Assembly (NCBI RefSeq): GCF_020852615.1
Contig: NZ_JADZAJ010000015.1
Coordinates: forward strand, 1 to 64,000
Length of the DNA stretch: 64,000 nt
Reading direction: 5' to 3'
Source of the DNA: Nitrosomonas sp.
GTDB lineage: Bacteria; Pseudomonadota; Gammaproteobacteria; Burkholderiales; Nitrosomonadaceae
The notes beneath the pieces were generated by a model that saw only the letters and a list, made by a program, of their open reading frames with translations, ran no database searches and had not been told where the DNA came from. Made by a program: the position numbers and the translations under genes. Numbering within the stretch: the stretch's first letter is position 1; each line of letters opens with the position of its first letter. Below, piece by piece: positions 1-64,000 of the stretch.

Positions 1-1532
1 CCCCCGGTCTGGTGACCGGGCGCTACTCGCCATTTAAGTCTCCTCACATGCAATCGCCGTGTTTCAATCCTCGCCCGGTCTGGTGACCGGGCGCTACATG
101 TTGACGAGTCTAGTTGGCCGATCATCATCCGGTTTCAATCCTCGCCCGGTCTGGTGACCGGGCGCTACAGCAGCGCGAGATAGGACGCTCTACTCGTAAG
201 CGGTTTCAATCCTCGCCCGGTCTGGTGACCGGGCGCTACCGGGGGTATAGCGCTAAGTGCTATTCTTGCGGCTGGTTTCAATCCTCGCCCGGTCTGGTGA
301 CCGGGCGCTACAAGGTAATAAATTTCGGAAAAGTGCCTTTTTTCAGTTTCAATCCTCGCCCGGTCTGGTGACCGGGCGCTACTCTAGGATCCGCCATGAT
401 TTTCTGGGGGCAGAAGGGTTTCAATCCTCGCCCGGTCTGGTGACCGGGCGCTACATGTTAAATTTAATAGACGTAGAACATTCAGAAAGTTTCAATCCTC
501 GCCCGGTCTGGTGACCGGGCGCTACAAAAGGAATGATCCCCTGGAACAAAGGCATGAAAGGTTTCAATCCTCGCCCGGTCTGGTGACCGGGCGCTACCGG
601 CTGCGAGCTGTAAGCCGGATCAGAATAATCTGTTTCAATCCTCGCCCGGTCTGGTGACCGGGCGCTACGTGCTCTCTTAGCCAGTAGCGCAACGCAGCGG
701 CGTTTGTTTCAATCCTCGCCCGGTCTGGTGACCGGGCGCTACCCCGGCGCGCGGCTTATGAGCGGTCCAGAAGGCTGTTTCAATCCTCGCCCGGTCTGGT
801 GACCGGGCGCTACTTTTGCTTTCAATCTTTTTGATGCACCCTCAACTGTTTCAATCCTCGCCCGGTCTGGTGACCGGGCGCTACAGGTTGGCTAAACCAC
901 TTCATGCCGCCATATTACGTTTCAATCCTCGCCCGGTCTGGTGACCGGGCGCTACGAGTTCACCTTGTGCCGATTCCTGCTCCCGGGGAGTTTCAATCCT
1001 CGCCCGGTCTGGTGACCGGGCGCTACATGCCAGAGATGCACGGCAAAACAGGCAATAAATCGTTTCAATCCTCGCCCGGTCTGGTGACCGGGCGCTACAC
1101 CATCTCATCGAGATGCTGGAGTCAATCAAACAGGTTTCAATCCTCGCCCGGTCTGGTGACCGGGCGCTACAAGAGACGCGCACCCGCGGGACTGGGGCAG
1201 AAAGCGTTTCAATCCTCGCCCGGTCTGGTGACCGGGCGCTACCAGATGGGTTTCGTAGATTCCGTGTGGCCTATGTAGTTGTTTCAATCCTCGCCCGGTC
1301 TGGTGACCGGGCGCTACCAGCTTTGCCACGATAGCTACAAGCAGCGTCTGGAGTTTCAATCCTCGCCCGGTCTGGTGACCGGGCGCTACGCCATCGGCAG
1401 TATCATTACTTCCATGGTTGAGATGTTTCAATCCTCGCCCGGTCTGGTGACCGGGCGCTACGCCCGGCCGGACGCGAATCAGCACAAAACGACGAGTTTC
1501 AATCCTCGCCCGGTCTGGTGACCGGGCGCTAC
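1..1532 (-). CRISPR. CRISPR array, type I-C, 21 full repeats, 21 spacers visible, open at left edge
   Basis: A 37-nt repeat beginning GTTTCAATCCTCGCCC and ending GACCGGGCGCTAC recurs 21 times in full, at 61, 132, 203, 275, 346, 418, 489, 561, 632, 706, 777, 848, 919, 990, 1062, 1134, 1206, 1281, 1353, 1425 and 1496. A 26-nt partial copy sits at 1-26. The 21 spacers are 34-38 nt, mostly 34-35, and all look different. Each repeat holds a perfect 9-bp palindrome (CGCCCGGTC/GACCGGGCG) around a TGGT loop, the hairpin expected for Cas5-type processing. On the minus strand the repeat ends in ATTGAAAC, the usual 5' handle of crRNA, and the cas genes read the same way. I therefore infer minus-strand transcription from a leader next to cas2, with the newest spacer at 1462-1495. 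The copy at the window edge carries one G-to-C change in the stem. Confidence 0.98.
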
Positions 1533-1712
1533 AGTACAACTATAACTACTTGATACACCTTCAAGATTCGGACAACTTGCGCGAATATGAAGATTTTTTC
1601 AGCTGCCGGTAATAAACAGTAGAAAAAGGAAACTATTTTCCTGTTTGTTACCATACAGTTAGATGTAGCGCGAACTAGCCAGTATTGAGCCGGTGCTACA
1701 GGTTCGCGTTTA
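1533..1712 (-). promoter_or_regulatory. CRISPR leader between cas2 and array
   Basis: This 180-nt non-coding stretch lies between the cas2 stop codon and the first repeat, where a type I-C leader is expected. It is A+T richer than the array and has no convincing ORF. Two inverted repeats are visible: AGGAAA-CTAT-TTTCCT at 1627-1642, and CGCGAAC (1669-1675) with GTTCGCG (1702-1708), the latter enclosing a nested TAGC/GCTA pair. I could not pick a confident -35/-10 pair. The leader role is inferred from position and from the orientation of the repeats. Confidence 0.75.
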
Positions 1713-2003
1713 TCAGATGGTGAGAGGCCCTTCAAAATCAATTGCCTTAAAATTGCCATACTCTTTTACATGGAGCTCCGCTGGTTCAGTGAGGCGATAT
1801 AACCGCAGATTATCTTCCCGTTCATCTATTTCGGATAGTAGACGACGTTCCAGTTCCTCATATTGCATTAAATTGATACGACATTCAAATACAGATTTTT
1901 GCACACGCTGCCCGATACTTTCACATAATTTTGCAACGCGACGCAATCGCTTGCGGCCTGCCTTGGTTTCTGTTGAAACATCGTACGTAACAATAATCAG
2001 CAT
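1713..2003 (-). CDS. cas2: Cas2, CRISPR adaptation endoribonuclease-fold protein
   Basis: This 96-aa protein is the usual size for Cas2. The N-terminal strand reads [11 protein letters not shown], with the conserved aspartate after the first beta strand of the ferredoxin-like fold, followed by [21 protein letters not shown], typical of type I-C Cas2. In the family, a Cas2 dimer bridges two Cas1 dimers to form the spacer integrase. The ATG lies two bases after the cas1 stop codon, so the gene is the last of the cas operon, and the leader follows directly. The start is supported by tight coupling rather than by a clear Shine-Dalgarno. Confidence 0.97.
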
Positions 2004-2005
2004 GA

Positions 2006-3040
2006 TTATCTAACCAGGAAAGGAAGATAACCGTCCATTTCACCGCGTATGACGCGAGCCATAAACCTTGCCTGCAGTTGCGGCAATAGGCCAATTGGCA
2101 CTTTGGTTTCAAGCAAAGGATGAGTAATTTCTTCCTGTTTGCGTTCCTGATAGGCAATGACTACGGTTCTTCTGGCTTTATCCTCAAGATGAACAGCTCC
2201 CCCTTCCCGTACCAGTAAATCCTGAGCGGTGATCTGTCCACGGTTAATCAGGGTCAGCGCCAGCCGATCAGCCATGAATGAGCGGAATTCTTCCATCAGA
2301 TCCAGCGCAAGGGCAGCTCTACCTGGCCGTACTGCATGCAGAAAGCCTATCTGCGGATCCAGCCCGATACTTTCCAGAGCAGAACGACAGTCATTCATCA
2401 CCAGAGAATAAATGAATGAAAGCATAGCATTGAAGCGATCACGTGGTGGGCGGCGTGTTCGCCCGTCCATCGTAAAAAATCCACGTATATCTTTGCGTAC
2501 CAGACATGGCAGAGCGGAAAAATAGGTTTTGGCCGCATCTCCCTCTATTCCGCGTACATGATCAAGATCTTTCGAATAGAGCAAATTTCTGATCGAGAAT
2601 GCAAGGGATTCTGCAGCGTTGCTCAATATTTTCTGATCAGTTTCATCACTGCTTTCACGTGCTCCACGCAATAGTACCTGCCGTGCATTACGCAATTTGC
2701 CGGCAATGATCGCCCGTGCAGTTGTCAGAACGAAATTTTCATCGGTTGCCTTGCGATGCTGCGCCTGGCGCAATAAAACATTACCGCTGACTGCACCTTC
2801 CAGCCTTGCCTTGAAGCGACCATTGGCATCCACTAATACCAGGCTGATGCCACTATCAGCACAACGGTGCATCAAAGCTGGGGAAACCAATATGTTTCCG
2901 AAGCATACGACTGACCCCAGATGGTGTAATGGCACCTGCAGCTTCTTTTGCCGCTCTACATCAATGCGCAGGGTATCGTTTTCCAGATGTGCATAAGCAT
3001 TGGGTGTCAGGATATAAAGTGTATTGAGGATCTGGCGCAT
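2006..3040 (-). CDS. cas1: Cas1, CRISPR integrase
   Basis: This is the metal-dependent integrase that inserts new spacers at the leader end. The protein has the N-terminal beta domain and a C-terminal helical catalytic domain with the expected acidic/His ligands: Glu in [11 protein letters not shown], His in [10 protein letters not shown], and an acidic pair in ALDLMEEFR. The ORF track starts at a TTG (3052). I prefer the ATG at 3040 because GAGG lies about 9 nt upstream and because type I-C Cas1 proteins normally begin near LNTLYILTP. That gives 344 aa, a normal length. It sits 16 nt after cas4 and 2 nt before cas2 in a single operon. Confidence 0.97.
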
Positions 3041-3056
3041 GATCTGCCTCAATCGG

Positions 3057-3695
3057 TTAATCGTCGATGGTGAACAATTCCATTTGTGCTGTCCGGTAAT
3101 TCGATTTCTGTGCCAATACTTCCGGCTGACAGATATCCTTCAACGAACACTCCTTGCAGCGCGCATCATTTACAGGCGGTGGTAAAGTACCAGACGCCAG
3201 TAATAAGCGAATGGCTGTGACTGCTTCTTCCACTTGCACACGCAATTCCGCTGTGATGGCGACTTCCCTTCGTCGGCGGGATGAATGGTGGTAAATGGAG
3301 CCATGGGTAATAAGCTTGCCAGTCATTTCCTCGAGACACATTGCCTGAGCAGCGAGCTGCAGATCGTCATGCAACTTAACCCGCTTTTTCCCATGTTTAT
3401 ATTCCACCGGATGAATTTGTCCATCGGGATAGAATTCGACCATGTCGCACTTACCGATCAGTCCCAACTGATCGGACCATACCGGCAAAGCACGCTCACT
3501 GCGCACACCTTCAAATGTTTCAAAACCAGGATCATCCACTCGCTTGTGTACCGCATTGCCGCGCATAGTGTGAACATTTTCATCAAAGGCCTGCTCAAGG
3601 TGGATCAATGCGCACTGGCGCGGACAGTAACTCCAGTGCTGCAGTGCAGAAAGCATGATGGGATCGTTATCAGTTTCAGCAGCCATGAAATTCAT
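3057..3695 (-). CDS. cas4: Cas4, CRISPR-associated Fe-S exonuclease
   Basis: This 212-aa PD-(D/E)XK nuclease of the RecB type is used during spacer acquisition to trim and orient prespacers by their PAM. The iron-sulphur cysteines are visible: an N-terminal pair in CPRQC and a C-terminal cluster in [10 protein letters not shown]. The nuclease core shows GKCDMVEF followed by VEYKHGK (the D...ExK residues). The first ATG overlaps the cas7 stop (ATGA), giving translational coupling. A second ATG three codons later is an alternative start. Type I-C loci normally carry cas4 between cas7 and cas1, as here. Confidence 0.96.
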
Positions 3696-4570
3696 CCGAC
3701 AAGACGCTGCAATGTTACTCCCTGCAAACCTGTATCATCGACCGTGACTTTATAATCACTGAAAGCGCGTGCAGGTATTTCGCTGTTTTTCTGTATTTTT
3801 ATTCGTTCAAACAATTGATAGGCAGGCGCATTACCCAATTCACTGTCGTGTTTGAATACATACAGCCCCCGGGCAGCCATTTCACCGCGTGCAGCAGAAC
3901 GGTCATGCTCAAACATATTGATAAAAGCTTGCCACAGCAATTTCAGATCTTCCTCACCGAAACCGGTTTGATTGGCAAGATAGGCAGAAACAAAGCCATG
4001 AGCAACGTAGAGGCCGTAGGGGATGGTAAATTTGCGACCCATGGTGCGATTATCGCCGCTCTGCTTTTCAGCCTCTGCTTCGGTGGCAACTGCCATTCGA
4101 GTAATGGAATGCTCCTGTGCTACTACGGGATCGGCAGAACGGGCAAAGGTGAGTTGTACAGGGCCACGTACTTGGCCGCAATTCACTCCAGTGGACATTA
4201 CCGCACCAAAAGTACGTACATCGTAGAAATTCTTGCACATCCAATCACGCGCCTCGGCTACCTTGTCACCACCTTTGCGCTTCTTGTCCTCACCACCCAA
4301 TAAATCGGCAGCACCAATACCTTGATACGCCCGCTCGTGCTGTTTGTTGAGGATGGCCTTTTCTTTCACATAAATCTCGAATGGCGGTTGTTCACCTTTG
4401 ACGATACCGACAAAATTGCGAACCTTGCGCTTGAGGCTGACGTCCGTCACTAGGCCGCGCCCGGTTTCCGCATCCATGCGCGGCAGATTACCTGCATCCG
4501 GGTCACCATTGGGATTGCCGTCCTTCACGTCGAACAGCAGAACAAAGTCGTAACGGTTATTCAGTGCCAT
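3692..4570 (-). CDS. cas7: Cas7 (Csd2), Cascade backbone subunit
   Basis: This 292-aa protein is the repeated backbone subunit that coats the crRNA in the type I-C interference complex. The N-terminus, [20 protein letters not shown], is the hallmark of the Csd2/Csh2 branch of Cas7. The ATG has a strong upstream AAGGAGAG and starts 5 nt after the cas8c stop. The 3' end overlaps cas4 by 4 nt. Six to seven copies per complex are known for this family, which may explain why this gene has its own strong ribosome binding site. No truncation or frameshift is seen. Confidence 0.97.
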
Positions 4571-4575
4571 GATGA

Positions 4576-4947
4576 TTACTCTCCTTTATTGGTAGATTCG
4601 GATTTGGTGAAGAAGGCTTGCCGCTGATGGTAATAGCCGATGGCAAAGCGGCCCTGGCTTTGCAGGTCGAGATGTGCCGGAAAATCGGTGATTTCATTCA
4701 TGATTTGCCCAAGTAGCTTTTCATAGTTGACCGCCTCACCTTTGTTATCCAGTTTGGCGAGGTGGTGGTTCTTCAGTTTGAGTAAGGTCGAAAAGACTGT
4801 GACAGGCGTACTCGACGCTGCGCCATAATAGCGATCGCGGATCGTGGCATTGATGCCCGGGCTGGCGCGCTCCTGTATGCGTTCCAGCACCGCGAACAGC
4901 CGACCCAGCCGATAGGCAGTATTCATGTTGTTTGCATCCAGTGACAC
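4576..4947 (-). CDS. cas11c: Probable Cas11c small subunit from an internal start in cas8c
   Basis: Within cas8c and in the same frame, AAGGAGGAG lies 8 nt (from GGAGG) upstream of a GTG at 4947, in the stretch encoding [14 protein letters not shown]. Starting there gives a 123-aa protein that is the C-terminal part of Cas8c. It begins just before [18 protein letters not shown] and is mostly predicted helical. Type I-C systems are known to make their small subunit, Cas11, from an internal ribosome binding site in the 3' third of cas8c, and this candidate has the right place, size and frame. That this particular start is used is an inference. Confidence 0.72.
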
Positions 4948-6288
4948 GGTGAGCTCCTCCTTCTCAGAGTAACGGTTGATGCACGCCTTGATGATGGCGG
5001 CGCGCGGGTAAGTGACTTCCTGCTCGGCGCGGATGCGGCGAATCGCACCAGCCAGCAAAGTTTGCGGATACGGCAGGTTTTCGATGATGCTGCGCATTAC
5101 ATCTCCGCCGAGATTGGGTGGGATGTTTTCAGCCTTGCCCAATGTGGCAGTTGCCACCAGTAAGCGAAATAGCGAGAACGTTTCGGGTTCATGCGGCGCA
5201 TGAACGATACGAAAATCGTTGAAATATTTACGGATATTGACAGCCAGCTCGGCCACGGTTTTTACATGCCAGAAGCGCACGGCAATGCGGGCTGCGTTGG
5301 GCGCGAGGCCCAGCACGTAGAAGCGCGTGCCGTCGTCCTCGAAGCTCCCCACGCCGGACTTGGGTGCATTCAGCAAGGTAGAAACTGCGCTGGTTCCCTG
5401 ATCGGGATTGTCCTTGTCCTGCTCGCCGAAGAAACCGGGGAACAATTCTTCCATCGGGTGCCCCGGTGTGGCGCACCAGAACACGGTTGAGGCGTCACCC
5501 ACCTGAATGCGCTGCTTCGAGCCTTTTGCCAGCAGGTGGTTGAGCGCCGTGGTGTAAGCGAAGACAGCACGCTTGCCTATCGGCGCATTGCCGCCTTGCG
5601 ATTTGCCGTAGGAATTGAAGGCATCGAGATTGAACGAAACGATGTTCGCACCGGAGCTTTGTGCACCCCATACCCCTTTGACTGATGGATGCAATCTTTC
5701 GATGGCATCCGCTTCACCGGACACCAGGCACAAGGACTGTTCGCCCAAGTCTTTTTCATTGGCAGTGGACAAGGCATCAATTACCACCTCACGTTCGCAA
5801 ACAGGAATGGCCTCTCCTTCCAGCCGGAAGGTCAGATTTGCGCCGCTTTCCAGAATCTCCGTCCATAGTGGATGCTCCTGCACCTTGGAAAAATCGGCGC
5901 GCTCCAGAAAGGCGAGTACGGCACGGATGCCAGCATCGTTGCATTCGGAGAAACGTGTTCGGATGGCTTCGACGAAGGCGAGATACTGTTCGCGGGCGCG
6001 CTTCGGTTTACCCTTGTTGTCGATGCCGAACACATAGCCGGAGTGATCCCACAGCAGATTTGCTGCCACACCAGAAGAACGTTTGATGGTCTGTGGTACA
6101 AGATACGTCTTGGCAACCTTCTTCTTGCCTTCGCCCTCACATGTGTCGTCAAAACCGACGAATCCCCCGTCAGTCGACAACACAACCAGAAAAGGAATCG
6201 CCTTATGCTCGAATCCCGGCGGTGCAAGGTCGCTGTCGAGCATGCGGCTCTTGCGCTGGTAATACTCGTTGAGTACTTGCAGAATCAT
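4576..6288 (-). CDS. cas8c: Cas8c (Csd1), Cascade large subunit
   Basis: This 570-aa protein is the large subunit of the type I-C complex, which recognises the PAM (5'-TTC in characterised systems) and opens target DNA. The N-terminus ([16 protein letters not shown], then [17 protein letters not shown]) and a central segment with [15 protein letters not shown] fit the Csd1 family, and the length is normal. The ATG overlaps the cas5 stop (ATGA). The last ~123 codons contain a probable internal gene for the small subunit, listed separately. This gene is visibly richer in G+C than cas1 and cas2. Confidence 0.97.
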
Positions 6289-6950
6289 CCTCGTATCTCC
6301 TCACTGTTCCAGGTGGGGACGTTCAGTACACCATTTTCCAACTGTGCGCGGAAGAAGCGTGGTTGCGGGTCGGCGACCTTGGTGTAGTCCATGTCGTAGA
6401 GCATGAAGCCGAGATCGCGGGTTTCAGCGATGGGTACGGGTTGCGGCTGCGTCATATCCACCAGCCGAAAATCGCAGGCGAACTCGCGGCAGCCGAGATA
6501 GGGCTGATTGATGCACTGTCCCTTTGCGGCGCGGCGCTCGAACATATCCAGGAACTTGCCCATGGTGTTGTTCTCGCCCGCATTGGGCAGCAGCTCGAAA
6601 TATGCATGAATGCGATAAGCTGCGTCGCGCAGAAACAGCCCCGCACGTTGCTGACGTTCGTCCTCGATGCTCAGCGCAAGCTTGCCCGAGCCTTTGTTCA
6701 TGGCTTCCTGTGCATTGCGCACCGAAACGACCGCGCCAACTTCGTTACGCCGGATGGAAACCCAGCGTATCGGTTTGAGCACCTCAATCTTTTCGACGTA
6801 CCAGCGGATGGCCGGTTTCCACAGGATGGACTCGAACACCGCACGGGCAGAGGACGGCGTTATCACATCGTAGCTCACCCGCTCAACTTTCATTTCCGGG
6901 CGGGTGAAGCAGGCGAAATCGCCGCTGACTTCAAGACAGTAGGTTCTCAT
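6285..6950 (-). CDS. cas5: Cas5 (Cas5d/c), crRNA-processing endoribonuclease
   Basis: In type I-C systems, Cas5 replaces Cas6: it cuts the repeat hairpin and stays bound to the 5' handle. The N-terminal RAMP strand reads MRTYCLEVSGDFACFTRPE, followed by VERVSYDVITPSSARAVFE, both typical of the Cas5d branch. The ORF track starts 39 nt earlier. I prefer the ATG at 6950 because AGGGGAAGAA precedes it directly, it falls 13 nt after the cas3 stop, and homologues begin at this strand. That gives 221 aa. The stop overlaps the cas8c start by 4 nt. Confidence 0.96.
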   Translation of the reverse strand: MRTYCLEVSGDFACFTRPEMKVERVSYDVITPSSARAVFESILWKPAIRWYVEKIEVLKPIRWVSIRRNEVGAVVSVRNAQEAMNKGSGKLALSIEDERQQRAGLFLRDAAYRIHAYFELLPNAGENNTMGKFLDMFERRAAKGQCINQPYLGCREFACDFRLVDMTQPQPVPIAETRDLGFMLYDMDYTKVADPQPRFFRAQLENGVLNVPTWNSEEIRG

Positions 6951-6963
6951 TTCTTCCCCTTGT

Positions 6964-9207
6964 TTAAACGACGCCTTGCGCCGGTTCAAATACGACTTCT
7001 TTGCTCAATAGCAGCCCCAACTGCGGGTGATAAAGCGTATCTGTTTGCTGGATATGGCACCCCTCAAAAATTTCCCGGATATCCCCGCTGGTCATTAGCT
7101 TTCTGCATTCCTGCTCGCGGATATTGACGGTATAGCGCTGCAAGCGGCGCAAAATACCACGCCTCTGGTGCGGCTCCATATTCTGGCTGGCTTCAAGCGA
7201 GGCGATGAGCTTTTCACTCTCGCCATAGCGCACAATGACGGCGGTTTGGCCTTCTTCTTTGATAAGCTGGAATTTGTCCGCAGCGGTGCGGAAGTTGAAC
7301 TCGGCACGACGCGCTTCAGCCCGGTTGTGCATGTCCAGCAGGCCAATGATGTTTTCTTCATCCAGGCTATTGAGGCTGGCATAGTAGTGGCGAAAGTAGG
7401 CTTCGAAACGCTCGCGCGTGAGTGGGTCGCCTTCGGTCAGCCGCATGATTTCCTGCCCGCTCTGTTGAGCTTTGCGCAGCAGGCCGGGGGCAGCTGGCTT
7501 GGGTGGCACGAACACGACGACTTTGCCCATGCCCGGCAGGATACCTTCGCGGTTACAACGTCCGGCAGCTTGGGCCACAGCATCCAGCCCGGCCAGTGCG
7601 CGATAAACCACGGGGAAATCCATATCTACCCCGGCTTCCACCAGCTGAGTACTGATAACACGAGTGGAAATACCGCTTTTAAGGCGTTGTTTGATATCCG
7701 CGATCACCTCGCTGCGATGCTGGCCGCACATCAGGGCGGAAAGGTGAATGGTGTCCCTGGGCATCAGTGCATGCAGCGCACGGCAATCGGCACGGGAATT
7801 GACGATGCATAGTATGGAGTCGTATCGCTGCAATTCTTCTGCAATGGATTCCCAAGTACGCGATGCGTTGAAATCCCGTGGCAGTTCGGCTTCGACGCGT
7901 TTCAAATCAACATATAACCCATTCGGATCATCCATCAGTTCTTGCACACCCCTGAGACCGGAAAACCTGGGGCGCGGCGAGAAGGCGGGCTGCGTCGCTG
8001 TGGAAAGTACGAAACTCACCTTATAGCTTTGTGACAAATCTTGCATAACATGCAAAATAGGTGCAAGAAATTCCGGCGGCAGCAGTTGCGCTTCGTCCAG
8101 CACAACTACGCTGTTCACGATGTTGTGCAGCTTGCGACAGCGGCTGGTACGGGCAGCAAACAGTGATTCGAAGAATTGTACGTTGGTGGTGACGATGATG
8201 GGGGCATCCCAGTTTTCCGTGGCAAGTCGAGAGCGCGAATCTTCTTTGTCAGGATCGAGATTGCTGTGGTGTTCGATGACATTCTCATCCCTGAAAATCT
8301 TGCGGAAAATTTCTGCGGTCTGTTCGAGAATGCTGGTGTAGGGAATGACATAAATCATGCGCTGTTTGCCGTGATGCACGGCATGATTCAGTGCAAAAGT
8401 CATGCTGGATAGCGTCTTGCCGCCACCGGTCGGCACGGTGAGCGAGAACAGGCCGGAAGGCAGTTCGGCTTTTTCTCGGCACTGGTGCAGCACTTTGGCA
8501 CGGATGCGGTTGACCGGGGAATCCGTTGCATTCGCTGTTTTGTCATTCATGTGCTGGTCAAATGCGGACAGCAATTCATTCAACGCCGGATAGCCCACGC
8601 GCAAATCTTTCCTGCTCTCGTCCATAAAGGCTTCCGTATCCAGAAAGTCAGCATCCACCAGACAGGAAAACAACATCCTAATCCAGAGCGCGAACGAACC
8701 ATCTTGCGATGGAAAAGATGTAGGGCAAGGCTGTTCAAGCAAAGATATACCCAGCTTAGCAAGCAGTATTTCTTGCAGATAGCCTCTCGCTTTGCCGTTT
8801 TCCAATCGCTGAAAAAGTGAAGCGGCTTCTCCATTCCAGTCTGGCAATCCCGCATGATGACCGGCGATCAGATAAGCGAGGATGCGCCCCTGTAGCCCCA
8901 GTTTTTCAATGGCATGGATAGCACCAGCGGTGGAATGATCAACGCGCCCGGGTGCGCCTTCAATGTGAGCTTCAGCATCGTAGCCGCTGACAGATTTGAT
9001 GTATTGCTGGAATTTCTCGCGGAATTTGCCAAGGTCGTGCCACAACCCGGACAAGTGCGCCCAGTCCTGACTATTGAAAACAGACGCAAATTCAGCCGCC
9101 AATGCAGCAACAGCGAGCAGATGCTCTTCCAGAAAATGCTCGATCCATCTCCCATCCGGCAATTGCCGTACATGTGCCAGATAAGCGATATTGTTTTCAG
9201 TGGTCAC
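6964..9207 (-). CDS. cas3: Cas3, HD nuclease-helicase
   Basis: This is the effector recruited after target recognition, which unwinds and degrades DNA 3' to 5'. An N-terminal HD nuclease (GLWHDLGKF, later GHHAGLPDW) is followed by a superfamily-2 helicase with Walker A VPTGGGKT near residue 265, a DEAQ box (VVLDEAQLLP) and motif III STATQP. Conserved C-terminal motifs GVDMDFPVVYR and QAAGRCNR are also seen. The track starts at a TTG (9261). I chose the GTG at 9207 because GGAGG lies 9 nt upstream and homologues start near this point, giving 747 aa. It is the first gene of the cas operon, whose promoter should lie just above 9207. Confidence 0.96.
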   Translation of the reverse strand: MTTENNIAYLAHVRQLPDGRWIEHFLEEHLLAVAALAAEFASVFNSQDWAHLSGLWHDLGKFREKFQQYIKSVSGYDAEAHIEGAPGRVDHSTAGAIHAIEKLGLQGRILAYLIAGHHAGLPDWNGEAASLFQRLENGKARGYLQEILLAKLGISLLEQPCPTSFPSQDGSFALWIRMLFSCLVDADFLDTEAFMDESRKDLRVGYPALNELLSAFDQHMNDKTANATDSPVNRIRAKVLHQCREKAELPSGLFSLTVPTGGGKTLSSMTFALNHAVHHGKQRMIYVIPYTSILEQTAEIFRKIFRDENVIEHHSNLDPDKEDSRSRLATENWDAPIIVTTNVQFFESLFAARTSRCRKLHNIVNSVVVLDEAQLLPPEFLAPILHVMQDLSQSYKVSFVLSTATQPAFSPRPRFSGLRGVQELMDDPNGLYVDLKRVEAELPRDFNASRTWESIAEELQRYDSILCIVNSRADCRALHALMPRDTIHLSALMCGQHRSEVIADIKQRLKSGISTRVISTQLVEAGVDMDFPVVYRALAGLDAVAQAAGRCNREGILPGMGKVVVFVPPKPAAPGLLRKAQQSGQEIMRLTEGDPLTRERFEAYFRHYYASLNSLDEENIIGLLDMHNRAEARRAEFNFRTAADKFQLIKEEGQTAVIVRYGESEKLIASLEASQNMEPHQRRGILRRLQRYTVNIREQECRKLMTSGDIREIFEGCHIQQTDTLYHPQLGLLLSKEVVFEPAQGVV

Positions 9208-9489
9208 TTCACCAGGCCTCCGAAATTTCCTAGAAATAGGGTTTTCGGTATTTTGCCGCAAGCCCTACCTAACTTGATCAGGAAATAAGAGGAGAATTAC
9301 TGGCTTTCTATAATGAATAGCTTTTTGAATGTAGTCAGATTGACTCACTTTTCCCACAATACATTCACAGATCTGAGTCCATTCAGAAATCATCAGAAAG
9401 ATTGGGGCTGATAACCTGAAAACATAGGCAACTGTAGTGCGTATCGGCATGGCCTATGAGAGGAATTGGCTTAAGCCGTTTTAAGGTTT
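9208..9489. other. Region upstream of cas3
   Basis: This region is expected to hold the cas operon promoter. No strong -35/-10 pair could be fixed. A weak candidate on the minus strand is CTGACT with CATTAT 17 nt further on, near 9316-9345. The 61-codon minus-strand ORF at 9265-9450 begins with ATG but has no good Shine-Dalgarno and no recognisable family, so I do not call it a gene. Confidence 0.3.
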
Positions 9490-9627
9490 TCAGACTTTGA
9501 AAACAATTTTGATTAAAGTCCAGATTCCAACCCAGCACATAAGCAGAATGGTAATGACTGTGGTCAAGTCAGGGATGATTGCCAGGCAGACCAGCCAGAT
9601 AAACAGAATCAGCAACAACCTTGACAT
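9490..9627 (-). CDS. Small hydrophobic protein, function unknown
   Basis: This is a 45-codon ORF starting at the ATG at 9627, preceded by GGAG with 7-nt spacing. The ORF track begins further upstream without such a site. The product is almost entirely hydrophobic, with two likely membrane stretches (LLLILFIWLVCLAIIP and ITILLMCWVGIWTLIKIV). No family was recognised. The longer frame upstream of the ATG reads through a P-loop-like PTGVGKTYF, which could be the remnant of a decayed ATPase gene. The neighbours (cas3 and hrpA) give no functional hint. It may be a real small membrane protein or leftover mobile DNA. Confidence 0.35.
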   Translation of the reverse strand: MSRLLLILFIWLVCLAIIPDLTTVITILLMCWVGIWTLIKIVFKV

Positions 9628-9741
9628 GGTGTCTCCATAGCCAGTACAGAAGTAAAAATAAAGATCACCGCCAATGGTAAAGTATCTGCAAAAGTAAGTC
9701 TTCCCCACGCCAGTGGGTAAAAAGATATCAATAAAGAAACG

Positions 9742-9855
9742 CTAGAGCACCTTCACCATGTCTCGCCCGATCCAGAGCAGGAAGCTGGAAAAAACAACAA
9801 AACCAGCGAGCTGAAGCCCTGTTACGATAACTGCAAAACGATGTACTATGCCCAT
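9742..9855 (-). CDS. Possible 37-aa single-span membrane protein
   Basis: This ATG-started ORF of 37 codons is too short for the ORF track. Its product begins MGIVHRFAVIVTGLQLAG and contains one hydrophobic span (FAVIVTGLQLAGFVVFSSFLLWIG) followed by a charged tail, RDMVKVL. No good Shine-Dalgarno is visible, so the call is weak. The remainder of 9628-9927 holds nothing else I can support. Confidence 0.2.
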   Translation of the reverse strand: MGIVHRFAVIVTGLQLAGFVVFSSFLLWIGRDMVKVL

Positions 9856-9927
9856 GCGGCCATTCTGATCTAATCCAGCAACCCGATCTGTCTCAGTGGT
9901 GAGTTTTCTGTTTCTGGTATTGCGTAC

Positions 9928-12900
9928 CTACTCCCGCACGCTTTCCCACAGTTTTTGCAGGCGTTTTTCTGATACGGGCATGGGGGTTTTCAGTTCCTGG
10001 CTGAACAGGGAGATGCGCAGTTCTTCGATTTGCCAGCGGAATGTTTCCAGATTGGGGTCGGTTATTCCTGCCTGGCGGTGTTTGTGCAGGCGCTGTTCGT
10101 ACTGTTTCCACAGTGTGGTGACAATCTTTGCCTGTTCCTGATCGCGTGCCGGATTCTTGCTGTATTTATCGAGGCGCAACAACATGCCTTTGAGGTAACG
10201 CGGAATATGTTGCAGATATTGCCAGCGGGTTGTATTCAGGAACCCCGGATAAATCAGGTGGTGCAACTGTTCTTCCAGATCTTTTTTCAGGGATACGGCT
10301 GATTTATCCATAACCGATAATCGTTTATTCAGTTCCTGCCAGGATTGAGCAATGGCGTGAATCAGTCCGGCCATTTCCTGTGAAACAGTTCCCAGGCGGT
10401 TTCGCGCTCGAGTTATCTGGGTGGTAAATGCCGCCTCATTACGCGGCAGCGGATCATCGCCAATCAGCACCAGATCAATGATGGCCGAGCGTATGTCTTC
10501 CCTCAACCTGTCTTTTTCAATCAGGCTGTTCATCAGCAGGATCGCTTTCTGATCGATCGGCAGACTCTTCTCCAGCTGTTTGATCTGATCCTTGAGTGCA
10601 AAGCATAGCAATCGCCGCACACCCTCCCGCATACTGCGCTGTGCGCCTTCCTGCGTATCAAATATGCGAATAGCGACACTTTGTTCCTGATTGACCAGCG
10701 CCGGGTAACCGGTGAGCTGCTTGCCTGCACGATTGAAATCAGTTTTCAGCGGTAATTCATCAAAATCCCATTGTGTAATGCCATCACGCTCGATTGAATC
10801 AGATTCTGCACCTGCACCATGAGTGAATACCTGCTGCGCTGTCTGGCCGAACTGTGCTTTCAGTTCAGCCAGATCATGCCCCATGCCCAGTATCGCTCCG
10901 GCATCATCAACCACTTTCATATTTATTTGCAGATGTGCCGGCAGCAGCCTGCTGTCCCAGGTATCCAGCGGGACCCTGATCCCGGTTTCATGGCGAATAA
11001 ATGCGGCAAGGGATTCAGTAAGTAACGCTGTCTGATCCGGGCAGGTATCCAGCCATTCCAGAAACCGGGTAATAAACTGAGGAACTGGAATAGCGTGACG
11101 ACGTACCGGCTTGGGCAGCATTTTTACCAGCCAGGTGATTTTTTCACGAACAAGCCCCGGCACCAGCCGGTCGAAGTGAAACGGTATGATCTGGTTAAGC
11201 AGCGGCAGCGGTATGGTAACAGTGACACCATCCAGCGGATGGCCGGGATCAAAACGGTAGCTCAGGGGCAAAACATGGTCCGCGATTGTTAATGTTTCGG
11301 GAAACTGCTCAATCGCTGCCATATCCGCTGCCTGACGCATCAGCATTTCCCGAGTCAGATATAAAAGTTTCGGCTCAGTTTGCTCCGCCTGTTTGCGCCA
11401 TTTCTCAAATGCAGCGCCGCTGTAGATATTTGCAGGAATACGTGCTGCGTAAAACTCGAAAATCTGCTGCTCGTCTACCAGAATATCCTGCCGCCGGATC
11501 TTGCTTTCCAGTTCGCGGATTTCATCGACCAGTTGCCGGTTATGCCGCAGAAAAGGCGCATCACTCTCGTACTCCCCTGCCACTAGCGCTTCACGAATAA
11601 AAATCTCATGCGCATGAACAGGGTCAATCGGGCCATACGCGACACGCCGTTTAGGAACAATAGTCAGGCCATACAGGGTAACCCGTTCAAACACAACAGC
11701 CTGGGCACGCTGTTTTTCCCAGTGCGGATCAAAATAGTGCTTTTTGCACAATTTACCGGCGGTCCTTTCCAGCCAGGCAGGATCAATGGCCGCTGCGCAA
11801 CGCGCATACAGCCTGGTGGTTTCGGTAAGTTCCGCCGCAACAATCCATTTTGGCTGTTTTTTTCTCAGGGATGAGCCCGGGAAAATAGAGAACCTGATCG
11901 CACGCGCACCCTCGTACGTGCCCTTTTCATCCGATTTAAAACCGATATTGCCCAGCAGACCGGACAACAATGCACGATGAATTTCATCATAACCGGCAGC
12001 AACCTGATTGGGGCGTAACCCCATTTCACTGATCAGTGTATGTAACTGGCCGTGGATCTCGCGCCATTCCCGCATTCTGCGATGGGAAATAAAATTTTTC
12101 TGGCATTGTTCGATCAGTTTTTTATTGGATTTTTTATGTTTGAGCAGCTCATTATAAAAGTCCCACAGTTTGAGATAGCTGATGAAATCGGAGCGATCAT
12201 CGCGGAACAGCTGGTGCGCCTGGTCAGCGGCCTGCTGATGTTCAAACGGCCGGTCACGCGGATCCTGCAGGGTAAGCGCAGAGGCGATAATCAGCACTTC
12301 ACTCAGGCAGTTTTCCTGTTTGGCGGCAATAATCATGCGCGCAATCTTGGGATCAGTTGGAAATCTGGCCAGTTGAAAGCCAATTTGTGTCAATCCTTTC
12401 TGTTCATCGAGTGCACCCAGCTCTGATAGCAGCTGATAACCATCAGCAATCATGCGCGGCGCAGGTGGCTGGATGAACGGAAACTGTTCCACATCTCCGA
12501 TCTTCAGTGATTTCATGCGCAGGATGACAGCAGCCAGTGAGGAACGCAGGATTTCCGGATCGGTATATTCCGAGCGGGCAGAAAAATCCTCTGCCGAGTA
12601 CAAACGGAAACAAATTCCGTTCATTACCCGACCACAGCGCCCGGCTCGCTGATTAGCTGAAGCCTGGGAAATTTTTTCAATCAGCAGCTGTTCCACTTTG
12701 TTGCGATAGCTGTAACGATTGATACGGGCCAGCCCGGTATCAATCACATAGCGGATACCGGGAACCGTCAGCGAAGTCTCGGCCACATTGGTTGCCAGCA
12801 CAATTCTTCTCTGCTGACCGGGACTGAAGATACGCGCCTGTTCGGTATGAGACAGCCGGGCAAATAAAGGCAGAATTTCCATGCCAGCTTTACCGTCCGG

Positions 12901-13737
12901 ACCGGAAAAAGTGTGTTTGCGCAAGATTTCGGCAGTTTCCCGTATTTCCCGCTCACCCGGCAGGAACACCAGCATATCGCCCTCGCCCATGCACATGGCT
13001 TCATCAACTGCGCCAAGAATAGCCTGGGATAAATCGCGATCCTCTCCCCTATCCTGCTCACTGAACGGCCGGTAATGAATCTCTACCGGATACAGCCTGC
13101 CGGATACCTCAATGACAGGGGCATCATTGAAATGAGAGGCAAATCGTTGAGCGTCAATGGTGGCAGAAGTGATGATCAGCTTCAGGTCCGGGCGGCGCGG
13201 CAGCAGCTGCTTGAGGTAGCCGAGCAGGAAATCGATATTCAGGCTGCGCTCATGTGCTTCATCAATAATGATGGTTCGATAGGCACGCAGCAGTGGATCC
13301 TGCTGCGTTTCCGCCAGCAGGATGCCATCGGTCATCAGTTTAATGCGGGTATCAGGGTGAGTCTGATCGGAAAACCGTACCTTATAGCCCACCAGCTGCC
13401 CGATGGAGCTGTTCAGTTCAGTAGCAATGCGTGCAGCAACGGTTCGGGCGGCAATGCGCCGGGGCTGGGTGTGACCAATCAGTTTTTTGGTTCCCAGCCC
13501 TAATTCCAGGCAGATTTTAGGTAACTGTGTTGTCTTTCCGGAACCGGTCTCACCACAGATAATGACCGTTTGGTGTTGCCGGACCGCATGCGCGATTTCT
13601 TCACGCCGCGCGACAACCGGTAATTCTTCCGGGTAGGTGATGCGAGGAATGGGTTGGGGGTGATGTGCCAAAAAACTATTTGCTGACGATGACCTTTTCT
13701 TTCTGGGTGCTGAGCGTTCCCTGTTCAATAATGGCAA
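9928..13737 (-). CDS. hrpA: HrpA, DEAH-box ATP-dependent RNA helicase
   Basis: This protein of about 1269 aa is close to the 1300 aa of enterobacterial HrpA, which acts on mRNA and on collided ribosomes. The helicase core is at the N-terminus: Walker A GETGSGKTTQLPK, DEAHERSLNIDF, motif III TSATID, and QRAGRCGR in motif VI. HA2/OB domains and the long C-terminal DUF3418 region follow. The start is uncertain: the track uses a TTG at 13737, which overlaps the thioesterase gene by 62 nt and has no clear Shine-Dalgarno. A TTG at 13671, just past the thioesterase stop, is an alternative. It probably follows the thioesterase in one transcript. Confidence 0.96.
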   Translation of the reverse strand: MPLLNRERSAPRKKRSSSANSFLAHHPQPIPRITYPEELPVVARREEIAHAVRQHQTVIICGETGSGKTTQLPKICLELGLGTKKLIGHTQPRRIAARTVAARIATELNSSIGQLVGYKVRFSDQTHPDTRIKLMTDGILLAETQQDPLLRAYRTIIIDEAHERSLNIDFLLGYLKQLLPRRPDLKLIITSATIDAQRFASHFNDAPVIEVSGRLYPVEIHYRPFSEQDRGEDRDLSQAILGAVDEAMCMGEGDMLVFLPGEREIRETAEILRKHTFSGPDGKAGMEILPLFARLSHTEQARIFSPGQQRRIVLATNVAETSLTVPGIRYVIDTGLARINRYSYRNKVEQLLIEKISQASANQRAGRCGRVMNGICFRLYSAEDFSARSEYTDPEILRSSLAAVILRMKSLKIGDVEQFPFIQPPAPRMIADGYQLLSELGALDEQKGLTQIGFQLARFPTDPKIARMIIAAKQENCLSEVLIIASALTLQDPRDRPFEHQQAADQAHQLFRDDRSDFISYLKLWDFYNELLKHKKSNKKLIEQCQKNFISHRRMREWREIHGQLHTLISEMGLRPNQVAAGYDEIHRALLSGLLGNIGFKSDEKGTYEGARAIRFSIFPGSSLRKKQPKWIVAAELTETTRLYARCAAAIDPAWLERTAGKLCKKHYFDPHWEKQRAQAVVFERVTLYGLTIVPKRRVAYGPIDPVHAHEIFIREALVAGEYESDAPFLRHNRQLVDEIRELESKIRRQDILVDEQQIFEFYAARIPANIYSGAAFEKWRKQAEQTEPKLLYLTREMLMRQAADMAAIEQFPETLTIADHVLPLSYRFDPGHPLDGVTVTIPLPLLNQIIPFHFDRLVPGLVREKITWLVKMLPKPVRRHAIPVPQFITRFLEWLDTCPDQTALLTESLAAFIRHETGIRVPLDTWDSRLLPAHLQINMKVVDDAGAILGMGHDLAELKAQFGQTAQQVFTHGAGAESDSIERDGITQWDFDELPLKTDFNRAGKQLTGYPALVNQEQSVAIRIFDTQEGAQRSMREGVRRLLCFALKDQIKQLEKSLPIDQKAILLMNSLIEKDRLREDIRSAIIDLVLIGDDPLPRNEAAFTTQITRARNRLGTVSQEMAGLIHAIAQSWQELNKRLSVMDKSAVSLKKDLEEQLHHLIYPGFLNTTRWQYLQHIPRYLKGMLLRLDKYSKNPARDQEQAKIVTTLWKQYEQRLHKHRQAGITDPNLETFRWQIEELRISLFSQELKTPMPVSEKRLQKLWESVRE

Positions 13738-14155
13738 CCGTCAGTCTGGAAACAGCCACACGCTTGCCGGTAGCTTCTTCAGTAATGTCCGTCTGCCAGA
13801 CCTGGGTGCGTTTACCGACATGCAGCGGCGTACATACACCGATGACATTTCCTCTGGTAACTGCCCGGATATGATTGGCATTGATTTCGATACCAACAGC
13901 CCGATACTGCTCGGGATCAATTGTCATCCAGGCAGATACGCTGCCCAGTGTTTCTGACAGCACGCAACTGGCGCCTCCATGCAGTATGCCAAAAGGCTGG
14001 GTGGTGCGATGATCGACCGGCATGCCGGCTTTGAGAAAATCAGGGCCGATTTCCATAAAACGGATACCGATATGTACACCCATATTAGCGTTACGCAGCC
14101 CTTCCAGATAATCAATGGTGTAATTCTTGAACCAGATTGCTTGATGAGAAATCAT
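13676..14155 (-). CDS. Hotdog-fold acyl-CoA thioesterase (PaaI/YdiI type)
   Basis: This 159-aa single hotdog-domain protein has the family signature QPFGILHGGASCVLSETLGS, in which the HGG segment and the following Glu lie in the active site. The length and motif resemble YdiI/MenI-like 1,4-dihydroxy-2-naphthoyl-CoA or general acyl-CoA thioesterases. The substrate cannot be assigned from sequence, and no menaquinone genes are nearby. It lies between aroG and hrpA on the same strand, 26 nt after aroG, so read-through is likely. It starts at ATG 14155. Confidence 0.9.
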   Translation of the reverse strand: MISHQAIWFKNYTIDYLEGLRNANMGVHIGIRFMEIGPDFLKAGMPVDHRTTQPFGILHGGASCVLSETLGSVSAWMTIDPEQYRAVGIEINANHIRAVTRGNVIGVCTPLHVGKRTQVWQTDITEEATGKRVAVSRLTVAIIEQGTLSTQKEKVIVSK

Positions 14156-14181
14156 GTTATCTCCGCGTATTCGACAGATAT

Positions 14182-15291
14182 TCAGGAAAGCGCTGTAGAA
14201 CGGTCGACAGCCAGTGCCGGTTCATCCCCATGCAGGTTTCTGCGTTTATCCACGGCTTCAGCCAGCTCAGACAACACCTGCCGGGTAGTCTCAAAGTCGA
14301 TGCAGCCATCCGTAATACTCTGCCCGTAAACCAGATCTTTGAGCTGCTTTCCATCCACATTCTGCCTGCCCGCCACCAGATGACTTTCAAGCATCACACC
14401 ACAGATTGAACGGTTTCCTGCTGCTATCTGCTGTGCCACATTGGCTGCCACTTCCGGCTGGCGCCGATAATCCTTGTGGCTGTTGGCGTGGCTGCAATCA
14501 ATCATCAGGTAGGGAGGTAACTTTGCTTTTAACAGGGCATCAACCGCTGAGGCTACACTTTCTGCATCGTAGTTCGGTGATCTTCCACCGCGCAGGATGA
14601 TGTGGCAATCCTCATTCCCTTTGGTTGAGAAAATGGCAGTACGTCCCTCTTTGGTCACAGACAGAAAATTATGCGGGCGTGATGCTGCGCCAATCGCGTC
14701 GATTGCAATATTCAGATTGCCATATGTGCCATTTTTGAAACCCACCGGGCAGGAAACCCCGGATGCCAGCTCGCGGTGCCCCTGGCTTTCTGTTGTGCGA
14801 GCTCCGATAGCCGCCCAGCTAATGAGATCAGCCACATATTGCGGACTGATCAGATCGAGAAATTCGGTAGCAGCAGGCACACCCTGGTTACCCAGCTCCA
14901 GCAGCAAACCACGTGCCAGCCGTAATCCTTTATTGATGCGGAAGCTGTCATCCAGATCCGGATCATTGATCAGGCCCTTCCAGCCCACTGTCGTGCGCGG
15001 TTTTTCAAAATAAACCCGCATGATGATGTGCAACTGGTTTTTAAGCTCCCTGCGCAGATGATTCAGGCGGGATGCATATTCCAGCGCTGCATCCACATCA
15101 TGAATCGAGCATGGGCCGCATATAACCAGCAGCCTGTCATCCTCACCTCGCACAATATTGTGACATTCCTGCCGGGCGGCAAATACGGTTTCTGCCGCCT
15201 TCTCAGTCAGGGAAAGTTCACGACGCAGCTCTACCGGCGCAGTCAGCTCGCGCACGCCGATAATGCGCAGATCGTCGGTTTGATGTTTCAC
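14182..15291 (-). CDS. aroG: 3-deoxy-D-arabino-heptulosonate-7-phosphate synthase, class I
   Basis: This enzyme catalyses the first step of the shikimate pathway, condensing phosphoenolpyruvate with erythrose 4-phosphate. The 369-aa protein matches the AroF/G/H family over its whole length: LLVICGPCSIHD near the N-terminus, MRVYFEKPRTTVGWKG, GARTTESQGHRELASG, DCHIILRGG and IDCSHANS. One small oddity is KNGTYGNL where the family usually has KNGTDG. The start is GTG with AAGGA about 8 nt upstream. Which aromatic amino acid inhibits it cannot be told. A hairpin TTTCCGG-N6-CCGGAAA lies about 30 nt upstream of the gene. Confidence 0.96.
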   Translation of the reverse strand: MKHQTDDLRIIGVRELTAPVELRRELSLTEKAAETVFAARQECHNIVRGEDDRLLVICGPCSIHDVDAALEYASRLNHLRRELKNQLHIIMRVYFEKPRTTVGWKGLINDPDLDDSFRINKGLRLARGLLLELGNQGVPAATEFLDLISPQYVADLISWAAIGARTTESQGHRELASGVSCPVGFKNGTYGNLNIAIDAIGAASRPHNFLSVTKEGRTAIFSTKGNEDCHIILRGGRSPNYDAESVASAVDALLKAKLPPYLMIDCSHANSHKDYRRQPEVAANVAQQIAAGNRSICGVMLESHLVAGRQNVDGKQLKDLVYGQSITDGCIDFETTRQVLSELAEAVDKRRNLHGDEPALAVDRSTALS

Positions 15292-15422
15292 AGATAATTC
15301 CTTGATGATTATTTCTTTTTACTTTTCCGGGTCGTGCCGGAAATACGGATTACCCGGTTTCGTGTTACGCAACCCGGTCTTTTTAAGGGCCGTATTTTAC
15401 TGCGATGTCCCGGTAGCTGCCA

Positions 15423-17090
15423 TTATTCTTGCAGCGAGGCCAGATGACTGGCCACATCTTCCTTGCTGAAACCGATGGCGCTGGCAATACGATCAGCATG
15501 ACTGATACGGGATACGCCAGGAATCAGGCGATGAGTCGGCTTTTCGGAAAGGAATTCAACCTGCAGATAATCTCCGATATTTTCCTGCTGTAAACGTTCG
15601 CACAGCTCATGATTATGGGTAACCAGGATAGTGGTGGCGCCAAGCTGATGAAATCCTTTCAGTACATATTCCGACAATGTCATTTTTTCTTCGAATGTGG
15701 TGCCTTCTGCCAGTTCATCCAGTACCACCAGAGAACGTGGCGTGGAATTGAAGAAGATTTCGCGTGTCTGTTTCAATTCATGTGCAAAACGCCCCATTCC
15801 CTCTTCCAGCTGACCGGGATCCGGCACCTGATAGAAAATATGTTCAGCAGGAACAACTCGCGCCCGGGCAGCGGGAATATAAGCACCAGCCTGGGCCAGT
15901 AACTGAATCTGCACGATTGTTTTGCAATAGGCGGTTTTCCCGCCGCTGTTCGGCCCTGTTACGATCAGCAGGCGCTTATGATTATCCAGCATGATGTCAT
16001 TTGGCACATAGTCCGGGCGAGCTTTTATCAGCAGGGGATTTCTGGCACCGGCCACCACCAGCGTATGGCGCGTATCTGCAGCTATTTCCGGCAGGGTGGC
16101 ATCTCCGGGGATCGAACGCGCATGGCGGTACAGTGCCAGCAGTTCATCAATCATCCCCATGGCTTCAATTGCCCTGGCCAGCTCCGGGCTTTGCCGGAAC
16201 AGTCTTTGCAGCGGGTAGATTACCGAGTCACGATCCGATGCACTCACTGCCTGCAGAATAATGGGGATGATCGGTATCACCAGTATCAGAATCCCGTAAC
16301 CAACATAACTGGCACCGAGTTCGGTCAGTGTACTCTGGAAAAAGAACAGCAGGCCGGCCATAAATGCCAGAAACAAACTGATAAACGGCCATTTGAACAT
16401 GGAAGGACGGAAACGCAACATGGGCAGCCGCGGTTTTTCCTCTTTGGTCAGAAATTTTCCTTCCGAAACATAAATAGGCCCGTGCATCAGCGCATAAATA
16501 CGTGTCTGTGCAAAATCACGCAAGGTATGTACCAATGTGCGCAGATAGCTGCTTTTGGGTGCGGGAAGTGCTTCAGCCTGTTCTACCAGATCCACGACAA
16601 AGCCGGTACCGTCAATAAACTGGCGATAGCCGTAACCCCCAAATTCCATCCGGTCCTTACCGGTTTTCTCTCTGGGATCATCGGTTGTTAGCCCGCCGGC
16701 AAATTCTCCATACAAAAAATGATGAAGCAAGGCCTCATCTTTTGCCATACCCTTAATGAATTTCTCAAGCGCACCCAGCAGCTCCGGATCGGATTCCAGC
16801 TCGCGCAGCGCTTCCTGTTTGCTTTGCAGCAAAGTTGTATCCGTTACAGGATGGGCCAATGATCGATAAAGTACCGACTGGCCTGTCAGTGTCTGTGCCT
16901 GATTAATTTCATCAAACAGTGCATCAGCCTCCACGGCAGCAAAAGTTTTAGCATCCAGCACGCCGTAATTATCAGCCGTGGGTCTGGTATCACGTACTCC
17001 GGAAGGATTTTTACCAGATGACAAAATAAAACTCCCGCGCCAGATCATAGTCGCCATATCCTGTGTTGTATCATCCATAGTTTGACTCAT
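15423..17090 (-). CDS. MutS-family ATPase with membrane spans
   Basis: This 555-aa protein carries the C-terminal ATPase module of MutS: Walker A GPNSGGKTAYCK near residue 380, Walker B VVLDELAEGTTFEEK near residue 457, and VTHNHELCERL. It has no recognisable mismatch-binding domain I. Instead, residues ~232-285 contain two hydrophobic spans (WPFISLFLAFMAGLLFFF and YGILILVIPIIPIILQ). It is therefore likely an inner-membrane MutS-like ATPase rather than a mismatch repair protein. Such MutS-related proteins exist in databases without an assigned role. The start is the ATG at 17090. It is divergent from the DUF2062 gene, with both promoters in 17091-17230. Confidence 0.85.
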   Translation of the reverse strand: MSQTMDDTTQDMATMIWRGSFILSSGKNPSGVRDTRPTADNYGVLDAKTFAAVEADALFDEINQAQTLTGQSVLYRSLAHPVTDTTLLQSKQEALRELESDPELLGALEKFIKGMAKDEALLHHFLYGEFAGGLTTDDPREKTGKDRMEFGGYGYRQFIDGTGFVVDLVEQAEALPAPKSSYLRTLVHTLRDFAQTRIYALMHGPIYVSEGKFLTKEEKPRLPMLRFRPSMFKWPFISLFLAFMAGLLFFFQSTLTELGASYVGYGILILVIPIIPIILQAVSASDRDSVIYPLQRLFRQSPELARAIEAMGMIDELLALYRHARSIPGDATLPEIAADTRHTLVVAGARNPLLIKARPDYVPNDIMLDNHKRLLIVTGPNSGGKTAYCKTIVQIQLLAQAGAYIPAARARVVPAEHIFYQVPDPGQLEEGMGRFAHELKQTREIFFNSTPRSLVVLDELAEGTTFEEKMTLSEYVLKGFHQLGATTILVTHNHELCERLQQENIGDYLQVEFLSEKPTHRLIPGVSRISHADRIASAIGFSKEDVASHLASLQE

Positions 17091-17230
17091 AACGGTTTAC
17101 AGTTAAATTCAGCATGCCCAACTTTAGCCGATTTTGTCACTTTATGCTGGATTGATCACGATAGAAACTATCATTGCGCCTTATTATCAAATACGGGCAA
17201 TCAGATTTTGCAGATGGCAATTTCATTACG

Positions 17231-17797
17231 ATGCGTAAATTTTTTAAAAAATATCTGCCTTCCCACGAGAGTATTCAGCAGAACCGTTTTGTGAATTTTT
17301 TTGGCACGCTGCTGTATCATCACAATCTTTGGCATTTACATCGCCGATCAGTCGCGGGCGGTGTAGCAGCCGGTCTGTTTGCCGGCCTTATTCCGGGGAG
17401 TAATCCGGTACAGTTCTTTTTTGCCACCCTGTTTTCCGTGATTTTCAAAGTCAATCTGCCCATTGCTGTTTTCGTAACGCTATACTCCAATCCTTTTACC
17501 ATCGTGCCGCTTTATCTTGCAGCTTACACGCTGGGCAGCTGGGCAACAGGCAGCAGAGCGGGCAGCTTCGATGATCTGCCGCCACTGGAATTAAGCCTGC
17601 TGGATAAGAAATTTTCAGAATGGCTGCCTGTACTGACAGATTACCTGACTACTTTTGGCAAGCCACTGATTATCGGATTGTTCCTGCTGGCGACATTGTT
17701 ATCCGTCATCGGTTATTTCACAGTACGAATCCTCTGGCGTTATTACGTGATTCACGCATGGCAAAAACGTGCCAGACGTAATCATTCCAACCAATAA
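17231..17797 (+). CDS. DUF2062 membrane protein
   Basis: This 188-aa protein belongs to the DUF2062 family: HLHRRSVAGGVAAGLFAGLI is followed by NPVQFFFATLFSVIFKVNLP and a Asn-Pro-containing span (LYSNPFTIVPLY). Two or three membrane helices are predicted, and the C-terminus is basic. The function is unknown in this family, though it is often near polysaccharide or ComEC genes. The track begins at a TTG. I chose the ATG at 17231, where the family normally starts (MRKFFKKYLP). It lies 14 nt upstream of the efflux operon and may be its first gene. Confidence 0.85.
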   Translation: MRKFFKKYLPSHESIQQNRFVNFFGTLLYHHNLWHLHRRSVAGGVAAGLFAGLIPGSNPVQFFFATLFSVIFKVNLPIAVFVTLYSNPFTIVPLYLAAYTLGSWATGSRAGSFDDLPPLELSLLDKKFSEWLPVLTDYLTTFGKPLIIGLFLLATLLSVIGYFTVRILWRYYVIHAWQKRARRNHSNQ

Positions 17798-17811
17798 TCT
17801 TTTTCTCCCTC

Positions 17812-18966
17812 ATGCCCAGATCACAACTATTGCTTCGTATAGCGGGTATTACACTGGTAGTTGCCGCAGCCGGATTTATCATTTGGCACCTGACCCGAAG
17901 CAAGCCCCGGGAAGTTGAGCTGGCAGCGGTCAGTCGTGGCATCGTTGAGGCTACCGTAGTGAATACCCGTGCCGGTACGATCAAGGCATGCCGGCGCGCC
18001 AAACTCTCCCCTCAAGCCGGGGGCCAGATCGTCAACCTGAAAATCAGAGAAGGCGATCGAGTCAAGGCAGGTCAGGTCTTGCTGGAATTATGGAATGCTG
18101 ATCTGCAGGCGCAGCACGATCTCTCCAGACAACAACTGGCTACTGCTGAAAGCCGGCAGCGTGAAACCTGCATCCTGGCGGGAAACGCGCAGCGTGAATC
18201 CATTCGTACCCAGCAGCTGGTTACCAGAGGATTCGTCAGTTCACAACGAGCTGATGATGCCGAGGCCACGGCAAGTGCCCAGCGGGCTGCCTGTGCCGCT
18301 ACTGCAGCCGAAGTAAAACGGGCACGTGCACAGATTGCAGTCAGTCAGGCCAATCTTGATCGAACGCGACTTATTGCTCCTTTTGACGGTGTTGTTGCAC
18401 AGATTACCGGTGAACTGGGTGAATATGTCACACCTTCCCCACCGGGAATTCCCACTCCACCGGCTGTGGATCTGATTGATGACTCCTGTCTTTATGTGAG
18501 CGCACCAATGGATGAGGTTGATACCCCTAAAATCCGGGTGGGACAAACTGCACGCATTACTCTGGATGCACTCCCCGGCCGGGTTTTCGATGGAAAAATA
18601 CGCCGGATTGCGCCTTATGTGACCGAGGTTGAGAAACAGGCACGTACTGTAGATGTGGAAGCAGAATTTACCAACCCCGAACAGGCCGCCCTGCTGGTCG
18701 GTTACAGTGCAGATGTCGAAGTAATCACGGATCACCGGGAAAATGTGCTGCGTGTCCCCACTCAGGTTATCCGTCAGAACAATAAAGTATGGGTACTGGG
18801 CCAGGATGACAGACTTGAAGAACGAACCCTGAAAACAGGACTGGCCAATTGGGTATATTCCGAGGTGCTTGAGGGATTATCAGAAGGCGATCAGGTTTTT
18901 CTGTCCGGTAATGACGGGGAAATTACAGCAGGTACTCGCGTCATACCCAAACCACATCAGCCATGA
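17812..18966 (+). CDS. Periplasmic adaptor (HlyD/MacA-type membrane fusion protein)
   Basis: This 384-aa protein has one N-terminal membrane anchor (LLLRIAGITLVVAAAGFIIW), a split biotinyl-lipoyl domain (LSPQAGGQIVNLKIREGDRVKAGQ ... RLIAPFDGVVAQITGELGE), a central coiled coil rich in Gln/Ala/Arg, and a beta-barrel domain. It would link the MacB-like permeases downstream to an outer-membrane channel, which is not encoded here. The stop overlaps the ATPase gene start (ATGA). The substrate is unknown; macrolides, peptides or lipids are known for the family. Confidence 0.93.
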   Translation: MPRSQLLLRIAGITLVVAAAGFIIWHLTRSKPREVELAAVSRGIVEATVVNTRAGTIKACRRAKLSPQAGGQIVNLKIREGDRVKAGQVLLELWNADLQAQHDLSRQQLATAESRQRETCILAGNAQRESIRTQQLVTRGFVSSQRADDAEATASAQRAACAATAAEVKRARAQIAVSQANLDRTRLIAPFDGVVAQITGELGEYVTPSPPGIPTPPAVDLIDDSCLYVSAPMDEVDTPKIRVGQTARITLDALPGRVFDGKIRRIAPYVTEVEKQARTVDVEAEFTNPEQAALLVGYSADVEVITDHRENVLRVPTQVIRQNNKVWVLGQDDRLEERTLKTGLANWVYSEVLEGLSEGDQVFLSGNDGEITAGTRVIPKPHQP

Positions 18967-19643
18967 TCCAGCTCTCCGGCATCACCCGTATTTTTCACAT
19001 GGGGGATCAGGCTATTCATGCACTTAATCACATTGATCTGATAGTCGAATCCGGTGAATACGTTTCTATCATGGGACCATCCGGATCGGGTAAATCGACC
19101 TTACTGAATGTAATCGGATTGCTCGATCGGCCTGATAGCGGGCATTACCTGCTGGATGGCAGGGATGTCACCGATCTGTCAGAAACTGAGCAGGCACAGG
19201 TACGCAGAGAAAAGATCGGTTTTGTATTTCAGTCCTTCCATCTGATTCCCAGGCTGACAGCAGCAGAAAACATTGAACTTCCTCTGATACTGACCGGCAT
19301 ATCGCCTGCAGAGCGTAAAGCACGCATTACGGAAACGCTGCAGGCATTCAATCTGAGTGATCGTGCACATCATCGTCCGGCCGAACTGTCCGGCGGACAA
19401 CGTCAGCGCGTAGCCATTGCCCGCGCCACTATTTTGCGTCCAACCGCTTTGCTGGCTGATGAACCTACCGGCAACCTGGACCATCGCATCGGTTCGGAAG
19501 TCATTACCCTGCTGGAAGCGCTGAATCAGACAGGAACCACACTCATTGTAGTGACGCATGATCGGGAGCTGGGGTTACGTGCCCGGCGCCGAATCGCCAT
19601 GCGAGATGGTCAAATTGAGGCTGACGAACTAGAACCGGCATGA
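18963..19643 (+). CDS. ABC transporter ATPase, MacB/LolD type
   Basis: This 226-aa nucleotide-binding subunit has Walker A GPSGSGKSTLLN near residue 37, the ABC signature LSGGQRQRVAIARA, and Walker B ALLADEPTGNLD. The sequence is typical of the MacB/LolD/FtsE class, whose cycle drives mechanotransmission rather than classical alternating access. It overlaps the upstream adaptor and the downstream permease by 4 nt each (ATGA), so the proteins are made together. Confidence 0.95.
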   Translation: MIQLSGITRIFHMGDQAIHALNHIDLIVESGEYVSIMGPSGSGKSTLLNVIGLLDRPDSGHYLLDGRDVTDLSETEQAQVRREKIGFVFQSFHLIPRLTAAENIELPLILTGISPAERKARITETLQAFNLSDRAHHRPAELSGGQRQRVAIARATILRPTALLADEPTGNLDHRIGSEVITLLEALNQTGTTLIVVTHDRELGLRARRRIAMRDGQIEADELEPA

Positions 19644-20842
19644 AACTACAGGATATCCTGCTTTTTTCCCTCAAAACCCTCACCAGCCACTCTGTCCGTT
19701 CACTCCTGATCATGCTGGCCATGGCTTTGGGTGTGGCCGCAGTCATCATCCTGACGGCGCTGGGAGATGGTGCGCGCCAGTACGTCGTTAATGAATTTTC
19801 TTCAATCGGTACCAATCTGATTATTGTCCTGCCGGGCCGTGCCGAAACTGCCGGCAGCTTCCCCGGTGCTGTCATGGGGCAAACCCCGAGAGATTTGACA
19901 CTGGATGATGCTCACTGGGTGGGAAGATTGCCGCAAGTCAGCCGTTATGCCCCCCTGAATGTTGGAGTAGCCGAACTTTCCTCTGCCGGAAAACTGCGCG
20001 AAGTTACACTGATGGGAACTACAGTTGAAATTTTCCCGATTCGGCACATGAAGCTGGCCCAGGGTAATTTTCTTTCGAAAACGGGCGATAACAGTGCTCA
20101 GATTGTGCTGGGCGCTAAAATTGCACAGGAATTTTTCCCGGATGGCAATGCACTGGGGCAGCGTGTCCGCCTGGGCGACCGGCGTTTTCTGGTTACCGGT
20201 GTCATGGCCGTTCAAGGCGAATCCATGGGATATAATTCGGATGAACTGGTCATTATCCCGATCCAGCACGCCCAAACACTGCTCAATACCACTTCACTGT
20301 TTCGCCTGCTGGTCGAAACCCGTCATCACGACGAAATTGACAGTGTCAGGGAGGCAATACATCAAACCCTTATCCGGCGCCATGATGGCGAAGATGACGT
20401 GACTGTGATCGCTCATGATGCCGTGCTGGCCACATTTGAACGAATCCTGCGTGCACTGACACTGGGTGTTGCCGGCATTGCCGTCATCAGCCTTGCCGTT
20501 GCCGGCATTCTGGTCATGAATGTCATGCTGGTGTCCGTCAGCCAGCGCACAACAGAAATCGGTCTGCTTAAGGCAATTGGTACTCCGGCAGCAATCATTC
20601 GTCAGATTTTTCTGGCTGAGGCAGTCTGGCTTTCACTTACCGGTGCTTTAGCCGGGTTTGTGCTGGGCCAGGCAGGAAGCTGGCTGTTGCGCCTGATCTA
20701 CCCGCTGCTGCCCGCCTGGCCGCCACTCTGGGCCAATTTTGCCGGGATTGCCGTTGCCGTACTGTCCGGTATTCTTGCCGGATTACTGCCGGCGATCCGT
20801 GCAGCAAAGCTGGATCCGGTCACGGCACTTAGTAAACGTTAA
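19640..20842 (+). CDS. MacB/FtsX-type ABC permease (first)
   Basis: This 400-aa protein has an N-terminal helix (SLLIMLAMALGVAAVIILTA), a large periplasmic MacB-PCD domain, then three C-terminal helices of the FtsX domain with the conserved TTEIGLLKAIGTPAAIIRQIF segment. It differs in sequence from the second permease that follows, so the exporter is probably a heterodimer. It starts at the ATG overlapping the ATPase stop. Confidence 0.94.
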   Translation: MKLQDILLFSLKTLTSHSVRSLLIMLAMALGVAAVIILTALGDGARQYVVNEFSSIGTNLIIVLPGRAETAGSFPGAVMGQTPRDLTLDDAHWVGRLPQVSRYAPLNVGVAELSSAGKLREVTLMGTTVEIFPIRHMKLAQGNFLSKTGDNSAQIVLGAKIAQEFFPDGNALGQRVRLGDRRFLVTGVMAVQGESMGYNSDELVIIPIQHAQTLLNTTSLFRLLVETRHHDEIDSVREAIHQTLIRRHDGEDDVTVIAHDAVLATFERILRALTLGVAGIAVISLAVAGILVMNVMLVSVSQRTTEIGLLKAIGTPAAIIRQIFLAEAVWLSLTGALAGFVLGQAGSWLLRLIYPLLPAWPPLWANFAGIAVAVLSGILAGLLPAIRAAKLDPVTALSKR

Positions 20843-20850
20843 GCCTTGTA

Positions 20851-22050
20851 ATGAATTTTATTGAATCCCTGAAATTTGTTCTACAGGCACTAACCGCCAA
20901 CCCGAAACGTACATTCCTGTCTGCATCCGGCATTGCCATCGGGATAGCCGCTGTCATTCTGCTGACTGCGATCGGTACGGGAATACAGCGTTTTGTTCTA
21001 TCCGAGTTTACCCAGTTTGGAACCAACATTCTGAATATCACTCCTGGCAAGATCCGTACACGCGGTGCTTCAACAGGCTCAATCGGCAGTATGCGTCTGC
21101 TGACGATTGAGGACTCACTTGCTCTTAAGTCATCTCATCACGCGACATATACCAATGCTACTGTTACCGGTAATGCGGAAGTACGTGGCGGCGGCCGCAG
21201 CCGGCGTGTCACTGTATCCGGCCAGGGACCGGATTTTGATCGGGCATTCAATATGCACACCGCTATCGGCCAGTTTCTGCCAGCGGATGATCCGCGCAAC
21301 CCACGTGCTTTTGCGGTGCTTGGTGCTAAAGTGCAAAAGGAACTGTATGGTGATGCTAATCCGCTTGGTTTGGTATTGCAGGTAGGTGGCTCACGTTTCC
21401 GCATCATCGGAGTAATGGCGGCTAAAGGTCAGGTGCTGGGTTTTGATCTGGATGACACGGTTTACATTCCTACGGCCCGGGCACTGGAAATTTTTAACCG
21501 GGAAGGTGTAATGGAAATTCAGGTGGTCTATCCGCCAGCTGCCCAACTGGATGAAGTGATGAATGATATCAGGCGCATCATGGTCGAGCGGCATGGGCGT
21601 GAGGATTTTACAATCACACCGCAGCAGCAGATGCTTAGTACTCTGTCCACCGTCCTGAATGTACTGACTTTCGCTGTCGCAGTACTGGGTGGTATCTCAT
21701 TACTGGTCGGTGCAGTGGGAATGATCACGCTGATGCATATCGCAGTCAACGAACGAATGGCGGAGATCGGACTGCTCAACGCACTGGGAGCAAGCCCCAT
21801 GCGTATCCGTATCCTGTTTCTGTTGGAATCAACAGTACTCTCCACACTGGGCGGAATAATCGGGCTGTTGACAGGCTCGTGTATTGCAGGACTTCTGGGA
21901 GGATTGATCAGCGAACTGCCCGTCAGTATCCCATGGCGCTACGTCATCACCGCACTCATGCTATCAGGAGGTATCGGGCTGGCAGCAGGCGTGATTCCTG
22001 CCATGCGTGCAGCCCGACTCAACCCGGTAGATGCGCTGCGTGCTGAATAG
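20851..22050 (+). CDS. MacB/FtsX-type ABC permease (second)
   Basis: This 399-aa paralogue of the preceding permease has the same layout: an N-terminal span (TFLSASGIAIGIAAVILLTA), a periplasmic domain, and a C-terminal FtsX core with VNERMAEIGLLNALGASPMRIRILFL. It starts 8 nt after the first permease and closes the operon. It is convergent with the P460-type cytochrome gene, with only 4 nt between the stops, and no terminator is visible there. Confidence 0.94.
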   Translation: MNFIESLKFVLQALTANPKRTFLSASGIAIGIAAVILLTAIGTGIQRFVLSEFTQFGTNILNITPGKIRTRGASTGSIGSMRLLTIEDSLALKSSHHATYTNATVTGNAEVRGGGRSRRVTVSGQGPDFDRAFNMHTAIGQFLPADDPRNPRAFAVLGAKVQKELYGDANPLGLVLQVGGSRFRIIGVMAAKGQVLGFDLDDTVYIPTARALEIFNREGVMEIQVVYPPAAQLDEVMNDIRRIMVERHGREDFTITPQQQMLSTLSTVLNVLTFAVAVLGGISLLVGAVGMITLMHIAVNERMAEIGLLNALGASPMRIRILFLLESTVLSTLGGIIGLLTGSCIAGLLGGLISELPVSIPWRYVITALMLSGGIGLAAGVIPAMRAARLNPVDALRAE

Positions 22051-22054
22051 AATT

Positions 22055-22579
22055 TCAGTGGCTCTTTACGTAATCCACCAGTTTCTGGAAAGAAAACAGA
22101 TTGTCCTGTTTCTGCAGCGGAGTGTGGCACTGAGCACAATTCAAATCATTAGTTTTTGCAACACCAGCGGGATCATACAAGGCAAATCCCCAGCCACCTG
22201 AGCGATCATCTGCATTGTAAGCACTGTCCCAGTCATTCCTCTTTTCCATAACTGCTACTGCAGCCAGTTTATCGATGATAAACAGACCATCCGCACCAGA
22301 CAGGATTTTATCTTCAGCATCTTTTTTGGGTACATAGATTTCCATTACCACTACTGAACCGGGTGCAGCCTCTTCACCTTTCTTGTAACTCTCTACTGCA
22401 ATCTTATTTGCATAGAATTTCGCCAGCTGTGTCTGATTGGCACGATTAGCCACATCGTATTTTGTAAAAATCTGTTCATATTTTTCCGGGAACTTGACGA
22501 ATTCCGGGTTGCCGCCACCATAAGCGTGGAATGACAACGTCAAACCGATCAGAGCAGATAATCCGAAGCTTAATTTCAT
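22055..22579 (-). CDS. P460-fold c-type cytochrome (cytochrome c'-beta-like)
   Basis: This 174-aa periplasmic protein has a signal peptide (KLSFGLSALIGLTLSFHAYG) and a C-terminal haem-c motif CAQCH, the layout of the cytochrome P460/c'-beta family that handles hydroxylamine or nitric oxide in ammonia oxidisers. By my alignment from memory to Nitrosomonas europaea cytochrome P460, the lysine that cross-links to the haem (TVTVKELV) corresponds to a methionine here (SVVVMEIY). That would favour a c'-beta-like NO-binding role over hydroxylamine oxidation. ATG with AAAAGGAGAG upstream. No partner gene is adjacent. Confidence 0.85.
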   Translation of the reverse strand: MKLSFGLSALIGLTLSFHAYGGGNPEFVKFPEKYEQIFTKYDVANRANQTQLAKFYANKIAVESYKKGEEAAPGSVVVMEIYVPKKDAEDKILSGADGLFIIDKLAAVAVMEKRNDWDSAYNADDRSGGWGFALYDPAGVAKTNDLNCAQCHTPLQKQDNLFSFQKLVDYVKSH

Positions 22580-22860
22580 TTTTTCTCTCCTTTTTAAAAT
22601 TGCCAGGCAAGCAAATTACCAGTAAATATGAGTTGTCTTATCTCTCGTATAGAGAACAGAATCCGCACAGAAAACATGCAAACCCCGTTGGGTATCATAG
22701 ATATACTGCTACTATGAATCATGGAACCGGCAATCTGATCGTAGACATATCAGCCAGAATTTTAAGTATTCTGGAATTGCCAGTTGGAATGAATAAGCTG
22801 TCTACTTTATTTGTTCTGACAGAAGGACAGATGCTACTCCAACTGTTTTAAACAGTTTTA

Positions 22861-22936
22861 TGGTGCCGGCAGCAAGAATTGAACTCGCGACCTTCTGATT
22901 ACAAATCAGCTGCTCTACCAACTGAGCTATGCCGGC
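22861..22936 (-). tRNA. tRNA-Thr (anticodon UGU)
   Basis: Reading the minus strand from 22936, GCCGGCA pairs with TGCCGGC to form a 7-bp acceptor stem, followed by discriminator A and an encoded CCA (22861-22863). The D arm (GCTCAGTTGGTAGAGC), the anticodon arm CTGATTTGTAATCAG with TGT in the loop, and the T arm with GTTCAATTC are all present. Total length is 76 nt. No other tRNA lies next to it. Confidence 0.97.
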
Positions 22937-22956
22937 ACAAACTGGAAACAAGAACC

Positions 22957-23397
22957 TTATTTTACGATTCTTAAGAATGAAGACTTATCCCGGTTACTGT
23001 TAACAGGTGGAGCCGCTTGTTCATCATGCAGAACAGGGTGCTCTTTACTGCTTCCTAACTCCCCGGCAACTACTGTTTTATTGATCTCAGGTGTAAATGT
23101 AAGACCCTGACCAGATTCCTTGGAAAATATGGCATCTACTGCTCCAATCCCAATTTCAACTCTGGTTGAGGTACCATTAAAACGAGTGATAAAACAAATT
23201 TCTTCATTATTAACCAGCAAGTTGGTTGTTGCCTGGTAACTTATATTGAGAATTACTTTTCCATTCTGAAAGAATTCTGAAGGAATTCCTGAACATCCAC
23301 CTTCCAGTGCTGAAACATAAGGACTGTAGCCGTTATCGGTACACCATCCATGGATTGCCCGTACCAAATAAGGTTTGATTAAAATATCACCACTCAT
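22957..23397 (-). CDS. sspB: Stringent starvation protein B, ClpXP adaptor
   Basis: This 146-aa protein matches SspB. The N-terminal peptide-binding domain contains KPYLVRAIHGWCTDNGYSPY and ILNISYQATTNL. A variable linker follows, ending in a short tail (SFLRIVK) that in the family docks on the ClpX zinc domain. SspB delivers ssrA-tagged proteins to ClpXP. The ATG overlaps the sspA stop. The gene is last in the petABC-sspAB row. Confidence 0.95.
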   Translation of the reverse strand: MSGDILIKPYLVRAIHGWCTDNGYSPYVSALEGGCSGIPSEFFQNGKVILNISYQATTNLLVNNEEICFITRFNGTSTRVEIGIGAVDAIFSKESGQGLTFTPEINKTVVAGELGSSKEHPVLHDEQAAPPVNSNRDKSSFLRIVK

Positions 23398-23993
23398 TTG
23401 CGCATTAATTTCTCAGATGGTGTTAATGCTTCAACAAACAAAGGTCTACTAAAAAGCCTCTCAGCATATTTCAGCAACGGCGCCGCCTGCTTTGGTAACT
23501 TAATCCCATAGTGGTCCAATCGCCATAGCAAGGGAGCAATAGCAACATCCAGCATAGAATAATCATCCCCCAGCATATACTTCTGCTTATCGAAAATGGG
23601 AGCAATCATTGTCAGCCCATTTGCAATTTCAGTACGTATCTTGTCTGCCGCCTTCTGATCACCTTGTTCCAGAGATTCTATATGACAAAAAAGCTCTTTT
23701 TCAAACCGATGAAGCAACAGCCTTGCACGAGCTCGCATCACCGGTTCTGCCGGCATCAACTGTGGGTGAGGAAAACGGTCATCAATATACTCATTGATAA
23801 TATTTGCCTCATACAATATGAGATCCCTTTCAATCAGAATAGGAATTTTACTATAAGAATTAATTACAGCAATATCTTCAGGCATGTTGTTGGGATCAAC
23901 ATCAATTACCTGAAAATCCATATCCTTTTCATGCAATACAATTCTGCAACGATGGCTGAAAGGACAGGTTGCTGTTGAATACAATGTCATCAT
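23394..23993 (-). CDS. sspA: Stringent starvation protein A (GST-fold)
   Basis: This 199-aa protein has a GST-like fold: a thioredoxin-like N-terminus (LYSTATCPFSHRCRIVLHEKDMDF) and a helical C-terminus (YMLGDDYSMLDVAIAPLLWRLDHYGI). SspA binds RNA polymerase and sigma-70 in stationary phase. Two ATG codons stand side by side; the upstream one is used here. It lies downstream of petC, which is the common arrangement in betaproteobacteria. Confidence 0.95.
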   Translation of the reverse strand: MMTLYSTATCPFSHRCRIVLHEKDMDFQVIDVDPNNMPEDIAVINSYSKIPILIERDLILYEANIINEYIDDRFPHPQLMPAEPVMRARARLLLHRFEKELFCHIESLEQGDQKAADKIRTEIANGLTMIAPIFDKQKYMLGDDYSMLDVAIAPLLWRLDHYGIKLPKQAAPLLKYAERLFSRPLFVEALTPSEKLMRK

Positions 23994-24041
23994 AACTTCT
24001 GTCAGATAAAACCGATTACACAGAAACTGATTTTGGAGAAC

Positions 24042-24746
24042 TCAATGTATATCTCTCCAATACTCTTTCTTAAGTAAGTAGGTTAAACCCAGCATACCGA
24101 ACAGAAACAACAACACTGTTATCCCGAGCTCTTTACGATAAGATGCATGCGGCTCCCCCAAGTAGACCATGTAATTTACCAAATCTGCGACAAATCTGTC
24201 GTACTCTTCCTTGGTCATGGTACCCGGCCTGGTCAGAATCAAGTTCCTAGTCCCGGCATCAAGAGTTTGCCATCCTTGCAAATGGTGTAAAACGTGAGGC
24301 ATTGCAACTTTATCAAAAATCAGGTTATTCCAGCCACTATAGGTTGAAGTATCCTGATAGAAAGTACGCAAATAGGTATACAACCAATCAGCCCCACGAG
24401 CCCGTGCTATTACAGACAGATCAGGAGGTGTTACACCGAACCACCCTTCAGCTTCTTTTTTTCGCATCGCGGCTTCCATAAGGTCACCTGTTTTTTGTCC
24501 GGTACGAATAAGATCAGCGCGAATATCCTCCTCGCTCAATCCAATATCGCGATGGCGGTTGTAACGCATGAAATTAGCGCCATGACAAGTAAGGCAATAT
24601 TCCACAAAACTCTTCGCGCCTCGCTGCAGCGATTCCTTATCTCCCCTGTCTATAGGAGCCTTGTCCAATTTAACTTCCTGACCGGAAGAATGTGCGACAA
24701 ACGGTGCCAGTAATATGGCCAGCAGTAAAAATTTTATCATTCTCAT
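24042..24746 (-). CDS. petC: Cytochrome c1 of the bc1 complex
   Basis: This 234-aa protein has a signal peptide (MRMIKFLLLAILLAPFVAHSSG), a single haem-c site (YCLTCHG), the likely methionine ligand in VAMPHVLHHLQG, and a C-terminal anchor (LGITVLLFLFGMLGLTYLLKKEYW). It passes electrons from the Rieske protein to soluble cytochromes c. In ammonia oxidisers the bc1 complex links quinol from hydroxylamine oxidation to the terminal oxidase. Its ATG overlaps the petB stop (ATGA). Confidence 0.97.
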   Translation of the reverse strand: MRMIKFLLLAILLAPFVAHSSGQEVKLDKAPIDRGDKESLQRGAKSFVEYCLTCHGANFMRYNRHRDIGLSEEDIRADLIRTGQKTGDLMEAAMRKKEAEGWFGVTPPDLSVIARARGADWLYTYLRTFYQDTSTYSGWNNLIFDKVAMPHVLHHLQGWQTLDAGTRNLILTRPGTMTKEEYDRFVADLVNYMVYLGEPHASYRKELGITVLLFLFGMLGLTYLLKKEYWRDIH

Positions 24747-25990
24747 TTTGTTACATTCTTTGGTTCTGGTTTAGTTTTATCTATTTTGCTGTACCAAGGC
24801 ATCAGCAGGAAAAAAGCAAAATAAATTACAGTAAAGATTTGTGCCAGCAACGTATACAGAGGGGTAGGAGATTTAGTACCTAACCAGCCGAGTACGAAAA
24901 AGCTAATAACAAATAAAGTCAAGGCAAATTTAAAATATGGCCCTTTGTAGCGGATTGATTTAACCGGACTGCGATCCAGCCAAGGCAGGAAACAGAATAT
25001 AACTACCGCGGCAGCCATTAATATCACACCCCATAATTTGGCATCTACACCAAGGAAGTTCACGGTTACTGCACGTAACATTGAGTAATATGGGGTGAAA
25101 TACCATACCGGTGCAATATGATCAGGAGTATGTAAAGGGTTTGCCGGAATAAAATTATTATCTTCCAGAAAATATCCGCCCATTTCAGGAGCAAAGAAAA
25201 TAATTCCACAGAATACAATCAGGAACCCTATCACCCCAAAAATATCTTTAACCGTGTAATACGGATGAAACGGTATCCCATCAACAGGTATACCTGTATC
25301 AGGATTTTTATTGGCTTTGATCTCAATACCATCCGGGTTGTTGGAACCGGTTTCATGTAAAGCAATAATGTGAACAAATACCAGCACAACAATTAACCAC
25401 GGCAACGTCACCACATGATATGCAAAGAAGCGATTTAATGCTGCATCTGACAACATAAAATCACCAAGAATCCAGTTGGACAGCGTATCACCTATAACTG
25501 GTATTGCACCAAACATACTGACAATCACCTGTGCCCCCCAGTAAGACATCTGCCCCCATGGAAGAATATAACCGGTAAAGGCCAAACTCATTAAAACAAA
25601 AAATATTGCCATACCGATCAACCACAATAACTCACGCGGCTTGCGATAAGACCCATATAACATTCCACGGAACATATGCAGGTAGACCACCACAAAAAAC
25701 ATGGAAGCCCCTGTTGAATGCATATACCGGATCAGCCAACCAAGATCCACATCACGCATAATGTATTCAACTGATGCAAACGCCATACTTGCATCAGGCT
25801 TATAGCTCATGGTCAGAAAAATACCTGTCAGCAACTGATTAACGAGTACCAGCAGTGCCAGCGATCCGAAGTAATACCAAAAATTGAAATTCTTTGGCGC
25901 ATAATACTCAGACAAGTGTGCCTTCCAGGTCGCTGTTAAAGGAAAGCGTTTGTCTATCCATTCCATCATTGAATTTTGCTGTTTACTCAT
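24743..25990 (-). CDS. petB: Cytochrome b of the bc1 complex
   Basis: This polytopic quinol-oxidising subunit is about 415 aa. The signatures include GWLIRYMHSTGASMFF and FAYHVVTLPWLIVVLVFVHI with paired haem-ligand histidines, FTGYILPWGQMSYWGAQV, and a PEMGGYF motif in the position of the PEWY quinol-site loop. The track starts at a GTG inside petA. I prefer the ATG at 25990, one base after the petA stop (MSKQQNSMMEWIDKRFPLT), matching the usual N-terminus. Confidence 0.97.
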   Translation of the reverse strand: MSKQQNSMMEWIDKRFPLTATWKAHLSEYYAPKNFNFWYYFGSLALLVLVNQLLTGIFLTMSYKPDASMAFASVEYIMRDVDLGWLIRYMHSTGASMFFVVVYLHMFRGMLYGSYRKPRELLWLIGMAIFFVLMSLAFTGYILPWGQMSYWGAQVIVSMFGAIPVIGDTLSNWILGDFMLSDAALNRFFAYHVVTLPWLIVVLVFVHIIALHETGSNNPDGIEIKANKNPDTGIPVDGIPFHPYYTVKDIFGVIGFLIVFCGIIFFAPEMGGYFLEDNNFIPANPLHTPDHIAPVWYFTPYYSMLRAVTVNFLGVDAKLWGVILMAAAVVIFCFLPWLDRSPVKSIRYKGPYFKFALTLFVISFFVLGWLGTKSPTPLYTLLAQIFTVIYFAFFLLMPWYSKIDKTKPEPKNVTK

Positions 25991-25991
25991 C

Positions 25992-26597
25992 TTAGGCGGA
26001 CTCTTTACTGTCTGAGCCGACCAAAAGCCGGCTATCACTTAAATAGGTATAAGGAGGTACTACCAGATTAGAAGGTGCTGGAACATTTTTATAAACACGC
26101 CCGGCCAAATCAAACTTGGAACCGTGACAAGGACAAAAAAACCCACCAAGCCAATCAGGACCCAGATCGGCTGGTGCAATGTCTTTTCGATATACCGGAG
26201 AACATCCCAAATGTGTACAGACTCCCAGCACGACCAGGATCTCAGGTTTAATTGATCTTGTCGGGTTTTGTGCATACGATGGCTGTTGGTCCCGCTGTGA
26301 ATCCGGATCGGCCAGTTTGTCATTCAGCTTTTTCAGATCATCGAGCATTTCTGAAGTCCGCTTGAGTATCCAGACCGGTTTTCCACGCCACTCTGCCGTT
26401 AATAACATACCCGGCTCCAGCTTGCTGATATCTATATCTATAGGAGCTCCCGCAGCCTTGGCACGCTCGCTTGGCATCATACTGCGCAAGAATGGTGTTG
26501 CCACACCAGCGCCTGCAACAACACCAGCGACTGAGGTTGCTGCCAGCAAAAAGCGACGTCGCCCACTCATCTTTCCATTATCACCACTATCTGTCAT
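25992..26597 (-). CDS. petA: Rieske iron-sulphur protein of the bc1 complex
   Basis: This 201-aa protein has a twin-arginine-type N-terminus (SGRRRFLLAATSVAGVVAGAG) that also serves as the membrane anchor, then the soluble 2Fe-2S domain with CTHLGC and CPCHGS. It is the first gene of petABC. The promoter lies in 26598-26640, between this gene and the secA terminator. Confidence 0.97.
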   Translation of the reverse strand: MTDSGDNGKMSGRRRFLLAATSVAGVVAGAGVATPFLRSMMPSERAKAAGAPIDIDISKLEPGMLLTAEWRGKPVWILKRTSEMLDDLKKLNDKLADPDSQRDQQPSYAQNPTRSIKPEILVVLGVCTHLGCSPVYRKDIAPADLGPDWLGGFFCPCHGSKFDLAGRVYKNVPAPSNLVVPPYTYLSDSRLLVGSDSKESA

Positions 26598-26644
26598 TTT
26601 CTAACAATTCCATTTCATTAAATTCCTGTCAATCAGCAACAAAC

Positions 26645-26678
26645 TAAAAAACGACACCCAAGAGTACTGACTCTTGGG
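26645..26678 (-). terminator. Rho-independent terminator after secA
   Basis: A perfect 9-bp inverted repeat CCCAAGAGT/ACTCTTGGG encloses a 4-nt loop (26657-26678). On the minus strand it is followed within a few bases by GTTTTTTAG. It stands about 90 nt after the secA stop and separates secA from petA. Confidence 0.88.
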
Positions 26679-26766
26679 ACGATAACCTCACACGTTACAA
26701 GTGGGGGAATTTTAGCATAGTCCGCATCCGCTTAGATAGCCCGATTGCCAAACTTGAGCTATCTCT

Positions 26767-29496
26767 TTAGTTCAACCTGCCATGACATTGCTTGAATTTT
26801 TTGCCCGATCCACAAGGACAAGGGTCATTCCGTCCAATTTTTTCATTCTTCCGAACAAAAGGCTGCAGCTTATTCTCCTGATTCTCCGCAACAGATTGCT
26901 GCTCTTCCGCTACTTCATTATAGGCATCATGATGATATTCCAGATTTTTAGGAGCAGGTGTCTCTGCAACAGATTCAACCTGTTGCTCGTTTCGTATCTG
27001 TACCGCCATGAGAATTTTTGTCACATCTGATTTAATTGCTTCAAGCATTGCGGTGAATAGCTCAAAAGCTTCTCTTTTATATTCCTGCTTGGGATTTACC
27101 TGGGCATAGCCACGCAAATGGATTCCCTGGCGTAAATGATCTAATGCAGCCAGATGTTCCCGCCAGTGAGTATCTATACTGTGCAACATCACCATACGCT
27201 CATACTGGTGCATAATGGGGGCGCTGATCTGCTCAACCTTACTCTGGTAATGCGTATTCACTGATTCTATGATACGGTCACGGAGATTTTCTTCGTGTAG
27301 CTCGCTATCTTCCTCCAGCCATTTCCGGACTGGAATCTGTAAGTGGTATTCACTGGCCAGGGCCTTCTCCAGCCCGGCAACATCCCATTGCTCTTCAATA
27401 CTCTGTTCCGGAATATAAGTACTGACAAGCTGGCTAACTACACTTCCGCGAATAGCACTTATTGTATCTGTAACCCCCTGTTCAGCATCCAGCAATTCAT
27501 TGCGCTGCTGGTAAATTACCTTACGCTGATCATTGGCCACATCGTCGTATTCCAGCAGTTGCTTGCGAATATCAAAATTTCGGGCTTCTACCTTTCTTTG
27601 TGCATTTTCTATTGCACGCGTAACCCAAGGATGCTCGATTGCTTCTCCCTCCGGCATTTTGAGGCGCGTCATAATATTCGCAACCCTGTCTGAAGAAAAA
27701 ATACGCAAAAGAGAATCTTCCAGCGAAAGATAAAAACGACTGGAACCGGGGTCTCCTTGCCGTCCGGAACGCCCGCGCAACTGATTATCAATCCGGCGTG
27801 ACTCATGTCGCTCTGTACCAATAATATGTAACCCGCCCAGCCTGATTACCTCGTCATGTCTGATCTGCCATGCCCGGCGAATTTCCTCAATTTTTTTATT
27901 TCGGGCTGCTTCATCAAGTGTTTCATCCATCCTGATCTGATTGATCTCTTGCTCGGGATTTCCTCCCAGAACAATATCCGTTCCCCTACCCGCCATGTTA
28001 GTCGCGATGGTTACCATTTTAGGGCGCCCTGCCTGCACGATAATTTCTGCTTCTCTGGCATGCTGCTTGGCATTGAGAACCTGATGAGGCAGTTTCTCCT
28101 TTGTCAGGAGGGATGAAAGCAATTCATTATTTTCGATCGAAGTAGTGCCCACCAGGACAGGCTGCCCGCGCTCGTAACAGTCCCTGATATCCACAATAAT
28201 TGCCTGATATTTTTCCTGTGTTGTACGAAAAACCTGATCCATGCGATCATCCCGCGCCATGGGGCGATGCGTCGGTATCACAACCGTTTCCAATCCATAG
28301 ATTTGCTGGAACTCAAATGCCTCTGTATCAGCGGTACCGGTCATACCCGCAAGCTTTTCGTACATCCGGAAATAATTCTGGAAAGTAATAGATGCCAGCG
28401 TCTGGTTTTCTTTCTGGATCGAGACGTTTTCTTTGGCTTCAACAGCCTGGTGCAACCCTTCCGACCACCGTCTCCCCGGCATGAGACGACCCGTAAATTC
28501 ATCGACAATAATGACCTCATCATTCTGTACCACATAGTGCTGATCACGATTGAACAACACATGTGCACGTAACCCAGCATTAAAATGATGAATCAGGCTG
28601 ATATTTATCGGATCATACAAACTGGATCCGACAGGCAACAGGCCAGCCTCACTCAGTAATCTTTCAGCGTGCTCGAACCCTTCTTCGCTCAGCAGAACCT
28701 GTTGAGTTTTTTCATCCACACTGTAATCACCAGGACTGTTTTCATCCGCCTGCCGCGTCAGTTTGGGTATCAGCACGTCTATGCGCTTGTAAATTTCAGT
28801 ATCACCCTCAGCCATACCGGAAATAATCAGCGGTGTCCGGGCTTCATCAATCAGGATTGAATCAACTTCATCCACAATGGCAAAATTGAGTTCTCGCTGG
28901 ACACGCTCGGCACTGTGCCCCACCATATTGTCACGCAGGTAATCAAAACCATATTCATTGTTCGTGCCGTAGGTTATATCCGCAGCGTAAGCAGCCTGTT
29001 TTTCTTCGTGGGGCATTTGTGACAGCACGACCCCGACGGTTAATCCCAGAAAACGGTAGACCTGTCCCATCCATTCCGCATCACGCTTTGCCAGATAATC
29101 GTTTACCGTAACAATATGAACCCCTTTACCTGATAGCGCATTCAGGTAGGTCGGCAAGGTTCCCATCAGCGTCTTTCCTTCACCTGTGCGCATCTCGGCA
29201 ATTTTTCCTTCATGCAGAACCATGCCGCCAATCAGCTGTACATCGAAGTGACGCATTCCCAGTACACGCTTCGCTGCCTCTCTAACCACAGCAAAAGCTT
29301 CAGGCAGCAGCTGATCCAGCTTCTCGCCATTTACAACACGTTGTTTAAATTCACCTGTTTTATTGCGTAATGCTTCATCCGACAGGGGTGAGATGACAGC
29401 TTCCAGCTCATTGATGGCGCGGACAATCTTCGAGTACTGTTTTACCAGTCGATCATTACGGCTACCAAAAATACTCTTCAGTAAATTGCTCAGCAT
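26767..29496 (-). CDS. secA: SecA, preprotein translocase ATPase
   Basis: This 909-aa motor of the Sec pathway has Walker [14 protein letters not shown] near residue 104, a DEAD-like motif in [23 protein letters not shown], the helicase-like second nucleotide domain ([16 protein letters not shown]), a helical scaffold, and a C-terminal zinc-binding tail [13 protein letters not shown] for SecB and lipids. The length is normal for proteobacteria. It is transcribed away from the DciA-like gene; the usual intervening M23 peptidase gene is absent. Confidence 0.98.
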
Positions 29497-29931
29497 GGGA
29501 AATTAGTTATTTGTCTATTGATGAAAAAGTATGGTTTACAAACCATCTGCCAGGTTGAATCTGTTTCATAACAGAAGATTACTGGAAGTCGCCTGTAAAT
29601 AAATTTATGATCTGGCCGGAAAATTGCGATTAACGGCACGAGCCGGTGTGTATATGAAGATAAGGTAATGAAGCGAGTGTACAACATGATGCCTTTGGGT
29701 TCAGAGCACATGCGCCAGTGAACAGCAATGGCCTGCACTTTCTGTTGATTGGCAAACACCTCCGTAATTGAGCTGACTGTTTATGACAACACACCTGATT
29801 GCCGGGATGCCAAAACCCGGCCATACTACCATAATCAAAATCGTAAGCAGAAGTAGACAGAACAGACAGAAGCCATACACAAACCGGTTACAGCTGTTTA
29901 GGGTTTATTTAATGACATCAGGCAAGGCAGT
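29497..29931. other. Divergent intergenic region secA / DciA-like gene
   Basis: This 435-nt stretch must contain the promoters of both genes. ORFs in the track here (for example 29490-29759) overlap the secA start, lack ribosome binding sites and show no family features, so I treat them as chance. I could not fix promoter boxes with confidence and see no structural RNA. Confidence 0.5.
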
Positions 29932-30378
29932 ATGTCCATCCTTAATCTGAATAATTTTTTATCTGGCCTCGACAAATCTCCTGAGTATGGCCAGTTGTTT
30001 TCCAGAGCCAAATACCTGGTGAGAATCCAGGAACAGCTATTGAGTATGATACCCCCGCCGTTAAGCAACCGGTGTGTCGCAGGACAGCATACTGCCGAAG
30101 GAAATCTGATTATTTATACAGACAGCGGCGCCATTGCCACACGGCTGCGCCACCTTACCCCAATCATTCAGCAGAAAATGAACAAAGCCGGAATCAAAGT
30201 GGAATCTGTCAGGGTTTCCATTCAACCCCGGTTAAATTTTCCGGAATCGAAAAATACCGGAGAGGTTTCCCGTACCCTCAGCAAGGTTGCGGTCGAGCAT
30301 CTGAGCAAACTATCCGGCTCGTTGCCGGCAGGGTCCCCGCTCCAGTCATCCATCAGGGCGCTGCTTGCCAACCAGTGA
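29932..30378 (+). CDS. DUF721/DciA-like protein
   Basis: This 148-aa protein shows the DUF721 core: a region around LLSMIPPPLSNRCVAGQHTAEGNLIIYTDSGAIATRLRHLTPIIQQKMN, with the L-x-V/I-x-T-x-S-x-x-A-x-x-L-R pattern. DciA proteins load the replicative helicase DnaB in bacteria lacking DnaC, and the gene typically lies beside secA, as it does here. AAGG precedes the ATG. The C-terminus is variable. The family is well supported; the helicase-loading role is inferred from it. Confidence 0.8.
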   Translation: MSILNLNNFLSGLDKSPEYGQLFSRAKYLVRIQEQLLSMIPPPLSNRCVAGQHTAEGNLIIYTDSGAIATRLRHLTPIIQQKMNKAGIKVESVRVSIQPRLNFPESKNTGEVSRTLSKVAVEHLSKLSGSLPAGSPLQSSIRALLANQ

Positions 30379-30387
30379 AGCTGTCCC

Positions 30388-31035
30388 CTATTTTTTCTCC
30401 ATATTACTGATAAATGCATTGGCTTCACTGATGGACTGCTCCATCGCCGCAACCAAAGTCGAAACATTCAACTGCAATGTTTTCAGTTCACCTTTCAGTG
30501 AGGCAATCGCCCGGGCATTAAGATTATGTTTAAGATACATCACCTGGTCATTAAAAACTGTTAATACAGGCTGAATTCTTGATTCCGCATTTCTCATGGC
30601 AGCAATGAGCTGCCTGTAATACGACCGGGTTGTACTCAGCTTTTCCTGACTGCTGCGCTTCAGCGCCGGATTGGAATACTGCGTAATCTCTTGCTCCCAC
30701 TCCCTGAATAGCGCTGCCGAAACACTCTCAACATCTTCAATACGGCTTCTGATTTCGTTTGCCTTGTCCGCACTTGCCTCATATTCCCGGTTCAATTTTT
30801 TATAAATGACTTCAAGATCGCCCCCTTTGAAGCTGGTTGCAGCAGAAAACTGTTCCAGTGCGGACTTGAACTGTTCTCTGGCTTCTTCCTGCGTATCTCT
30901 TGCTTTCTCAACCCGATGGACCAGAACATCCCGTTTTGGAATACCGATCTTTTCAAGTCCACTGTAATACATGGTGGAACAGGCGGTCAGGGAAACCGCA
31001 AAAATCACCACAAATAATCGGACTGCATAGTTCAT
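30388..31035 (-). CDS. DUF2959 lipoprotein
   Basis: This 215-aa protein has a lipoprotein signal (MNYAVRLFVVIFAVSLTACS, lipobox LTAC), followed by a mostly helical, coiled-coil body: REQFKSALEQFSAATSFKGGDLEVIYKKLNREYEAS, the DUF2959 pattern. I moved the start from 31122 to the ATG at 31035, because GGGGA lies 9 nt upstream and the signal peptide starts there. The function is unknown. It ends the lipid operon, 53 nt after the Tam41-like gene, so it may or may not belong to it functionally. It is convergent with the DciA-like gene. Confidence 0.8.
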   Translation of the reverse strand: MNYAVRLFVVIFAVSLTACSTMYYSGLEKIGIPKRDVLVHRVEKARDTQEEAREQFKSALEQFSAATSFKGGDLEVIYKKLNREYEASADKANEIRSRIEDVESVSAALFREWEQEITQYSNPALKRSSQEKLSTTRSYYRQLIAAMRNAESRIQPVLTVFNDQVMYLKHNLNARAIASLKGELKTLQLNVSTLVAAMEQSISEANAFISNMEKK

Positions 31036-31088
31036 CACTGTCATTCCCCAATAAATTTTCCAGAATATCCTGCTGTTATTAATCAGCT

Positions 31089-32054
31089 TCAGCGCAATAC
31101 ACCACGCCGCAGCAGTTGCCACATAACTTTATACCCCCACAGTATCGGATGACGCCTCAACATGGGCGTAATCTCGACTTTGATACCGGTATGGCGAGCA
31201 ATTTTCCAGGCGGCATAATCCAGGCAGTCGCGGAACGTCATCGTCGCCTTACTCAGCCGCAGTATCGACAATACTCGCCCCTGCCAGCGCCGCAGCCACC
31301 AATGGATTCGCGCCCGTAATCTCTGATAGGGTGATATTGAATTAATGTGATATTGCCCGTCAGCCTGCAAACTCAGCAGCGAGCCCAGAGCAGGGAGGGC
31401 TGCTGCCGTCAGCCGATTATAGATTCCCGGGTTAAGCCCTGCCAGATAGCGGGCACGTGCCTCACGCTCGGCACGCAGCTCGGCAGCGTAAGTCAGCATT
31501 AACCCGGAAGCCCAGATCATTTCCGGATTACCGGGACCCGGTTTGAGCATTGGCAACGTCGAGCTGATAAATTTGAGCACAGCGCCAGCCTGCGCAATAT
31601 GAATACGCTTCCCGGCCTGATCATCACGCACATAAAGCAACCTGGCCGGCTGTGCAAAACGTGCCCAGATATAAGGGTGAAACCACTGGGCGCCACGTTC
31701 AAAATCTGCTGTCGAAATAACCGCATACTTGGATCGCATTACGCCGGTTACAGCAGGAATTTCCAGATAAAACACATTTGGGGGCAGCCAGGCATTCAGA
31801 CAGGCCAGCAGACAATCAGAATAAGCAGACTGATAATCGCTGACCAGCACATAAAAATCAGCTATGCCTTCGGTCAGATCGGAAGCCTGCAGACTGGAAC
31901 CATACAAAATAACGGCATCCAGCGCTTTTCCGAAACGCTGTTTCAATGTATCAACAAAAATCTGAAATTCCGGATGAACAGGCTGCGCATCCTGAATGGC
32001 GATTTCCTGTACCAAAAGATCAGGGATATTTTGTAAACCAGCAGAACTGCTCAT
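31089..32054 (-). CDS. Tam41-like cytidylyltransferase (putative CDP-lipid synthase)
   Basis: This 321-aa protein has a nucleotidyltransferase-like N-terminus, LDAVILYGSSLQASDLTEGIADFYVLV, then VFYLEIPAVTG...SKYAVISTADFERG and a helical C-terminus. The YGSS...D-F-V pattern plus KYAVIST resembles Tam41, the mitochondrial phosphatidate cytidylyltransferase that makes CDP-diacylglycerol. I infer a CDP-lipid synthase acting on a phospholipid or ceramide phosphate. It starts 10 nt after the lipid kinase gene, which would make its phosphorylated substrate. Alternatively it could be a nucleotidyltransferase of unrelated specificity. Confidence 0.62.
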   Translation of the reverse strand: MSSSAGLQNIPDLLVQEIAIQDAQPVHPEFQIFVDTLKQRFGKALDAVILYGSSLQASDLTEGIADFYVLVSDYQSAYSDCLLACLNAWLPPNVFYLEIPAVTGVMRSKYAVISTADFERGAQWFHPYIWARFAQPARLLYVRDDQAGKRIHIAQAGAVLKFISSTLPMLKPGPGNPEMIWASGLMLTYAAELRAEREARARYLAGLNPGIYNRLTAAALPALGSLLSLQADGQYHINSISPYQRLRARIHWWLRRWQGRVLSILRLSKATMTFRDCLDYAAWKIARHTGIKVEITPMLRRHPILWGYKVMWQLLRRGVLR

Positions 32055-32064
32055 TCAATTTTTT

Positions 32065-33033
32065 TCATAAAACACGAAAACGGATTGGACCATCAGCTGT
32101 AATTCTTACCGGCCCATACTGACTGGATGCATGATACAGCTCACCATCCACGATATATTCGTCATCCAGCCACAGTTCAACTGAAGCTGTGTTATAGCTG
32201 GTATAACCGTCCTGCTGCTTCAAATGATGCCCTCGTCCCATCACCAATGGCCAGATAGCGCGCCAGAACCGTTTGCTGTGCTGTTCGATAAAAGTGGCAT
32301 GCAATGGTGCCGATTCCCGCCCCCAATAGGGATGGATGTTGAGTAACAGCCTGTCCAGCGCACTGACGAGTGCAAACAGATATACTTTCTCACGCAACGT
32401 ACCTGTTTCATCTTTCTGAATAATCCGTACAGGAGACCATTCAGCTTGCGGACGCCCCAGAAATGTACCCATCAGCGAGCGTAACACGATCAGAATGGTA
32501 AAAATATTACCGGTAATTCCCAGCTGCTTGATTTGGCTGCGTGAAAACCTGACGCCGCGCGCAATCAGGCCGAGACCGAGCATCATCCCGTACACATTTT
32601 TTCTGCCCGTTTGTTCAATACGCAACACCGGCCTGTCTATCCGTTTCAGGTTGCCGGGCTGATGCAGATACTGCCTGATTCTTTCCAGGAACCACTTTAT
32701 CCGGCCGTTCATCCCCAGATCGAGTGCTGTCATATTGGTTGTGCCAGCCGGAATGATAGTAATTTCCGGCCAGCTTTCCGGCACCAGATGATCGAATAAA
32801 CAGCTGATTATGCCCTGCAGTGTGCCATCTCCGCCCACAACAATCAGCCATTCGACCTTCGCCTCAACAACGATACTTACTGCCTGTTCAAACTCAGTCT
32901 GACTGGTCGCTTCAATCTGCGTGATTTCAGGCAAGGTGGCCAGCAGATTGCGTATCTGTACCGCCTGCTTGCGAAATCCGCCCCCCAGCGGGTTATAGAT
33001 CAAACCAATCCTGGCCGGAACAAACGCTATCAC
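32065..33033 (-). CDS. Diacylglycerol/ceramide-kinase-family lipid kinase
   Basis: This 322-aa protein has a DAGK catalytic domain: an N-terminal IGLIYNPLGGGFRKQ, then LIVVGGDGTLQGIISCLF (the GGDGT nucleotide loop) and IIPAGTTNMTALDLGMN. It phosphorylates lipid hydroxyls; diacylglycerol, sphingosine and ceramide kinases all belong here, so the substrate is open. It starts with GTG overlapping the stop of the CDP-alcohol transferase (GTGA). Context suggests it supplies a lipid phosphate to the Tam41-like enzyme. Confidence 0.85.
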   Translation of the reverse strand: MIAFVPARIGLIYNPLGGGFRKQAVQIRNLLATLPEITQIEATSQTEFEQAVSIVVEAKVEWLIVVGGDGTLQGIISCLFDHLVPESWPEITIIPAGTTNMTALDLGMNGRIKWFLERIRQYLHQPGNLKRIDRPVLRIEQTGRKNVYGMMLGLGLIARGVRFSRSQIKQLGITGNIFTILIVLRSLMGTFLGRPQAEWSPVRIIQKDETGTLREKVYLFALVSALDRLLLNIHPYWGRESAPLHATFIEQHSKRFWRAIWPLVMGRGHHLKQQDGYTSYNTASVELWLDDEYIVDGELYHASSQYGPVRITADGPIRFRVL

Positions 33034-34274
33034 CGGATTATCCTTTCCTTCTCCTCCGGGACAGGCTTGTCATATCGCTGCGAAAGCGGCAACCGGGTAA
33101 ATATCCTGACTGCTAACTGCTGCCTGTCCTGAACAGGATCAATCCCTTCCATCCAGGAATGAAGCTCTCCATCCCGTAATCGGTTTTGCCAGGCATTAAA
33201 CAGCCTGTAAAGCAGAAACAGCGTCGACAGTAAATGCCATAGCACGACCAGAATAAACCCAATATCCGGTCTGCCTGCCATCCAGCCGGCAGTCAGCAGG
33301 ATCAGGTTCGGGTTGCGGCGTGCTGTAATCAGGCGATGGAATGAATCGATCTGATGCCAGATAAAAATATCGAAAGATGCCAGCCAGAACTGGAAAGCGC
33401 CTTCACAAAAACGACCACCCACATAGCCGATAAACATCAGCCAGATCAGCAGTTCAGGATTATTCAGCGGTGTGTCTGTTGTCATCAGCCCCACACCCCA
33501 GGCGAGATACCATAATGGAGGATGAATAATATCCAGCCCGTGATCCAGCACATCACCCATCTTGCTGGATGTCAGCGTGACACGCGCCAGCTTGCCATCA
33601 ACCGTATCCAGAAAAGTCATCAGCCATGCCATTATCAGGCCGGCACCAAATGCGCCATACCAGAATGCCACGCCTGCCAGTACAGCAAAAACCAGGCTGA
33701 GCAGTGTCACATGATTCGGTTTCAGGCCCAGCCGAACACATAAACGTGTTGCCATGAATGCTGGCCAGGGCCACAGCCATTTGGTAACCAGATCAGTTAC
33801 ACCCTTATAGGATGCGGCAAACAATTCGGATTCCAGCTCAGCCTGATTGCAGCGCCGGATAGGTAAAACATAGGGAGGATCCTTTTTTTTCAGATTTTGC
33901 TGCACCTGAACAGGAAGATCTTTTAATGTGCCGCGTGGAAGATCATCCGGAACAGGTTGTTTTTCACTTAACACCTCACACATCACACCTGCATTTTTTC
34001 CATCAGTCAGAATAGCAACCGGAGTCTCATCCACAGGCGTAACCAGAACCTTATGCTCATTCAGAGTGATCATTGCATTAATCACCCTGGTGTCAAACAG
34101 GTAGTCCGCACGCAGCAGTAACACAGTATCCGTTTCTGCCACTTGAGAAACATTTTCCACCAGCACAGCTGCCTTGCTTGCTGCCAGCATACGCTCAAGG
34201 CGGGCACGCCCGCTTATTCCCCACAAACTGGCTTTGCTGTTGCCGATAATGTGAACAAAGAAAGTATTTGTCAT
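33030..34274 (-). CDS. CDP-alcohol phosphatidyltransferase with N-terminal NTP-transferase-like domain
   Basis: This protein is about 414 aa. The C-terminal half is polytopic and has the full CDP-alcohol transferase motif DTVDGKLARVTLTSSKMGDV followed by LDHGLD (D-x2-DG-x2-AR-x8-G-x3-D-x3-D). The N-terminal ~180 residues resemble a sugar-nucleotide transferase fold (RLERMLAASKAAVLV, VLLLRADYLFDTRVI) but lack the usual glycine-rich GxGxR nucleotide loop, so they may be inactive. The layout recalls bifunctional inositol-phosphate cytidylyltransferase/transferase enzymes. The start was moved to the ATG at 34274, 7 nt after lptG. Confidence 0.83.
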   Translation of the reverse strand: MTNTFFVHIIGNSKASLWGISGRARLERMLAASKAAVLVENVSQVAETDTVLLLRADYLFDTRVINAMITLNEHKVLVTPVDETPVAILTDGKNAGVMCEVLSEKQPVPDDLPRGTLKDLPVQVQQNLKKKDPPYVLPIRRCNQAELESELFAASYKGVTDLVTKWLWPWPAFMATRLCVRLGLKPNHVTLLSLVFAVLAGVAFWYGAFGAGLIMAWLMTFLDTVDGKLARVTLTSSKMGDVLDHGLDIIHPPLWYLAWGVGLMTTDTPLNNPELLIWLMFIGYVGGRFCEGAFQFWLASFDIFIWHQIDSFHRLITARRNPNLILLTAGWMAGRPDIGFILVVLWHLLSTLFLLYRLFNAWQNRLRDGELHSWMEGIDPVQDRQQLAVRIFTRLPLSQRYDKPVPEEKERIIR

Positions 34275-34281
34275 ATCCGTC

Positions 34282-35349
34282 TCAAAAAGTGCGGCGTAAC
34301 AGCCAATATGTTGCAACAACAATCAGAAATATTCCGGGAGCAATTGAAACAGCCATTGGATTCAACTGAAATACCAGTCCGATATTGGCAATAATCTGGT
34401 CAAGCAGATAAATGCTGATCCCCAGGAGCGCAGCAAGAATCAGTTTTCCACCCAGTCCCTCACGCACAGAACCAAAGATAAAGGGAATTGCAATCAGGAT
34501 CATTGCAATCGTCATAACGGCCCCGCCCGCCTTGCGCCAGAGTGCCATAAGATAAGCATCCGCCTTCTGGCCGGTTGCTTTCAGGAATTCAGCATGGTTT
34601 ACCAGTTCCAGCGGAGTCAGGCTTTCCGGCGGTTTAGTCAGAGTCGCAATATCGTTCGGACCGAGAAATGAATGCCATTGAAGTGTGCGCAACCGTTTGA
34701 AGGTAATACTGTCCGGTGAAAATGTACGCACGGTGGCGCTATGCAGCACCCATGCACTATCATCAAAAATATCCGCATATTGTGCCTGGGCGTGAGCAGT
34801 CATCACGCCTTCCTTATCAAAATGGATGATTTCGATATCCATAGCACGCCCTTTGTGCAATATCTCGCCAATGCGTAATATATTCTGCTCATTGCGTGTC
34901 CAGGTACCGAGTCCCTTGCCCAGTTCAACGCCCTGCTCCAGTGCAATTGCCCGCAATACAGCTGCCTGCTGCTGAAGTTGAGGAGCAACAAAGTACTCCA
35001 GTGCCACTGTCGCAGTAATGAGTAATCCCCCGATCCCGACTGGAGCAAGACTGATCATCAGAGGAGAAAGTCCTGCCACCCGCATTGCCACCAGCTCCAG
35101 ATTCACTGCCAGCGCACCAAGCGCGCCCACTGTCCCCAGCAGGGCAATAAACGGTGCAATCTGGATAAACCTGCGGGGCATCAGCAGGGCGGTATACAGG
35201 AAAGCATCCCGGGTTGCATAGGTTCCCTTCCCCACATCATCGAGCTGATCCAGTAAATCAAAAAAGCTGAACAGCGGCAACAGGATAGCTGCAGCAATGA
35301 TCATTCCTGTCAAAACCTGCAAGGCGATGTAACGATGACAAACCTTCAC
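34282..35349 (-). CDS. lptG: LptG-family permease
   Basis: This 355-aa protein has six predicted membrane spans around a periplasmic jellyroll-type domain, with N-terminal VCHRYIALQVLTGMIIAAAILL and C-terminal GGKLILAALLGISIYLLDQI. LptF/LptG form the permease that extracts lipopolysaccharide from the inner membrane. The track starts far upstream inside lptF. I chose the GTG at 35349 because it overlaps the lptF stop (GTGA). It lies inside a lipid-synthesis operon, so a paralogue for another lipid is possible. Confidence 0.87.
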   Translation of the reverse strand: MKVCHRYIALQVLTGMIIAAAILLPLFSFFDLLDQLDDVGKGTYATRDAFLYTALLMPRRFIQIAPFIALLGTVGALGALAVNLELVAMRVAGLSPLMISLAPVGIGGLLITATVALEYFVAPQLQQQAAVLRAIALEQGVELGKGLGTWTRNEQNILRIGEILHKGRAMDIEIIHFDKEGVMTAHAQAQYADIFDDSAWVLHSATVRTFSPDSITFKRLRTLQWHSFLGPNDIATLTKPPESLTPLELVNHAEFLKATGQKADAYLMALWRKAGGAVMTIAMILIAIPFIFGSVREGLGGKLILAALLGISIYLLDQIIANIGLVFQLNPMAVSIAPGIFLIVVATYWLLRRTF

Positions 35350-36428
35350 TGTTTTCCCGCAGACAGCAAGGATCTTAGCCTTAATTCCGGCAGACGTAAC
35401 ACAACAATCAGGAGCAACAATATATATACCCACCAAACCCCGGGCATAGCAGCAACCACACCCTGCTCCACCCAGGTTTTTGCCAATCCGCTAAGGTTGT
35501 AGTAAGCCGCAAAAATCAGTGCAGCAACCAGGAAGGTTCGGTCAGATTTATCCTTGCGCGGTGTTGTGCGGGTAAAAGAAACGGCAATCAAAGCCAGCAA
35601 AATGGTAGCAGCTGGCCGGGAAAGCCGCCACTGCAACTCGGCTGTTTCACGCGGTTCCTCCGAATCCCATAAAGATCGGGTAGAAGCCGCTTTACGCCGA
35701 TAATTTTGAGCCTGATCACTTTCATTGAAATAGATCATCTTCACAAAATGAGCTGTGCTGTCTCTGACAGCATCAAAACCGAGGCGGTAGATCTGCCCTT
35801 CCCGCAGCTCGATATGCGGCCACTGTTCTGCTGTCATCGACCGCTGGTAACCTTCTCTGGAAATAATGATTTCCCTGCCTTTTGCAGTTCTGATGTAGTG
35901 GAAAACACCTTCCATGCGTTTTTCGGAATCATCCTTGCCTCGAATAAAGATTACCCGGCCACTTTTTTCACTCCCGTAAAAACGACCGGGCTGAAAACGA
36001 TTGGTATTCAGCTCAGCTTCAGCTTGCGCATCCATGATGTAGCTTTCTGCATAAGCCCACGGGCGGGCATAAACCGAAAGCATGCCACTGAGAATGGCAA
36101 TCGGCAGGGCAATTACAAAAACGGTACCGAGAATCCGGTTGTCTCCATATCCGGCCGTACGTAATACATTGATTTCCTGATCCCGGTTCATCCGGTTCAA
36201 TCCATAAATGACTGCCACATAGAAAGCGATTGGAACCAGCACCTCCAGTGCAATAATGGTTTTTAACCCGACCAGCTTGAACATGGCGATAGTGCCAAGC
36301 GTCTCAGACACAGCGCCAGTGAGAAATCGCGCAACGCTAAAACTGACAAACAGCCCGATCAGAATAATCGTCACCACGATAAAAGGGAGCAGCAATTCCC
36401 GAGTGATATATCTTTCAATAATCTTCAT
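35346..36428 (-). CDS. lptF: LptF-family permease
   Basis: This 360-aa partner of LptG begins MKIIERYITRELLLPFIVV, has the conserved first coupling segment NRMNRDQEINVLRTAGYGDNRIL, a periplasmic domain, and three C-terminal spans ending in LRLRSLLSAGKQ. It follows the NTP-transferase gene by 18 nt. In most betaproteobacteria lptFG is divergent from pepA; here it sits between genes for lipid head-group synthesis. Whether this is the housekeeping copy cannot be decided from one window. Confidence 0.87.
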   Translation of the reverse strand: MKIIERYITRELLLPFIVVTIILIGLFVSFSVARFLTGAVSETLGTIAMFKLVGLKTIIALEVLVPIAFYVAVIYGLNRMNRDQEINVLRTAGYGDNRILGTVFVIALPIAILSGMLSVYARPWAYAESYIMDAQAEAELNTNRFQPGRFYGSEKSGRVIFIRGKDDSEKRMEGVFHYIRTAKGREIIISREGYQRSMTAEQWPHIELREGQIYRLGFDAVRDSTAHFVKMIYFNESDQAQNYRRKAASTRSLWDSEEPRETAELQWRLSRPAATILLALIAVSFTRTTPRKDKSDRTFLVAALIFAAYYNLSGLAKTWVEQGVVAAMPGVWWVYILLLLIVVLRLPELRLRSLLSAGKQ

Positions 36429-36446
36429 GGAATACGGCCGGAAAGG

Positions 36447-37277
36447 CTATACCTGGTGACCGGCTGCGCCGGGTTGCGCCAGGATGGATTCCACCAGCAG
36501 CAAATCTTCCACCTTATCAACATCGATACCGGCATCTGGAAAAGGCAAAATTACCGGGCGTACCCGAACACCCGTTTTCATGGAAATTTGCTGCAATGCC
36601 TGTTCAAGCGTCAAACACCCAAGCAAATAAGACCATACTGCCCGCCAGCCCAATATCCGGCTGATTAACTTCCAGGGGCGTTTACGCAGTGTTTCCGCCT
36701 GCTGCCAAAAATCTACCAGTACGCGCCCTTGCGTATTGAATGTAAATAAATTACAGCCACAGTAGTTACCATCCTGCAGTCGTATTACAGTACGTTTGGC
36801 GCTGCCGTACCGGTTTTGCACAACTTCATGCCGGACAACCCCAACAGTCACGTCACATACCAGGTTACTGGAAGCCTGTAAAAAATAATCTACGATTTCC
36901 GCTGTCAGCAGGGCATGATCAGCCGTAGTCAGTAAAATTTTCTGTTGCGGGTTAATTTGTGCAGCACCATAAGCTGCACTGCGCGCAGGCGAATCCCTGT
37001 TTTCCACCCATTTAACCTGTTTATTATCGATACGGTGCCTGAGCGCTTCACAAGATGAAAGCAGTGATTGTGGCGGACCGCACAAAAGAACAGATGCTAT
37101 CTTGTGAGATTTTTTCAGTGCATCCAGTACCCGGATAACCATGGGCTTACCGGCAACAGGTGCATAAGCCTTGCATACCGTACCGGCATACCCTGCTACT
37201 GCATCCCGCTCCCCCCGATCGGCTGCCAGTACCAGAGCAACAAACTGATTATCATTGCTCATTACAGGCAAAACCAT
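36447..37277 (-). CDS. MobA/sugar-nucleotide-type NTP transferase
   Basis: This 276-aa protein has a Rossmann-like nucleotidyltransferase start, ALVLAADRGERDAV, with KAYAPVAGKPMVIRVLDAL, then LTTADHALLTAEIVDYFL where the family has its metal-binding aspartate, and DAGIDVDKVEDLLLVESIL at the C-terminus. It probably couples CTP or another NTP to a phosphorylated alcohol, giving the activated head group or sugar for the transferase four genes downstream. The substrate is unknown. An ATG five codons later is an alternative start; neither has a clear ribosome binding site. Confidence 0.75.
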   Translation of the reverse strand: MVLPVMSNDNQFVALVLAADRGERDAVAGYAGTVCKAYAPVAGKPMVIRVLDALKKSHKIASVLLCGPPQSLLSSCEALRHRIDNKQVKWVENRDSPARSAAYGAAQINPQQKILLTTADHALLTAEIVDYFLQASSNLVCDVTVGVVRHEVVQNRYGSAKRTVIRLQDGNYCGCNLFTFNTQGRVLVDFWQQAETLRKRPWKLISRILGWRAVWSYLLGCLTLEQALQQISMKTGVRVRPVILPFPDAGIDVDKVEDLLLVESILAQPGAAGHQV

Positions 37278-37319
37278 ACTTGAATTTTGAAATGAATCCG
37301 GTCAACAGCGGCATCCTGA

Positions 37320-38471
37320 TCATGCCAGCGTCTTTTCGTAAATACGATAGCGCTTGTATTCCCTGCCACCAATTTTTTCCAGAATCGTGCGCATGGACTG
37401 GTTGTCTTCCAGTATCCATGAGAGTTCAACGTGTCCGATACCTCGCGATTTTATAAATTTCCTGGGAGCATCAATTACCTTGAAAGCCAGTGCGATTCCA
37501 GGAAGTGTATTGTGAAACTGCCTGCGTACCCCCATCAGGGGAACACGCCCGGTAGTAATTAAACCGGATTTCAGTTTACTGATTAATCTGAACAGACCGA
37601 AGGGAAAAAGCTTTCCATTCAATGCCGGCAGTACTTCGTTCAGATTAGGCAATACCGCCATAAAAGCCACAGGCACTCCATCCATTTCCGCTATCTGAAT
37701 AAACTCGTCCGGCACCAGCCAGCGCAATGAACTGCCCAGTTCAGCAAATTCCTCTTTTGTAAATGGCACGAATCCCCAGTTATCCGACCAGGCATCATTA
37801 AAAATATCTCGCATGATTTCGATTTCTTCATTGAATCGACTGCGTTGCAGTGGCCTCACCCGGATCTGATGCTGATATTTACGATCAATCGCCTGCATGG
37901 CGGAAGGCGGCTCAAAATCTGTTTTAAGCCAGTAGGCCAGCAAATCTCTGCAAGGGCGGTAGCCATTCTGTTCCAGCAACCCGGCATACCATTCAGGTGA
38001 ATAGGGCATCATGAAAACGGGAGGCGTATCAAAGCCCTGAACCAGCAATCCACATTCCTGATTGATGGAAAAATTGAATGGCCCGGTAATCTGATATGCA
38101 CCGTGGTCAATCAGCCAGCTTTCAGCAACCTGTATCAAATGACTGAAAACCGCTTCATCACGAATAGATTCCAGCATGCCAAAATGCCCGGTATCTGTCC
38201 CGTATCGCTCCCGATGCAGCTCATCGATTTGCGCACTGATTCGTCCAACAGGCTGATTATCCTGACAGGCAATCCATCCCTGCCACTGTGCATGTTTGAA
38301 ATAAGGGTTAAATCGCGAGAGATGCAGCCGCCTTTCCAGTCGAAGAGGTGGAACCCAAACTGGGTCATCTGCAAACAGCTGCCAGGGAACATCAATAAAT
38401 TTCCCGATTCCACGAAAACCTGAAACCGGAATAATTTCTATCTTTCTGCCTGCCTGGAAATTTGAAGACAT
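37320..38471 (-). CDS. GNAT-family acyltransferase, YghO/bacterial ceramide synthase-like
   Basis: This 383-aa protein starts with a region typical of the YghO family: FIDVPWQLFADDPVWVPPLRLERR, then HAQWQGWIACQDNQPVGRISAQID and GPFNFSINQECGLLVQGFDTPP, followed by a second GNAT-like half. Relatives in Caulobacter (bCerS) N-acylate sphingoid bases to make ceramide. This family link is from memory and the activity here is inferred. It lies 42 nt upstream of the NTP-transferase gene. No serine palmitoyltransferase gene is in the window. Confidence 0.72.
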   Translation of the reverse strand: MSSNFQAGRKIEIIPVSGFRGIGKFIDVPWQLFADDPVWVPPLRLERRLHLSRFNPYFKHAQWQGWIACQDNQPVGRISAQIDELHRERYGTDTGHFGMLESIRDEAVFSHLIQVAESWLIDHGAYQITGPFNFSINQECGLLVQGFDTPPVFMMPYSPEWYAGLLEQNGYRPCRDLLAYWLKTDFEPPSAMQAIDRKYQHQIRVRPLQRSRFNEEIEIMRDIFNDAWSDNWGFVPFTKEEFAELGSSLRWLVPDEFIQIAEMDGVPVAFMAVLPNLNEVLPALNGKLFPFGLFRLISKLKSGLITTGRVPLMGVRRQFHNTLPGIALAFKVIDAPRKFIKSRGIGHVELSWILEDNQSMRTILEKIGGREYKRYRIYEKTLA

Positions 38472-38562
38472 CCTGTTTACTTAAGTCTGGCAAATAAAAA
38501 ACAATTCAAGCAACTTTCCCGAGCTTTAAGTGCCAGCGTACATAATTATCCTGGCAATCCGG

Positions 38563-39051
38563 TTATTTTTTGAATTGTTTGGTAAATGCCAGCAAATCTG
38601 CAACCAGATTATGAAAATCCTGCTGCCGCTGGTGTAAATCCGGCTGACTAACGGCAGCCTCTTGCGAAACAGCTACTGAGGAAGCAGCCTGCTCGATTCC
38701 ATTTGTGCGTACAAATTCATAAAATCTGTTCCACGCTGCGTTATATTCACGCAGCTGATTTTGTGGAAGAAAGACTCTCAGGACTTCAAAGGCATCACGC
38801 AAAACAGGTAAACGCGGCTGTACGTAGGCAGCCAGATCATCCGGCCAGCGGGTAACTGCAGGGTATAAACCAGCCAGTTCTTCCTGAAAAGCTTCTTCAA
38901 AATACTCTACCGCACCGTCACGCCGCCGCCGATTAATAACATCGACGCCCACCCCGATTAACAAAACAAATAACAATAATGAAATAGGCCATATAGGAAC
39001 ATCCTCAAAATAAAGTGATACCTGTTCCCAGGGTTGAATGTAATTTTCCAA
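38563..39051 (-). CDS. Unknown protein with one N-terminal membrane span
   Basis: This 162-aa protein has one clear membrane segment (IWPISLLLFVLLIGVGVDVI) followed by a basic stretch NRRRRDG and a soluble, mainly helical cytoplasmic part ending in FHNLVADLLAFTKQFKK. No family was recognised. It starts at a TTG with GAGGG about 6 nt upstream. It is the first gene on the strand of the lipid operon and is separated from the GNAT gene by 91 nt, so it may share the promoter in 39052-39325. Confidence 0.65.
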   Translation of the reverse strand: MENYIQPWEQVSLYFEDVPIWPISLLLFVLLIGVGVDVINRRRRDGAVEYFEEAFQEELAGLYPAVTRWPDDLAAYVQPRLPVLRDAFEVLRVFLPQNQLREYNAAWNRFYEFVRTNGIEQAASSVAVSQEAAVSQPDLHQRQQDFHNLVADLLAFTKQFKK

Positions 39052-39325
39052 AATTTCCCTCTACTTTCCTCTTTATAAGAGTCAACGTTCAAAATAATCA
39101 AGTTTTTCGCCACAACTGACTGATATTGCCACAGCTCATTCACTGTCGCAATGTTTAACGGCATCATGTCTCATATTCATCTATTTTCAGGAAATTGGTT
39201 CGTAAAAACAGCCAAATACATGGTAAATTGCAAACAATTTCAGAATCAGAGCTGCAAATCTGTCAAAACCATAGTGGTTACCTGGGAAATTTCCGGTTTT
39301 ATATCAACACGGCTGAGGAGATGTT

Positions 39326-39949
39326 GTGGAGAACAAGGAAAAGAATACATCAGAGCTATTGCAACTGATCGTTGTACAGAATACCAATGCAGTGATCAGT
39401 GTGGGGGAGATTAAAAATTCACTGCATGAACGTGGCTTTGCTGTACTGCTCGCCATTGCCACCCTGCCAATCTGCCTGCCAATTCCTGCACCACCGGGAT
39501 ATACCACTGTTTTTGCTATCCCGCTGTTTATCTTCTCGGTACAAATGATGTGTGGCATGAAAGCGCCGTGGGTTCCCGAATGGCTGACAAAAAAAGCCAT
39601 AAAAAGAGGAACACTGGATAAACTGATTACAAAAGCCGCACCCTGGCTGCGCAAAATAGAAAGCCACCTGCACCCGCGGCTGACCTACATTAGCGTACAT
39701 GCCTGGGAGCGCATTATCGGGCTTTTCTCGTTTATATTTTCAATTTCCATTGCACTGCCGATCCCCCTGATCAACTTTCTTCCCGGTCTGGGAATTCTCA
39801 TTATGGCACTGGGATTACTCGGCAAAGATGGCCTGACCATTATCGCCGGCATGATCGTGGGAACAACCGGAGTAGGAATAGCCCTGATAGTGGTCGCACT
39901 GTTATGGATGGGCGTGCCCATGCCCTTTGTACAGCCGCCGGCTAACTGA
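39326..39949 (+). CDS. ExoD-family membrane protein
   Basis: This 207-aa protein fits the ExoD family: SLHERGFAVLLAIATLPICLPIPAPPGYTTVFAIPL, two further hydrophobic blocks, and FLPGLGILIMALGLLGKDG, the family's repeated proline/glycine pattern. ExoD affects exopolysaccharide synthesis in rhizobia; its biochemical role is unknown. The start is GTG with GAGGAG 7 nt upstream. It converges with the CapK-like gene, with one base between the stop codons. Confidence 0.85.
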   Translation: MENKEKNTSELLQLIVVQNTNAVISVGEIKNSLHERGFAVLLAIATLPICLPIPAPPGYTTVFAIPLFIFSVQMMCGMKAPWVPEWLTKKAIKRGTLDKLITKAAPWLRKIESHLHPRLTYISVHAWERIIGLFSFIFSISIALPIPLINFLPGLGILIMALGLLGKDGLTIIAGMIVGTTGVGIALIVVALLWMGVPMPFVQPPAN

Positions 39950-39950
39950 T

Positions 39951-41342
39951 TCAGATACCCGCCACTCTGCTGACCACATAGCGAAATTTACCTGATTTCT
40001 CTGCCGGAATTTCAGATACCTGTTCCACCTCGATCTTTACATCCCGCCCCAGCCTGGCTTGAAACGCGTCAATGATCTGACCGGTCTGCGACGGACTCAA
40101 GCCAGTCTCTGTAACAATCTGAACACGCGTCAGACCAGGATTTTCCTGGGTAATTTTGAATACCTTAATCTCCGGTCTATCCCGCAAAATATAGATCAAT
40201 GCCAGACCATGCATGACTGTACCATCGCTGGCAACCACAAAATCAGTACTGCGACCCTGTATTTCCCTGATCAGCGGCAACCCCCGCCCACAGTCACATA
40301 CCCTGTCATCGAGCATACCAACATCACCCGTCCGATAACGAATGAAAGGAAAATCTCCGCTTGCCAGATGAGTGACAACAATCTCGCCGGATTCTCCACA
40401 AGGAAGGGAGTGACCTTGAGAATCAATAATTTCAACAATAATATCCTCAGCGGTGATATGCATGCCCCCCGCCGGGCATTCATGAGCAATAAACCCTGCA
40501 TCACGCCCTCCGTAGCCGTTTGCAACCGGACAGCCAAACGTATCGCCAATCTGCTTGCGCTGATCGTCGTACAACCGCTCGGAAGTTACAAAAGCCACTT
40601 TGATTCCTGTCCCGCGCATTGTTATATCTGATTTATCAGCATATTTCGCCATGTGCGACAAAGCGGAAGGATAACCAAACAGCATCTTCGGGCGAAATTT
40701 ACGAATCGTAGCGAGAAAATCGGTAAGCTTTTGATCGGACATCTCGAATGCCGGCAATAATTTACTGCGAAACAGGCGGTCACGCCACACGCGCAACATA
40801 TCCTGCGCTCCCAGCTCGATCGGAGATCCCCAGACTACAATTTCAGGATCACCGATATCTACGCCCCACCAGCGTGTCGCTCGCCATTTTGCGGCAATGT
40901 CATGACTGACACGTTCCCTGCCGATAAAAAATACCAGAGGCTCCCCGCTTGACCCCCCTGTATTGAAACGGGCCAGTCCTTGTGCCCGATCCGATTTAAG
41001 ATCTTCCAGATGTGAACGTATCGTTGGCTTATCGAGAAAAGGCAGGCGCTGCAGGTCAGTCAGTACATTGAATTGCTCCGGATGGAAATTCAACCCGGCA
41101 AACAGCTTCTGATAATACGGAACATGCGCATTGGCAGAGATAAGCAGCTGACGCAGCTTTTCCAGCTGTAGCTGTGCGAGTTTTTCGGGAGAAAACCACT
41201 GGGTCTGCTCCATGGATTTCCGCACCCTGACACTGGTGTGTTTCTTGAGATACTCATGTATCGGAAATAATACGTTCGACACGCATCCGGTATAAAAAAC
41301 AGGACTTTTTTCCCGGGAATCCGATCTTGTTTCAAGCTTCAT
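39951..41342 (-). CDS. CapK/PaaK-type adenylate-forming enzyme
   Basis: This 463-aa protein of the phenylacetate-CoA ligase-like adenylate-forming family has the phosphate loop LARFNTGGSSGEPLVFF, NGYGGRDAGFIAHEC, and FPFIRYRTGDVGMLDDRVCDCGRGLP with a zinc-type cysteine pair. Its neighbours are glycosyltransferases, which points to the CapK branch used in capsule or exopolysaccharide loci rather than to aromatic degradation. The exact acyl acceptor is unknown. The start overlaps the end of the upstream glycosyltransferase. Confidence 0.85.
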   Translation of the reverse strand: MKLETRSDSREKSPVFYTGCVSNVLFPIHEYLKKHTSVRVRKSMEQTQWFSPEKLAQLQLEKLRQLLISANAHVPYYQKLFAGLNFHPEQFNVLTDLQRLPFLDKPTIRSHLEDLKSDRAQGLARFNTGGSSGEPLVFFIGRERVSHDIAAKWRATRWWGVDIGDPEIVVWGSPIELGAQDMLRVWRDRLFRSKLLPAFEMSDQKLTDFLATIRKFRPKMLFGYPSALSHMAKYADKSDITMRGTGIKVAFVTSERLYDDQRKQIGDTFGCPVANGYGGRDAGFIAHECPAGGMHITAEDIIVEIIDSQGHSLPCGESGEIVVTHLASGDFPFIRYRTGDVGMLDDRVCDCGRGLPLIREIQGRSTDFVVASDGTVMHGLALIYILRDRPEIKVFKITQENPGLTRVQIVTETGLSPSQTGQIIDAFQARLGRDVKIEVEQVSEIPAEKSGKFRYVVSRVAGI

Positions 41343-42441
41343 TTCTATGCCGGTGATTATTCAATACCTGCTGGTAAGCTGCCAGCAACCGCACACGTAC
41401 ATTGGGCCAGGCGTACTCTTGTATCAGCTTCACCCCTTCCTCAACCAGATGGTTCGCCAGAATCGGATCATTAAGCACCCTCAATACGGCTTCCGCCATA
41501 ACACCTGGTCTGGCAGGCGGTACCAGCAGCGCATTTTTTTCATGCGTGACCAGAAACGGGATCCCTCCAACATCAGTACTAACTACAGGTACGCCACTTG
41601 CCAGCGCTTCCAGAATTGAAATTGGCATATTATCGACCAGGCTCGGGTTAATCATCACATCCGCATCCTGATAAAGCGCCGAAATCATTTCATTATCCAA
41701 ACGCCCTGTAAACCGGACACTTCCACTTAACCCAAGATCCGTCACCAAATGTTCCAGTGCAGAGCGTTCAGGACCGGATCCGGCAATAGTCAATCTGGCT
41801 GCCGGCAGGTTTGCTCTGACAATGGCAAAGGCATGTATCGCAGACATAATGTCGTAAATGGGCTCAAGATTACGGGTAACGATAATATGCGGGTCACTCT
41901 TTTTTTTGGTATTTACCTCAATTTGTGTAAAAAAACGTTCAAGATTAATAATATTGGGAATGATTATCGTATCAAATCCGAATTTTTTAAAAACCCCCTG
42001 CAAAAAACCGGACGGAACCAGAATTGTCGTGACTCGCCTGAGACTGGGTCTCACCCAGAAAAAAGACTGGCTGAAAAACTTTTCTGCCTCCCCACCACGA
42101 TAATTAATGATTACAGGCTTCTGCCGCAACCAGGCAATCCAGATAACGGGGGCAGCATAAAGATGCCAGGACCAGCCGGAGTTGGCCATGACATGAAACA
42201 GCCGGACATTCTTTGCAGACAGCCAGATACGCACCAGGTAGGGAATTAACCGGCATATTGCCCGCATCCCTTTTACCCTTCCTGTCCATGCCGGGTAATA
42301 AGGTGCATTGGTCTGTACCAGTGTTACGGCAACCCCTTCCTGCTGTAACAGCCCGGCCAGCTGCCTGGTTTGATTGGCCATACCGCCAGACGGCGGAGGC
42401 AAGGGCCCGATCAGGCCGATATGCAGTTCGGATGCTTCCAA
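41332..42441 (-). CDS. Glycosyltransferase, GT4-like
   Basis: This 369-aa GT-B protein has an N-terminal LIGPLPPPSGGMANQTRQLAGLL (acceptor-side loop), a C-terminal donor domain with LTIAGSGPERSALEHLV, VRFTGRLDNEMI, and NPSLVDNMPISILEALASGVPVVSTDVGGIPFLV, the E-x7-E motif of retaining GT4 enzymes. It most likely adds a sugar to a lipid-linked exopolysaccharide intermediate. The start is a TTG without a strong ribosome binding site; no ATG fits better. Confidence 0.88.
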   Translation of the reverse strand: MEASELHIGLIGPLPPPSGGMANQTRQLAGLLQQEGVAVTLVQTNAPYYPAWTGRVKGMRAICRLIPYLVRIWLSAKNVRLFHVMANSGWSWHLYAAPVIWIAWLRQKPVIINYRGGEAEKFFSQSFFWVRPSLRRVTTILVPSGFLQGVFKKFGFDTIIIPNIINLERFFTQIEVNTKKKSDPHIIVTRNLEPIYDIMSAIHAFAIVRANLPAARLTIAGSGPERSALEHLVTDLGLSGSVRFTGRLDNEMISALYQDADVMINPSLVDNMPISILEALASGVPVVSTDVGGIPFLVTHEKNALLVPPARPGVMAEAVLRVLNDPILANHLVEEGVKLIQEYAWPNVRVRLLAAYQQVLNNHRHRNEA

Positions 42442-42508
42442 TTTGAGTTCTCGGAAATAACCATTGTAATCACCAGGCAGCGGGCCGGAAACAAGTCATT
42501 ACATAAAT

Positions 42509-43735
42509 TTATCTGCAAGATCCATTTTCCCTTTTCACAGACAGCCTGTTATAAACAGGCTGATACCTTGCCACACTTTTTCGCCAATTCCGTTCGGTTT
42601 CAACAAATTCTCGCCCGGCTCTGCGCAGGTTTTCCCATTGACCGGGTGTGTTTATAAGTTCCCCGACTTTTTGTGCCAATGAACCCGGGTCACCGGACTT
42701 GAACAGAATACCATTATGGCTGTCACGGATCAGTTCCCGATGGCCTCCCACGTCGGAGGCAGCCAGCACCCTGCCCTGTGCCATGGCTTCCAGTGGTTTC
42801 AAAGGCGTGACGAGATCAGTAAGACGCATGGAAAGACGCGGATAAACCAGTACATCAATCAGGTCATAGTAATCCTGCACTTTGTCGTGCGGGATACGCC
42901 CGGTAAAAATAACCTTATCCTCAATACCAAGCCGGCTGGCAAGTTGCCGCAGCTGGTTATCCTGTGGCCCGCCTCCCACCAGCAATATACGCAAATCAGG
43001 ATGCTGCGGCAGCATGATCGGCAAAGCCTGCAGCAAAATATCCAGTCCTTCATAAGCATAAAAAGAGCCGATGAATCCCAGGACACGCTTATTTTTTAAC
43101 CCAAGCTGTTCTTTAAGTGATTCATTCGCGGGGCGGCTTGATACAAATTTTTCAATATCAACCGCATTGGGAATAACTGTAATTTTTTCCGGAACAACAC
43201 CTCGCCCGATCATGTCATTTCGCAAACCTTCACATATCGTGGTAATTGCATCCACACGCCGAAGTGCGTAATTTTCAAGCTCACGAGTCAAACGGTAGCG
43301 CACACCCCATTCGCTGCTGGTACCGTGATCTACTGCCGCATCTTCCCAAAAGGCGCGAACTTCATAAACAACGGGTATACCCGCCTTACGGGCTGCCATC
43401 AGAGCTGGAATGGCGTTGAGTGCAGGGGAGTGGGCGTGCAGCAGATCCGGCCTGATAATCTGTATAATTTCCGATAACCGGTGCACCAGACCACTAATTA
43501 CAGAAAGCTGATTCAAAACCGGTAAATGACTGACAAAATCAGACTGTGCCGGTGTTCTGTAAAAATGCCAGCCATCTACATCCTCCTCCGGCAACGTCGA
43601 ACCGGTATGTTTGGCACTGGTAACGTGAAATGTCTCCCAGCCCAGTGCTCGCTGTTCTTTCAGAATTGCCAGCGTACGAAATGTATAACCACTGTGCAAC
43701 GGTATGGAATGATCCAGAATGTGCAAAATCCGCAT
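42509..43735 (-). CDS. Glycosyltransferase, exosortase A-associated (Daro_2409-like)
   Basis: This 408-aa GT4-type enzyme has the N-terminus MRILHILDHSIPLHSGYTFR followed by LAILKEQRALGWETFHVT, which I recognise as the exosortase-A-associated glycosyltransferase family. The donor domain shows ILLVGGGPQDNQLRQLA, VIFTGRIPHDKV and LKPLEAMAQGRVLAASDVGGHRELI. It implies that the cell has an exosortase/PEP-CTERM exopolysaccharide system, consistent with the PEP-CTERM protein at 56.2 kb. It lies 67 nt upstream of the next glycosyltransferase gene. Confidence 0.87.
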   Translation of the reverse strand: MRILHILDHSIPLHSGYTFRTLAILKEQRALGWETFHVTSAKHTGSTLPEEDVDGWHFYRTPAQSDFVSHLPVLNQLSVISGLVHRLSEIIQIIRPDLLHAHSPALNAIPALMAARKAGIPVVYEVRAFWEDAAVDHGTSSEWGVRYRLTRELENYALRRVDAITTICEGLRNDMIGRGVVPEKITVIPNAVDIEKFVSSRPANESLKEQLGLKNKRVLGFIGSFYAYEGLDILLQALPIMLPQHPDLRILLVGGGPQDNQLRQLASRLGIEDKVIFTGRIPHDKVQDYYDLIDVLVYPRLSMRLTDLVTPLKPLEAMAQGRVLAASDVGGHRELIRDSHNGILFKSGDPGSLAQKVGELINTPGQWENLRRAGREFVETERNWRKSVARYQPVYNRLSVKRENGSCR

Positions 43736-43853
43736 AATTTAACTTTCAGTAACCCTCAGCCAGAAATTGTCCAGATTGTAGCGTTATCAATGTCTCCTCC
43801 AACGGCAAAAATCTTTTTCTCTTTACCGTTCGACGAGTTCAGGCTGTTTGATC

Positions 43854-44942
43854 TCATTGAAATCTTGCTATCAGACGGATATCCAATCCAATTTTCCGGA
43901 AATCCGTTACCTGCAGATTATATTTTTCAGATAAGTCTGCAAGTTCAGGCAAAGCCAACATCGCTTGTGCCGAATTACCCAGCAGACTTGGTGCAAAGTA
44001 AAAAATAAACTCATCCACCAGCCCCGCTGCTGCCAATGCCCCATTCAGCACCGGGCCAGCCTCCACCAGCAGCTCATTGACACCTGATTTACCCAGCTCT
44101 GTCAGCATGGCCTTAAGATCAACTTTTCCAGTCATATCAGGCAGACTGATAACACGGGCACCCATACCTTCCAGCTGACGCATTTTCTCACTGTCAGCCT
44201 GCGCGGTAAAAATCCAGGTTGTCTCAGGATTTTGCAGCAACTTTGCCTGCAAAGGAATTTCCAGCCCGGAATCTGCAACTATACGCACAGGCTGTCTGGA
44301 TGTTTCAATATATCGTACTGTCAGCTGCGGATCATCCTGTTTAACCGAACTGATTCCGGTCAGCACTGCACAAGAGCGTGCGCGCCATTTATGTCCATCT
44401 CTTCGGGCCGGTTCATCGGTAATCCACTGACTTTTGCCATTTTTCAGCGCTATTCTGCCATCAAGGCTGGTGGCTATTTTAGTCCGTACCCACGGGTAAC
44501 CATGGTGCATGCGGGTAATAAATCCGATATTTAACTGTTGAGCTTCATCGGCAAGCAGCCCTGTCTGTATCTCAATACCAGCCTTACGTAACCTGTCCCC
44601 CCCCTGTCCATTTACATGCGGATTGGGGTCACCCATAGCCATAATCACTTTTTTTACCTGGGCCTGAATCAGGGCATCAACACAAGGTGGCGTTCTGCCA
44701 TGGTGATTGCAGGGTTCAAGAGTCACGTAAACAGTAGCACCTTTAGCTGATACCCCCGCCTCCTGTAACGCATAAATTTCCGCATGGGGCTCCCCCATAC
44801 GAATATGCCAGCCTTTTCCGACAATTCTGCCGTTATTAACAACCACACAACCTACCCGTGGATTGGGACTCGTAGTAAATAACCCTTTTTCAGCCAGTCG
44901 CAGCGCGTACGACATAAATTCATGATCAGCTGCAGTAAACAC
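43854..44942 (-). CDS. ribD: RibD, riboflavin deaminase/reductase
   Basis: This 362-aa bifunctional enzyme carries out the second and third steps of riboflavin synthesis. The N-terminal zinc deaminase shows HAEIYAL and TLEPCNHHGRTPPCVDAL. The C-terminal reductase begins at VRTKIATSLDGRIAL, with VLTGISSVKQDDPQLTVR and LLVEAGPVLNGAL. The start is GTG. No other rib genes are adjacent. The upstream region carries an 8-bp inverted repeat listed separately. Confidence 0.95.
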   Translation of the reverse strand: MFTAADHEFMSYALRLAEKGLFTTSPNPRVGCVVVNNGRIVGKGWHIRMGEPHAEIYALQEAGVSAKGATVYVTLEPCNHHGRTPPCVDALIQAQVKKVIMAMGDPNPHVNGQGGDRLRKAGIEIQTGLLADEAQQLNIGFITRMHHGYPWVRTKIATSLDGRIALKNGKSQWITDEPARRDGHKWRARSCAVLTGISSVKQDDPQLTVRYIETSRQPVRIVADSGLEIPLQAKLLQNPETTWIFTAQADSEKMRQLEGMGARVISLPDMTGKVDLKAMLTELGKSGVNELLVEAGPVLNGALAAAGLVDEFIFYFAPSLLGNSAQAMLALPELADLSEKYNLQVTDFRKIGLDIRLIARFQ

Positions 44943-44969
44943 CCGTCTTTAATCCCTTAATAAAAAATG

Positions 44970-45022
44970 GCCGGTCGGCAATATAAGATCATGATAACTC
45001 CGTGATTACCAGTGCGACCGGC
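44970..45022 (-). promoter_or_regulatory. Inverted repeat upstream of ribD, possible 5' UTR structure
   Basis: Perfect 8-bp arms GCCGGTCG (44970-44977) and CGACCGGC (45015-45022) are separated by 37 nt, about 28 nt upstream of the ribD start. I looked for an FMN riboswitch and did not find its conserved elements. It might be an RNA hairpin in the ribD leader or a DNA-binding site between the divergent genes. Confidence 0.35.
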
Positions 45023-45130
45023 TGTGAAATCCCCTGTTACCATCCCGGCAGCGATTCATTTCAGCACTTTTATCCCGCGGGTTATTCATGCTACGATTTT
45101 TACACATTCCAATTACTACCGGAGGGTGAA

Positions 45131-45664
45131 ATGCTTTTTGTCAGGTTTTTTATTACTGCTATTGTTTTACTGTCATCAGGCTGGGTTTTTGCTGTAAAAG
45201 ACCAGGTCCCCTATGCCACACAGGTTAACAATCTGATGCGCTACTATCGGGCCACACCCAATATCGCCACTTCCGGCGCCCTTTCTCAGGATAGTATCCA
45301 GGAACTTGCTAAACACAGTTTTCAGACTGTGATTGATCTGCGTAACGAATCGGAGGGTACGCCGGCAGAAAAAAAAGCAGTTGAAGCGGCCCTAATGACT
45401 TACATCAATATTCCAGTCTCAGGCGATGGCGTAAATGAATCGCAATTAGCCGCGTTCAAACAGGCACTGGAACAGGCATCCCCCCCTATTCTCGTTCATT
45501 GTGCTACTGGCAACCGTGCTGGTGCCATGTGGACTGTTTATCGGCTAAATGAAGGAATAGCTCCCGATATTGCTTTTAAAGAAGGGCGTACTGCCGGCAT
45601 GAATGCCGGCATGGAAGAAAAAATCAGGAAGATTTGGTGCAAGGGTGCCAAAGAAGGCTGTTGA
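45131..45664 (+). CDS. Secreted DSP/DUF442-like phosphatase
   Basis: This 177-aa protein has a signal peptide (MLFVRFFITAIVLLSSGWVFA) and a dual-specificity-phosphatase-like domain with the active-site loop VHCATGNRAGAMW (C-x5-R). The upstream aspartate region is less clear. The track begins in the non-coding region; I chose the ATG at 45131 because GGAGG stands 8 nt before it and the signal peptide begins there. A periplasmic location is unusual for this fold. The substrate is unknown. Confidence 0.82.
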   Translation: MLFVRFFITAIVLLSSGWVFAVKDQVPYATQVNNLMRYYRATPNIATSGALSQDSIQELAKHSFQTVIDLRNESEGTPAEKKAVEAALMTYINIPVSGDGVNESQLAAFKQALEQASPPILVHCATGNRAGAMWTVYRLNEGIAPDIAFKEGRTAGMNAGMEEKIRKIWCKGAKEGC

Positions 45665-45815
45665 CTGCGCCACCCGGAGTAGCAACAGTCCAGACACAAC
45701 CTGGTACGCTTTCCAGTTCGGGACACGTTACTTGCAACAGAATACCTCCAAAAATCATGGCGGTAGTCACCGTAATCTTTGGAATTGCTTCAGTTAATCC
45801 GGCAGACACTTGCCT

Positions 45816-47093
45816 TCAAAACTCGTTCCCCCGGCTGCTGTCAACATCTTCCGGACTGACGAGGCTGCCAAAATTACCCCAGGCATTTCTAATGTAGGAA
45901 ACCACCCAGGCAATTTCCTGATCACGGATGATGTGCTGAAAAGACGGCATACCGTAAGGGCGGGGATTGCCGGCTGTTGCAGGCGGAAATCCGCCGTACA
46001 GCACGCTGCGGACCGTATTGAGCGGCGAAATCATAGTTACGCTGCGATTCCCTGCCAGTGACGGGTAAACTCCCGGCACACCTTCTCCTGACTTGCCATG
46101 ACAATCCTGGCAGCGTTTCTCATATACCGTTTCTCCCAGCGCCAGATATCTACGTACACGTTCCGGCATAGGGGGTATTTTTCCCGGTATTGCATCACTG
46201 CGCTTTTCTCCCAGCGACTGAAGATAAACAGCCACTGCACGTAAATCATCATCTGACAGATATTGCAGGCTTTGCCTGACAATTGTTGCCATAGGGCCTG
46301 AAGTTACCGCATGCGCCGATACCCCGGTGGAAAGCAGTCTGACGATTTCATCAGTTGACCAGTCCCCTACTCCGGCTTCCTTTGGGGATATCAGGGAAGG
46401 TGCATACCAGTAAGTACCCATAATTTCCCCCCCTGCCAGTTTGTCTTCTTTACTTGCTCCCCATACGTTACGGGGAGTATGGCAGGCGTTACAGTGTCCC
46501 AGTCCCTGCACCAGATAATTACCGCGATTCCAGTCTTCACTCCTGGAATGATCCGGTTCATACACGCCCTCTTTGAAGTACCAGGTACGCCAGAGAAACA
46601 GCAGAAACTGGTTATCGTAAGGCGAGGTGATTTTATGTGGCGGATTAGTCTGTGCTACCGGAGACAGTGAACGCAGATAGGCAAAAATTGCATCAGCATC
46701 CTGGCGTGTAATTTTCGTATATTCGGTATAGGGAAAAACAGGATAGAGATAACTGCCATCCTTACCTTTGCCATAATGGAGCGCCTGCCAGAAATCTTCT
46801 CCGTTCCAGCTGCCAATACCGGTTTCATTGTCCGGCGTGATGTTGGGTGCGGTAAACAGGCCAAAAGGTGTATTCAGCTGGCGTCCGCCCGCATAAGGCT
46901 TTCCCCCCCGCGTAGTATGGCATCCCATGCAGTTACCGGCACGGGCAAGGTATTCCCCGCGCTGAATCTGTTCTGTATCAGCCTTGTTTGCCGGTGAAGC
47001 GGCCATTACGGACAAAGGCAGTACCAGGCTCGATAATAAAACTGTAATCTGCTGTTTTATTGGCACAAATCCGGATTCGTTTAGCTGTTTCAT
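45816..47093 (-). CDS. Trihaem cytochrome c (dehydrogenase cytochrome-subunit-like)
   Basis: This 425-aa exported protein has three CxxCH sites: GNCMGCHT, GHCNACHT and KRCQDCHG. The arrangement, including NTPFGLFTAPNITPD and the HTPRN segment, resembles the membrane-bound cytochrome subunits of alcohol and gluconate dehydrogenases, which transfer electrons to ubiquinone. No flavoprotein or PQQ catalytic subunit is adjacent. An N-terminal signal (QQITVLLSSLVLPLSVMAA) is present. The start overlaps the stop of the upstream c4-like gene (ATGA), so the two form an operon. Confidence 0.87.
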   Translation of the reverse strand: MKQLNESGFVPIKQQITVLLSSLVLPLSVMAASPANKADTEQIQRGEYLARAGNCMGCHTTRGGKPYAGGRQLNTPFGLFTAPNITPDNETGIGSWNGEDFWQALHYGKGKDGSYLYPVFPYTEYTKITRQDADAIFAYLRSLSPVAQTNPPHKITSPYDNQFLLFLWRTWYFKEGVYEPDHSRSEDWNRGNYLVQGLGHCNACHTPRNVWGASKEDKLAGGEIMGTYWYAPSLISPKEAGVGDWSTDEIVRLLSTGVSAHAVTSGPMATIVRQSLQYLSDDDLRAVAVYLQSLGEKRSDAIPGKIPPMPERVRRYLALGETVYEKRCQDCHGKSGEGVPGVYPSLAGNRSVTMISPLNTVRSVLYGGFPPATAGNPRPYGMPSFQHIIRDQEIAWVVSYIRNAWGNFGSLVSPEDVDSSRGNEF

Positions 47094-47809
47094 TGGGGAA
47101 AACCCTCACGGGAAAAAATAGTCTGACAACGCTGCACAAGTTCCGGAGACAACACCTCCATTTCTGCAGATTCACCTGTTACCGGTTGAGCAGGCAGCCA
47201 CATCGCCAGCGCATTCACTTCCTCCTGGGACAGTTTTTTAGCAATTTCTGACATACAGTCCGGTGTTTGCCCGCGCATAATCCCGCCATTACGCCAGCCG
47301 CCAAACTGAGCAGCCACATAGGCATGAGGCAAGCCAAGCAGGCTGGGAATATACGGCTTTACGCCCATCAGTGCTTTTCCGTGACAGGCACTGCATGCGG
47401 GAATATCTCGTCCGGGATCGCCGGAATGGATCAATGTTTCCATCGATTGTATTTCGGCAGATGAAAGTGTATTCACAGCCGGTTCCGGATAAGGATATTT
47501 CAGGGAAGCAAAATACTGCGCTATTTCGAGCAGATATTCATCCGACAAATTTTCCAGAAGAATTGCCATAGCCTGGTAATAGCGTTTCCCATCCCGGAAA
47601 TTACGCAGCTGGTTAAACAGATAACCGGCAGGTTTGCCGGCAATTCGCGGGTAATAGGCATCACGCCCTGCCCGATCTTCATCTCCATGACAGATGGTAC
47701 AAGGTTTTACACGCTGCTCCAGTGTATCAGGTATACCGGAAGGAGCCGGTTGCTGCGCCATGGCAGGCCCGGACAGTATTACTGACAAAATAAATACAAT
47801 AAATTTCAT
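47090..47809 (-). CDS. Dihaem cytochrome c4-like protein
   Basis: This 239-aa protein has a signal peptide (KFIVFILSVILSGPAMA) and two haem-c domains: KPCTICHGDEDRAG with MAILLENLSDEYLLEIAQYFASL, and PACSACHGKALMG with MSEIAKKLSQEEVNALAMWLPAQ. The tandem domain layout is that of cytochrome c4, a periplasmic electron carrier. It heads a two-gene operon with the trihaem protein and could be its electron partner. It is divergent from the DUF3293 gene, with the start codons about 13 nt apart, so their control regions overlap the coding starts. Confidence 0.87.
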   Translation of the reverse strand: MKFIVFILSVILSGPAMAQQPAPSGIPDTLEQRVKPCTICHGDEDRAGRDAYYPRIAGKPAGYLFNQLRNFRDGKRYYQAMAILLENLSDEYLLEIAQYFASLKYPYPEPAVNTLSSAEIQSMETLIHSGDPGRDIPACSACHGKALMGVKPYIPSLLGLPHAYVAAQFGGWRNGGIMRGQTPDCMSEIAKKLSQEEVNALAMWLPAQPVTGESAEMEVLSPELVQRCQTIFSREGFPQ

Positions 47810-47822
47810 TTACACTCAACCC

Positions 47823-48338
47823 GTGAAAAATAAACAAACCCATCAGCACACTGATCAGTCTCAGCTTAAACACCAGTACCGGAACCCGGATATTTTGCGG
47901 GAAGCAGACTCAATTCTCTCTGATTTGCCGGAAACACTGATTGACAGTTACCTTGCCACCCGGTACCAGATCTGGATTGATTCTGCCCTGGTTACGCTGA
48001 AAATCGGCTGTCCATCTGCTCCGCTGGCAGCGTTGATGCAAATGACCAGTGCTCGAAACGCGGTATACGTCACCGCCTGCAACCCGGGGAGCCGAATCGT
48101 CCCTCTTGATGTGAATCAGCTCGCCATGGTCAGATTGTATGAAAAACTTGCCGGCTGTTCAAACCACATCTACCAGGGAGCCGGGATTGATCCCACCGGA
48201 AAATGGCCGGCAGAGGAAAGCCTGCTTGCCCTGGACGTTGACCTGCCTGCTGCCAGACTGATCGGGAAAGAATTCAGGCAGAATGCAATCGTCTGGATTG
48301 ATTCTGCCGCAATGCCCCGTTTAGTACTATTGCACTGA
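47823..48338 (+). CDS. DUF3293 protein
   Basis: This protein of about 171 aa has the DUF3293 core: IDSYLATRYQI at the start of the domain and FVTACNP-like AVYVTACNPGSR. The C-terminus contains IGKEFRQNAIVWIDSAAMPRLV. The family has no known function. The track begins inside the divergent cytochrome gene; I prefer the GTG at 47823, although no clear ribosome binding site is visible. It is convergent with ftsH and overlaps its 3' end by 12 nt. Confidence 0.7.
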   Translation: MKNKQTHQHTDQSQLKHQYRNPDILREADSILSDLPETLIDSYLATRYQIWIDSALVTLKIGCPSAPLAALMQMTSARNAVYVTACNPGSRIVPLDVNQLAMVRLYEKLAGCSNHIYQGAGIDPTGKWPAEESLLALDVDLPAARLIGKEFRQNAIVWIDSAAMPRLVLLH

Positions 48339-50180
48339 GGAAGTCGCTTCCCCGGTTAGGATGTTATGCTTCAATTTCTGTAACTCAGGTTGGTTCAGTG
48401 TTTCTGTTTCCAGTAACTGCTGCGCGGTCTGATCAAGCAGAGCGCGATTCCTGGTCAGAATCCGGCTGGCACGTTCAAGCGCCTGGTCAAGCAGCGAACG
48501 TACTGCCAGGTCAATCCTGTTAGCAGTTTCTTCGCTGTAATCACGGCTTTGCGGCATGGGAAATCCAGTCTGTAAATAAGCTGTCTGCTCCCGGTCATAC
48601 ACTACATTGCCAATAGCATCACTCATGCCATAGCGTAATACCATTGCACGGGCAATATCTGTAGCACGCGCCAGATCATCCGAAGCACCGGTGGAAATTT
48701 CGCTGAATACCAGTACTTCCGCTGCACGCCCTCCCAGCAACACTGCCATCTTGTTTTCCAGTTCCTTGCGTGTCATAAGGAAACGATCTTCAGTAGGGCG
48801 CTGAATGGTATAACCCAGCGCACCGATTCCACGTGGAATAATTGAAACCTTGTGGACTTCATCTGATCCTGGCAGAGCAAGTGACACCATGGCGTGACCC
48901 AGTTCATGATAGGCGACTGTCCGCCTTTCATCAGGATTGAGCAGGCGATTGCGCTTTTCCAGACCTGCCACAATCCGCTCGATCGCATTGTTAAAATCAT
49001 CCATAGCGACAGCTGATGCACCGCGCCGGGTGGCCAGCAGTGCTGCTTCGTTGATCAGATTGGCCAGATCAGCACCGGTAAAACCGGGAGTCAGCGCTGC
49101 AATCTGTTCGGTATCCACATCAGAACCCAGTGTGATTTTACCGATATGTACCGCAAGGATTTGCTGGCGCCCTTTTTTATCAGGCCGGTCAACCAGTACC
49201 TGACGATCAAAACGCCCGGCGCGCAACAAGGCGGCATCAAGAATTTCCGGGCGATTGGTGGCAGCAAGGAGAACAATACCGCTAGAGGGATCAAAGCCAT
49301 CCAGCTCGGCCAGTAACTGATTTAACGTCTGCTCTTTTTCATCGTGCCCGCCAAATCCGCCTGCACCACGAGCCCGTCCTAGTGAATCCAGCTCATCAAT
49401 AAAAATGATTGCCGGTGCCATCTGGCGTGCCTGTTCAAACAGATCACGTACCCTGGCTGCACCTACTCCGACAAACATCTCGACGAATTCTGATCCGGAA
49501 ATCGAGAAAAACGGGACACCCGCTTCCCCTGCTACCGCACGAGCCAGCAGCGTTTTACCGGTTCCCGGCGGGCCAACCAGCAGGATACCTTTGGGCGCAC
49601 GCCCCCCCAGCCGGCTGTATTCCTTTGGGTTTTTGAGAAAATTAACCACCTCGACCAGTTCCTCTTTGGCTTCATCCACACCGGCAACATTGGCGAAGGT
49701 CACTTTGGTTTCTTTTTCCACATAAACCTTGGCGCGGCTTTTACCAATTGACATCAGGCCACTTCCCATTATTCCTTTATTCATCCGCCGGATAATAAAC
49801 AGCCAGATACCGGCAAAAATTGCCATTGGCACGATCCAGGAAAGCAGATCCCGTAACCAGGTGCTCTGAACAACACCGGTGTAAGTGACACTGTGTTTAT
49901 CCAGTATTTCCGCCAGATCAGACTCAACCCGGGTGGTTACGAATTCGGAGAATTTTTCACCGGCTGATTCCTTGAGCTTACCGAAAATCTGTTTGTCCGT
50001 AATAGCCACTTCAGCCACCTTATCCTGCTCCAGCAGCGTCTGGAAGCGGCTATAGGGAATTGGCTCGATTTTTGTATACTGGTTGTACAGATTCTGGATA
50101 AAAAGAATGCTGAGTATCGCAATCAGCACATACCAGAAGTTGATCTGGGCTCGTTTGTCTGTGGGCGACTGGTTATTCAT
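48327..50180 (-). CDS. ftsH: FtsH-family membrane AAA+ zinc protease
   Basis: This 617-aa protease has two N-terminal spans around a periplasmic domain, AAA+ Walker [13 protein letters not shown] near residue 205, Walker [12 protein letters not shown], the second region of homology [20 protein letters not shown], and the zinc site HELGH near residue 423. The family usually has HEAGH and IDEIDAVG, so this copy looks like a divergent paralogue rather than the main FtsH. The track starts 12 codons earlier; I prefer the ATG at 50180 with GAGAGGA just upstream. It is divergent from frmA. Confidence 0.93.
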
Positions 50181-50395
50181 GATTCCTCTCTGTTCGTCTG
50201 AATTTATTTCCTGCATGCCAATGGATCATGCGGGGCGAAGAGAGAACATAAAACAGATCTTTGTACAGGGCAACCGTATTTCAATAAACCGTACAGACTT
50301 TCCCGGCCCCCTTTCCTGCCGGCCCGGGTTGCATGATAGCGCCAGTCACATACAATGGCCGCTTTCTTCAACATACCCATAAAGGATCAGTCCCG

Positions 50396-51502
50396 ATGAA
50401 AACACGTGCAGCAGTTGCCTGGCAGGCAGGCCAGCCGCTTACTGTCGAAGAAGTTGATCTGGCCGGCCCCCGTGCAGGAGAAGTGCTGGTTGAAGTCAAA
50501 GCCACAGGCATCTGCCATACCGATTACTACACACTTTCCGGTGCGGATCCGGAAGGACTGTTTCCCGCCATTCTTGGCCATGAAGGTGCCGGTGTCGTAG
50601 TGGAAGTGGGGGCTGATGTTAAATCGCTGCGCCCGGGAGATCATGTAATCCCTCTGTACACACCGGAATGCCGGGAGTGCAAATTCTGCCTGTCACGCAA
50701 AACCAATCTGTGCCAGGCAATCCGTTCCACACAAGGGCGCGGTCTGATGCCAGACGGGACTTCACGCTTCTCGCTCAACGGTAAACCCATTATGCATTAC
50801 ATGGGGACATCAACTTTTTCCAACTTTATTGTTGTTCCCGAAATTGCTCTGGCGAAGATCCGTGAAGATGCGCCTTTTGACAAGGCCTGTTACATCGGGT
50901 GTGGTGTGACTACCGGAATTGGTGCGGTACTGTTTACCGCCAAAGTGGAAGCAGGAGCGAATGTTGCTGTATTCGGACTGGGAGGAATCGGTCTGAATGT
51001 TATTCAGGGTGCACGCATGATTGGTGCAGGCAAGATTATTGGAATTGACATCAATCCGGAGCGGGAGGCATTGGGTCGACAATTTGGTATGACCCATTTC
51101 ATCAATCCGAACGAGGTTGAAAATGTGGTTGATGCGGTCATACAACTCACCGATGGGGGGGCTGATTACAGCTTTGAATGTATCGGCAACACTACGGTGA
51201 TGCGACAGGCGCTGGAGTGTACCCACAAAGGCTGGGGGCGCAGCATCATTATTGGGGTGGCTAAGGCCGGTGCCGAGATCAGTACGCGCCCGTTCCAGCT
51301 GGTTACCGGCAGAAAATGGGAAGGCTCCGCTTTTGGTGGCGCACGTGGCCGTACCGATGTTCCCAGGATTGTCGACTGGTATATGGACGGTAAAATCAGC
51401 ATTGATCCGCTCATCACCCACATACTGAAGCTGGAAGATATTAATGAAGGTTTCAGGCTGATGGAAGCGGGTGAGTCGATTCGATCCGTTGTCGTTTTCT
51501 GA
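50396..51502 (+). CDS. frmA: S-(hydroxymethyl)glutathione dehydrogenase, class III ADH
   Basis: This 368-aa zinc alcohol dehydrogenase oxidises the formaldehyde-glutathione adduct to S-formylglutathione with NAD. The catalytic zinc cysteine lies in [14 protein letters not shown], the structural zinc cysteines in [15 protein letters not shown], and the NAD loop in [17 protein letters not shown]. The start was moved to the ATG at 50396 ([10 protein letters not shown]), the normal family N-terminus, with AGGA upstream. It lies 5 nt before the hydrolase gene, and the two form a detoxification pair. Confidence 0.96.
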
Positions 51503-51507
51503 CCGGT

Positions 51508-52362
51508 ATGACGAAACTGGAAATCAGAAGCCAGCACCGCTGTTTTGCCGGTATTCAGGGCTATTATGAACACCGTTCGGAAATTATCGGCCTGCCGATG
51601 CGTTTTTCGGTATATGAGCCTCCCCAGGCAAAAGAAGCTGAAACACTGCGGCTTCCGGTACTTTTTTTCCTTGCCGGGCTAACCTGTACGGAAGAAACCT
51701 TCATGATCAAGGCGAGTGCCCAGCGCTTTGCTGCTGAACTGGGACTGATACTGGTCAGCATGGATACCAGTCCGCGCAATACCGGAATTCCAGGTGAAGC
51801 AGATGACTGGGATTTTGGAACAGGAGCAGGGTTTTATCTCGATGCGACTGAACAGCCCTGGTCAAGATACTTTCGTATGGAAAGCTATATAACCCAAGAA
51901 TTGCGCGATATTATCCTGAGCAGATTCCCGGCAGATCCTGAACGGATCGGAATTTTCGGGCACTCCATGGGAGGGCATGGCGCACTGACGCTGGCGTTGC
52001 GTCATCCCGGGCTTTATCAGTCCGTCTCGGCATTCGCACCGATAGCCGCTCCCATTCACTGTCTCTGGGGGCAAAAAGCATTTAGCCGTTATCTGGGAGA
52101 ATCACCGGAAAACTGGCGTAAACACGATGCAACAGCATTGATTGAATCCGGCCATCGATTGCCAACACCGTTAATTGATCAGGGGTTGGATGATCCTTTC
52201 CTTACCGAGCAATTACATCCCAGCTATTTCGAAGCTGCCTGTCAGCAAGCCGAACAACCGGTTATTTTGCGCCGTCATGCCGGATACGATCACAGCTACT
52301 TTTTTATCAGTACCTTTATTGAAGATCACCTGCGACATCATCACAGCCAGCTGACGGAATGA
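51508..52362 (+). CDS. fghA: S-formylglutathione hydrolase
   Basis: This 284-aa esterase-D-family serine hydrolase cleaves S-formylglutathione to formate and glutathione. It shows LFFLAGLTCTEETFM, the nucleophile elbow FGHSMGGHGALT, and the catalytic histidine in GYDHSYFF. Length and order with frmA are standard. Formaldehyde may arise from methanol or methane co-oxidation by ammonia monooxygenase; that link is an inference. Confidence 0.96.
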   Translation: MTKLEIRSQHRCFAGIQGYYEHRSEIIGLPMRFSVYEPPQAKEAETLRLPVLFFLAGLTCTEETFMIKASAQRFAAELGLILVSMDTSPRNTGIPGEADDWDFGTGAGFYLDATEQPWSRYFRMESYITQELRDIILSRFPADPERIGIFGHSMGGHGALTLALRHPGLYQSVSAFAPIAAPIHCLWGQKAFSRYLGESPENWRKHDATALIESGHRLPTPLIDQGLDDPFLTEQLHPSYFEAACQQAEQPVILRRHAGYDHSYFFISTFIEDHLRHHHSQLTE

Positions 52363-52504
52363 AGTCAGGGATACGGATAATTGTTTGAAGCCGGGAACAC
52401 TGGCAGAAACAGTGCAGTAAGCAGGCAAGCACAGATATGGCGGCAAGTCTACAGGACAGGAATCACAAGAACCGCCGCCACCCCGCTTACAGCTTTCCGG
52501 AAGA

Positions 52505-53680
52505 TCAGATCACAATGACTTCCGGTAACGGAAAACCGTTGAAATTACTGGCATATGATGTTGTATAGGCGCCGGCATTAGGAATAAAAATGAAATCATC
52601 TTCCTGAACATCTTCAGGCAGCATCTCATCGTGCATCAGCACATCCACGGAATCACATGTCGGACCGGCAACTGACCAGGGAACCAGAGGCCCGTTGCGT
52701 TGCGTCAGGATTTCATAACGCAACCCTTCACTGACTTCAATGATGCCGCCGAATATCCCGGCATCCCAGTACATCCAGCGTTTGCCGTTACGGGTAGCAG
52801 TACCAACCACGCGGCACACAAAACACGCTGAATCAGATACCAGGTAACGCCCGGGTTCGGCCATGATGTGTATATCTTCCGGTAAATCAGCAATTGCCTC
52901 GTTGATAACCCCGGCTATGATTTCAATGGAAGGAATCGGTTTAACGTGGCGTACCGGATAACCTCCTCCCAGATTCAGCAGGCGTGGCTTCAGACCGGCC
53001 TCACGCATGCCGGCAAACACCGTTTTGGCACGTTCAATACCCACTCGCCAGTTTTGTGGATTACGGCATTGAGATCCCACATGAAAAGTCACACCGGCCA
53101 GATCTGCTTTCAGTCTGACAGCTTCATCAATGATTTCACTGACATCCACCAGATGTGTCCCGAACTTCCCTGCCAGCGGCCAGTCACTGCCGATATTGGG
53201 AGTATCAATACGCAGATACAGCTTGGCATCCGGCTTGATGCTGACGATCTTGCGCAGCTCTTCAACGCTGTCCAGTACATACCATTCAACCCCTTTTGCC
53301 GCAGCATACTCAATATAAGCACGTGATTTCATGGGGTTGCTGTAGAAAATTTCAGCAGCCGGCACCCCCAGCCCCATCAGCAGATCAAGCTCGGCGATTG
53401 AGGCAATTTCAAACCCCACCCCCTCCTCAATCAATGTTTTCAGCACACGTGGATCAGGATTGGCTTTGGCAGCGTAATGGGGATGTACACGCGGCATGGC
53501 AGCCTTGAATCGTCGGGCTTTGTTGCGAATGATACTGGTGTCGATCAGCAGGAAGGGCTGCTGATAACCCTGTTTTAATCTGGTGTCCACCAGAGTGAGA
53601 TCAATGCTGATCTCGGGGTGGGTATCAAAAATTATGCTGGTTTCTACTGGCTGATGTGCTGCAGTGGACTGTTTTTTCAT
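52505..53680 (-). CDS. PLP-dependent ornithine/diaminoacid decarboxylase (alanine racemase fold)
   Basis: This 391-aa fold-III decarboxylase has the PLP lysine in HYAAKANPDP, HVGSQCRNPQNW, the phosphate-binding LNLGGGYPV, PGRYLVSDSA, and the active-site cysteine in GPTCDSVDVL. It most likely decarboxylates ornithine to putrescine; lysine or dual specificity cannot be excluded. The start was moved to the ATG at 53680 with GGAGG 8 nt upstream. A promoter and a small upstream ORF precede it, suggesting translational control. It is convergent with fghA, and 52363-52504 holds no obvious terminator. Confidence 0.92.
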   Translation of the reverse strand: MKKQSTAAHQPVETSIIFDTHPEISIDLTLVDTRLKQGYQQPFLLIDTSIIRNKARRFKAAMPRVHPHYAAKANPDPRVLKTLIEEGVGFEIASIAELDLLMGLGVPAAEIFYSNPMKSRAYIEYAAAKGVEWYVLDSVEELRKIVSIKPDAKLYLRIDTPNIGSDWPLAGKFGTHLVDVSEIIDEAVRLKADLAGVTFHVGSQCRNPQNWRVGIERAKTVFAGMREAGLKPRLLNLGGGYPVRHVKPIPSIEIIAGVINEAIADLPEDIHIMAEPGRYLVSDSACFVCRVVGTATRNGKRWMYWDAGIFGGIIEVSEGLRYEILTQRNGPLVPWSVAGPTCDSVDVLMHDEMLPEDVQEDDFIFIPNAGAYTTSYASNFNGFPLPEVIVI

Positions 53681-53705
53681 GAGAGCGCCTCCTGGCAATT
53701 ACCAA

Positions 53706-53771
53706 CTACGTTTCAGGGATATGAACATGTACCCAATCAGTCAGAACAAACAGGTTTATCTTGCTTCTCAT
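53706..53771 (-). CDS. Upstream ORF / putative leader peptide of the decarboxylase gene
   Basis: This 21-codon ORF is absent from the ORF track. Its ATG at 53771 follows AAGGAGG with ideal spacing, stronger than most sites in the window. The peptide starts MRSKINLFVL and ends HIPET, and its TAG lies 25 nt before the decarboxylase ATG. It falls between the predicted promoter and the main gene, so it must be on the mRNA. In enterobacteria the leader peptide SpeFL controls ornithine decarboxylase by ornithine-induced stalling; this peptide shows no evident sequence similarity to it. Function is inferred from position. Confidence 0.68.
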   Translation of the reverse strand: MRSKINLFVLTDWVHVHIPET

Positions 53772-53812
53772 GATGACCTCCTTATGGGCTACGGCATTTT
53801 CTAAAGGGACGC

Positions 53813-53840
53813 ATTATAGACCTGATTTTCTCATAATCAA
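53813..53840 (-). promoter_or_regulatory. Sigma-70 promoter of the decarboxylase transcript
   Basis: On the minus strand TTGATT (53840-53835) is followed after 16 nt by a perfect TATAAT (53818-53813). Runs of A and T just upstream could act as an UP element. Transcription would start near 53806, about 35 nt before the upstream ORF and 125 nt before the decarboxylase start. Confidence 0.68.
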
Positions 53841-54148
53841 GTATTTTTTTTATCAAAAAAACATGTTATAAATCATTCTGTTATATTGATAATGACTTGT
53901 CTGTTTCCACTAAAAACCACATAAGTCGTCCGACCGTTCTGCAAATGATCTTTTTAATCCGGAAAAATCAGATTCTGCTATTTATCACACCGTGACTGCT
54001 CCCCTTTTTCGAATAAAAAGCACCTCTGAAAATGAATAAATTATTTGCGTATAACTCAGTGCTGAGACTAATATCCCAAACGGTCAGTTCTGCCGATGAG
54101 CTGATATGTTTATCAATGCATGTCCATTAATAACAGAAGGAGATAGTG
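53841..54148. other. A+T-rich divergent intergenic region
   Basis: This stretch between the decarboxylase promoter and the PepSY gene is strongly A+T rich at its left end (TTTTTTTATCAAAAAAACATG). It should contain the PepSY promoter. A 32-codon plus-strand ORF starting at 54032 has no ribosome binding site and is not called. A short palindrome CTCAG-TG-CTGAG occurs near 54056-54067. Confidence 0.4.
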
Positions 54149-54415
54149 ATGAAAGGAACTACCTTAGCCGCCATTTTTACGGCAGCCGCACTGCTTTTTT
54201 CTTTTAACAGCGCATTTGCCGGTAACGAAGGCCTGCCTGCCAGTCAGGTAATTGCTGCCATCAACACAGCCACTGCAGCCACTCCCGGGCTCATTCACGA
54301 AGTTGAAATCGAGCAGAAACTTGGAAAACTGATTGTCGAAGTAAAAATTATCGATGCCAAAGGCCAGAAAGTTAAGGTCAGAATTGATCCGGAAAAAAAT
54401 GCGGTAATGCAGTAA
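54149..54415 (+). CDS. Small periplasmic PepSY-domain protein
   Basis: This 88-aa protein has a signal peptide (TLAAIFTAAALLFSFNSAFA) and one PepSY-like domain: ASQVIAAINTATAATPG, then EVEIEQKLGKLIVEVKIIDAKGQKVKVRIDPE. PepSY domains are often protease inhibitors or sensors; no partner gene is nearby. AAGGAGA lies 8 nt before the ATG at 54149, which I prefer over the GTG one codon earlier. Confidence 0.83.
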   Translation: MKGTTLAAIFTAAALLFSFNSAFAGNEGLPASQVIAAINTATAATPGLIHEVEIEQKLGKLIVEVKIIDAKGQKVKVRIDPEKNAVMQ

Positions 54416-54574
54416 TTCACCAACTTCACCGGACGGCGGCCCGGCAAGGGTACTGAAAGAATATACGAACAGACAATCACACCTGCCGGGCTGCCCGCTC
54501 TGTCTATCTGTCCAGCCTCCCGAGAAACCTCAGGTACCCCCGGTAACCACACGATTAATCCTGCGAGAACCTGA

Positions 54575-55930
54575 ATGACATCTGCTCCATCTTCTCCGAT
54601 ATCACAACAGCCACAACACCCTGCAATTCCGCGTGTCGGTTTTGTTTCCCTTGGCTGCCCCAAGGCAACAGTGGATTCCGAACGTATCCTCACCTGTCTG
54701 CGGGCAGAGGGTTATCTGATTTCGCCCAGCTATGCTGAAGCCGATCTGGTCGTTGTCAACACCTGCGGTTTTATTGACAGTGCCGTGGCGGAATCGCTGG
54801 AAACCATAGGTGAAGCACTGACTGAAAATGGCAAGGTAATCGTGACCGGCTGCCTCGGTGCAAAAGAGGACGTCATCCGGCAGGCACACCCCAGCGTGCT
54901 GGCAGTAACCGGCCCGCAAGCCACTGAAGAAGTCATGGCGGCTATCCACCATCATCTGCCCAAACCGCACGATCCCTATCTTGATCTGGTACCACCACAG
55001 GGAATCAGGCTCACACCCAAACACTATGCCTATCTCAAGATTTCCGAGGGCTGCAACCATCGCTGCACGTTCTGCATCATTCCCAGCATGCGCGGCGATC
55101 TGGTCAGCCGGCCGGTGGGAGGCGTGCTGCAGGAAGCACAAAGTCTGGTTGAAGCCGGGGTCAAGGAGCTGCTGATCATCTCCCAGGACACCAGTGCCTA
55201 CGGTGTGGATATCAAATACCGCACCGGCTTCTGGCAGGGCAGGCCGGTTCGCACCCGTATTACCGAACTGGCAAAAGCACTGGGAGAATTCGGTGTCTGG
55301 GTACGGTTGCATTACGTCTATCCCTACCCGCATGTGGACGAACTGATCCCGCTAATGGCAGATGGTAAACTCCTGCCTTATCTGGACATTCCTTTCCAGC
55401 ACGCCAATGAGCGCATACTCAGGCTGATGAAACGCCCGGCCAGCAGTGAAAATGTACTGGCACGTATCCGTCAGTGGCGCGGTATCTGTCCGGATATCGC
55501 ATTACGCAGCACCTTTATCGTCGGTTTTCCAGGCGAAACCGAGCAGGAATTTGAGGAATTACTGGCTTTTCTGGAAGAAGCGCAGCTTGACCGGGTTGGC
55601 GCATTTGCCTATTCACCCGTCAAAGGTGCGGCTGCCAATGCACTGCCGGATCACATCCCCTCTGAAATCCAGCAGGAGCGGCTGGAAAGGCTGATGCAAC
55701 GACAGGAAACCATCAGTGAAAAACGTCTGGCAGCGAAAAAAGGCCGGCAACTCAGGGTACTGATAGATACAGTTGATGAAGAAGGTGCCATTGCCAGAAG
55801 CTACGCTGATGCACCGGAAATTGACGGCGTTGTTTATATCAGCAATGCCTCAGCCCTGAAAACAGGTGATTGGGCGGATGTACGTGTTACCGATACCGAT
55901 ATTCACGATTTATGGGCGGAAAAAATCTGA
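54575..55930 (+). CDS. rimO: RimO, ribosomal protein S12 methylthiotransferase
   Basis: This 451-aa radical-SAM enzyme adds a methylthio group to an aspartate of ribosomal protein S12. The N-terminal UPF0004 domain ([18 protein letters not shown]) carries three cluster cysteines, the radical-SAM motif is CNHRCTFC, followed by [13 protein letters not shown], which separates RimO from MiaB, and a TRAM domain is at the C-terminus. The ATG at 54575 has no strong ribosome binding site. It is convergent with the PEP-CTERM gene. Confidence 0.96.
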
Positions 55931-56084
55931 CGCGAGCGGTGCGGAAACATCATGACAGAAACCGGGGTACTGCCTGTCGTTCCGTTACCCCCTGCTTTAT
56001 TATGCTCACAGTTACGATACGATAACAAAAGTAACAAAACGCAGAGGGCTGCAACAAAATCAAGGATAAAGACAACGCCGTGAC

Positions 56085-56127
56085 AAAAACCCGGGATACT
56101 TCAGGGTAAAGCAACCTGAAATATCCC
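56085..56127 (-). terminator. Terminator between rimO and the PEP-CTERM gene
   Basis: A long hairpin GGGATA-C-TTCAGG / CCTGAA-A-TATCCC (6+6 bp with one mismatch, 9-nt loop) occupies 56093-56127. On the minus strand it is followed by CGGGTTTTTG, so it terminates the PEP-CTERM gene. On the plus strand the tail is only weakly T-rich (GATTTCTTT), but it may also help end rimO transcripts. Confidence 0.78.
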
Positions 56128-56152
56128 TGTGGATTTCTTTACTCGTTATCTG

Positions 56153-56929
56153 TCAGGCAAAAGAGGAAAAGTGTGTATTACTGTAACGACGGGTGCAGAA
56201 AAATACAGCACCCAGCCCCAGGGATAACAACAGCAATGTGCCGGGCTCACTGACCTCACGGGGATCACGAGGTTTTTCACGCCAGGTTAACAACGCCTGA
56301 TTATTCATCGGACTCACCGGGGTCAACTTGTAAAATTCCCACGTATCACTCACATAATTGTTGGGTATTGAAGCTATACCAGGTTTTCCATTTGAACCAG
56401 TCAGCCAGGTATCCGCTAAAGCCCGGGCACCATCAAAATCTGTTGTGGCTTTAAATGTCCCGTCTGACAGATTCCGTAAATTATCCCCTTCAAAGAAAAT
56501 TTCCCATAGAGTTAGCTGGAAAGCCGCATCATTTTTATTTGTACCCAAATCATTAAAGTGATTATCAAACAGCCAGCTAACCTGGGAGAGCTGTAAACCG
56601 GTCAGATTTGCTGGAGCAATGTCATAAGTCACGTTCCGGCCAGTTACCAGCCAGTGGTTTATATCAATACAAAAAGCTTGCAAAGAATTATTCCACTCAC
56701 CCCCTCCTCCAGATAGCACATTAAACTTAAACTCACCGGCACCCACTCCACCGTTAAGCGGTGTTGTTATGTTTCCCGATTTGGATCCATTAACAAAACC
56801 CTGATAATTCAATTCGATATTAACAGCCCAGCTTGCTGAAGCGAAACCAAGGGAAGCAATTGCAGCAGTTAAAACAGCCGTTTTCCGGATACCCCAGCCA
56901 AATTGTTTATGCTCTAAAAATAACTTCAC
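56153..56929 (-). CDS. PEP-CTERM sorted secreted protein
   Basis: This 258-aa protein has a signal peptide ending near SWAVN and a typical C-terminal sorting signal: VSEPGTLLLLSLGLGAVFFC followed by the basic TRR. The usual signal is VPEPG; SEPG is a known variation of the PEP motif. Such proteins are processed by exosortase and are thought to be attached to exopolysaccharide. The body resembles other PEP-CTERM proteins with a Cys in LQAFCIDINHW, and has no recognised enzymatic motif. It fits with the exosortase-associated glycosyltransferase at 42.5 kb. Confidence 0.88.
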   Translation of the reverse strand: MKLFLEHKQFGWGIRKTAVLTAAIASLGFASASWAVNIELNYQGFVNGSKSGNITTPLNGGVGAGEFKFNVLSGGGGEWNNSLQAFCIDINHWLVTGRNVTYDIAPANLTGLQLSQVSWLFDNHFNDLGTNKNDAAFQLTLWEIFFEGDNLRNLSDGTFKATTDFDGARALADTWLTGSNGKPGIASIPNNYVSDTWEFYKLTPVSPMNNQALLTWREKPRDPREVSEPGTLLLLSLGLGAVFFCTRRYSNTHFSSFA

Positions 56930-57182
56930 CGTATTTCTCCTTATTGGTTCTTATGTGATACCCGGTCATTCCAGGCATCTTCACCTTCTATTGAGCATTA
57001 AACATGCCAGAGATTAAATATCATTAATAAACAGACAGATAAAAAACAGGTTTATAATCTTGCTTAAGGGAGTGTAAAAAAACCCAACAGGTTTTAGGTG
57101 CATTGAGCCTGGTCTTCGGGTACAAATCACAGCCAGAACACACAACTTGAATTACAGGCTTGATACAGGAGGTTGCGTTACC

Positions 57183-57527
57183 ATGCCGGACATGAAAAAC
57201 AAGATTGAAAGCAGGCTGCAATCATTGCAACCGCAGTTTCTGGAAGTGATCAACGAGAGCTACCGTCACAATGTGCCGGCAGGATCGGAATCCCATTTCA
57301 AAGTGACAATTGTCTCGGATGTGTTTAGTGGCAAACCCCTGGTGGCGCGTCACCGGCTGGTTAATACCACACTGACAGATGAAATCGTCCGCTCCATTCA
57401 CGCGCTGGCGCTGCATACGCTCACCCCCGCGGAATGGCGGGAACGTAATGAAACGGCACATACCTCCCCGCCCTGCCTGGGTGGCTCCCCCGGCGAGATA
57501 CGTGCCGGTGCAAAAAAAGTATGCTGA
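57183..57527 (+). CDS. bolA: BolA-family protein
   Basis: This 114-aa protein has the BolA core: IESRLQSLQPQFLEVINESYRH, SHFKVTIVSDVFSGKPLVARHRLV, and IHALALHTLTPAEW. BolA proteins bind monothiol glutaredoxins and Fe-S clusters, or DNA. The C-terminal tail has two cysteines (SPPCLGG and KKVC). The track starts at a TTG; the ATG at 57183 with AGGAGG upstream is better. An A/T-rich hairpin (AAAAAAGT-N6-ACTTTTTT, 57513-57534) spans the stop codon and may act as a weak terminator. Confidence 0.92.
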   Translation: MPDMKNKIESRLQSLQPQFLEVINESYRHNVPAGSESHFKVTIVSDVFSGKPLVARHRLVNTTLTDEIVRSIHALALHTLTPAEWRERNETAHTSPPCLGGSPGEIRAGAKKVC

Positions 57528-57827
57528 CTTTTTTCAGGAAAATTCTGGGGCATTCACTATGCAAAAATTATTGATTTTTTTCGCATCCCGATTTTACGGC
57601 GGGCTGGTTTTACGGCAGAAATAAACAGACGGTTTCCACCTTGCTGCAAGCCATAAATGAAATATCGCGGTCAGACCAGCGTACTAACCCGGTGACCGGG
57701 TGTGATTCGGTATACAGCCTCAAGCCTTTATGGTGAATCTGATCGAGTGAATAAGACAGTCTCATAACAGGAAAAGCTATAATATCGCCCTTATTTTCAG
57801 TGTTTCGTCCATCTTAAGGCGGCTATT
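57528..57827. other. Intergenic region before the sigma factor gene
   Basis: About 300 nt without a gene. It contains the tail of the bolA hairpin and a second A/T-rich inverted repeat near 57559-57587 (ATGCAAAAAT ... ATTTTTTTCGCAT). A -10-like TATAAT at 57778-57783, about 45 nt before the sigma gene, has only a weak -35 upstream (GACAGT region). Nothing else is supported. Confidence 0.4.
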
Positions 57828-58397
57828 CTGGCTACTCGGCAGGAACTCTCAGAATTTCTCAGTGAAGTTGAGCTGCGTGCGTATAAGCAGGCATTATTTG
57901 CTGTGCAGGATGAGCATGCGGCACTTGATATCGTCCAGGATTCGATGATGAAGCTGGTTGAAAAATACTCAGACAAGCCTCTCTCCGAAATTCCCCCTCT
58001 GTTTCAGCGCATCTTGCAGAATACGATTCGTGATTTTTATCGCCGACAGAAATCACGCTCGCTCTGGGTAACATTATTTTCATCATTCATACCCGATTCG
58101 GATGACAGAGAAACCGGTACGGATATACCCGAGTCATTGCCGGTAGCCCCGGATTTTGGCTGTAAAAACAACCCCGGCACTGCAGCAGAACAATCACAGA
58201 TCATCGAGCTGATCAGCCAGGCAATAGAAAATTTACCGCCACGTCAACGGGAAGCCTTTCTGCTGCGTTACTGGGAAGAGATGGATGTGTCTGAAACAGC
58301 CAGGGTCATGGACTGTTCAGAAGGCAGCGTAAAAACGCATTGTTCCCGGGCAGCTCATACACTTGCTGCTCTGTTGGAGAGTAAAGGAATCAAATGA
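57828..58397 (+). CDS. ECF-type RNA polymerase sigma factor, likely non-ATG start
   Basis: Region 2 is visible as YKQALFAVQDEHAALDIVQDSMMKLVEKY, with IRDFYRRQKSRSLW, and region 4 as IENLPPRQREAFLLRYWEEMDVSETARVMDCSEGSVKTHCSRAAHTL. The track starts at a GTG (57903) that would cut region 2. The frame is open upstream to 57780 without ATG, GTG or TTG. AAGGCGG lies 5 nt upstream of ATT (57825) and CTG (57828), so one of these rare codons is the likely start, giving about 189 aa. The next gene overlaps by 4 nt and probably encodes a regulator of it. Confidence 0.8.
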   Translation: MATRQELSEFLSEVELRAYKQALFAVQDEHAALDIVQDSMMKLVEKYSDKPLSEIPPLFQRILQNTIRDFYRRQKSRSLWVTLFSSFIPDSDDRETGTDIPESLPVAPDFGCKNNPGTAAEQSQIIELISQAIENLPPRQREAFLLRYWEEMDVSETARVMDCSEGSVKTHCSRAAHTLAALLESKGIK

Positions 58398-59149
58398 TGA
58401 CTGAGGAAGAGAGAACGGGGAAAACCGTCAAAGGATTGCTGGACAAAAGCCTGGGTGATATCACCCCCGGCACCTTGTATCGCCTGCAGGCAGCGCGCAG
58501 AGCCGCGCTGGAACAGTATCAGCCGGCTGGAGAGGTATTGCACACCGGTACCGATACTCTGGTTCAGAGCGGGCTGCACTGGATTTCATCTCATGCCGGC
58601 AGACTGTTGCTGACAGCAAGTCTGTTGTTTTTTCTGGCGACACACAGTTACTGGCAGAAACAGCATCGTATCGAAGACAAAACCACGACTGCTCCCGCCA
58701 TCCTCACACAGGACGCACCTTCCGGCGCCCCGAAAACCAATGATACGGCTGATATGTACACGCCTTCCGATGAGGTGGCGAATGAGGTAACAGCCGGGGA
58801 AGCAGCTCCCCGGGATTCTGATGATGAAGGCGGTCATGCTAATGAAGCAGTGTCCGGGGTTGGCACGGAAACCGGTGATACGGGTGATTCCGATGATTCC
58901 GGCGAGGCTGACAGTGTGGATAATGCCGGCGATACCAGTAATGCTGGTACCTATGATTCTGCAGAAAACCAGGATTCACTGAATCAGGAAGAAACCGGCA
59001 GTACCGATGATTACGCACCAGGTGCAGATGATACGGTGGATTTCTACGATGAGGAAAATACCCCGGACACACCGGATACAACAGGTACAAACCAGAGCAA
59101 TACAGACAGTACTGATCATGCCGGCGACACCAGTGACACACCCCGATAA
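58394..59149 (+). CDS. DUF3619-like membrane protein with long acidic tail
   Basis: This 251-aa protein has a cytoplasmic N-terminus (KGLLDKSLGDITPGTLYRLQAARRAAL) resembling DUF3619, a family encoded next to sigma factors in betaproteobacteria, then one membrane span (RLLLTASLLFFLAT). About 150 periplasmic residues follow that are nearly all Asp, Glu, Ser, Thr, Gly and Asn, in imperfect GDTGDSDDSGEAD-like repeats without hydrophobic core. The topology suits an anti-sigma-like regulator, but no zinc motif is seen. The start overlaps the sigma gene stop (ATGATGA). The role of the acidic tail is unknown; metal binding is possible. Confidence 0.65.
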   Translation: MMTEEERTGKTVKGLLDKSLGDITPGTLYRLQAARRAALEQYQPAGEVLHTGTDTLVQSGLHWISSHAGRLLLTASLLFFLATHSYWQKQHRIEDKTTTAPAILTQDAPSGAPKTNDTADMYTPSDEVANEVTAGEAAPRDSDDEGGHANEAVSGVGTETGDTGDSDDSGEADSVDNAGDTSNAGTYDSAENQDSLNQEETGSTDDYAPGADDTVDFYDEENTPDTPDTTGTNQSNTDSTDHAGDTSDTPR

Positions 59150-59210
59150 TCACTTTTGACAGATGGTGGCCTGATCCGGCTATCCGTCAAATAATGTAAC
59201 CCTCCCCTGC

Positions 59211-59246
59211 AACGGCCGCTTGCAGCGATTGTTTGCATCGGCCGTT
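59211..59246 (+). terminator. Inverted repeat between the acidic protein gene and the ABC transporter
   Basis: Eight-bp arms AACGGCCG (59211-59218) and CGGCCGTT (59239-59246) enclose a 20-nt loop with an inner TGCA/TGCA pairing. The downstream tail is not a clean T-run, so this could be a weak terminator or a control element for the cyanophycin operon 30 nt further on. Confidence 0.35.
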
Positions 59247-59278
59247 TCCACGCTACTTCACGTTATTTTTTGTAATTA

Positions 59279-61609
59279 ATGTCATCCATTACCAGCGATC
59301 TGCCTCATATCATCCCCTCTGATTTTCCATCCCACTGGCAAACACGGATCAGTACCCTGCTCAACGGGCAGGAGCAAATCCTTGCCTGGCTGGAAATTGA
59401 TCTTGACAACCAGCTGCATTTTTCACCCGGATTACTCATCGTGACTACACACAGGATTCTTGCCCGATCCGAAAAGGATGAAAACTGGCAGGCATGGTCC
59501 AATCAGCCGGATATGAAACTGACGTATCAGGATCATGCCGGTATTTGCAGTATTGAGTTATTCGATATCCACGCACGACTTGCCTGCTGGCATTGCACGC
59601 TGGAGAAACATCAGGCAATCGATCAGCTGATTGCCCATTTTGTTCAGCTGATTACAGCTGAAACTGCTCAAACGGGAGAGGCCCCGGCAAATCCGGATGA
59701 AGGCACAGAAATTGAGAGTGACAGTAAAATTGCCATCGAAACTGATCTGGCAGACAGCAGTGAAAGTATTGCCACCGGCAATCAGGAAACGAATACAGCT
59801 CCCCCTTCCACCTGGACATTATTTCGCCTGTGGCGTTTTGCCAAACCATACAAATGGCAGCTGCTTACCGGTTTCATGCTGATGCTGGGCAGTACAGCCG
59901 CTGCACTGGTGCCACCCTATCTGACCATGCCGCTGATGGATAACGTGCTGATTCCCTACCAGAACGGCCATCCAATCGACACCGGTCTGGTGACATTCTA
60001 TCTGTCCGGCCTGCTGGGAGCAGCAGTTCTGGCCTGGATACTGGGCTGGTTACGCACCTACACAATGGCAAAGGTGTCTGAGCGTATCGGTGCTGATTTA
60101 CGAACAACTACCTATGAGCATCTGCTCGGTCTTTCTCAAGCCTATTTTGGCGGTAAGCGCACAGGTGATCTGATGGCACGTATCGGGGCGGAAACAGATC
60201 GGATTAATATGTTTCTATCACTCAATCTGCTCGATTTTGCGACAGATGTACTCATGATTACCCTGACCGTCATTATCCTGGTTTCGATCAACCCATGGCT
60301 GGCACTCATCACCCTGCTTCCCCTGCCCATCATTGCCTGGCTGATTCATCTGGTCCGGGATCGGTTACGGGTCGGTTTTGAAAAAACCGGGCGTGTCTGG
60401 GCCGAGGTCAACAATGTACTGGCGGATACTCTGCCCGGTATCCGGGTTGTTAAGGCATTCGCACAGGAAGAAAGAGAAATCGAGCGTTTCCGCATAGTTA
60501 ACCAGCGCAATGTGGAAATCAACGACCGGGTCAATAAAATCTGGGCGCTGTTTACACCCACGGTCACATTCCTGACGGAATGCGGCCTGCTGGTTGTATG
60601 GATTTTTGGTATCTGGCAGGTATCACAGGACCACATTACTGTTGGTGTACTCACTGCCTTTCTGGCCTACATTGGCCGCTTCTACCTGCGGCTGGATTCA
60701 ATGAGCCGGATTGTTTCAGCCACACAAAAGGCGGCAGCCGGCACCAAACGGATATTCGATATTCTCGATCATGTCTCCAGTGTGCCCGAGCCGGTCAAAC
60801 CCATTCATTTACCGGCGATAAAAGGCCATATCGGATTGAGCAACGTCAGTTTCCGCTACGGGACACGCCGGGTTATCCAGAATCTTGATTTTGCAATCAA
60901 ACCCGGCGAAATGATCGGTCTGGTTGGGCATAGCGGCTCGGGTAAAAGCACGCTTATCAACCTGATCTGCCGTTTTTATGATGTAACTGATGGCGCTATT
61001 CTGATTGATGATGTCGATATACGCTCACTCCCCATTGCAGAATACCGCAAACATATCGGGCTGGTATTACAGGAGCCTTTCCTGTTTTTCGGAACGATTG
61101 CTGAAAATATCGCCTACGGCAGACCCAACGCTTCCCGCAGAGAAATCATCGCTGCTGCACGCGCGGCATACGCCCATGAATTTATCCTGCGGCTGCCCTA
61201 TGGCTATGATTCCCTGGTAGGTGAACGCGGACAGGCGCTATCCGGTGGAGAAAGACAGCGTATTTCCATAGCCCGGGCATTGCTGATTGATCCTCGCATC
61301 CTGATACTGGACGAAGCCACTTCATCAGTAGATACCCAAACCGAACAGGAAATCCAGGGGGCACTGGATAACCTCGTTTCCGGCCGAACCACCATAGCTG
61401 TAGCGCATCGTCTTTCAACCCTGCAGCAGGCAAACCGGCTGGTGGTACTTGATCACGGCAAAATTGTGGAAGTTGGTAATCATGAGGAGCTGATGGATCG
61501 CCGGGGGCATTACTACCAGCTCTATCAGGCGCAATCACGCAGCAGTGATGACGAAGAACAACCCGCTGCAGCTGGAAAAATAATGGGTATCCGGAGCAAT
61601 CTCGCATGA
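59279..61609 (+). CDS. Cyanophycin-associated ABC exporter, fused membrane and ATPase domains
   Basis: This 776-aa half-transporter has an extra N-terminal soluble domain of about 170 residues (LLNGQEQILAWLEIDLDNQLHFSPGLLIVTTHRIL, PH-like in appearance) ahead of the six-helix exporter domain (from LWRFAKPYKWQLLTGFMLML). The ATPase has Walker A GHSGSGKSTLI near residue 550, signature LSGGERQRISIARALL and Walker B ILILDEATSSVD. In other proteobacteria the same transporter/DUF1854/cphA order marks cyanophycin loci. What it moves is unknown. It ends in ATGA overlap with the DUF1854 gene. Confidence 0.88.
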   Translation: MSSITSDLPHIIPSDFPSHWQTRISTLLNGQEQILAWLEIDLDNQLHFSPGLLIVTTHRILARSEKDENWQAWSNQPDMKLTYQDHAGICSIELFDIHARLACWHCTLEKHQAIDQLIAHFVQLITAETAQTGEAPANPDEGTEIESDSKIAIETDLADSSESIATGNQETNTAPPSTWTLFRLWRFAKPYKWQLLTGFMLMLGSTAAALVPPYLTMPLMDNVLIPYQNGHPIDTGLVTFYLSGLLGAAVLAWILGWLRTYTMAKVSERIGADLRTTTYEHLLGLSQAYFGGKRTGDLMARIGAETDRINMFLSLNLLDFATDVLMITLTVIILVSINPWLALITLLPLPIIAWLIHLVRDRLRVGFEKTGRVWAEVNNVLADTLPGIRVVKAFAQEEREIERFRIVNQRNVEINDRVNKIWALFTPTVTFLTECGLLVVWIFGIWQVSQDHITVGVLTAFLAYIGRFYLRLDSMSRIVSATQKAAAGTKRIFDILDHVSSVPEPVKPIHLPAIKGHIGLSNVSFRYGTRRVIQNLDFAIKPGEMIGLVGHSGSGKSTLINLICRFYDVTDGAILIDDVDIRSLPIAEYRKHIGLVLQEPFLFFGTIAENIAYGRPNASRREIIAAARAAYAHEFILRLPYGYDSLVGERGQALSGGERQRISIARALLIDPRILILDEATSSVDTQTEQEIQGALDNLVSGRTTIAVAHRLSTLQQANRLVVLDHGKIVEVGNHEELMDRRGHYYQLYQAQSRSSDDEEQPAAAGKIMGIRSNLA

Positions 61610-62082
61610 ACACGAATCTGACTGGCTGCAAACTGAACCGTAATACCTTTGGCAAGCTGATTGCCACAGGAAAAGACCATCAGATTCATGAAGGTGTGAT
61701 ACCTGTACGCGCATTTCCAGTCACGGCTCCCGGTGAAGGTATTTCACTGGTTGATAATCATGGCCATGAAGTGGTCTGGATAGATAACCTGGCTGAATTG
61801 CCCGAAATGGAACGCAACCTGATTGAAGAAGAATTTGCCAGCCGTGAATTCATGCCGGAAATTAAGCGTATCGACAAAGTTTCAAGTTTTGCCACACCCA
61901 GTATCTGGCAGGTACAAACTGATCGGGGCAATACTCAATTCACTCTCAAGGGCGAAGAAGATATCCGTCGCCTGTCACTTTCCACACTGCTGATTACCGA
62001 CAGCAATGGCATTCATTTTCTGGTTCGTGACCGATCCGTGCTGGATCGTCACAGCAACAAACTGCTGGATCGTTTTCTGTGA
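61606..62082 (+). CDS. DUF1854 protein of cyanophycin loci
   Basis: This 158-aa soluble protein matches DUF1854: GVIPVRAFPVTAPGEGISLVDNHGHEVVWIDNL, FMPEIKRIDKVSSFATPSIWQVQTDRGNTQF, and a C-terminal LLITDSNGIHFLVRDRSVLD. It contains no catalytic motif that I can identify. It overlaps the ABC transporter gene by 4 nt and precedes cphA by 89 nt. It is likely a partner of the transporter, whose N-terminal domain is also soluble. Confidence 0.87.
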   Translation: MNTNLTGCKLNRNTFGKLIATGKDHQIHEGVIPVRAFPVTAPGEGISLVDNHGHEVVWIDNLAELPEMERNLIEEEFASREFMPEIKRIDKVSSFATPSIWQVQTDRGNTQFTLKGEEDIRRLSLSTLLITDSNGIHFLVRDRSVLDRHSNKLLDRFL

Positions 62083-62171
62083 GCATTGTTTCTTGTAATT
62101 ATCATATTTTGCTGTAAACCGATCGGGCCTGTCCTGCGTTAATTCAGGTAAGTACATTCACCTTACTTTTC

Positions 62172-64000
62172 ATGTCAATCCAAACCGCAATTCATACTGA
62201 TTCTTCTGTTCACAGCACCAGAGATCTCAAATTCCTTGAGGTTCGTTATGTAGATGGTCCCAATATGTGGACATATACCCCTGTTTTAGAAGCAATCGTC
62301 GATATAGGTGAGCTTGAAGACTATCCATCGGACACGATTCCCGGTTTTTATGAACGGCTGTCTTCATGGCTGCCTTCCCTGTTTGAACATCGCTGCAGTT
62401 ATGGCGAACCGGGCGGATTTCTGCGCCGCGTCCAGGAAGGGACCTGGCCCTGTCATATTCTTGAGCATGTCACGCTTGAACTGCAGAATCTGGCCGGGAT
62501 GCGGGGAGGATTTGGCCGGGCGCGGGAAACTTCAGATCGAGGTGTTTACAAAGTGGTTGTCAGTGCGTGGAACAGGGAAATAACACTTAAGGCACTGTAT
62601 CTGGCGCGGGAGCTGGTGCTGGCTGCAATGGGGTTTGATCAGACACAGCCAGCTTATGATGTGCAGAACGCAATCAGTCAACTGCGTGACATGATCGATT
62701 CACACTGGCTTGGTCCCTCCACTGCCTGCATTGTTGATGCTGCCACTGCCCGCAATATCCCGTCAATCCGCCTGCTGGAAAAAGGTAATCTTGTTCAGCT
62801 GGGCCAGGGTGCACACAGCCGCTATATCTGGACGGCAGAAACAGATAGCACCACGGCGATTGCCGAAAATATTTCGCGTGACAAAGAACTGACCAAATCA
62901 CTGTTACGGGCTTGCGGCATCCCCGTTCCGGAGGGACGTATCGTGACTGATCCGGCTGATGCCTGGGAAGCAGCTGAAGATATTGGCCTGCCCGTTGTCG
63001 TTAAACCGGATGATGGCAATCATGGCCGGGGTGTTTTTATCGAGCTGAGTAAGCGCGAAGAAATTGAATCTGCCTTTGCAATTGCTGCACAGGAAGGCAG
63101 CGATGTACTGGTAGAACGCTATATTCCCGGAATAGAACACCGCCTCCTTATCGTGGGCGGAAAGCTTGTGGCAGCTGCACGCGGGGATTCTGTATTCGTT
63201 ACCGGAGATGGTGCATCTGCTATTACAAAGCTGATAGAAGATCAGATCAATTCTGATCCGCGCCGGGGGCCCTCTGAAAATCATCCGCTTAATCTGATCA
63301 GACTGGATGATGCGGTCCAGATGGAGCTTGCACATCAGGGCTACACCAGCGATTCTGTCCCACCTGCCGGGACAAGGGTACAAATCCAGCGTAACGGCAA
63401 TCACGCTATTGATATAACCGACGAAGTCGATCCGGTTACAGCCGACCTGGCTGCACTGGCTGCCCGTATTGTGGGCCTGGATATTGCCGGAATTGATCTG
63501 GTTGTAGAAGATATTTCGCGTCCGCTCGCTGAACAGGAGGGGGCGATTGTTGAAGTCAATGCCGGCCCCAGTCTGCTTATGCATATTAAACCTGCCATCG
63601 GTGAGCCACGCCCGGTTGGCGAGGCTATCGTCAACCAGCTGTTTCCCAATCAGGACCAGGGACGTATCCCTGTTGTCGGTATTACCGGCAGCAGTGGCAT
63701 GACCGTTGTTGCCCGCCTTGTTGCCAGTCTGCTCATCCTGTCCGGCAAACGTACCGGACTGGCGTGCGGGAACGGACTTTATCTCGATCACCGGAAAATT
63801 GATCACGGCAACTGTGCCAACCATCGATCGGCTCGCCGTATTCTGATGAACCGTACGGTTGAGGCTGCTGTTTTCGAGAATGGCTTTAATACGATGCTGG
63901 AGGAAGGTTTAGCGTATGACAGCTGTCAGGTGGGCGTTGTTACCCGGATCGAACCTGAACAGTATTTGGGTTATCAGGGGACAGGAACAACTGAACAGGT
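62172..64000 (+). CDS. cphA: Cyanophycin synthetase CphA-like, truncated by window end
   Basis: The frame stays open for 609 codons to the window edge, so it is missing from the ORF track. The N-terminal domain (VRYVDGPNMWTYTPVLEAIVDIGELEDY, then HILEHVTLELQNLAGM) and the ATP-grasp domain (VVVKPDDGNHGRGVFIEL, LVERYIPGIEHRLLIVGG, IVEVNAGPSLLMHI) are those of CphA. The Mur-ligase-like domain begins near residue 500, but its P-loop reads GITGSSGMTVVAR instead of the usual GTNGKTT, so the nucleotide-binding lysine is lost. ENGFNTMLEEGLAY also replaces the usual ETARGGILREGL. This copy is probably a CphA'/CphA2-like paralogue; a canonical cphA may follow beyond the window. Confidence 0.93.
   Translation, partial: MSIQTAIHTDSSVHSTRDLKFLEVRYVDGPNMWTYTPVLEAIVDIGELEDYPSDTIPGFYERLSSWLPSLFEHRCSYGEPGGFLRRVQEGTWPCHILEHVTLELQNLAGMRGGFGRARETSDRGVYKVVVSAWNREITLKALYLARELVLAAMGFDQTQPAYDVQNAISQLRDMIDSHWLGPSTACIVDAATARNIPSIRLLEKGNLVQLGQGAHSRYIWTAETDSTTAIAENISRDKELTKSLLRACGIPVPEGRIVTDPADAWEAAEDIGLPVVVKPDDGNHGRGVFIELSKREEIESAFAIAAQEGSDVLVERYIPGIEHRLLIVGGKLVAAARGDSVFVTGDGASAITKLIEDQINSDPRRGPSENHPLNLIRLDDAVQMELAHQGYTSDSVPPAGTRVQIQRNGNHAIDITDEVDPVTADLAALAARIVGLDIAGIDLVVEDISRPLAEQEGAIVEVNAGPSLLMHIKPAIGEPRPVGEAIVNQLFPNQDQGRIPVVGITGSSGMTVVARLVASLLILSGKRTGLACGNGLYLDHRKIDHGNCANHRSARRILMNRTVEAAVFENGFNTMLEEGLAYDSCQVGVVTRIEPEQYLGYQGTGTTEQ

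Follow-up and report, generated by a model that had tools for sequence, protein, structure and literature searches.

The stretch of DNA analysed here (the window: 64,000 nucleotides, positions 1 to 64,000 of contig NZ_JADZAJ010000015.1 from a Nitrosomonas sp.) carries a gene for an ornithine decarboxylase (ODC), the enzyme with which polyamine synthesis begins, and a short open reading frame with its own ribosome-binding site stands directly in front of it. The question raised by this locus is whether this upstream ORF (uORF) is a chance reading frame or a translated leader that controls the decarboxylase gene. The original prediction had described a TTGATT-16-TATAAT promoter, an AAGGAGG site, a 21-codon uORF and a 25-nt gap before the gene, and all of their coordinates were found to be correct on the minus strand. 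The features of the locus are as follows.

53835..53840, minus strand: -35 element TTGATT, read from the sequence and present as TTGATT in 148 of 189 related leaders
53813..53818, minus strand: -10 element TATAAT, read from the sequence, with a spacer of 16 nt; TATAAT in 185 of the 189 leaders and 16-nt spacing in 181
53777..53783, minus strand: Shine-Dalgarno sequence AAGGAGG of the uORF, inside the conserved block AGGAGGTCATCATGA, from sequence and conservation
53706..53771, minus strand: leader ORF of 21 codons, peptide MRSKINLFVLTDWVHVHIPET, stop codon TAG at 53708-53706, from sequence and conservation
53688..53693, minus strand: Shine-Dalgarno sequence AGGAGG of the decarboxylase gene, from the sequence, with a conserved stop-to-start distance
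52505..53680, minus strand: ornithine decarboxylase of the alanine-racemase fold, 391 residues, from Pfam and a search for relatives of known structure

The AAGGAGG sequence is near-perfect and lies 5 nt ahead of the uORF ATG at 53771. The ATG of the decarboxylase is at 53680, separated from the uORF stop codon by 25 nt, and the AGGAGG of this gene lies 12 nt past that stop codon. The promoter is of the sigma-70 type, and transcription would start near 53806. Three promoter-like matches were found in the region against 2.9 expected by chance, so that a single match alone is at the chance level, and the significance of the promoter derives from its conservation across the 189 leaders. Within the window the ODC gene stands alone on its own strand, with convergent and divergent neighbours. 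Adjoining its promoter region, a divergent gene at 54149-54415 of the plus strand encodes a small secreted PepSY-like protein, with a weak Pfam match just under the cut-off.

The product of the downstream gene matches Pfam Orn_Arg_deC_N at 8e-58 and has, in addition to this PLP-barrel domain, the C-terminal sheet domain; the active-site motif GPTCDSVDV is retained, in agreement with the GPTCDxxD motif of the ornithine decarboxylases of the alanine-racemase fold. The best solved relative is the lysine/ornithine decarboxylase from Vibrio vulnificus (2PLJ, 5e-68), followed by eukaryotic ODCs. Its score for diaminopimelate decarboxylase is under the cut-off of that family. The genome from which the window was taken (2.09 Mb, 93.9% complete) contains no arginine decarboxylase (speA) above the cut-off and no spermidine synthase (PF01564); putrescine in this organism therefore probably comes mainly from this ODC.

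Conservation of the uORF was analysed in the family Nitrosomonadaceae, where the ODC is matched at 1e-50 in 120 of 125 genomes, a few of these matches being distant paralogues. The upstream regions of 70 ODC loci, found via the ODC, make up the family set. An ORF that starts with ATG and has exactly 21 codons is present at 69 of them, and the sole exception (L036) appears to be frame-shifted. In these 69 uORFs, Met1, Pro19 and Thr21 are invariant and His17 is found in 67; residue 20 is Glu (36) or Val (33) and nothing else. The C-terminus is a near-invariant (H/D)-I-P-(E/V)-T, which for the leader ORF of the window is H-I-P-(E/V)-T-stop. On both sides the conservation ends: at the family loci the information content is at background 5' of the Shine-Dalgarno sequence of the uORF and 3' of that of the ODC. 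Judged by this comparison, the 21-codon uORF is real and its conservation is far beyond chance.

The conservation is seen at the level of the peptide. When pN/pS was calculated from independent close pairs, the family value was 0.32 in the frame of the uORF vs 1.09 and 1.14 in the two shifted frames; in the other families it was 0.43 vs 1.19 and 1.22. The two halves of the peptide differ: in the family set the ratio is 0.47 for codons 2-11 and 0.17 for codons 12-21, so that selection is strongest by the putative stall site, as is characteristic of a leader peptide of the arrest type. The corresponding values in the other families are 0.64 and 0.20, the latter being partly built in by the search pattern described below, which leaves the family set unaffected because its loci were found through the ODC. 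These ratios indicate that the peptide is under purifying selection, concentrated at the C-terminus. Conservation of the ORF in close relatives, the decisive comparison for the original prediction, is seen at 69 of the 70 orthologous loci. The peptide contains no recognisable known arrest motif, a point against stalling.

The stop codon is fixed as well. At the loci found through the ODC the uORF ends with TAG in 84 of 85 cases (68 of 69 in the family, 15 of 15 at further loci and the single uORF of locus L245). The stop codons of the ODC genes at the same loci vary (TAA 46, TAG 36, TGA 35), and TAG terminates five of the 43 long ORFs in the window. After the uORF TAG the next base is C in 72 of 117 cases.

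How far the uORF reaches beyond the family was followed in two ways. In a sample at the level of the order, the ODC is present at 1e-80 in 44 of 200 genomes, and the uORF is found in most of the other betaproteobacterial families examined that have this ODC. Among 23 further loci found through the ODC (L077-L099), 15 have a uORF of 16 to 24 codons ending with (I/T/L)-P-(V/E/L)-T-TAG, and one additional uORF with the conserved C-terminus and TAG lies outside the family at L245. The conserved C-terminus is absent from the other eight of the 23 loci, five of which (L088 and L095-L098) retain the start block GGAGGTCATCATGA exactly or almost so. In addition, the pattern GGAGGTCATCATG-N33-63-CCNGWNACNTAG was searched in 85,462 species genomes without requiring a reading frame. 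It matched 116 stretches. All but one of them (115) are in frame, and 114 are found on the strand of this ODC, immediately upstream of it. One of the remaining two (L208) is out of frame, has no ODC and is a chance match; for the other (L124) the DNA that was fetched contains no ODC. Among the matches listed, the taxa are Nitrosomonas, Nitrosospira, Nitrosovibrio, Nitrosomonadales, Burkholderiales, Betaproteobacteria and plain Proteobacteria. Since Pro, (Glu/Val/Asp), Thr and TAG are fixed by construction in this set, statements on invariance are limited to the loci found through the ODC. At the class level this ODC was found at 1e-70 in only two of 232 genomes, the genome of the window included, and such a uORF is absent from several xenologues and from the more distant ODCs found in other classes, at about 34-47% identity. 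On the ODC tree, the state of the uORF has to change four times, compared with 12 in shuffles. This distribution fits a single old origin of the uORF with a few losses.

In 143 distinct leaders the uORF stop codon is mostly 14-30 nt, with a mode of 22 nt, from the ODC start. An intrinsic terminator would therefore not fit into this short gap. RNAalifold on 97 diverse leaders across families gave no consensus structure; folding by group gave weak signals in two of four groups, with pairings that differ between the two. Rfam searches produced no relevant hit for the leader, at the gathering threshold or at relaxed ones. When a stop codon occupies the A site, the ribosome shields some 10-12 nt of mRNA on the downstream side, and a 30S initiation complex extends about 20 nt upstream from its start codon. 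Because the uORF stop is so near the ODC start, the footprints of an arrested ribosome and of an ODC initiation complex would overlap.

The C-terminal constraint, the fixed stop codon, the fixed short distance and the single downstream gene together argue for termination arrest in cis. The uORF probably encodes a cis-acting leader peptide of the arrest type, which would slow RF1-dependent termination at UAG and whose stall would block translation of the ODC, resulting in feedback repression. Ribosomes would load at the very strong Shine-Dalgarno sequence of the uORF and translate its 21 codons. The nascent C-terminus (H/D)-I-P-(E/V)-T would then delay RF1 in terminating at the UAG that follows; the signal is probably either the product, putrescine or another polyamine, or the substrate ornithine. 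The ribosome parked at UAG, covering its downstream footprint, would overlap the ODC ribosome-binding site located 12-25 nt downstream, so that ODC translation would be blocked and putrescine synthesis repressed. Upon efficient termination, the ODC site would be freed, or the ribosome might be handed over to it. The stalling, the sign of the regulation and the ligand (putrescine, other polyamine or ornithine) are what we infer from the sequences; the simplest assumption is that the product represses, given that the uORF stop and the ODC ribosome-binding site overlap and that the enzyme seems to serve biosynthesis. Sensing of ornithine or a polyamine by the uORF, as was originally suggested, is plausible in view of its invariant link to the ODC. 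The constant length of 21 codons in the family might, speculatively, come from the geometry of the tunnel or from ribosome queuing.

The leader closest in logic is SpeFL (ORF34) of Enterobacteria and other Gammaproteobacteria, which is also a short ORF ahead of an ornithine decarboxylase gene. SpeFL arrests at its stop codon with ornithine through inhibition of RF1-mediated release (PMC8429421). SpeF is the inducible enzyme, and control of its gene involves Rho and a leader that is long and structured (PMC6386406). The original prediction of a SpeFL-like leader-peptide control with an unrelated peptide is well supported by the conservation of the uORF and by a similarity to SpeFL no higher than that of shuffled sequences (the best local score of the family peptides, 20, was matched by 276 of 300 shuffles); the architecture, on the other hand, is unlike that of SpeFL. 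SpeFL has 34 residues vs 21 here, and its leader is long and structured, in contrast to the modal gap of 22 nt and the lack of conserved structure at the present loci. The leader here is short and has no conserved structure, the peptide is much shorter, and its stop codon lies about 22 nt from the ODC start; direct blocking of that start site, or coupling to it, is therefore likelier than induction of the SpeF type by RNA refolding and Rho. Arrest could nevertheless have the opposite sign: ornithine would stall the uORF ribosome and raise ODC production, for instance because the start region stays accessible or Rho is blocked. This is how SpeFL/ORF34 works in enterobacteria (PMC6386406, PMC8429421), and the conserved peptide and the bias to UAG fit it equally well. 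However, the enterobacterial leader between uORF and speF is long and structured, whereas that found here is about 14-30 nt without conserved structure, and a ribosome parked at the uORF stop would cover the ODC start; induction of this kind is therefore considered unlikely.

Models in which the peptide does not arrest its ribosome account for parts of the data. The very strong, conserved Shine-Dalgarno sequence, the short conserved distance from stop to start and the lineages that keep the start block alone would all agree with plain translational coupling, in which ribosomes loaded at the uORF end translation close to the ODC start and then initiate anew, the sequence of the peptide being irrelevant. 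This model leaves unexplained the pN/pS of 0.17-0.20 in the C-terminal half, the invariant Pro19 and Thr21 and the near-exclusive UAG, and its probability seems low. A small protein acting in trans, such as a regulator that binds ODC in an antizyme-like role, would account for a conserved peptide that always adjoins the ODC, but it would need neither the fixed UAG seen in 84 of 85 uORFs nor a fixed position right before the gene, and is very improbable. No more credit is given to an RNA element, a riboswitch or a protein-binding site in which the ORF is incidental: the nucleotide sequence of the start block AGGAGGTCATCATGACA is itself conserved and two of the four groups gave weak folding signals specific to the group, but the 97 leaders lack a common structure, the two signals are different pairings, the substitutions follow the reading frame and Rfam has no match. 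Termination arrest with repression of the ODC is thus the reading that we prefer. Its most specific form, that (H/D)IP(E/V)T-UAG is a bacterial sensor of polyamines or ornithine made of the nascent peptide only, evolved independently of SpeFL and arresting RF1 termination so that the parked ribosome shuts the ODC without an RNA switch, is put forward tentatively.

Other known systems share single traits with this leader. In the alphaproteobacterial odc1 (uORF-25-1), a short peptide of constant length is likewise conserved and encoded just at the ODC start; its RNA forms a hairpin and pseudoknot, and the uORF of 11 residues starts from a UUG two nt before the main UUG start (PMC8632094). The present uORF, in contrast, has its own upstream AUG and Shine-Dalgarno sequence, has 21 codons and stops before the ODC start, and it shows neither the hairpin and pseudoknot that sequester the ribosome-binding site nor the paired UUG starts. 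TnaC of the tryptophanase operon is likewise a short peptide, and a small metabolite takes part in its arrest at the stop codon (PMC8429421). It differs in having 24 residues, using UGA and RF2 and being read out by Rho; no similarity to TnaC above shuffles was found. Among eukaryotes, the uORFs of yeast HOL1 and of AZIN1 are polyamine-responsive, each at a conserved motif of its C-terminus, and the former inhibits release at P-S-stop (PMC11550727). These uORFs of polyamine genes, with the C-termini PPW (AZIN1) and PS-stop (HOL1), have the functional logic proposed here; they differ in depending on eukaryotic ribosomes, eIF5A and scanning, and have no homology to the present uORF.

Searches of the openly accessible literature found no earlier description of this betaproteobacterial leader peptide, and the uORF would represent an apparently undescribed ribosome-based switch for polyamine production. 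If this is true, ODC genes would have a different, unrelated translated leader in each of the three classes Alpha-, Beta- and Gammaproteobacteria, a strong convergence on sensing of polyamine metabolism by nascent peptides, and the eukaryotic polyamine uORFs would have their bacterial counterpart in this system. The short, nearly invariant (H/D)IP(E/V)T-UAG would then be a minimal termination-arrest sequence responsive to a metabolite, and it would indicate how ammonia-oxidising bacteria control putrescine.

The 5' end of the uORF may be conserved in its own right. The 15-nt block AGGAGGTCATCATGA occurs once in the genome of the window, at this locus; the idea that it is a general ribosome-binding motif was rejected, as it occurs at most once per genome in the 21 genomes searched. 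Conservation of the start block as nucleotides includes the ACA of codon 2 and the AGG/AGA of codon 5 in GC-rich families, which suggests a constraint at the nucleotide level. At the pattern-set loci of GC-rich Betaproteobacteria, Thr at codon 2 is nearly always ACA and Arg at codon 5 always AGG/AGA, whereas those peptides use CGC/CGG for the Arg of codon 16 almost without exception and never use ACA for the Thr of codon 21. The start block and the first codons are kept with loss of the conserved C-terminus at L088, L095, L096, L097 and L098, and at L095 the ORF continues as far as the ODC start, which it overlaps in an ATGA. These lineages count against the arrest model: either the system can be dispensed with, or the 5' block functions separately and may have a role of its own.

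Two other features of the minus strand of the window should be mentioned. A CRISPR array of 21 repeats, matching Rfam CRISPR-DR9, is located at 61-1532, and the protein encoded at 56153-56929 has a PEP-CTERM sorting motif at its C-terminus.
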